This document shows positions 1-33,554 of a stretch of 33,554 bases of DNA, piece by piece. Under the pieces are notes generated by a model. The model had not been told where the DNA came from. It did not search any database and was given only the letters and a program-made list of their open reading frames with translations. Every line of letters begins with the position of its first letter. Position 1 is the stretch's first letter. The position numbers and the translations under genes are program-made. This stretch comes from Thermoplasmata archaeon (GTDB lineage: Archaea > Thermoplasmatota > Thermoplasmata > Lutacidiplasmatales > UBA184), in NCBI GenBank assembly GCA_021828665.1, contig JAJZDH010000004.1, positions 1-33,554 on the forward strand, in the 5' to 3' direction.

Positions 1-124
1 CGCCGGCGGAGCGACCCGCGCGGCCGGGACGATTCCCGGCCCCGCCGCCGGCGCCGCGCCATCGGGAGGTTCCGTGCGCGCCCCGATCCACCGGCTCGGG
101 CGGTCCGCGGGCCGGCCGGGGGAC

Positions 125-144
125 GGGAGGCCGAACGGCCTCCC
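125..144. repeat. Perfect hairpin GGGAGGCC-GAAC-GGCCTCCC
   Basis: Inverted repeat read directly, in a region with no convincing ORF. Confidence 0.4.
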
Positions 145-400
145 CCCGGTGGGTCGGCGCTCCGACCGGCGCGCGGCGGGCGTGCCGGGGGCGGCGACCA
201 CCGGCGGCCCCGGGCCACGGACCGCGCGCGGAAGGGCCCTCCCCGGGCCGGCCGGGAACTCCGGGACGGGCATGAGCGAGGGAGTCGGCACGGGATCGCC
301 GACGGATGACCTCTACGGTCGGGACGGCTCCGTCCGCCCGGTCCCCCACCGGCCCGGATTCGGGTGAGGTTAAATGGATACGCGGGTCTTGGAGAACCCG

Positions 401-838
401 ATGGCAGCGAAGCGAAGGGCCGTGGCGGTCTGGGAGCACGATCTACTGAAGGGCAGCGGCCGGTTCAAGGTCGACAGCGGGGCGTTCCCCGAAATGCCGG
501 TGACGTGGGCGGCACGGACGGAGGCCTCCGGCGGGAAGACCAGCCCGGAGGAGCTCCTCGCCGCGGCCCATGCGAGCTGTTTTGCCATGGCGTTCTCCGC
601 CGGTCTCGGCCGGATGGGGACCCCGCCGGAGCGGCTCGAGGTCGCCGCCACCTGCACCTTCGACAAGGTGGGGGACGGCTGGAAGGTCACCACCATGGAG
701 CTCCAGGTCGTCGGCCGGGTGCCGGGCATCGACGCGGCCGCCTTCGCCGAGGCGGCCCAGAAGGCCGGCGCGGGCTGCCCGATCTCGAACGCCCTCAAGA
801 ACAACGTCGAGATCCGGGTCACGGCCAAGCTCGGGTGA
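401..838 (+). CDS. OsmC family peroxiredoxin-like protein
   Basis: ORF 374..838. Both OsmC cysteine contexts are present (AAHASCFAMAFSAGLG and AGCPISNAL). ATG at 401 preferred over 374 because a TATA-like TTAAAT (370-375) overlaps the 374 start and sits about 28 bp upstream of 401. Confidence 0.88.
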   Translation: MAAKRRAVAVWEHDLLKGSGRFKVDSGAFPEMPVTWAARTEASGGKTSPEELLAAAHASCFAMAFSAGLGRMGTPPERLEVAATCTFDKVGDGWKVTTMELQVVGRVPGIDAAAFAEAAQKAGAGCPISNALKNNVEIRVTAKLG

Positions 839-851
839 GCCTCTGGCCCGT

Positions 852-2675
852 TTGCCGGCGGCTCTCCCCCCCTCCCCCGCCGCACCGGCGGGGCCCCGCG
901 AACGGCTCGCCGCCTGGCTGTCCGTGGCCCAGGCCACGGCTCCGGCGGTCGGATCGGACAGCGAGACGGTCCTGTATCTCTCGAACGAGGCCGGCTGGAA
1001 CCAGCCGTGGGCGGTCTCCCGGCGCGGTGGGCCGGCCCGCTGCCTCTGGGCGACGGAGGAGCGCGTGGGCGCGATCCTCCCCTCGCCGACCGGCCCGGAG
1101 GCGATCCTCGCGCAGGATCGGGGCGGGGACGAGCACTTCCAGCTCGCCCTCCTGCCGCTCGAGGGGCGACGGAGTCCGCCCCGACTCCGGACCGCCACGG
1201 CGGGGGCGATCCACGTGCCGGGCGCCTGGGACCCCGACGGCCGCCGGTTCTACTTCACCTCGAACACGAGGGATCCCCGCTACTTCGACCTCTATGCCCT
1301 CGACGTCCGCGACGACGGACCGGCCCCGCGCCTCCTCGAGGAGGATGGATGGCTCGACGTGCTCGATGCCCGGGACGACCGTCTCCTCCTCGCGCGGCGC
1401 CGCAGCAACCTCGACACGGAGCTCGTGGTGCGGGACCCCACCGGTCTCTCGGTCCGGAATCCCCACGCCGGCGAGGTCACGGTGCTCGGCGCGGCCCTGG
1501 GTGCCCGGGGAGAGGTCTACGCCGCGGCGAACCCCGGGCGGGAGCGGACGGCGCTCCTGCGCCTGCGCTCCGGAAGCGCGAACCCGGAGATCCTCCGGGA
1601 GTACGCCGGGGATGTCGAACTGATCCGGGCCGAGCCCACCGCGGAGAAGATCCTCCTCACCGTGAACCGGGAGGGGTTCAGCGACACCTACCTCGTGGAC
1701 CCGGCCACGGGCGAGGACCGGCCGCTCCCCTCCGGCCCCAAGGGGGTGATCGGGTCGATGCGGTGGTGCCCCGACGGTGCTGGGTACGTCTACGAGCTCT
1801 CCCACGCCGAGGGCTCCGAGATCTACTACCGGGCGGCCGACACCGGCAAGGAACGCCGCCTGGCGAGCGCCGCCCGCCCGCTTCCCGGCCACGCCCTCGA
1901 ACCGCTCCGGGGAAGTTTCCGGAGCAGCGACCGGCTCACCATCCCGTACTGGGAATACGCGGGCCCGGGCGGGGGTTCCCGGGGGACCCTGATCCACCTC
2001 CACGGCGGTCCGGAGAGCCAGGCCCGGCCCGGTTTCGTCCCGCTCTTCCAGTGGCTGGCGCAGGAGGGGTGGCGGGTGATCGTGCCGAACGTGCGGGGCA
2101 GCACCGGCTACGGGCGGACCTTCGTCCACCTCGACGACGGCCGGCGACGGCCGGATGCGATCCGGGATGTACGGGAACTCGCGGAGGCGCTCCTCCGGAC
2201 GGGGCGGGCCCGGGGCGGCCGGATCGTGCTCGCGGGCGGCTCCTACGGCGGTTTCCTCGTCCTGGCGGCCCTCACGAGCTACCCGGAGCTCTTCGCGGCC
2301 GGGATCGATATCGTCGGCATCTCGAACCTGCTCACCTTCCTCGCCCAGACCGGCCCGTGGCGGCGCCGGTTCCGGGAAGCGGAATACGGTAGCCTGGACG
2401 GAGACCAGGAGTTCCTCCGGGAGATCTCGCCGCTCTTCCGCGCCGACCGGATCCGGGCGCCGCTCTTCGTGGTCCACGGCCGGAGCGACCCCCGCGTCCC
2501 GTTCGCGGAGGCCGAGCAGATCGTCGCCACCCTCCGGGAGCGGGGCCGACCGGTCGAATTCCTGGAGTACGCCGACGAGGGCCACGGGCTCCACCGGCGC
2601 GCCCACCTCGTGGAGATGTGGACGCGGGCGCTCGAGTTCCTCGACCGGTACGTGCCGCCCCCGCCGCCGACGTGA
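852..2675 (+). CDS. S9 family peptidase (prolyl oligopeptidase / acylaminoacyl-peptidase type)
   Basis: C-terminal half has the GGSYGGF nucleophile motif, SDPRVPF (Asp) and DEGHGLH (His). N-terminal half is beta-propeller-like. ORF track starts at 570, but the upstream part overlaps OsmC; TTG at 852 or a nearby start is likely (uncertain). Confidence 0.88.
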   Translation: MPAALPPSPAAPAGPRERLAAWLSVAQATAPAVGSDSETVLYLSNEAGWNQPWAVSRRGGPARCLWATEERVGAILPSPTGPEAILAQDRGGDEHFQLALLPLEGRRSPPRLRTATAGAIHVPGAWDPDGRRFYFTSNTRDPRYFDLYALDVRDDGPAPRLLEEDGWLDVLDARDDRLLLARRRSNLDTELVVRDPTGLSVRNPHAGEVTVLGAALGARGEVYAAANPGRERTALLRLRSGSANPEILREYAGDVELIRAEPTAEKILLTVNREGFSDTYLVDPATGEDRPLPSGPKGVIGSMRWCPDGAGYVYELSHAEGSEIYYRAADTGKERRLASAARPLPGHALEPLRGSFRSSDRLTIPYWEYAGPGGGSRGTLIHLHGGPESQARPGFVPLFQWLAQEGWRVIVPNVRGSTGYGRTFVHLDDGRRRPDAIRDVRELAEALLRTGRARGGRIVLAGGSYGGFLVLAALTSYPELFAAGIDIVGISNLLTFLAQTGPWRRRFREAEYGSLDGDQEFLREISPLFRADRIRAPLFVVHGRSDPRVPFAEAEQIVATLRERGRPVEFLEYADEGHGLHRRAHLVEMWTRALEFLDRYVPPPPPT

Positions 2676-2705
2676 TCTCGCGCCGCCCGCGGCGGGGGAA
2701 GGGCG

Positions 2706-2728
2706 GCCGGGCGCCGAAGGCGCCCGGC
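2706..2728. terminator. Perfect 10-bp GC hairpin (GCCGGGCGCC-GAA-GGCGCCCGGC) between convergent genes; possible terminator or processing structure
   Basis: Inverted repeat read directly from sequence. Lies 31 nt after the S9 stop and before the convergent thermopsin-like stop at 2809. No T-tract follows. Confidence 0.4.
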
Positions 2729-2808
2729 GGGAGGCGCCCCCCATCGACCGCGGCGGGTCGGCGGTTCCGCTTCGCGGCCGCGCCGATCCGATCCCGCCCG
2801 ACCCCGTC

Positions 2809-5214
2809 CTACGGGGCCGGAGGGGAGCGGGGGCGCCGCTTCACCACGAGCACGGCGAGCACGGCCGCGAGGACGATGGCGAGGCCGGCGATCAGCTCGA
2901 GCGTCGTCCACGGGACCCCGACCGGCGGAGGGCTGCCGGGGGTCGGATGGGGGTGACCCGAGCCGTTCGCGAGGGTCAGGTTGACCGTGAGGGGGACGAC
3001 CTGGCCGGGCGCCACCACGACGGTCCGCGAGTAGGGCAGGTACCCCGGCGCCGAGATGTTGAGGAGGTAGGTCCCGGCCGGCAGATCGATGCTGAAGCTC
3101 CCGTTCCGGACCAAGGACGCCGTCCCGTTGATGCTGAGGGTGGCCGTGCCGGGCGATACCGACACGAGCAGGCGGCCGGGGTCGGGAGCGAAGGGAATGG
3201 AGAGGTTCACGGCGTATCCCGCCACGACGAAACGGTTCGGCCCCGGCGCCGCCGAGTACGGACCGGCCGCCACCGCCGAGTAGGGATACGAGCCGTTCGC
3301 CAAGTGGAAGAGGAGCGTACCGTCGCGGGAGCTCGTGTAATTGACCCCCCCGAGGTCCAGGATCCAACTCATGGTGGCGGGAATCCCCGAGGGACGGATC
3401 GCGACGGCGTAGTACACGCGGGTATAGGCGACAAAAATGGAGGGCGCGGGCCCGTAGACCGTGATCGAACCGCCAGCATACGACGGTTCGTAACCGGGGA
3501 CGCCCATCGTGGTGTAATTGTAGGTGCCGTTCGCGAGGGAGAAGTCGATGGTGGACCCCACGCCCGCGTAGATCACCCCCGCGATCCTGAGGCTCCAGCC
3601 GGTACCGGCCGGTAGGCCGACCTCGCTCGCGACGCCGCCGATCTTATAGACGGTCCAGGAGACGGAGATGCTCGTGTTGTCGGCCGCCACCGTATCGGTC
3701 CCCGACCACGCCGAGGCGACGTACCCCGGAACTCCGCCGATGGAGTAGCTGTAGGTCCCGTTTGGCTCCTCGAGGAAGAGCGTGGTGTTGCTCCCGGCCA
3801 CCCGGCTTCCGAGGACGGTCACCGACCAGGTGGTGCCGGCGGGCAATCCGTGCTCGGTGAACGCGATCGGGAACCGGGGCGGCGGGGTGAACTGGAAGGC
3901 GAGGTACTCGCCGCCGCGGAGGGTGATGCGGGGTGCGGCGACGACCGAGCCGTTCACAATGAGGTCGATATTGTACGTGCCCGGGGCGAGGGTGAGGTTC
4001 AGGTCGCCGTTCCGGTACGATCCCGACGGCACGCCGTTGATCGAGTAGCTCCCCGTGGGATATTTCGAGGTGCCGTTCAGGATGGCCGAGTAGCCGCGGT
4101 CGTAGACCAGCCCGAGCTGGCCGGATCCGTTGGTGACGCTCGAGGCGAGGTAGCCGGTCGTGCCCGAGACGACCCGGTTGGCGATGCCGTTGGTCACCGC
4201 CTCGGCCGTGTTGCTGCCAAAATTGTAGGCGTTCGGCACCTCCTGGAGATTGTGCCCGTTGTCGAATTGCAGGGAGAGGTTCACGTGGGCCGCGGTGAAC
4301 ACCGTCGCCGACCCGCTGCCAGGGCCGCCGAAGACCAGTTCGGCGTCCTGGAAGAGGCCGGAGGGCGTGTAGCTGTTCCCGTTCACCTCGAACAGGGCCG
4401 AACTCACCGACCGGGTGAATCCGAAGACCGCCGTATCGTAGGTCTGCCAGCCGTACCCGTCGTTGAACTGGAAGTAGACGACGGGCGAGCCGCTGCTCAC
4501 CGTCGAGAGGCAGCGGAGCTGGACCACGGCCGGATACACCAGCGACGCGCCATTGCCGCTCTGGCCCGCCGCGCCCGCGGCGTAGTAGTTGCCCGAGCCG
4601 CTGGAATAGACCGATCCGTTCCCGGAGGTGATGGTCGTGGACTGCATCTGGGAGCCGCCCGAGGAGAGGTTCCAGATGTTGTCCTCGAACGTCATCGTGT
4701 TGGAACTGGAGTCGAAGAAGAGCACGTCCTGGGGCCAGTAGTAGAAGGTCGACGAACCGCTCGAGAAGCGGAGGACGAGGTTCAACTGGAGCGAGCCGAG
4801 CGAAGCGTAGCCCGAGAAGCTCGCATTGTAGGTGGTGAGCGAGGAGATCGCGGCGGTGCCGACGATCTCGTCGGTCGCGTAGCTGTAGGTGGTGCCGTTC
4901 GCGTCCACGGCGTAGTCGGTGATGCCGAACGGCGCCGGCTCCTGGCTCCGGAACGCGTAGACATTGACGCTCTGGGCCGGGGAGCGCTGGCCGTGGGGCC
5001 GCACGTGGGGCGGGAGGGGGATCGGGAACCTCCCGCCGGGGAAGACGAGGGTGGGAAGGTGCGGGCCGGTGACGCCCACCGAGGCAGGCGCCGGAGCGGG
5101 GAGGGAGGCCGCGGCCCCGAACGGGAGGAGACTGCCGGCCAGCAGGAGGAGAACGATCGTCACGGCGAGGGCGGCCCCACCGGCCGCCGGGAACCGGAAC
5201 GCGTGCGCGGACAT
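2809..5214 (-). CDS. Thermopsin family (A5)-like extracellular protein with three tandem 77-aa modules, a PEGA-like domain and a C-terminal TM anchor
   Basis: ATG at 5214 (MSAHAFRF...) followed by a hydrophobic signal peptide. Thermopsin-like stretches EPAPFGITDYAV..., YYWPQDVLFF...FEDNIWNLSS. Repeats GLPAGTTWSV / GLPAGTGWSL / GIPATMSWIL, then PEGA-like region, then TM helix (LELIAGLAIVLAAVLAVLVV) and a basic tail. Confidence 0.85.
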   Translation of the reverse strand: MSAHAFRFPAAGGAALAVTIVLLLLAGSLLPFGAAASLPAPAPASVGVTGPHLPTLVFPGGRFPIPLPPHVRPHGQRSPAQSVNVYAFRSQEPAPFGITDYAVDANGTTYSYATDEIVGTAAISSLTTYNASFSGYASLGSLQLNLVLRFSSGSSTFYYWPQDVLFFDSSSNTMTFEDNIWNLSSGGSQMQSTTITSGNGSVYSSGSGNYYAAGAAGQSGNGASLVYPAVVQLRCLSTVSSGSPVVYFQFNDGYGWQTYDTAVFGFTRSVSSALFEVNGNSYTPSGLFQDAELVFGGPGSGSATVFTAAHVNLSLQFDNGHNLQEVPNAYNFGSNTAEAVTNGIANRVVSGTTGYLASSVTNGSGQLGLVYDRGYSAILNGTSKYPTGSYSINGVPSGSYRNGDLNLTLAPGTYNIDLIVNGSVVAAPRITLRGGEYLAFQFTPPPRFPIAFTEHGLPAGTTWSVTVLGSRVAGSNTTLFLEEPNGTYSYSIGGVPGYVASAWSGTDTVAADNTSISVSWTVYKIGGVASEVGLPAGTGWSLRIAGVIYAGVGSTIDFSLANGTYNYTTMGVPGYEPSYAGGSITVYGPAPSIFVAYTRVYYAVAIRPSGIPATMSWILDLGGVNYTSSRDGTLLFHLANGSYPYSAVAAGPYSAAPGPNRFVVAGYAVNLSIPFAPDPGRLLVSVSPGTATLSINGTASLVRNGSFSIDLPAGTYLLNISAPGYLPYSRTVVVAPGQVVPLTVNLTLANGSGHPHPTPGSPPPVGVPWTTLELIAGLAIVLAAVLAVLVVKRRPRSPPAP

Positions 5215-5238
5215 CCCGTGTAAAAGGACGAAGACCCC

Positions 5239-5247
5239 TCTTAATCT
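5239..5247 (-). promoter_or_regulatory. TATA-like element for the thermopsin-family gene
   Basis: Minus-strand GATTAAG, centred about 29 bp upstream of the ATG at 5214; AT island in GC-rich DNA. Confidence 0.45.
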
Positions 5248-5767
5248 TGACCTCCCCCACCGGGCCCTGGAAAAAGGGCCGGCCGACCCGAGGTACGACG
5301 GTCGGACCCTCGGAGCGGCGAGCGCAAGCGACCGGGTGGCCGGGGGGTGTCGGGGGCCCCGGACCGACGGGACGGCCCCGGAGAGGCGGCGACCGGTACG
5401 GAGAGCCTCCCTCCGACGACGGGACCCCCGCGGCGGACGCTGCCGACCGAGGGAGGGCGGGGCGGAGCCCGGGCCGCCCATCGGGAGCCGCCGGGATCGG
5501 CACCCCGGAGGGAGGGGGCGGAAGAGGATCCGGAGGGGAGACCGGAAGGGGCGCCGGCACCCCCTGCGGGCAAGGGGGGGTTTCGGGGGAATTCCGTCCC
5601 CCGTCCGCGGGCCCCCGATCGGCCCGGGACGCTTCCCGGACCGTGCGGCCCCTTCCGCGGGAACCCTCCTCCGGGGTGCCGCGCCTACGGACGCGCCCGG
5701 AGGGGAGGCCCGCCGATCCGGCGGCAGCGGACCTCCCGGCCGGGTCGGACGGGAGTTCCTCCAACAC

Positions 5768-5776
5768 TTAATTAGG
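5768..5776 (+). promoter_or_regulatory. TATA-like element upstream of the ABC transporter operon
   Basis: TTAATTAGG, an isolated AT island about 70 bp upstream of ATG 5841. Confidence 0.45.
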
Positions 5777-5840
5777 AAGCCCTCGTCCGTGGACTCCGGG
5801 GGAAGCGCGCACGCTCGAGGCCTCCACGATCCGGCGGACG

Positions 5841-6494
5841 ATGCGGATCGGGTGGCGCTATCTCGCCATCGGGATCGCCATCTCGGTGCTCCTCAGCTCC
5901 GAGCTCCTCTTCCTCGGAAAGTCGCGGGGGGCGCTCTTCGCGCCCACGTTTCCCCTCGAGCTTCCGATCTTCGCGGTCCTCGGGTCGATCGGCGGCCTCA
6001 TGACCTTCACGAGCGACCGCACCAAGGGGGTCTTCGAATACCTCCTCGCGTACGGGGTCCGCCCCGGGAACCTGTTCCGGAACGGACTCATCGCGACGGT
6101 CGCCATGTCCGGGATCATCCTCGGAACGGCGTTGGCGATCGGCCTCGGTCTGGCCGAGCCGCGCGGCGTCCCCCTGCCCGAGTCCTTCTGGGAGGCGCTC
6201 GCCTACTACACGCTCCCGATGAGCTTCGGGGCGGCCCTGGTCACGTCCACGGTGGGGATGATCTGGGCCTCCCTTTCCTCGCCGCGGGCGGGATTGAACA
6301 GCCCGGTCGGCATCGCTCCGATGATCGGCACCGGTCCGACGATCCTGATCCTGCTCGCCGCCGAGACCGCCCCGACCGCGGACTACTACTACATCACGGG
6401 CGGCGCGTCGGCCGCCTTGATCGTCCTCGCGGTGGTGCTGCTCGCCCTTTCCTCCCGGCTGATGGGCCGGGAGCGGTTCCTCTCCAACATCTGA
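5841..6494 (+). CDS. ABC-2 type transporter permease
   Basis: About six hydrophobic segments, directly followed by the ABC ATPase gene; motif TSDRTKGVFEYLLAYGVRPGNLFRNGL is typical of ABC-2 permeases. Confidence 0.8.
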   Translation: MRIGWRYLAIGIAISVLLSSELLFLGKSRGALFAPTFPLELPIFAVLGSIGGLMTFTSDRTKGVFEYLLAYGVRPGNLFRNGLIATVAMSGIILGTALAIGLGLAEPRGVPLPESFWEALAYYTLPMSFGAALVTSTVGMIWASLSSPRAGLNSPVGIAPMIGTGPTILILLAAETAPTADYYYITGGASAALIVLAVVLLALSSRLMGRERFLSNI

Positions 6495-6498
6495 GGCG

Positions 6499-7407
6499 AT
6501 GGAAATGCGATCCGGATCCCCCGCACCCGCCCCGACGGTTCCCCCCGGGTCCGGGACCGACGGGCACCGGATCGTGGTCCGGGACCTCTCGTCGGGGTAC
6601 CACGGGACGCGGGTGCTCCGCTCGGTCTCCTTCACGATCGAGGAGCCCGCGATCTACGTGGTGCTCGGGGCGAATGGAGCCGGGAAGACCACCCTGTTCC
6701 GGACCCTGGCCGGAATCCTCCCGGCGTACTCCGGGAGCATCGAGATCGACGGGGAGACGACGCGGGAAGGCGGCTCGGGCCGACATCTCCAGTACCTCTC
6801 CCACATCGACGGGTTTCCGGACGGCTTCACGGTGGAGGAGGCGCTCCGGTTCTACGCCACCGTCCAGGGCGCCTCCGAACCGGATGTCGCGCGCGTCGTC
6901 CGCCTGCTCGACCTCGGAGAACTCCGCGGCCGGTTCTTCTCCGAGCTGAGCCAGGGCCAACGCAAACGCGCCTCCATCGCCCGGATCTTCCTCCAGGAAC
7001 GGGGGATCTACCTCCTCGACGAGCCGACCAGCAATCTCGATCCGAAACTGGCCCGGGAGATCCGCGATCTGGTCCTCGGCCTGAGCCGGCACGACGTGAT
7101 CCTCTATTCTTCCCACAATCTGTTCGAGGCGAAGGAGATCGGGAAGTACGTGCTCGCGCTCAAGAACGGCCAGGTGGAGTATTTCGGCCTCCTCAGCGAC
7201 CTGCGGCCGAAGAAGTACGTCGTCGGGATCCGGGCGACCGGGGCGGAAGGGATCCTCGCGGCACTCACGAAGAAGGGCGATTACTACCTTCAGGAGCTCG
7301 CCGGACCCGAGGAGGTCCCGAAGTTCCTGAACGAACTCGTGGCCCGGGGGGTCCAGATCCGGGAGATCAAGGAGATGGAAAACCCCATGGAGGATCTCTT
7401 CACCTAA
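6499..7407 (+). CDS. ABC transporter ATP-binding protein
   Basis: Walker A GANGAGKTT, signature LSQGQRKR, Walker B IYLLDEPTSNLD, switch SSHN. Confidence 0.95.
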   Translation: MEMRSGSPAPAPTVPPGSGTDGHRIVVRDLSSGYHGTRVLRSVSFTIEEPAIYVVLGANGAGKTTLFRTLAGILPAYSGSIEIDGETTREGGSGRHLQYLSHIDGFPDGFTVEEALRFYATVQGASEPDVARVVRLLDLGELRGRFFSELSQGQRKRASIARIFLQERGIYLLDEPTSNLDPKLAREIRDLVLGLSRHDVILYSSHNLFEAKEIGKYVLALKNGQVEYFGLLSDLRPKKYVVGIRATGAEGILAALTKKGDYYLQELAGPEEVPKFLNELVARGVQIREIKEMENPMEDLFT

Positions 7408-7428
7408 CGCCGGGGGAGCGCCCCGGCG
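7408..7428 (+). terminator. Hairpin directly after the ABC ATPase stop codon (CGCCGGGG-GAGCG-CCCCGGCG)
   Basis: Perfect 8-bp stem starting the nucleotide after TAA (7405-7407). Confidence 0.4.
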
Positions 7429-7597
7429 GGAGGGCGGCCGGTGCCGACCGGAGGCTCCGGCCCACGGCCCTCCGGGCGCCGGTCGCCGTCCGTGGGGAGC
7501 CGGCCGCACCGGTCGGGGCCCCGCGACGCCCGGTGCGCTTATTCGCGGGCGGCTCCTCGGGTCCCGTCGGCCTCGCGATCGAGGGGGAGTCGTCACG

Positions 7598-8266
7598 GTG
7601 CGGGCGTGGATCTCCTGGAGCAGCGGCAAGGACAGCGCCTACGCCCTCCATACCCTCCGGCGATCCGGAGAGGTCGAGGTGGTGCGGCTCCTGACGACCG
7701 TCACGGCGCCGTTCGACCGGGTGTCGATGCACGGAGTCCGCACGGAACTGCTCCGCCGGCAGGCGGAGTCGCTCCGGCTCCCGGTCCACACGGTCGAGAT
7801 CCCGTTCCCGTGTCCCAACCGGGTCTACCAGGAGAAGATGGGAGCGGCCGTGGCGGCGGCCCGGTCCGAAGCGGTCGAGGCGATGGCCTTCGGCGACCTC
7901 TTCCTCGAGGATGTCCGCCGGTACCGGGAAGAACGGCTCGCCGGGACCGGCATGCGTCCGCTCTTCCCCCTCTGGGGCCGGCCCACCCGGCCGCTCGCCG
8001 AGGAGATGATCGCCTCCGGGCTCCGGGCGGTCCTGGTGGCCGTGGATCCGCGGGTCCTGCCGGCCGAGTTCGCCGGACGGGAGTTCGACCACGATCTGCT
8101 CCACGACCTGCCCGAAGGCGTCGACCCTCTCGGGGAGCGGGGGGAGTTCCACACCTTCGCCTACGCCGGCCCGATGTTCGACCGGCCCATCGCCTGGCGA
8201 CGGGGCGAACGGGTCCTCCGCGACGGCTTTGCCTTCCAGGACATCCTCCCCGCCGACCCGACGTAG
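7598..8266 (+). CDS. Dph6/ATP-pyrophosphatase (adenine nucleotide alpha hydrolase-like PP-loop) family protein
   Basis: PP-loop ISWSSGKDSAYALH; LFPLWGRPT; GERGEFHTF (cf. GExGEFHT of the diphthine--ammonia ligase family). GTG start with a purine-rich GAGGGGGAG upstream. Confidence 0.85.
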   Translation: MRAWISWSSGKDSAYALHTLRRSGEVEVVRLLTTVTAPFDRVSMHGVRTELLRRQAESLRLPVHTVEIPFPCPNRVYQEKMGAAVAAARSEAVEAMAFGDLFLEDVRRYREERLAGTGMRPLFPLWGRPTRPLAEEMIASGLRAVLVAVDPRVLPAEFAGREFDHDLLHDLPEGVDPLGERGEFHTFAYAGPMFDRPIAWRRGERVLRDGFAFQDILPADPT

Positions 8267-8397
8267 CGGCGCCGACCGGTCCGGCCCGCCGATCGGGGGA
8301 ACCGGGCTCCCGGGACGCGGACGGCCTCCGGCGGTGGGTGTTATCTTCCCGCAACGCCCCTCCGCGGCCCGACCGGCGTCGGGGAGCGGGAGGCAGG

Positions 8398-9354
8398 ATG
8401 GACGGACCGACGGATCGGGAAGCGCCGGCGCCCACCGGCACGGCGGCGTGGATCGCCGCCGACCGGGAGCTCGCGGACCTTCCGGCCGGTCCCGCCCTCG
8501 TCCGCCTGCTGGTCGACCTGACGGAGCAGGGGGCCGAATCGGCGTGGACCAAGCCGGCCCTCGTGAGCCTCTTCGACGATGCAGGGGAGGTGGCGGCCGC
8601 CGAGCGGTTCTTCGCCGAGATCCGGGAGCTGGCGCTCGCCGCACGGTCGATCGAGGTGGAGCGCCGCTACGCGCCGTGGGCGCGGACGAACGCGATCGCC
8701 GACCTCCCCAGCGCGACCCTGGAGCTCGGGGAGGCGAACGCAGCCCCGGGCGCATGGCTCGCCCGCTGGGTCGCGGTCGGACAACGCCTCGGCCCGCGCT
8801 GGGGGTCCGTGGAACCGTTCCTGGCCGAGATGGTCCGGGAGCGCCCGTTGCTCGCCGAGGAGGCCGAGGGCACCGATGCCGGACCTCCCGGGCCCGGCGA
8901 CTTCCTCGATCTCCTCCGGGCCACGATCTCCGTCCAACCGGCGGCGATCGAGATGGGTGGCCCCGTCGGCCCGGCGGACCCGGAACTCTTCCGACGGTAC
9001 TGCCGGGAAGTGCCCCCCGGACCGGTCGGCTGGGCACTGCGGGGGCGACCGATCGAGTTCGCCGACGGGACCCGGCTGGAATTCCTCCGGTTCCCCCGTC
9101 TGGGGGAGCTCACGAGCCGGGACGGCCAGGGCCGGCTGACCTTCCATCTGCCTCCGACCGGGGAGCTCCCCGATCTCCTCGCCGGCCCCCTGGGGGCGTA
9201 TCTCGCCCGGGCCGAGCCCGCTCTCGGGGCCCACGCGCTCGGGTTCGCCGCCCACTGCCGCCGTTCGCTGGAGCGGCTCCGCGAGCGGTTCGCGCCGCGG
9301 CTCGTGGCCGATGCGCTCACCCACGGTCTTTCCCCTCGCGCCGGGGGAGGCTAG
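8398..9354 (+). CDS. Uncharacterised protein, first gene of a MoxR/VWA cassette
   Basis: ATG 8398 preceded by GGGAGG; TATA-like TTATC at 8341-8345; about 318 aa; immediately followed by the AAA ATPase gene. No domain recognised by eye. Confidence 0.75.
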   Translation: MDGPTDREAPAPTGTAAWIAADRELADLPAGPALVRLLVDLTEQGAESAWTKPALVSLFDDAGEVAAAERFFAEIRELALAARSIEVERRYAPWARTNAIADLPSATLELGEANAAPGAWLARWVAVGQRLGPRWGSVEPFLAEMVRERPLLAEEAEGTDAGPPGPGDFLDLLRATISVQPAAIEMGGPVGPADPELFRRYCREVPPGPVGWALRGRPIEFADGTRLEFLRFPRLGELTSRDGQGRLTFHLPPTGELPDLLAGPLGAYLARAEPALGAHALGFAAHCRRSLERLRERFAPRLVADALTHGLSPRAGGG

Positions 9355-9359
9355 GACCC

Positions 9360-10424
9360 ATGGCCGTCCCCCCGACCGGATTTTCGGGCGAGATCGAGGC
9401 GGCGGGCCTCGCCGGAGGGGCCTACGGCGGCCAGGTGACCGCCCTCGATCTGAAGGAGATCCTCCGGGCGCACCTCGAGATCCCGTGGCCGCCGCTCTTC
9501 CTCTGGGGGCCCCCGGGGGTGGGGAAGAGCTCCGTGGTGCGCCAGGTCGCCACCGCGATGGGCCTCGAGCTGGTGGACCTGAGGATGCTGCTCCTCGACC
9601 CCGTCGATCTCCGCGGGCTCCCCGTCCCCGAGGGGCGGAAGGTGATCTGGGCGCCCCCGGCCTTCCTGCCGGAACGGGGGCGGGGGATCCTCTTCCTCGA
9701 CGAGCTGAATGCGGCCCCGCCGCTGGTGCAGGCGTCGGTCTACCAGCTCGTCCTCGACCGGAAGCTGGGCGAGTACACCTTGCCGGACGGTTGGCACATC
9801 GTGGCCGCCGGCAACCGGGAATCCGACCGGTCGATCGCCCACACCATGCCCTCGGCCCTCCTCTCCCGGTTCGAGCACCTGGAACTGGTCCCCGACCTCG
9901 ACAGCTGGCGGGCCTGGGCGTTCGAGGCGGCCATCGACCCCTCGGTGATCGCCTTCCTGGAGTTCCGCCCGGAGCTCCTCTACCGGTTCACCGACCGCTC
10001 GAAGGCGTTCCCGTGCCCGCGGACCTGGGAGATGGTCAGCCGGGTCCTGCCGCTGCCGCTCTCCGCCGCCGCTCTCGAGCGGGTGCTCGAAGGATGTGTG
10101 GGGCCGGGACCGGCCACCGAGTTCTCCCTCTTCCGGAGAAACCTCGCGGAGCTCCCCCGGCTCGAGGAGATCGCCGCCGGCCGCGATCTTCTTCCCTCCA
10201 CGCCGGCGTCGGGGTATGCCATCGTCTCGGGACTCGTGGCGCGATACGGCCGGGATCCGGCCCGACGCGCGCGGATGCTCGAGTACGCGGTCCTCCTCGG
10301 CCGCCACGGGTGGCGCGAGCTCGAGGTGCTCCTCGTCCGGGATCTCCTCCGGCGCGATCCGGCGCTGGCCCGGGACCCCGGATTCGAGGCCTGGGCCCGT
10401 GAGAATGTCGGAGCGCTCGGCTGA
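9360..10424 (+). CDS. MoxR-type AAA+ ATPase
   Basis: Walker A GPPGVGKSS, Walker B ILFLDELNAAPP, sensor region IVAAGNRESDRS, SALLSRFEHLEL. Confidence 0.92.
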   Translation: MAVPPTGFSGEIEAAGLAGGAYGGQVTALDLKEILRAHLEIPWPPLFLWGPPGVGKSSVVRQVATAMGLELVDLRMLLLDPVDLRGLPVPEGRKVIWAPPAFLPERGRGILFLDELNAAPPLVQASVYQLVLDRKLGEYTLPDGWHIVAAGNRESDRSIAHTMPSALLSRFEHLELVPDLDSWRAWAFEAAIDPSVIAFLEFRPELLYRFTDRSKAFPCPRTWEMVSRVLPLPLSAAALERVLEGCVGPGPATEFSLFRRNLAELPRLEEIAAGRDLLPSTPASGYAIVSGLVARYGRDPARRARMLEYAVLLGRHGWRELEVLLVRDLLRRDPALARDPGFEAWARENVGALG

Positions 10425-11685
10425 CCCGGAACTGCCGTCGGCGCCCCGCCCACGGGGAGGCCCCGGAGGGACCGGGGGCTCCGCCCCGCCCCCCCCGGAG
10501 GAGGGGGCGGCCGACCCCGCCGCGGCGCGCGCGATGATCGAGACCCGGAGCCGTTTCCTCCTTCGGAACCCGTTCCTCGGCGTCCTCCTCCTCGATCTGC
10601 CGCTCCGCGCGAGCCCCCGGGTCCGGTCGATCAGTTCCGACGGCACCGTCCTCTGGTACAACCCGGCCTTCCTCCGGGGCGCCCCCCCGCTGCTCGCCGA
10701 GGCCCACCTCCTCCACGCGGTGCTCCACTGGGCCTTCGGCCACGCGGCGCGCGGCGCGGGACGCGACCCCCGGCGCTGGCAGATCGCCTGCGATCTCGCG
10801 CTCGTGCCGGTCTTCCTCCGGTCGAGCTACGACTACCGGACCGCGCTCCCGATCCGGGCCCCGGTGGAACTGGCCCGGGACCGTTCGGCCGAGGAGATCT
10901 ACGGCCGGCTGGCCCCGGAGGAGCCCGCGGCCGATCCGGCACCCGGGGAGGGGCCGTCGGACTGCTGGCAGGAGCCCGCGGCCGGAGCGGCCGCGGACCG
11001 GCGGCTCCGGCAACTGTGGCGCGAACGGATCGTGCGGGCCGCGCAATCGGCCGATCCCTCGGGCCCGGGAGGGGAGGTGGGCCGGGAATTCCTCGCCGCG
11101 ATCGGCGCCCCCCGGGTCCCCTGGCGGGCGGTGCTCCACCGCTTCCTCGCGCGGACCCAGACCCAGGACTTCTCCTGGCTGCCCCCGAACCGCCGGTATG
11201 TCGCCCGGCGGCTGTACCTGCCCGGCACCCGGAACCGGTCGTTCGGGGACCTCGTGGTCGCGGTCGACACCTCCGGCTCGATCGACCCGGAGACGGCCCG
11301 GGGATTTCTCGCGGAGGTGGAAGGGATCGGCGAGCTCGTCGCCGCCTCGGGCACGGTGTACGTGCTGCAGGCCGATGACGAGGTCCGGCAGGTTGCGGCG
11401 TGGAGGCGGGGGACCACCGTGGCGATCGGGGTGACGGGCCGGGGGGGCACCGACTTCCGGCCGGTGTTCCGTTTCCTCGCCGGCCCGAGCCGGATCGAGA
11501 CCTCGGGCCTCATCTATCTCACCGACGGGAACGGACCATTTCCGGATCAGGCTCCCGGATACCCGGTCCTCTGGGCGCTGACGGAGGAGGCCGACGTCCC
11601 GTTCGGGGAGCGGCTCCGCCTCCCCTCCGCCATGGCCGACCCCGGCCGGGAGGCCTCCCTCGACGCGGGGCCGGCGCTCAGGTGA
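10405..11685 (+). CDS. VWA-like / DUF2201-type putative metallopeptidase-domain protein
   Basis: N-terminal LLHAVLHWAFGHAARG...DPRRWQIACDLAL resembles DUF2201_N; C-terminal MIDAS VVAVDTSGSID and GRGGTDFRPVF. ATG 10405 overlaps the AAA gene by 20 nt. Confidence 0.85.
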   Translation: MSERSADPELPSAPRPRGGPGGTGGSAPPPPEEGAADPAAARAMIETRSRFLLRNPFLGVLLLDLPLRASPRVRSISSDGTVLWYNPAFLRGAPPLLAEAHLLHAVLHWAFGHAARGAGRDPRRWQIACDLALVPVFLRSSYDYRTALPIRAPVELARDRSAEEIYGRLAPEEPAADPAPGEGPSDCWQEPAAGAAADRRLRQLWRERIVRAAQSADPSGPGGEVGREFLAAIGAPRVPWRAVLHRFLARTQTQDFSWLPPNRRYVARRLYLPGTRNRSFGDLVVAVDTSGSIDPETARGFLAEVEGIGELVAASGTVYVLQADDEVRQVAAWRRGTTVAIGVTGRGGTDFRPVFRFLAGPSRIETSGLIYLTDGNGPFPDQAPGYPVLWALTEEADVPFGERLRLPSAMADPGREASLDAGPALR

Positions 11686-12076
11686 ACCGGTTGCTCACGG
11701 CGACGAGGTAGACCAACAGCACCACCTCGATGAGGATCGACACCAACGACGCGCCGGGGCCGACCAGGAGGCGGTAGAGGTTCGCGGCGAGAAGGAGCAC
11801 GAGGATCAGGACCGCGAGCGCGAGGGCCCAGAGTTCGAGGTCCCACAGCCCCCGGGCCACCACCAGGAGGACCAGCCCCAGGATCAGCACGATGAGCGAC
11901 CCCAGGGTGCCGCCCCCGAAGCTGGCGAAGCCACCGACCGCCGCCACGTGGAGGAGCAGGAGGACCCCCACCAGGAGGTACAGGAATCCCACGATGCCCA
12001 CCAGAACGGCGAGGATCGCCACACCGAGCGGAAGGGTCGAGGAGTTGGCCATGGGCCCCGTTCCGGGACGGTTCAT
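11678..12076 (-). CDS. Small 4-TM membrane protein of unknown function
   Basis: Four hydrophobic segments with central ARGLWDLELWAL. Start could be ATG 12076 or 12052. Stop overlaps the convergent VWA gene by 8 nt. Paralogous to the protein at 28673..29149. Confidence 0.75.
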   Translation of the reverse strand: MNRPGTGPMANSSTLPLGVAILAVLVGIVGFLYLLVGVLLLLHVAAVGGFASFGGGTLGSLIVLILGLVLLVVARGLWDLELWALALAVLILVLLLAANLYRLLVGPGASLVSILIEVVLLVYLVAVSNRFT

Positions 12077-12292
12077 GCCTCCCCCGGCAGATGTACCTTT
12101 CGATGGGAAGGGAGGAGGGGACCACGGCGCCCTTCCGACCCTCGCTCGCTTCCGCGAACCCCCGACGGGGACCCCCGCTCGGCGCGATGGGGTTCCCGAG
12201 CGGTCCGACCCCCCCGGTCCGTCGGGACGGTCGGCCCACCGTTCCCTTTATCCCACTCCGCTCCCTGAGCGCGGCGGTCGGAGGCCGGGGCC

Positions 12293-12781
12293 ATGGTGGA
12301 TATCGGTTCGGGCGTCGGCCTCGTCCTCGTCGCCGGGGGGATCATCCTCATCGCGTTCGAATTCGTCCACCCCGGGATGTTCATCGTCATCCCGGGGACG
12401 GTGGTGACCGCGAGCGGGTTCCTCTACTTGCTCGACCCCGGACTGCTCACGACGTCGATCTTCGGTCCGCTCCTCGTGGCCGGCGTCGCGATCCTGAGCG
12501 CGCTGCTCACCCTCCCCATCTACCAGCGCCTGGGAAAGGTCCATGTGCCGATGGCCACCGTCCTCGATTCCCTTCAGGGGGAGACCGGGCTCGTCATCGT
12601 CCCCGTCGTGCCCGATTCCATGAGCGGAAAGGTGCGGATCCACTCCGAGGTATGGTCCGCGCGTTCCGACCGGTCGATCCCCGCCGGCGTCCGGGTTCAG
12701 GTGGTGGGGGGCCGGGGGGTCAGCGTCTGGGTAACGCCGGTCGACGAGGAGAAGGCGGCCGGACCGACGGTAGGTGGGTAG
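12293..12781 (+). CDS. NfeD-like membrane protein
   Basis: Two to three TM helices plus a C-terminal OB-like segment (LQGETGLVIVPVVPDSMSGKVRIHSEVWSARSDRSIPAGVRVQVVGGRGVSVWVTPV) typical of short NfeD; upstream of an SPFH gene. Confidence 0.85.
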   Translation: MVDIGSGVGLVLVAGGIILIAFEFVHPGMFIVIPGTVVTASGFLYLLDPGLLTTSIFGPLLVAGVAILSALLTLPIYQRLGKVHVPMATVLDSLQGETGLVIVPVVPDSMSGKVRIHSEVWSARSDRSIPAGVRVQVVGGRGVSVWVTPVDEEKAAGPTVGG

Positions 12782-13083
12782 CCGTCCACGGGGTCGGCGG
12801 AACGACCCGGCGGCGCACCGCCCCCCGGGAACTTTGGCGTTCCCCGATTTCGTCCCTCCCGATCCGAAAGGCCCGCGGGGCTTCTACCCATCTCCCACCG
12901 ACCGGCCGGAGGCTCCCCGGGGGGCCGGGGATGCGGCGGAGGCCTCCGTGGACGGGGGCCTGCTTCCGGTTTCCGGGGCCGACCGGTCGGAGGGCACGCC
13001 CATCGGGGGTGGTGGCCGCCCCCCTCCGGTGAGGAACTCGATACCCACCTCCTAATGAGCCCCAACGGTTTGGCGAAACGGCC

Positions 13084-14391
13084 ATGGTGGATGCCGGCAC
13101 CCTGATCGGAATCTCGTTCCTCGCGATCATCCTCATCATCGCGTTCATCGTGGTCCTCGCCCGATCGATCTACACGATCCGACCGTACCAGCAGGGGGTC
13201 ATGACCTACCTCGGCAAGTACAAGCGCGTGCTCAATCCGGGATTCAACGTCGTGAGTCCCATCGCCCAGGTGGTCCTCGTCGACCTGAGGACCCAGGTGC
13301 TCGAGGTCCCCCGGCAGGAGGTCATCACCAAGGACAACTCCCCCACCAACGTGGACGCGATCATCTACATCAAGGTCGTCGACGCCCCGCGCGCCATCTT
13401 CCAGGTCCAGGACTTCCACGTGGCCACCGTCGCGCTCGCGCAGACCACGCTCCGGTCCGTCATCGGCGACATGGAACTCGACGAGGTGCTCTACAACCGG
13501 GAACGGATCAACACCCGTCTCCGCGACATCCTCGACCAGGCCACGGACCGGTGGGGCGTCCGGGTCGAAGCGGTCGAGATCAAGGAGGTCGATCCCGTCG
13601 GGCCGGTCAAGGCCGCCATGGAGGAGCAGACCTCGGCCGAACGGCAGCGCCGGGCCGCGGTGTTGCGCGCCGATGGAGAGAAGCGGTCGGCCATCCTGGT
13701 CGCCGAGGGCCAGAAGCGTTCCCGCATCCTGCAGGCCGAGGGGATCCGCCAGTCCCAGATCCTCGAGGCGGAGGGGGCCCGGACCGCGACCATCCTCGAG
13801 GCCCAGGGGGAGGCGCAGCGGTTGCGGATCCTCTCCTTCGGGGCGAGCTCCCTCGATGCCAAGGCCCTGACCGTGCTCTCGCTCGATACCCTCGGGAGCG
13901 TGGCCAATGGCCAGGCGACCAAGATCATCTTCCCGTTCGAGATCTCCCGTCTGATGGAGGGGGCCGCCGATTATCTCGGAGTGGGCCGGACGGTGCCGGA
14001 GCGCGCCCTCAACACCCTCTCCGACCTCCAGGCCCAGATCGGCTCCACCGACGATATCCTGGGACCGATCCCGAAGCAGACGGAACTCCTCACGGAGATC
14101 AAGGCGATCGAGGACGACATCAAGGCCGATTCCGACGCCTCCACCCAGCTCGTGGCCCCGGGCGGCACGAAGGGCTCGGTGGAGGATTTCGGATCCGACG
14201 CGAAGGTCGGCGATCTGACCTCCGGGCCGCGGGCCCCGATCTTCGGGGCGAGCGTCGGGCCCCAATCCGGCACCACGCTGCCGGCCCCTCCCGTCCCCAG
14301 CCCGCCCACGAGCACGGGAGGGACCTCCGCCCCCGTCGAGCGCGATCCGAAACGCCGGACCCCGCCGGCCTCCGGCGGCTCCTCGGGCTGA
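13084..14391 (+). CDS. SPFH/Band 7/stomatin-like protein
   Basis: N-terminal TM, IRPYQQGVMTYLGKYKRVLNPGFNVVSPIAQVVLVDLRTQVLEVPRQEVITKDNSPTNVDAIIYIKVVD..., then Ala/Glu-rich coiled coil; Pro/Ser/Thr-rich tail. Confidence 0.93.
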   Translation: MVDAGTLIGISFLAIILIIAFIVVLARSIYTIRPYQQGVMTYLGKYKRVLNPGFNVVSPIAQVVLVDLRTQVLEVPRQEVITKDNSPTNVDAIIYIKVVDAPRAIFQVQDFHVATVALAQTTLRSVIGDMELDEVLYNRERINTRLRDILDQATDRWGVRVEAVEIKEVDPVGPVKAAMEEQTSAERQRRAAVLRADGEKRSAILVAEGQKRSRILQAEGIRQSQILEAEGARTATILEAQGEAQRLRILSFGASSLDAKALTVLSLDTLGSVANGQATKIIFPFEISRLMEGAADYLGVGRTVPERALNTLSDLQAQIGSTDDILGPIPKQTELLTEIKAIEDDIKADSDASTQLVAPGGTKGSVEDFGSDAKVGDLTSGPRAPIFGASVGPQSGTTLPAPPVPSPPTSTGGTSAPVERDPKRRTPPASGGSSG

Positions 14392-14442
14392 ACGGCCGGC
14401 CCCGGGCCGGTCCTCCCCGGGCGCCCCCCCCCGGCCCCGCAT

Positions 14443-14450
14443 ACTATATC
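14443..14450 (+). promoter_or_regulatory. TATA box-like element for the enoyl-CoA hydratase gene
   Basis: CTATATC, centred about 27 bp upstream of ATG 14474; suggests leaderless mRNA. Confidence 0.5.
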
Positions 14451-14473
14451 GTCTCCCCGGGCTCGGTAAACGC

Positions 14474-15280
14474 ATGCCCGAACCGGCACCGACCCTCCGG
14501 ATCTCGCACCGGAACGGAGTGACGGAACTCCTCCTGAACCGGCCGGAGCGACTGAACGCGCTCGATGTCCCGCGCTTCCGGGAATTCCGGCTCGCGCTCA
14601 CCGAAGCCGCCCACGACCCCGGGGTCCGCGCCGTCCTGCTCTCGGGGGAGGGACGGGCCTTCTGCGCGGGCGGCGATGTGGCGGAGATGGACCGGGCCGC
14701 CGGGGAGGGCCGGCTGCCCGAGTTCTTCCACGAGCTCACCGGCGAGCAGGAGCTTTCCGTCCGGGAGATCCTCGGAATGGAGAAGCCGGTCGTGGCGGCG
14801 CTCCCCGGCGTCGCCGCCGGTGGGGGACTCTCCCTCGCGCTCGCCGCCGATTGGAGGATCGGGAGTCCCGAGGCGATGCTGGTGCCCGCATTCCCGGCGC
14901 TCGGGGCGGTCCCGGACGGGGGGCTCACGTACCTCCTGCCCCACTTCCTCGGCCTCGGCGGCGCGCAGGAGATGCTCTTCTCCCATGCGCGGATCGACGC
15001 GCCGCGCGCCCGGGAGCTCGGTCTGCTCCACGAGGTCGTTCCCGCGGGGGAGCTCCGCGAGCGGGCCCGGGCGCGGGCGGCGGAGCTCGCCGAAGGCCCC
15101 ACCTTTGCCTACGGCCGGATGAAGCAACTCCTCCTTTCGGCGTTCTCGGGCAGCCTCGAGACCCAGCTCGCCCTGGAACGCCGCGGCGCCGTCGAGGCGG
15201 CCCGGCGGCCGGACCTCGCGGAGGGGATCCGGGCGTTCCGGGAGAAGCGGCCGGCGCGGTTCACGGGGCGGCCGGGGTAG
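14474..15280 (+). CDS. Enoyl-CoA hydratase/isomerase family protein
   Basis: Crotonase motifs LNRPERLNALD, GEGRAFCAGGDVAEM, LPGVAAGGGLSLALAADWRIG, PDGGLTYLLPHFLG. Confidence 0.93.
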   Translation: MPEPAPTLRISHRNGVTELLLNRPERLNALDVPRFREFRLALTEAAHDPGVRAVLLSGEGRAFCAGGDVAEMDRAAGEGRLPEFFHELTGEQELSVREILGMEKPVVAALPGVAAGGGLSLALAADWRIGSPEAMLVPAFPALGAVPDGGLTYLLPHFLGLGGAQEMLFSHARIDAPRARELGLLHEVVPAGELRERARARAAELAEGPTFAYGRMKQLLLSAFSGSLETQLALERRGAVEAARRPDLAEGIRAFREKRPARFTGRPG

Positions 15281-15896
15281 CGGCGGCGCCGCCTCCGGGG
15301 GGGCCCCCGAGGAACCGCTCGAGCCGGAGCTTCACCGCCGGCCACTCGGCGACGAGGATCCCGTAGTACACCGACGAACGGAACCGCCCGTCCGGCCGGA
15401 GCCGATGCTCCCGGAGGACCCCCTCCCGCACCGCGCCCAGCCGCTCGATCGCCCTCTGCGAGCGGAGATTCGCGACATCCATCTTGAACTCGACCCGGTG
15501 GCAGCCCTCCGTCTCGAAGGCGTGGCGCAGGAGGAGATACTTCGCCTCCGTGTTCACCGCCGTCCTCCAGTACCGGGGATCGTACCACGTGCCCCCGATC
15601 TCGACCGAGAAGTCCTCGCGCCGGATGGCGAGGTACCGGGTCATTCCGATCGCCCGCCCCGAGCGGCGATCCGTCACCCCGAAGGCGAGATCCGTACCCT
15701 CCGCCTGGCGGGCGAGCAGCAGATCGAGGAGCCGGCGCATCCCCTCCGTCCCCCGGACGTCGCCGGTCAATAGGTAGCGCCAGATCTCCGGATCCTTCCC
15801 GGCGACCACGAATTCGTCGAGCCGGTCGCGCGAGAGCGGTTCCAGGACCACCCGCGACCCCTCCAGCGTGAGGGGGGCACGGAACTCCATCGCCAC
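15261..15896 (-). CDS. GNAT family N-acetyltransferase (RimJ/RimL-like)
   Basis: LEGSRVVLEPL..., GVTDRRSGRAIGMTRYLAI, EIGGTWYDPRYWRTAVNTEAKYLLLRHAFE, RVEFKMDVANLRSQRAIERLGAVREGVLREH. Start GTG 15896 or ATG 15890. Confidence 0.9.
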   Translation of the reverse strand: MAMEFRAPLTLEGSRVVLEPLSRDRLDEFVVAGKDPEIWRYLLTGDVRGTEGMRRLLDLLLARQAEGTDLAFGVTDRRSGRAIGMTRYLAIRREDFSVEIGGTWYDPRYWRTAVNTEAKYLLLRHAFETEGCHRVEFKMDVANLRSQRAIERLGAVREGVLREHRLRPDGRFRSSVYYGILVAEWPAVKLRLERFLGGPPGGGAAATPAAP

Positions 15897-15996
15897 ACCG
15901 GGCGGCTCCCTTCCGGCAGGAAGAGATTTTCGGGCCCGGCCCGGCCCGGCATTTCCGACGGTGGGCGCGCCGGGGCCGCCGGCGGTCAGGGAGCGG

Positions 15997-16005
15997 TTAA
16001 ATAAA
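15997..16005 (+). promoter_or_regulatory. TATA-like promoter of the complex I operon
   Basis: TTAAATAAA; expected start site about 16028; AGGAGG Shine-Dalgarno at 16042-16047; ATG at 16054. Confidence 0.55.
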
Positions 16006-16053
16006 CGGTCCGGGTGCTTCGGAGCGACTCAACCGGGCGGTAGGAGGAAGGGT

Positions 16054-16416
16054 ATGGACAGCGTCACCTTGTTCCTGGTCTTCGCGGCGGTCGCCACGGC
16101 GTTCGGGGGCGGCTCCCTCCTCGCGAACCGGATGCTCGGGGCGAAACCGCGGCGGGCCTACCTGCAGTCGATGACCTACGAGTGCGGGCAGGAAGCCGAG
16201 GGGGAGGCCCAGATCGACTTCCCGACGCAGCACTACACCTTCGCCATCGTCTTCGTGGCCGTGGACATCCTGGGGTTCCTCCTGGCCCTCTGGGGGCTGA
16301 CCTTCCGGGCGCTCGCCTCGAGCTGGGGGCCGACGGTCATCGCCTTCGCCTTCAGTGCCCTCGCGCTGGCGGGGATCTACTACGCCCTCTCGGGGGAGAA
16401 GAGGTGGGTGGTGTGA
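16054..16416 (+). CDS. nuoA: NADH-quinone oxidoreductase / F420H2-dehydrogenase-like subunit A
   Basis: Three [41 protein letters not shown]; first gene of a collinear nuo operon. Confidence 0.92.
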
Positions 16417-17009
16417 CGACGGCGAGCTCCCCGGCAGGAGTCCCCGCGGCGGCGGCCGCCACCGGGCCCGCGACCGAGCCCGCCGTGCCCTTCCTCGAGA
16501 TCGAGACGCTCCGGGCCCGGGAGTTCATCCCGGCCGCCAAGGAGGCGCTCGCCTCCCGGATCTCCGAGGAGGCGCAGGACCGGCTCCTCCGACCGGTCTT
16601 CAACTGGGCCGGCCGCAATTCCCTCTTCCCGCTGCACTGGGGCCTCGCCTGCTGCGCCATCGAGTTCGCGGCGGCGTTCGGGGCCCGGTGGGATGCCGAG
16701 CGGTTCGGCGTGGTCCCGCGCTCCTCGCCGCGGCAGTGCGACCTCCTCATCGTGAACGGGACCGTCACCTGGAAGGTCGCGCACAAGCTGATCACGCTCT
16801 ACGAGCAGATGCCCGAACCGAAGTGGGTCATCGCCATGGGCAACTGCGCCACGGGCGGCGGGCCGTTCCGGACCGCCTACTCCGTCGTCCCGGGCGTCGA
16901 CAAGCTCGTACCCGTCGATGTCTACATCGCCGGCTGCCCCCCGCGCCCCGAAGCGATGCTCGACGGCATCCTGAAGCTCGAGACCCTGATCAAGGAACGG
17001 GGGGAGTAG
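16413..17009 (+). CDS. nuoB: Complex I subunit B
   Basis: [27 protein letters not shown] cluster N2 ligand motifs; GTG start overlapping the nuoA stop by 4 nt. Confidence 0.95.
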
Positions 17010-17032
17010 GCCCCCCGGGGCCGGCGGCGGGC

Positions 17033-17518
17033 ATGACCGGGGCAGCGTCGGGGGTCGGGCCGGACCGGCTCCTCGCCCGCTTCCCCCAGGGGATCCTCGG
17101 GATCGACCCGTTCCCGGGGACCGCCGGGCGCCTGCGGTTCGACCCGGCGATCGCCCTCGAGCTCTTCCGGGAGGTGCGGGACACGCTCGGCTACACCCAC
17201 CTCGCCATGGTGGCGGGGATCGACTGGGTCCAGACCCGGGAGGTCCTCTACGCGGTCTGGTCGGACGCCGGGCGCCGCTACCTGTTGCTCTCCGCCCAGT
17301 TGCCCGCCGACCACCCGCACATCGAGAGCGCGACCGCCGTCTGGCCCTCCGCGAACTGGCACGAGCGGGAGGCCTGGGAGCTCGTGGACATCTCCTTCGA
17401 CCACCACCCGGACCTGAGGAACCTCCTCCTGCCGACGGGGTACCAGTTCCACCCGCTCCTCCGGTCGTTCAAGCTCCACGAGCCGGAGGAATTGGAGGTG
17501 AAGGTGCGCGATGTCTGA
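17033..17518 (+). CDS. nuoC: Complex I subunit C (30 kDa-like)
   Basis: HEREAWELVDISFDHHPDLRNLLLPTGYQFHPLLRSF resembles the 30 kDa subunit signature; position between nuoB and nuoD. Confidence 0.9.
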   Translation: MTGAASGVGPDRLLARFPQGILGIDPFPGTAGRLRFDPAIALELFREVRDTLGYTHLAMVAGIDWVQTREVLYAVWSDAGRRYLLLSAQLPADHPHIESATAVWPSANWHEREAWELVDISFDHHPDLRNLLLPTGYQFHPLLRSFKLHEPEELEVKVRDV

Positions 17519-18656
17519 GATGTGGATCAACATGGGGCCCCAGCACCCCATGACGCACGGGCTGTGGAACCTCCGGGTCCGGATCGACGGCGAGCTCATC
17601 TTGGACGTGGACCCGGAGATGGGCTACCTCCACCGGGGGATCGAGAAGATCTCGGAGGATCGCCACTACAACGAGATCATCACCCTCATGGACCGCACCT
17701 GCTACGTGGCGGGGATGGCCTGGGAGACGCTCTTCGTCCTGGGGGCCGAGCAGGCGCTCCACGTGACCCCTCCGGAGCGGGCGGAATGGATCCGGGTCCT
17801 GAGCGAGGAGATCCAGCGGCTCGGCTCCCACATCATGTGGTACGCCGCGTTCGTCCAGGATCTCGGGCTCATGAGCCCGTTCCTGTACGGCATGCGGGAC
17901 CGCGACCTCCTCCTGGACCTCCTCCAGAGCTACACGGGGGCCCGGATGACGTACGAGTACAACCGGGTCGGCGGCGTGCGGAACGACCTGCCGTCGGGGT
18001 TCACCGACCGGGCCCGGAAGGTGTGCGATTGGCTCGAGGACCGGTTCCGGGAGTACGACGCGCTCTGCCTCGGCTCGGCGATCTTCCACAAGCGCTGCGA
18101 CGGCCTCGGCGTGCTCAAGGCCGCCGATTGCGTCCGGCTCGGCGTGACGGGGCCGATGCTGCGGTCGGCCGGCGTGAAGCGGGACCTGCGCAAGGACCGC
18201 CCGTACTCCGCCTACGACCGGGTCGATTTCGACGTGGCGGTGGCCGAGGGCGGCGACGTCACCGGCCGCTACCTGGTCCGGATGGAGGAGATGCGCCAGT
18301 CCGTCCGGATCGTGCGCCAGGCGCTCGACTGGCTCGACCGGAATCCGGGTCCCTGCCTCGCGGAGAACCTCCCCCGCTGGCTCGGGGCGCCGTACGCCCC
18401 CGTCGGCCGCGAAGGGTACCTCCTCCGCCGCAACTATCCGAAGGGGCTCGGCTTCTCGGCCATCGAGGAGCCCCACGGCGAGGCGCTGGCCTACGTCGTC
18501 AACGAAGGCGTCGAGCACCCGTACCGGGTGAAGCTCAAGTCGCCGATCTTCGTGAACCTCTCGGCCGCCAAAGAGTACCTCGTGGGGTACCGGGTCGCCG
18601 ACATCCCGCCGATCATGGGCAGCGTGGACATCTGCGTCGGGGAGGTGGACCGGTAG
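17511..18656 (+). CDS. nuoD: Complex I subunit D (49 kDa-like)
   Basis: NMGPQHPMTHGLWNLRV, DPEMGYLHRGIEKISEDRHYNE, C-terminal GSVDICVGEVDR. Confidence 0.96.
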   Translation: MSEMWINMGPQHPMTHGLWNLRVRIDGELILDVDPEMGYLHRGIEKISEDRHYNEIITLMDRTCYVAGMAWETLFVLGAEQALHVTPPERAEWIRVLSEEIQRLGSHIMWYAAFVQDLGLMSPFLYGMRDRDLLLDLLQSYTGARMTYEYNRVGGVRNDLPSGFTDRARKVCDWLEDRFREYDALCLGSAIFHKRCDGLGVLKAADCVRLGVTGPMLRSAGVKRDLRKDRPYSAYDRVDFDVAVAEGGDVTGRYLVRMEEMRQSVRIVRQALDWLDRNPGPCLAENLPRWLGAPYAPVGREGYLLRRNYPKGLGFSAIEEPHGEALAYVVNEGVEHPYRVKLKSPIFVNLSAAKEYLVGYRVADIPPIMGSVDICVGEVDR

Positions 18657-18662
18657 ACGCCC

Positions 18663-19793
18663 ATGACCGGCCTCACCCTCTACGGGGTCGCGAACGGCCT
18701 CATCCAATACCTCCTCACCCACCTGTACGGCGTGCTGCCCCACCCGTACTTCGCGTTCCTGGTGAACGGCGCCGTCGTCACGGGCCTGAGCGTCCTCGTG
18801 TTCGCGGCGATCCTCCTCGGCGCGAGCATGATCAACACGATCATGCTCATCTGGTTCGAACGCAAGCTCCTCGGGCGGTTCATGGACCGGCGCGGCGCGA
18901 TGCACGTGGGCTACGCCGGCCTCCTCCAGAACTTCGCCGACGGGCTCAAGCTGTTCCGCAAGCACACCTACAAGCCCCACGACGCGGACGCCCTCGGATT
19001 CTACGTGGCGCCGACCGCCTACCTCGTGAGCTCGCTGCTCATCTTCGCGATCCTGCCGGCCTCGACCGGGTGGGGCGCCGGCGCGCTCCCCCTGAGCCTG
19101 CTGCTCGCCCTGGTCGTCTTCTCGTTCGCTCCTCTGTTCATCTTCCTGAGCGCGTGGTCGCAGGCCAACAAGTACTCGCTCATCGGCGGGATGCGGTCGG
19201 CGGCCCAGATGATCGCCTACGAGGTGCCGATCCTCCTCGCCGTGGTGGCCGTCGTCATCGTGTCGGGCTCCTTCGACCTCACCACCATCGTGACGATGCA
19301 GCAGAACTACTGGTACTGGATCCCGCTCCTCCTCGCCCTCGTCGTCTTCGTCACGGGGATGCTCGCGGAGATGGAGCGGATCCCGTTCGACCTGCCCGAG
19401 GCGGAAGCGGAGCTCGTCGAGGGGTGGAACACCGAGTACGGCGGGATGCTCTTCGCCTTCTTCATGCTCTCGGACTACCTCCGGGCCCTCATCGGCAGCT
19501 TCCTCGTCGTCCTCCTCTTCTTCGGCGGCTGGACGATGCCGGGGTGGGTGCCCGGTCCGCTGACCTCCTTCCCGCTCGAAGGGCTCTTCTGGTTCCTGGT
19601 CAAGACCTACGCCGTGTTCGGGGTCTTTGTCTGGATCCGGGCCTCCCTGCCGCGGGTACGGACCGATCAGCTCCTCCGGATCGGATGGATGCGGATGGTC
19701 CCCCTCGCGCTCCTCAGCATCGTGCTCGCGGTGGGCCTCGTGCTGATCCGGTGCCTGCCGCTCCTGGGCTGCCTGCCGTCCCTCGGAGGGTGA
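18663..19793 (+). CDS. nuoH: Complex I subunit H
   Basis: FERKLLGRF..., EMERIPFDLPEAEAELVEGWNTEYGGMLFAFFMLSDYL. Confidence 0.95.
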   Translation: MTGLTLYGVANGLIQYLLTHLYGVLPHPYFAFLVNGAVVTGLSVLVFAAILLGASMINTIMLIWFERKLLGRFMDRRGAMHVGYAGLLQNFADGLKLFRKHTYKPHDADALGFYVAPTAYLVSSLLIFAILPASTGWGAGALPLSLLLALVVFSFAPLFIFLSAWSQANKYSLIGGMRSAAQMIAYEVPILLAVVAVVIVSGSFDLTTIVTMQQNYWYWIPLLLALVVFVTGMLAEMERIPFDLPEAEAELVEGWNTEYGGMLFAFFMLSDYLRALIGSFLVVLLFFGGWTMPGWVPGPLTSFPLEGLFWFLVKTYAVFGVFVWIRASLPRVRTDQLLRIGWMRMVPLALLSIVLAVGLVLIRCLPLLGCLPSLGG

Positions 19794-19804
19794 GGAGGAG
19801 GACC

Positions 19805-20581
19805 ATGAGCCCCCCGGAAACCGAGGCCGAACGGTCGAACAGCTCCGTCCTGTGGGTGGCGAAGCCGCTCGCGACCGCGGCGCGCCAGTTCGTGAAGAGC
19901 CTCTGGCGCCCCTCGACGATCGTCTATCCCTTCGAACGGCTGGAGGACCCCAAGTTCCGGACCGAGGTCCGGGTCGCCGCGGGCAAGCCGATCGGGGTCG
20001 GGGCGGTCTGGGACAACTACCGGGGGGTCCACGCCCTCAACATCGACACCTGCATCTCCTGCAACCTCTGCGCGTTCAGCTGCCCGGACCTCTGCATCGA
20101 CATGGTCACGGTCCCGGGGGGGGATCCGAAACATCCCAAGAAGTGCCCCCAGATCGACTACGGCAAGTGCAGCTACTGCGGCTTCTGCTCCGACGCCTGC
20201 CCCGAGGGCTGCTTGACCATGACCACGCGCTACGAGCTCTCGGTCACCAAGCGCGCCGAGATGGTCTATGCGCCCGAGCGGCTCCATGAGGTCTACAAGA
20301 CCAAGCTTCCCATGAGCCCGATCCGGGTGGAGCGGCCCCAGAACGAGGACTCCATCCTCCTCGATGCGCCGCTGTGCATCGGGTGCAACGCCTGCGCCCG
20401 GGACTGCCCCACCAAGTGCATCACGATGCTCGACATCCCGAAGCCCGCGGCGAAGCCCGGCGAGAAGATCCCGAAGCGGATCTGGAAGGAGCCCGTGGTC
20501 AACGATTCCGACTGCGTCCGTTGCGGCACCTGCATCTCCGTCTGTCCGAAGGAATGCCTGTTCTGGGGGACCCACCGGTGA
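19805..20581 (+). CDS. nuoI: Complex I subunit I, extended form with four [4Fe-4S] motifs
   Basis: CISCNLCAFSCP, CSYCGFCSDACP, CIGCNACARDCP, CVRCGTCISVCP; preceded by a NuoI-like N-terminus; position between nuoH and nuoJ. Confidence 0.92.
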   Translation: MSPPETEAERSNSSVLWVAKPLATAARQFVKSLWRPSTIVYPFERLEDPKFRTEVRVAAGKPIGVGAVWDNYRGVHALNIDTCISCNLCAFSCPDLCIDMVTVPGGDPKHPKKCPQIDYGKCSYCGFCSDACPEGCLTMTTRYELSVTKRAEMVYAPERLHEVYKTKLPMSPIRVERPQNEDSILLDAPLCIGCNACARDCPTKCITMLDIPKPAAKPGEKIPKRIWKEPVVNDSDCVRCGTCISVCPKECLFWGTHR

Positions 20582-21069
20582 ACCTCGTGGATATCGCGTT
20601 CCTCCTGCTCGCCGCGGCCGCCGTCGGGACCGCCCTCCTCGCGCTCCTCGTCCGCGAGCTCGTCCATACCATCCTGTGGGTCGCCGGCTTCTTCGTGGTC
20701 CTCGCGGCGCTGTACTTCCTCGCCGAGGCGACCTTCCTCGGCGTGCTGCAGCTCGGGGTCTACGCGGGGGCGGTCACCATCCTGCTGCTCTTCGGGGTGA
20801 TGGTCACCCGCCGCTCCATCTTCCGCCGGGACGCCGCCACGGGGATCGGACCCACCTCGGTGGCGCTCGCCGCGCTCGTGGTCCTCCTCCTGGGGGCCGT
20901 GGCCTGGCGGTTCGGGGGGACGGGGGCCGCCGGGGTGACCGCCTACGCCCCGGCGCAGCTCTCCCAGGCGCTCTTCGGGACCTACGGTCCCTGGCTCCTC
21001 CTGGTGGGGCTCGCCATGCTCGCGGCGCTCGCCGGGGCGATCTACCTCGTCCGGGAGGGACGCGAATGA
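20578..21069 (+). CDS. nuoJ: Complex I subunit J
   Basis: GTG start overlapping the nuoI stop; LAEATFLGVLQLGVYAGAVTILLLFGVMVT is the conserved NuoJ helix. Confidence 0.92.
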   Translation: MNLVDIAFLLLAAAAVGTALLALLVRELVHTILWVAGFFVVLAALYFLAEATFLGVLQLGVYAGAVTILLLFGVMVTRRSIFRRDAATGIGPTSVALAALVVLLLGAVAWRFGGTGAAGVTAYAPAQLSQALFGTYGPWLLLVGLAMLAALAGAIYLVREGRE

Positions 21070-21389
21070 CGGACGCGTTCACCACGGCCGGCTTCCTCGC
21101 CCTCTCGGGCGCGCTCCTCGCCCTCGGCCTCTTCGGCATCCTCACGCGCCGGAATTTCATCCTCCTCCTCGTCTCCATCGAGATCGCCGTCAATGCGGCG
21201 GTCCTCAACTTTGTCTACTTCGCGGCGTTCGCCCCCACGACGGCGGAGGCGCTGAACGGACAGTCGGCCGCCATCGTGATCGTCGCGCTCGCCGCCACCG
21301 AGATCGCCGTGGGGCTCGCCATCGTCCTCGGCCTGAACCGCCTGCGCGGATCGATCGATGTGACCGGCGCGACCGACCTGAGGCTGTAG
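21066..21389 (+). CDS. nuoK: Complex I subunit K
   Basis: ATGA overlap with nuoJ; LFGILTRRNFILLLVSIEIAVNAAVLNF and VALAATEIAVGLAIVL carry the conserved TM glutamates. Confidence 0.94.
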   Translation: MTDAFTTAGFLALSGALLALGLFGILTRRNFILLLVSIEIAVNAAVLNFVYFAAFAPTTAEALNGQSAAIVIVALAATEIAVGLAIVLGLNRLRGSIDVTGATDLRL

Positions 21390-21402
21390 GGGAGCGGCAA
21401 CG

Positions 21403-23385
21403 ATGGTCGGCTGGTCGGTGCTGTTCCCGTACGCCTACCTCGTGCCGCTCCTCATGGTCGGCTCCTTCGTCGTCGTCGGCCTCGGGGGGACGCGGCTCCG
21501 TCGGTTCGCCGGGGGCGGCTGGATCGCCGTGGCCGCCGCGGGGGCCTCGATGGTCCTGGGGGTCCTCCTCGGGGTCGCCGAGATGCTCGACCCCACCTAC
21601 ACCGACACCCACGTGGTCTGGCTCTCGCTGCCCGCCACGGGGACCGGCACCTTCCCGAACGGTTTCGAGCTCGTCATGGGCACCCTCGTCGACCCGCTCT
21701 CGGGCCTCATGCTGCTCGTCGTCACCATCGTGGGATTCCTGGTCCTCGTCTACTCGCTCGGGTACATGGCCCACGAGAAGGGGCTCCCCCGGTACTTCGC
21801 CGAGCTCTCCCTCTTCCTCGCGGCGATGAACGGGCTCGTCCTCGCCGACAACCTCTTCGAGTTCTTCGTCTTCTGGGAGCTCGTCGGGGTCTGCTCGTAC
21901 TTCCTCATCGGCTTCTTCTACGAAAAGCCGAGCGCGGCGAGCGCCGCGAAGGAGGCGTTCCTGGTCACCCGGGTCGGGGACGTGATGTTCCTCCTCGGGG
22001 TCTTCCTCTACTTCTACGTCTACGCCACGAGCGGGCCGGCCGGGGGGTGGGCGGCCCACGGCTTCCTCTTCGTCCAGGGCTCCTCGCCGTTCCTCGCGGG
22101 AGTGATGGGCGGCAGCACCCCGCTCCTCACCGTGGCGGGGCTCATGATCCTGGGCGGCGCCGCCGGCAAGTCGGCGCAGTTCCCGCTCCACGTCTGGCTG
22201 CCGGACGCCATGGAGGGACCGACCACCGTGAGCGCCCTCATCCATGCCGCCACGATGGTGGCGGCGGGAGTCTACCTCCTCGCCGTCACCTCCCTCTTCC
22301 TCGGCTTCACCGCCACCGACGATCTCGCCATCGTCGCCATCGGCGGCTTCACGACCTTCTTCGCGGCCACGATGGCGCTGGTCCAGCCGGACATCAAGCG
22401 CGTCATCGCCTATTCGACGATCTCGCAGCTCGGGTATATGGTGCTCGCCGTCGGGGCCGGCTTCGCCATGGTCGGGATGTACCACCTCTTCACCCACGCG
22501 TTCTTCAAGGCGCTCCTCTTCCTGGCCGCCGGCGCCGTCATCCACGCCGTCGGGACCCAGGACCTGTTCAAGATGGGGGGTCTCCGCAGGACGATGCGGA
22601 TCACCTCGGGGGTCTTCCTGGTCGGCGCGCTCTCGCTCTCGGGGATCTTCCCGTTCGCGGGGTTCTGGAGCAAGGACGACGTCCTGAGCTCGCTCTTCGG
22701 CGAGCTCGGCAGCCACCCGCTGTACTGGCCGTTCTACCTCCTCGCCCTCGCGACGGTCTTCCTGACGGGCTACTACATCTTCCGGGTCTGGTTCCTCACC
22801 TTCTCCGGCGAGAACCCCCGGGACCGGAGCCTGCCCGCGGCCCACGAGGCGCCCGGCGTCATGCTGGTGCCGATGATCGTGCTCGCCATCTTCGCCACCG
22901 TCGGCGGCCTCTTCCCCTTCGTGCCGGCGTTCGCCCACCTGCTCCCGGGCGCCGGGATCCCGCCGAGCTACACGGCCACCGATCTGGCCCTGAGCGCCCT
23001 CTCCGTGGGCCTCGCCGCGGGCGGCATCCTCACCGCCTGGGCCTTCTGGGGGAACGGCCGGGTCTTCGAACTGCCGGCCGGGTCGGCCGCCCAACCGGTC
23101 CGGCGCCTGCTGCTGAAGCGATACTACTTCAAGGCCGGGTACGACGCCCTCGGCCTTACGGGAGTCTACACCTTCGCCCGCCTCTGCGATTTCGTGGACC
23201 GGTACATCATCGACGGGGTGGTCCACGGGCTCGAACGCTCCTTCGGGGGGCTCTCCGAGCGCGGGCGGAGGATCCAGTCCGGCGTGGTCCTCGACTACGC
23301 GAGCTACGTCGTCGCCGGCGTCGTGGTCCTGCTGCTCTTCCTCCTCGTCGTCGGCCCCTACCTCGTCGCCACCTGGGGGAGCTAG
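21403..23385 (+). CDS. nuoL: Complex I antiporter-like subunit L
   Basis: FEFFVFWELVGVCSYFLIGF, GKSAQFPLHVWLPDAMEGPTTVSALIHAATMVAAGVYLL; long C-terminal extension. Confidence 0.96.
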   Translation: MVGWSVLFPYAYLVPLLMVGSFVVVGLGGTRLRRFAGGGWIAVAAAGASMVLGVLLGVAEMLDPTYTDTHVVWLSLPATGTGTFPNGFELVMGTLVDPLSGLMLLVVTIVGFLVLVYSLGYMAHEKGLPRYFAELSLFLAAMNGLVLADNLFEFFVFWELVGVCSYFLIGFFYEKPSAASAAKEAFLVTRVGDVMFLLGVFLYFYVYATSGPAGGWAAHGFLFVQGSSPFLAGVMGGSTPLLTVAGLMILGGAAGKSAQFPLHVWLPDAMEGPTTVSALIHAATMVAAGVYLLAVTSLFLGFTATDDLAIVAIGGFTTFFAATMALVQPDIKRVIAYSTISQLGYMVLAVGAGFAMVGMYHLFTHAFFKALLFLAAGAVIHAVGTQDLFKMGGLRRTMRITSGVFLVGALSLSGIFPFAGFWSKDDVLSSLFGELGSHPLYWPFYLLALATVFLTGYYIFRVWFLTFSGENPRDRSLPAAHEAPGVMLVPMIVLAIFATVGGLFPFVPAFAHLLPGAGIPPSYTATDLALSALSVGLAAGGILTAWAFWGNGRVFELPAGSAAQPVRRLLLKRYYFKAGYDALGLTGVYTFARLCDFVDRYIIDGVVHGLERSFGGLSERGRRIQSGVVLDYASYVVAGVVVLLLFLLVVGPYLVATWGS

Positions 23386-23388
23386 GCC

Positions 23389-24858
23389 ATGGCCGTCGGG
23401 ATCATCTCCGTCGTCCTCCTCACCCTCGTTGGCGGCACGCTCCTCACCTTCGCGGCCGGCCGGTGGGCGCGGTACGTCGCCCTCGGCACGAGCCTCGTCT
23501 TCCTCTTCGAGGCCGCCTACATGCTCTCGGCGTTCGTCTGGCCGCTCCCCAACGGCGCGGGGGTGCCGCTGTACGCCTTCTCCGAGACCGCCCCCTGGGT
23601 CCACCTCTCCTGGCTCACCATCAACTACTCCGTCGGCGTCGACGGCATCAGCCTGCCGTTCGTCCTCCTCACCGCGATCCTGCAGATCGTCACCGTCGTC
23701 TACACCTTCGAGGAGGACCGCCATCCGGCGGCCTGGTTCGGTCTCGTCCTGCTCACCTGCCTCGGGTCGTTCGGCGTCTTCGTCTCCCTCGACATCCTGC
23801 AGTTCTTCCTCTTCTGGGAGGCGGTCCTCATCCCGATGTTCTTCATCATCGGGTACTGGGGCGGGGTCCGCCGCCGCTACGCGGCGCTCAAGTTCCTCCT
23901 GTACACCCACGTGGCGAGCGTGGTCATGCTCGTCTCGCTCTTCGCCGTCGCCTTCTACTCCCACGCCGCGAGCTTCGACTTTTCGGACCTGTACGGGCCG
24001 GCGCAGGGGCTCGCCACCACCACCCAGGTGGTCCTCTTCCTCGGCCTCTTCTTCGGCTTCGGGGTCAAGTTCCCCGTCGTGCCGTTCCACACCTGGCTCC
24101 CGGACGCCCACGTGGAGGCTCCGACGGGGGGCTCGGTGCTGCTCGCCGGCCTCCTCCTGAAGCTCGGGGGGTACGGGCTCATCCGCTGGGGCCTCGAACT
24201 GCTGCCGAGCGGGCTCGAGCATGCGGCGCCGCTCCTGTACGCCGTGGCCTTCGCCTCCATCCTGTGGGGCGCCTTCATGTCCCTCGCCCAGAGGGACCTC
24301 AAGAAGCTTGTGGCCTACTCGTCGATCAACCACATGGGCATCGTGCTCCTCGCCATCGCCGTCTACTCGAGCCTGGGGGTCATGGCCGCGGTCCTGCTCA
24401 TGTTCGCCCACGGGATCGTGAGCGCGCTCCTGTTCATGGTCTCGGGCAGCGTCCACGACAGTTTCGGGAGCCGGGACATCGTCTCGGTGAACGGCATCAC
24501 CGCCCGGACCCCGGTCCTCGCCACCATGATCATGATCGGGGCGCTCGCGTCCCTCGGCCTGCCGGCGCTGGTGAGCTTCCCCGCCGAGTTCTCGGCGTTC
24601 CTCGCCACGTGGGACCGGCTCGGGTACTTCGTCCTGCTGCCGCTCCTCGGCCTCGTGATCACGGCGGCGTTCTACCTCTGGATGATGCAGCGGCTCCTGT
24701 TCGGGCCGGCCCGGAATCTCCCCGAGCGGGCGCACGACCTGCCGGCCCACGAGGCGATCGCCATGGGACTCCTCGTGGCGCTCATCGTCCTGTACGGGAT
24801 CCTGCCGAGCCTGCTGACGAACATCATCGTCGCCTCGCCCATCCACCTCCTGCCGTAG
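23389..24858 (+). CDS. nuoM: Complex I antiporter-like subunit M
   Basis: FFLFWEAVLIPMFFIIGYWGG, VKFPVVPFHTWLPDAHVEAPTGGSVLLAGLLLKLGGYGLIR. Confidence 0.96.
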   Translation: MAVGIISVVLLTLVGGTLLTFAAGRWARYVALGTSLVFLFEAAYMLSAFVWPLPNGAGVPLYAFSETAPWVHLSWLTINYSVGVDGISLPFVLLTAILQIVTVVYTFEEDRHPAAWFGLVLLTCLGSFGVFVSLDILQFFLFWEAVLIPMFFIIGYWGGVRRRYAALKFLLYTHVASVVMLVSLFAVAFYSHAASFDFSDLYGPAQGLATTTQVVLFLGLFFGFGVKFPVVPFHTWLPDAHVEAPTGGSVLLAGLLLKLGGYGLIRWGLELLPSGLEHAAPLLYAVAFASILWGAFMSLAQRDLKKLVAYSSINHMGIVLLAIAVYSSLGVMAAVLLMFAHGIVSALLFMVSGSVHDSFGSRDIVSVNGITARTPVLATMIMIGALASLGLPALVSFPAEFSAFLATWDRLGYFVLLPLLGLVITAAFYLWMMQRLLFGPARNLPERAHDLPAHEAIAMGLLVALIVLYGILPSLLTNIIVASPIHLLP

Positions 24859-24870
24859 GGAAGCGGAGAG

Positions 24871-26430
24871 ATGATCGATACGGAAGTGCTGGGACAGTTC
24901 GCACCGGAAATCCTTCTGCTCGCCGGCACCCTCCTCCTCTTCGTCCTCGACCGGGCCGGGGCCCTCCGCCGGGAGCTGTTCGGGGCGGTGGCGCTCGCGG
25001 CGATCCTGGGGGCCGGGGCGATCGTGCTCGCGGACCTCGGCGTGGGATTCCTCGCGCCGCTCCGGGGGATCGGGGCCGCCGTGGTCGACCAGCCGGTGGG
25101 CGCGAGCGCGCTCTACGGCTTTTCGAGCCTCGGCCTCCTCTTCCAGGGGATCTTCCTCCTCGCCGCCTTCCTGGTGGCGCTCGCGGCCGTGTCCCGTCCC
25201 TCCGACGAGCCCGGGGCGGCCGTCTTCTACGGGCTCCTGCTCCTCGCCACCCTCGGGATGATGCTCGTGGCGGTGGCCGCGGACCTCATCTTCCTCCTCC
25301 TCGCGCTCGAGATCACCGCGATCGCGAGCTACCTCCTGGTCGCCTCCCCGCGGCGGGACCCCCGGGCGCTCGAGGCCGCCATGAAGTTCTACATCATCGG
25401 GGCGCTCTCGGCCGCCCTCTCCTTCTTCGGCGCCTCGCTGCTGTACGGGGCCTACGGCACCACGAGCCTCCGGGTCGTCGGCCACTCGCTGCCCGCCGGG
25501 GCGTACGGGGACCTCGCCATCGCCGGGTTCGGATTCCTCCTCGCCGGGCTCGCCTTCGAGGTCACCCTCGTGCCGTTCCACATGTGGGCGGTGGACGTGT
25601 ACGACGGCGCGCCCACGGAGGTCTCGGCCTTCCTCGCGGGGGGGACGAAGAAGGCCGGGTTCTTCGCCCTCTTCCTGGTCTTCGTCGGGCCGCTCCTCCT
25701 CGTCCTGGCCCCCGGCACCGGCCCGGCCGGCACCTTCCGGGGCTCCCTCGACCTCACGGTGGCGCTCCTCGCCGTGGCCACGATGACCGTGGGCAACGTC
25801 CTCGCCCTCTTCCAGAGCGAGATGAAACGGCTCCTCGCCTATTCGTCGATCTCGCAGGCCGGCTACATGCTCCTCGGGGTCGCCGTGGCGACCGCCCCGG
25901 CGCTCGCCGGGGCGACCTTCCAGATCTTCGCCCACGTCCTCCTCAAGGCGGGCGCCTTCCTGGTCGTGGCCGCCGCCGCGGGGCTCGGGGTGGGTCCCCT
26001 CGTGAGCGACTGGAAGGGGTTCGGGATCCGGCGGCCGGCGCTCGGGGTCGCGTTCGGCCTCTTCCTTCTGGGACTCGCGGGCATCCCGCTCACCGTGGGG
26101 TTCTTCTCGAAGTTCGTCCTCTTCTCCGCCGTCGTCGAGGCGCGGGGATGGTTCGTCTGGCTGGCGGTCGCCGGGGTCCTCAACAGCGCGCTCTCGGTCT
26201 TCTACTACGGCCGGATCCTCCGGACGATGTACATGGAGACCCCGCCGGCCGGATCGGGCGGCGCCGGGGTCGGGGCCCGGTCGTCGCTGGCGTGGGACGG
26301 CCTCGGCTACGGACGGGCCGCCGCCATCGGGATCGCCGCGGTCCTCGTCGTGGCGCTGGGGATCGACCCGGGGCCGCTCCTGACGGCGTTCCAGTCGGCG
26401 GCGACCCACTTCCTCACCTTCGGCGCGTGA
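24871..26430 (+). CDS. nuoN: Complex I antiporter-like subunit N
   Basis: LALEITAIASYLLVA, FEVTLVPFHMWAVDVYDGAPTEVSAFLAGGTKKAGFF; last nuo gene. Confidence 0.95.
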   Translation: MIDTEVLGQFAPEILLLAGTLLLFVLDRAGALRRELFGAVALAAILGAGAIVLADLGVGFLAPLRGIGAAVVDQPVGASALYGFSSLGLLFQGIFLLAAFLVALAAVSRPSDEPGAAVFYGLLLLATLGMMLVAVAADLIFLLLALEITAIASYLLVASPRRDPRALEAAMKFYIIGALSAALSFFGASLLYGAYGTTSLRVVGHSLPAGAYGDLAIAGFGFLLAGLAFEVTLVPFHMWAVDVYDGAPTEVSAFLAGGTKKAGFFALFLVFVGPLLLVLAPGTGPAGTFRGSLDLTVALLAVATMTVGNVLALFQSEMKRLLAYSSISQAGYMLLGVAVATAPALAGATFQIFAHVLLKAGAFLVVAAAAGLGVGPLVSDWKGFGIRRPALGVAFGLFLLGLAGIPLTVGFFSKFVLFSAVVEARGWFVWLAVAGVLNSALSVFYYGRILRTMYMETPPAGSGGAGVGARSSLAWDGLGYGRAAAIGIAAVLVVALGIDPGPLLTAFQSAATHFLTFGA

Positions 26431-26437
26431 CGGCCCC

Positions 26438-27541
26438 GTGGAGCGGTACGACGTCGTCGTGGTGGGGGCCGGGCCGGGCGGGAGCACCGCCGCCCGCTTC
26501 AGCGCCGAGGGAGGGGCCCGGACGCTCCTCCTCGACCAGCGGCCCGAGATCGGGTATCCGGTGCAGTGCGGGGAGTTCCTCCCCACCCCCGAGGAGCTCG
26601 GCGACCTCTTCCCGTGCCGGGCCGAGATCGCGGAATCGTTCCGGATCCCGCCGGAGTCGGTCGCGCGGACCACCTCCGAGATGGTCTGCGTCGCCCCGTC
26701 CGGACGCCGGTACCGGTTCCCGCTCCACGGCTTCACGGTCTCCCGCCGGGCGTTCGACAGCGGCCTCGCCCGGGCCGCGGAAGCGGCCGGAGCGGAGCTC
26801 CGGCACCCGTGCGGGGTCACCGGGGTCCACGACCACCGGATCCGCCTCGCCGGCGGCGCGGAGATCTCGGCCGACGTGATCATCGGAGCCGACGGCCCCC
26901 TCTCCACCGTGGCCCGGGCGTTCGGGTTCCGCCCGGAGCGGGAGCTCTACCGCATGATCACCGCGACGGCCCCGGGGGATCTCACCGAGGCGATCGAGCT
27001 CTACTTCGGGCGGGTCGCCCCCGGCGGGTATGCCTGGGTCTTCCCCAAGGACGGGGCGGCGAACGTGGGTCTCGGCGTGGCCCGGATCCCCCGCGGGACC
27101 ACCCTCGCCGCGCTCCTCGGCCGCTTCCTCCGGAGCGCCGGGTACCCCCCGCCGACGGACCCGACCCGCTGGTGGGTGCCGCTCGGGCCCCCGCCCGAGA
27201 GCGCCGTCCGGGGGCCGGCGCTCTTCGTGGGGGATGCCGCCAACCTGGTCATGGCCACGAACGGGGGCGGCATCCCCACCGCCATCCTCTCCGGCCGCGA
27301 CGCCGGGGTGGCCGCCGCCCGGCATCTCCGGGAGGGAACGCCGCTCGCGGAATACGACCGGCTCTGGAAGGCCCATCTCGAGGCCCCGCTGCGGCGGGCC
27401 TGGGCGATCAAGCGGTTCGGCGACCGGGTCGCCGGCCGGGACTGGCTGTTGGGCCCGGGGATGTACTATATCGGTGCGAGCGGCCTCGACGCCATGATGC
27501 GCCTGCGGTGGCCCGGGCGCCTTCGATGGTGGAACTCATGA
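26438..27541 (+). CDS. Geranylgeranyl reductase family FAD-dependent oxidoreductase
   Basis: GTG start; Rossmann VVVVGAGPGGSTAA; PVQCGEFLP; FVGDAANLVMATNGGGIPTAILSG. Starts 7 bp after the nuoN stop. Confidence 0.92.
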   Translation: MERYDVVVVGAGPGGSTAARFSAEGGARTLLLDQRPEIGYPVQCGEFLPTPEELGDLFPCRAEIAESFRIPPESVARTTSEMVCVAPSGRRYRFPLHGFTVSRRAFDSGLARAAEAAGAELRHPCGVTGVHDHRIRLAGGAEISADVIIGADGPLSTVARAFGFRPERELYRMITATAPGDLTEAIELYFGRVAPGGYAWVFPKDGAANVGLGVARIPRGTTLAALLGRFLRSAGYPPPTDPTRWWVPLGPPPESAVRGPALFVGDAANLVMATNGGGIPTAILSGRDAGVAAARHLREGTPLAEYDRLWKAHLEAPLRRAWAIKRFGDRVAGRDWLLGPGMYYIGASGLDAMMRLRWPGRLRWWNS

Positions 27542-28596
27542 CGACCCCTGCCGCCCCCGAGCCGGCCGAACCGACCCTCGAGTCGCTGGTGGGCCGGGTC
27601 CTGGGGGGCGGTGCCTTCCCCGAGGCGAGCCTCGCCGTCCTCCCCCGGATCGCGGAGGACCTCGCCGGGATCGAGTCCCGGCTGCTGGAGACCCTCCATT
27701 CGACCTACCCCCAGCTCGCCGATGCGGCGAACTACGCCTGCCGGGTCGGCGGCAAGCGGGTCCGGCCGCTGTTGATGGCGGTGGCCCACCGGGCCCTCGG
27801 GGCGGAGGATACCCAGCCGATCCATGCCCTCGCCGCCGCCTTCCAGCTCATCCACACCGCGACGCTCGTCCACGACGACGTCATCGACCACGCGGAGCTC
27901 CGCCGGGGGCGCCCCTCGCTCCCCCGCGCCTTCGGGCTGCCCGCCGCCATCGTGGTGGGAGATTTCCTCTTCATCCGCGCCTTCGAGCTCGCGGCGGAGT
28001 ACCCCCGTTCCATCATCCTGCGGTGCGGGGAATCGTGTGCCGACCTCGCGGAGGGCGAGGTGCTCCAGGAGGGGGCGCGGTTCGACCTCGGGACCGGCCG
28101 GGAGCATTATTTCCGGGTCGTCGAACGGAAGACGGCCGCCATCGTGGCGGCGGCGCTGGCCTCGGTGGCGGAGATCTCCGGCGCCGACCCGGACGGGATC
28201 GCCGCCCTCGAAGGGTACGGCCGCGCCCTCGGGATCGCCTTCCAGATCCGGGACGACCTCCTCGACGTCTACGGGGATCCGGATCTCCTCGGAAAGCCGC
28301 TGTACTCCGACCTCCGCGAGGGGAACCCCACCCTGGTCTCCCTCGAGACCCATGCCGAGCTCCAGGCGGCGGAGCGGGCCGAGTTCGAACGGCTCTTCGC
28401 GCTCCGGCACAAGGAGATGGCGGACCTGTTGCGGCTGCGGGAGCTCACCGACCGGACGCACGCCGCCGATCGGGTCGCCGCCGAGGCGGCCGCCTGGGCG
28501 GAACGGGCGGTGGCGTCCATCGCGGAGGTGCGTCCCGGTCCGTACCACGACGTGCTCGACCAGATGGCCCGGGGCGCCGCCGGGCGGCGGTACTGA
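27538..28596 (+). CDS. Polyprenyl (geranylgeranyl/farnesyl-type) diphosphate synthase
   Basis: VGGKRVRPLL, LIHTATLVHDDVIDHAELRRGRPS (first Asp-rich motif), FQIRDDLLDVYGDPDLLGKPLYSDLREGNPTL (second). ATGA overlap with the preceding gene. Confidence 0.94.
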   Translation: MTTPAAPEPAEPTLESLVGRVLGGGAFPEASLAVLPRIAEDLAGIESRLLETLHSTYPQLADAANYACRVGGKRVRPLLMAVAHRALGAEDTQPIHALAAAFQLIHTATLVHDDVIDHAELRRGRPSLPRAFGLPAAIVVGDFLFIRAFELAAEYPRSIILRCGESCADLAEGEVLQEGARFDLGTGREHYFRVVERKTAAIVAAALASVAEISGADPDGIAALEGYGRALGIAFQIRDDLLDVYGDPDLLGKPLYSDLREGNPTLVSLETHAELQAAERAEFERLFALRHKEMADLLRLRELTDRTHAADRVAAEAAAWAERAVASIAEVRPGPYHDVLDQMARGAAGRRY

Positions 28597-28672
28597 CGCC
28601 GGGGACCACCTCCCCTCGAGCGAAAGCTACATCTTCGCGCCACCGGCTCCGGTCCGTTGGAGTCGGGTCACC

Positions 28673-29149
28673 GTGGTGCACTCCCCGGGGTCGGCAACGG
28701 ATCCGTCGTCGCCGACCGGCGCCGCCGCGCCCCCCGTCCGGTTCCAGCACCTGCCGCGGCCGTACCGGCCGCCGCCGCTCAAGCCGTCGCTCCCGCTCGG
28801 CGTCGCGGTCTTCGCCGTGGCCCTGGGGATCGGGGCGGTCGCGGCCCTGCTCGCCGGCGCGCTCTTCCTCCTCAACGCGTTCCTGGGAAGCGGTGTGGTG
28901 CCGAACGCGATCCTGCTCACCACCTCCATCGACAATCTCGGCGCCGCGGTGCTGGTCCTCCTCGGCGCCGCGCTCCTCGCGCTCGCCCGGGCGCTGTTCG
29001 ACCTCGAGCGGTGGTCGCTCTACGTCACCGTCGGCCTCCTCTTCCTCGGCGACACCTACCTCTTCTTCACCGGCTCCGTCACCGTCCTCTTCCTCCTCCT
29101 CCTCGCGCTCTTCATCTACCTCCTGACGGTCCGCCACCACTTCTACTGA
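28673..29149 (+). CDS. Small 4-TM membrane protein, paralogue of the 11678..12076 product
   Basis: GTG start 28673 or 28676; Pro-rich N-terminus; four hydrophobic segments with ARALFDLERWSL. Confidence 0.75.
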   Translation: MVHSPGSATDPSSPTGAAAPPVRFQHLPRPYRPPPLKPSLPLGVAVFAVALGIGAVAALLAGALFLLNAFLGSGVVPNAILLTTSIDNLGAAVLVLLGAALLALARALFDLERWSLYVTVGLLFLGDTYLFFTGSVTVLFLLLLALFIYLLTVRHHFY

Positions 29150-30000
29150 TGCGGCTCCTCCTGGCCGAACTCGCGCCCCGCCGCGGGGCGACGGACGCGA
29201 ACCTCGACCGGATCGCCGCGAGCCTCGTGGGCCGCCGCGTGGACATCGCCGTCTTCCCGGAACTGTTCGTGACCGGCTATGCCCTCGGTGATCGGGTCCA
29301 CCGGCTGGCGCTCGCGGCCGACGGCCCCGAGATGGACCGGCTCGACGCGATCGCCCGGGACGCCCGGACGGCGCTGGTCGTGGGGGCGCCCCGGGCCTCC
29401 TCCGAGCGCGTGGGCGAGGTGGAGAACGTCGCCCTCGCGGTCGCGCCGGGGGGAGACCGTCACCATCGGGCGAAACGGTACCTCCCGACGTACGGCCCGT
29501 TCGAGGAGGGCCAGTTCTTCTCCCCGGCGGCCCGCTCCGACCCGGTCCCGCTCGCCGGCCACGCCGTCGGCCTCGCCATCTGCTACGACGCCTTCTTCCC
29601 CGAGGTCTTCCGCGCCCTCGCCCTGGGCGGCGCCGACCTGTTGATCCTCCTCTCGGCCAGCCCGGTGACCTCCCGCCGGCTGTTCGAGCGGATCCTGCCG
29701 GCCCGGGCGATCGAGAACGCGACCCCCCTCGTCTTCGTGAACCGGACCGGCGTCGAGGACGGGATCGTCTTCGGGGGCGGCAGCGGCGCCTGGGATGCCC
29801 GGGGCGAGCCGATCCCGCTCGAGGAGCGGCCGGGAGCGGTCGGCGGCCCGGGCGAGCACCTCTTCGAAGTGGAGATCGACCTCAACGCGATCCGCGGCTG
29901 GCGTCCGTTCCGGCCGGTGCTCCGGGACGCGGCCGCCCGGCCGGAGTCCTCCGGAGCGGCGGGAACGGCCCCGGAGCTTCGATTCCAACCGCGCCCTTAA
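29149..30000 (+). CDS. Carbon-nitrogen hydrolase (nitrilase superfamily)
   Basis: Glu-Lys-Cys triad contexts FPELFVTGY, KRYLPTYGPFEE, LAICYDAFFPE; start overlaps the previous stop (TGATG). Confidence 0.92.
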   Translation: MRLLLAELAPRRGATDANLDRIAASLVGRRVDIAVFPELFVTGYALGDRVHRLALAADGPEMDRLDAIARDARTALVVGAPRASSERVGEVENVALAVAPGGDRHHRAKRYLPTYGPFEEGQFFSPAARSDPVPLAGHAVGLAICYDAFFPEVFRALALGGADLLILLSASPVTSRRLFERILPARAIENATPLVFVNRTGVEDGIVFGGGSGAWDARGEPIPLEERPGAVGGPGEHLFEVEIDLNAIRGWRPFRPVLRDAAARPESSGAAGTAPELRFQPRP

Positions 30001-30002
30001 GA
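29996..30002 (+). promoter_or_regulatory. TATA-like CTTAAGA overlapping the nitrilase stop codon, candidate topo VI promoter
   Basis: Centred about 29 bp upstream of ATG 30028; overlaps TAA (29998-30000). Confidence 0.4.
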
Positions 30003-30027
30003 GGCCGGCGGGCGCCATGCGGCGCCG

Positions 30028-32049
30028 ATGGCGGAGCGCCCGACCGTCGCCCAGCAGCTCGCGGCCAAGCAACGGGAGATTTCCGTCGCCGAGTTCTTCG
30101 AGAGGAACCGCCAGATCCTCGGATTCGACAATCCGCTCCGCGCGCTCCTCACCACCGTCAAGGAGGGGGTGGACAACGCCCTCGACGCCTGCGAGGAGGC
30201 GGGGATCCTGCCGGAGATCTCGGTCGAGATCGCCCGCGAAGGGACCGAACGGCTCCGGGTCGCCGTCGACGACAACGGACCGGGGATCCTGCGCCGGCAG
30301 ATCCCGAACGTCTTCGCCCGGCTGCTGTACGGCTCCCGGTTCCATGCCAACCGGCAGTCCCGCGGCCAGCAGGGCATCGGGATCTCCGCCGCCGTGCTGT
30401 ACGCGGCGCTCACCACGGCCCGGCCGGCCCGGATCGTCTCCAAGGTCGCCGAGGAGGAGGCTGCCCAGGTCGTGGAGCTCCTCATCGACACCCAGAGGAA
30501 CCTCCCGCGCGTCATCTCCGAGGACCTCCTCCTCTGGGACCGCCCCCACGGGACCCGGGTCGAGCTCCTCCTCAAGGCGAAGTACCAGCGGGGGCGCCAG
30601 TCCCCGTTCGAGTACCTCAAGGACACCGCCATCGTCAACCCGCACGCCCGGATCGTCCTGGTCGAGCCGGACGGCACCCGGGTCACCTGGGAGCGGGCCG
30701 CCCCCACCGCGCCCCCCATCCCGAAGGAGGTCCTGCCGCACCCCTACGGGCTGGAACTCGGGGAGCTCGCCTCCCGCCTGAAGGCCACGGCCCGGCCGAC
30801 GGTCGCGGAGGTCCTCGCCCGGGAGTTCGCCGGCGTCACCCCGCGGGCGCTCCGGGAGGTGCTCGGCCGGGCCGGGCTCTCCGGCAAGGAGAAGCCGGAC
30901 TCGATCCACGGGGAGTTGCTCGAAACGCTCCTCGAGGCGCTCCGCACGGTCCCGCTCCTGCCCCCCAGCGCCGAATCGCTCTCCCCCATCGGCCCGCTGC
31001 TCATCAAGCGGGGGCTGCGGAACGTCCTCGGGGAGATCCGCCCGGATTTCTTCGCCCCCCCCGTCAGCCGGCCGCCGAAGGTCCGTGGCGGGTTCCCGTT
31101 CCTGGTCGAGGTCGGTCTCGTGTACGGCGGCGAACTGCCTCCGGACCAGCCGGTCCAGCTCCTCCGCTTCGCGAACCGGGTCCCGCTGCTCTTCCAGCAG
31201 GGCGCCTGCGCCGTGACGAACGCCGTGGCGAACCTGGACTGGAGGCGGTACGGCCTCGAGCAGAAGGGCGGTTCGGGCCTCCCCTCGGGCCCCTGCCTCA
31301 TCCTGGTCCACGTGGCCTCCACCAAGATCCCGTTCACCAGCGAGGCCAAGGAGGCGATCGCCGAGGACCCGGAGATCGACAAGGAGATCACCCTCGCGCT
31401 CCAGGCGGCGGCGCGCCATCTGCGGCTCCACCTCTCCCGCCGTTCCCGCCGGGAGCAGGCGAGCGAGAAGTTCGACGTGATCCTGCGGATCCTGCCCCGG
31501 CTCGCCGAGAAGACGAGCGCGCTCGTGGGGAAGCCCGTTCCCGACCTGACCCCGGTGATCACCCGGATCATGGACGTGGTGTACGTGAACCCCTCGGTCG
31601 TGGCCGCGGCGAAGGGCGGATCCACCACGACGGTCCGGGTGGAGATCGTCAACTACACGCCGCGGGCGCGGGTGCTCGAGCTGTTCCTCGAGATGCCGCC
31701 CGCCGCCTTCCCGCCGGACCCGGTCTCCCGGTCGCCGGACGGCTCGGAGCCGGAACTCGGACGGATGTGGTGGACCCTCCCGAAGCTCCTCCCGTCGGCG
31801 CGGGCGGAGATCGCCCTCACCTTCCCCCGGTCGAGCGAGATCGACGCGGACGAGGTCGACTTCTACGAGGCCGGGGTCGACGAGGCGCACCTGCTCGGGG
31901 CCGACCCGCTGCCGGGCGACTGGGAGGTCCGCGTGCCCCGGGCCGTCATCGAGGCCGCGGAGGAGGCGGCCGCGGCGGCGCCCCCGGGCGAGGAGACGGA
32001 GGTGGATTACGATGGCGCGAAGAGCGAAGGAGCCCTCGACGAAGAGTGA
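30028..32049 (+). CDS. top6B: DNA topoisomerase VI subunit B
   Basis: GHKL motifs [57 protein letters not shown]-terminal transducer domain. Confidence 0.97.
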
Positions 32050-33148
32050 GGAGTCGGCGGAGTCGGTCTCGGCCCGGGCGCTCCGCCCGACGCTCGACCT
32101 CGCCGAGCAGGTCTACGACCAGCTCGCCCACGGGGAGATTCCCCGGATGCGGCTGCCGCTGCGGACGAAGCAGAACATCGCCTTCCAGATGCGCGAGGGG
32201 GTCTGGAAGCTCGGGCGCGCGCTGGGGACCCGGAGCGCCCGGAAGAAGGACGGGGCGCTGATGCTCCTGCGGACCTTCTACCTCGTCGATTTCATCGGGG
32301 AGATGGCGCGGGCCGGGAAGACGTCGACGCTCCGGGAGCTGTACTACATCAGCGAGGGGTGGGAGGAGGGGAAGTTCCACAGCGAGGACGAGTCGAACCT
32401 GCTCATCGAGGACCTCGAGGTCCTCTGCACCCGGCTCCGGGAGGATTTCCGGCTGCATCCGGAGGAGAACGGCGCCTCCGTCATCGGGGACCTCACCCTG
32501 AGGGAGCGCAACCGCAAGGGGATCGCCAAGAAGATCAACTGCCGGGACGACGTGGGGGACGGCGGCTACGCGCTGCCGTTCAACGTGGAGCGCGAGAAGA
32601 TCGAACTCCTGAGCACCGGCGCGAAGTTCATCATCGCCATCGAGTGCGGCGGCATGGTCGACCGGCTCGCGGAGAACGGGTTCGACGAGCAGCACGACGC
32701 GCTCCTGGTCCACCTGAAGGGACAGCCGGCCCGGTCGACGCGCCGCTTCCTCAAGCGGCTCAACGAGGAGATGAAGCTGCCCGTGGTGGTCTTCACCGAC
32801 GGCGACCCCTGGTCGTTCCGGATCTTCGCCTCGGTGGCCTACGGGGCGATCAAGACGGCCCATCTCTCCCAGTACCTGGCGACCCCCTCCGCGGAGTTCC
32901 TGGGGGTGACCCCCTCCGACATCGAGAACTACGACCTCCCGTCGGACAAGCTCAGCGACGTGGACATCCGGGCGCTGCAGGCGGAGCTCACGGATCCCCG
33001 GTTCCAGACCGCCGAGTGGCGGGCCGAGATCGAGCTCATGCTGAAGAACGGGAAGAAGGCGGAGCAGCAGTCGCTCGCGAAGTACGGGCTCAACTACGTG
33101 ACCGAGAAATACCTGCCCGAGAAGCTCACCGAGATGGGGATCCTCTAG
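32012..33148 (+). CDS. top6A: DNA topoisomerase VI subunit A
   Basis: Spo11-like [11 protein letters not shown] (catalytic Tyr context), Toprim [11 protein letters not shown]...[11 protein letters not shown]. Confidence 0.97.
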
Positions 33149-33208
33149 GAGGGACCGGGACCCGCGGGCCCCCCTTCCGGCGGCTCCGGCCGTCCGTCCC
33201 CCGCCGGG

Positions 33209-33554
33209 TCAGGGGGCGAGGTCGGCCTCGGAGAACGGCTCCGGCCCGGCGAACTCCCCGACCCGGGACTCCGGAACGTAGACGAACCGCCCGGAACCCC
33301 ACGGCCGGCGGACCCACGGAAGACCCTGCTCGACGAAACGCTCCGATTCGGCGGAGGTCTCGAGCGCCGAGCCCGGGTCCTCCGGCCCCGGCACGATCCC
33401 GTCGGCGCCGAGGAGGAGCCCATCGGACGGCTCGTCGTACCGCAGCCACTCCACGGGGCAGAGGACCCACAGGCCGAGGAGGCGCGGCCGGAGCTTCGAT
33501 TCGCTCTCCGTCTCGGTCCGGTGGAAGACCGCGTACCGGCCCGTGCCGCGGGGA
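33209..33554 (-). CDS. Hypothetical protein, 5' end beyond window
   Basis: Minus-strand frame stays open from 33209 to the window edge (...RGTGRYAVFHRTETESESKLRPRLLGLWVLCPVEWLRYDEPSDGLLLGADG...), with non-shadow-like composition. Confidence 0.55.
   Translation of the reverse strand, partial: PRGTGRYAVFHRTETESESKLRPRLLGLWVLCPVEWLRYDEPSDGLLLGADGIVPGPEDPGSALETSAESERFVEQGLPWVRRPWGSGRFVYVPESRVGEFAGPEPFSEADLAP

Follow-up and report, generated by a model that had tools for sequence, protein, structure and literature searches.

The window, a stretch of 33,554 nucleotides of contig JAJZDH010000004.1 (assembly GCA_021828665.1) from a Thermoplasmata archaeon of the Lutacidiplasmatales, carries a complete nuoABCDHIJKLMN operon in which nuoI sits between nuoH and nuoJ. 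The source genome is a metagenome-assembled genome (MAG) in 176 contigs, with a size of 1.62 Mb and a completeness of 97.8%. Among named records, the nearest matches are MAGs of Thermoplasmata, Candidatus Lutacidiplasma silvani being one of them. The genes of the operon, the gene that follows it and the features of nuoI are the following:

16054..16416, + strand, nuoA, assigned by its place in the operon and by homology with other nuo operons
16413..17009, + strand, nuoB, GTG start overlapping the nuoA stop, N2-type cysteines (CCAIEF...GNCATG...GCPPRP)
17033..17518, + strand, nuoC, PF00329, start assigned at ATG 17033
17511..18656, + strand, nuoD, PF00346 (281.6 bits), GPQHPMTHG quinone-site-type motif
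18663..19793, + strand, nuoH, PF00146
19805..20581, + strand, nuoI, 258 aa, four [4Fe-4S] motifs
20051..20086, + strand, cluster motif 1 of nuoI (Cys83-86-89-93, Pro94), canonical NuoI cluster, invariant in an 18-row alignment
20168..20203, + strand, cluster motif 2 (Cys122-125-128-132, Pro133), canonical NuoI cluster
20255..20362, + strand, linker between the two dicluster domains (residues 151-186), fastest-changing part
20375..20410, + strand, cluster motif 3 (Cys191-194-197-201, Pro202), extra
20429..20494, + strand, residues 209-230, loop with Lys and Arg from cluster 3 to cluster 4, putative docking surface
20513..20548, + strand, cluster motif 4 (Cys237-240-243-247, Pro248), extra
20578..21069, + strand, nuoJ, GTG start overlapping the nuoI stop
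21066..21389, + strand, nuoK, conserved order
21403..23385, + strand, nuoL, conserved order in other nuo operons
23389..24858, + strand, nuoM, conserved order in other nuo operons
24871..26430, + strand, nuoN, conserved order in other nuo operons
26438..27541, + strand, geranylgeranyl-reductase-family flavoprotein (PF22578), directly after nuoN

The operon reads nuoA-B-C-D-H-I-J-K-L-M-N and holds no gene for NuoE, NuoF or NuoG, as an earlier note on this DNA had claimed, and the encoded enzyme is an archaeal-type 11-subunit complex I (NuoABCDHIJKLMN) without an N-module. The NuoEFG module that characterizes the 14-subunit NADH:quinone oxidoreductase is missing from the operon, and the FpoF-type subunit of F420H2 dehydrogenases (Fpo/Fqo) is missing as well; moreover, the N- and C-terminal parts of NuoD show no NiFe-binding CxxC pair of the kind that marks the large subunit of Group 4 [NiFe] hydrogenases. 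The flavoprotein encoded after nuoN may act in lipid or quinone side-chain reduction, and further downstream (30028-33148) adjacent genes resembling topoisomerase VI subunits B and A were recognized by eye. In the same genome, a second complex-I-like locus on contig C86 (L216:7243-12284, - strand) encodes a 315-aa protein in which a two-cluster ferredoxin domain is joined to a NuoB domain, together with NuoL-like proteins and a NuoC/D-like protein that shows no CxxC nickel ligands in the examined parts; it looks like a hydrogenase-related complex without a NiFe site.

The nuoI frame runs from an ATG at 19805, preceded by GGAGG-like stretches, to a TGA at 20579-20581, and its translation of 258 residues is free of internal stops. 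CxxCxxCxxxCP motifs occur four times, beginning at Cys83, Cys122, Cys191 and Cys237, which confirms the earlier claim of a four-motif NuoI at this position. When the residues were shuffled (n=100,000), two motifs were obtained in no case and one motif in 69, and shuffling just the last 95 residues never yielded two. The N-terminal part matches the NuoI family model TIGR01971 in a profile search (118.5 bits, cut-off 113.05) and contains the canonical domain, with motifs Cys83-93 and Cys122-132 and the conserved RG and P-T-YP motifs upstream, while the C-terminal part is a Fer4_7 2[4Fe-4S] dicluster domain (residues 191-250), so that the proposed succession of a conventional two-cluster region and a second motif pair was likewise found. 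With four motifs the protein departs from the two clusters per subunit of solved NuoI examples; a two-cluster limit is not among the criteria of TIGR01971, and the extra pair is a variation in domain number within a NuoI variant, not the mark of a non-member of the family. Among the PDB matches no solved NuoI chain covers the added C-terminal domain, and an AF2 prediction from 37 rows of the window's family was poor, with a pLDDT of 42 and a pTM of 0.25.

Within the window's family (f1), all four motifs are present in 106 of 107 NuoI copies, the exception (L093) having an ambiguous base within the last motif, and the motif spacing is identical in 94 of the 106. All 16 cysteines are kept in each of the 77 aligned family copies. 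Furthermore, the 16 cysteines and the four prolines that follow them are invariant in an alignment of 18 sequences from 13 families, nearly all of which come from the same nuo/fpo operon context. Taken against the window copy, median dN/dS was 0.095 in the canonical dicluster and 0.111 in the added one, compared with 0.242 in the N-terminal part and 0.287 in the linker, where amino acid identity is 0.67. Purifying selection constrains the added domain about as much as the canonical one.

Class- and phylum-wide searches, with operons retrieved per family, placed a four-motif gene within the nuo operon in families f1, f8, f11, f16, f20, f22, f24, f29, f30, f32, f33, f36 and f52, hence in nuo/fpo operons of at least 12 families of the phylum besides that of the window. 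This rules out a form peculiar to the window genome or its family, and the alignment and tree did not uphold the clade-specificity raised in the earlier note, the four-cluster form being common across the phylum. A four-cluster NuoI also occurs in f23, f25 and f28, where nuoB-nuoI stands apart from the other nuo genes. The latter form a distant nuoACDHJKLMMN cluster with two NuoM-like genes (split arrangement at L131, L182, L183 and L184, with L225, L226 and L227). In f26 and f4 there are NuoI variants with one motif missed or degenerate, and in f5 and f21 the subunit has six motifs in three dicluster domains, some of them degenerate; several copies of the six-motif form have partly lost the cysteines of the middle dicluster (CTGKEQCAKVC, CTSHGKCAEAC). 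The six-motif genes lie at L126:5741-6658 (- strand), L130:6092-6949 (+ strand) and L185-L187. Two motifs were found in f19, f27, f31, f34, f45, f53, f59, f60 and f37, besides Mbh-like loci.

Other arrangements were observed as well. In family f3, of the window's own order, a nuoB-C-D-I locus without nuoH/J-N (L117:9249-9797, + strand; L199) encodes a two-cluster NuoI that ends where the linker begins. In f37 (L167:3853-5673, + strand) a long K/P/E/A-rich tail takes the place of the second dicluster of a two-cluster NuoI. In f42 (L165:1864-3759, + strand) a 632-aa protein, assigned by eye, combines a NuoI-like dicluster with a GltD-like FAD/NAD(P)H oxidoreductase, apparently another way of building a donor module into NuoI.

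In a tree of NuoB, NuoD and NuoH (42 rows), the extended complexes and one two-cluster row (L167, f37) form a group with 99/97 support. Constraining the extended rows to one clade was not rejected (p-AU 0.555), the constrained tree being 0.8 log units better, and the six-motif rows are nested once inside the extended group with full support. This topology is compatible with an extension that was gained once, later expanded to six motifs and lost at least once. The f3 sequence at L117 reads as a loss of the added domain, and f37 may represent either a loss or an early branch. In normalised similarity the C-terminal domains are closer to each other (0.43) than to the N-terminal domains (0.32), and therefore appear inherited rather than re-made, as would be expected of an old, vertically transmitted domain. 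The extra pair is anciently inherited and common to most lineages of the phylum that have this pump.

Among N-module-less enzymes, the photosynthetic NDH-1 is a complex I fed by ferredoxin at NdhI, the NuoI homologue; NdhI has two clusters, and NDH-1 uses extra subunits of the NdhS type. NdhI chains were among the best PDB matches of the window NuoI, although they lack the second dicluster domain. The 2[4Fe-4S] repeats of the polyferredoxins MvhB and FwdF and of PsaC match the C-terminal domain; in those cases, however, they belong to separate subunits of other enzymes, whereas here the repeat is part of a proton pump, fused to its NuoI. In this class the methanogens are the Methanomassiliicoccales, and because of this the four-cluster families in which mcrA is present (f8, f22, f29, f30, f32 and f33) are presumably members of that order. 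These families have a four-cluster FpoI, like the window NuoI. According to published reports, the Fpo-like complex of the Methanomassiliicoccales oxidises ferredoxin (PMC4153887, PMC7886697, PMC7485788), and the latter two papers refer to Kroninger et al. for this. The complex shares the operon order of the window and the lack of FpoF/FpoO, but differs in the acceptor, since the methanogens are thought to couple to HdrD while the organism of the window belongs to a group of aerobic heterotrophs with a haem-copper oxidase (PMC9287336). That paper presents the order Lutacidiplasmatales as consisting mostly of aerobic heterotrophs that live in acidic soils and possess complex IV; the terms NADH, nuo, F420 and ferredoxin do not occur in its text (PMC9287336). 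The archaeal-type complex I of the Thermoplasmatales has the same 11 subunits, NuoABCDHIJKLMN, and no NuoEFG (PMC3750248), but differs in that the NuoI of f19, a family that we take to be Thermoplasmatales, has only two clusters.

Regarding electron donors, the N-module was sought genome-wide through PF01512 (NuoF-type) and PF04432 (FpoF-type), and NuoE and NuoG within the operon. No PF01512 match was obtained in the window genome or in 12 other genomes of its family, and no PF04432 match in the same 13 genomes (0 of 21 genomes overall); positive controls matched in both searches. On the other hand, the window genome encodes two POR_N genes (2-oxoacid:ferredoxin oxidoreductases) and two archaeal ferredoxins, each about 92 aa long, whose charges are -7 and -6; the C-terminal dicluster of NuoI has a charge of +3. 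Since NuoF and FpoF are absent and both ferredoxins and the enzymes that reduce them are present, ferredoxin is the likely donor to the complex. The net charge of the loop between clusters 3 and 4 is +1 to +2 in the window's family and 0 in several others, where loop charge would be a weak argument for docking. Outside the window's family, some genomes with the four-cluster form do have a PF01512 or PF04432 gene at another place, and the two-cluster families f27 and f31 and four of five f19 genomes are without NuoF and FpoF as well.

In complex I the two clusters of NuoI pass electrons to N2 in NuoB, and for this reason a second dicluster would most economically extend the wire outward. The explanation that we favour, and consider rather probable, is that the added domain lengthens the wire from the canonical clusters and is the place where reduced soluble ferredoxin docks and hands over its electrons; here, it is inferred that the clusters are occupied, how they are ordered in space and that ferredoxin is the direct donor. 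Ferredoxin would be reduced by 2-oxoacid:ferredoxin oxidoreductases and would dock at the added NuoI domain, from which electrons could flow through clusters 4/3 to N6a/N6b, N2 and quinone, a transfer that would drive proton pumping. The two-cluster NuoI of f3 and of f37, the latter grouped with the four-cluster clade, count against such a port, and so do the weak charge of the loop, the NuoF- or FpoF-type genes of some four-cluster genomes and the two-cluster relatives that mostly do without NuoF and FpoF. The idea of a built-in ferredoxin wire in the earlier note fits, with an extra pair that is built in and looks functional, NuoF and FpoF absent, and ferredoxins and ferredoxin-reducing enzymes at hand; its further suggestion that the pair replaces the missing NADH module was too strong, given that two-cluster complexes of the Thermoplasmatales type mostly lack NuoF and FpoF too. 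Because these relatives do without it, the extension more probably refines how donors dock than enables the complex to work in the absence of an N-module.

Other explanations have to be weighed against this one. The added domain could be a docking or exchange port for a partner other than ferredoxin (HdrD-like or flavin-containing), or a branch point for two donors, with ferredoxin reducing the canonical clusters directly, as it does in the two-cluster relatives. Complexes of this phylum that have a two-cluster NuoI evidently function without any extension, and 11-subunit enzymes have been proposed as docking platforms for several donors (PMC11238625), but such a partner would have to be common to aerobic heterotrophs and methanogens, and the nuo operons that were examined showed no partner gene in common; we therefore regard this alternative as unlikely, if deserving of some weight. 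It is improbable that the added clusters lie off the electron path and act in redox buffering or in stabilising the structure: no structure places them on the path, and the cysteines lost from the middle diclusters of six-motif forms indicate that an extra dicluster can decay while the complex is kept, yet in four-cluster forms the cysteines are invariant in both the 18-row and the 77-row alignments, and the domain is constrained as strongly as the canonical one.

An NADH route would be more improbable still, with a distant NuoEF-like or NADH:ferredoxin reductase module encoded outside the operon and docking on the added domain; the PF01512 gene that some four-cluster genomes of other families have on another contig speaks for it, and the lack of any PF01512 match in the 13 genomes of the window's family against it. 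As to an assembly or annotation artefact that joined nuoI to a separate ferredoxin gene, a concern with a fragmented MAG and one that the earlier note had itself raised, its probability is practically negligible, since the same single frame recurs with nearly the same spacing in about 106 family copies and in 12 other families, and a frameshift or assembly fusion is ruled out by that recurrence, the open reading frame being intact.

An 11-subunit archaeal complex I without NuoEFG (PMC3750248) and ferredoxin feeding in relatives are already known, and how N-module-less complex I obtains its electrons has been an open question for a long time (PMC11238625). The four-cluster NuoI is common in the phylum. 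Its sequences have been public for years. In the openly accessible literature on FpoI, NuoI and Fpo-like complexes, no published description of a four- or six-motif NuoI/FpoI was found; of the earlier caution that the form might be both common and described, the first half holds.

In brief, the extra pair is probably a docking site for ferredoxin, rather than NADH, as the electron source. More tentatively, and with a probability that we place somewhat short of even, these enzymes may constitute an undescribed, phylum-wide class of archaeal complex I in which NuoI is a modular polyferredoxin (two, then four, then six motifs) that carries the whole entry wire, turning a two-cluster pump into a dedicated ferredoxin:quinone oxidoreductase. 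The built-in second ferredoxin domain offers a concrete, testable entry site for N-module-less complex I, which methanogens and aerobic soil archaea alike have kept along with the complex, and the forms with two, four and, in two families, six motifs provide a natural series for how the entry arm of complex I grew.
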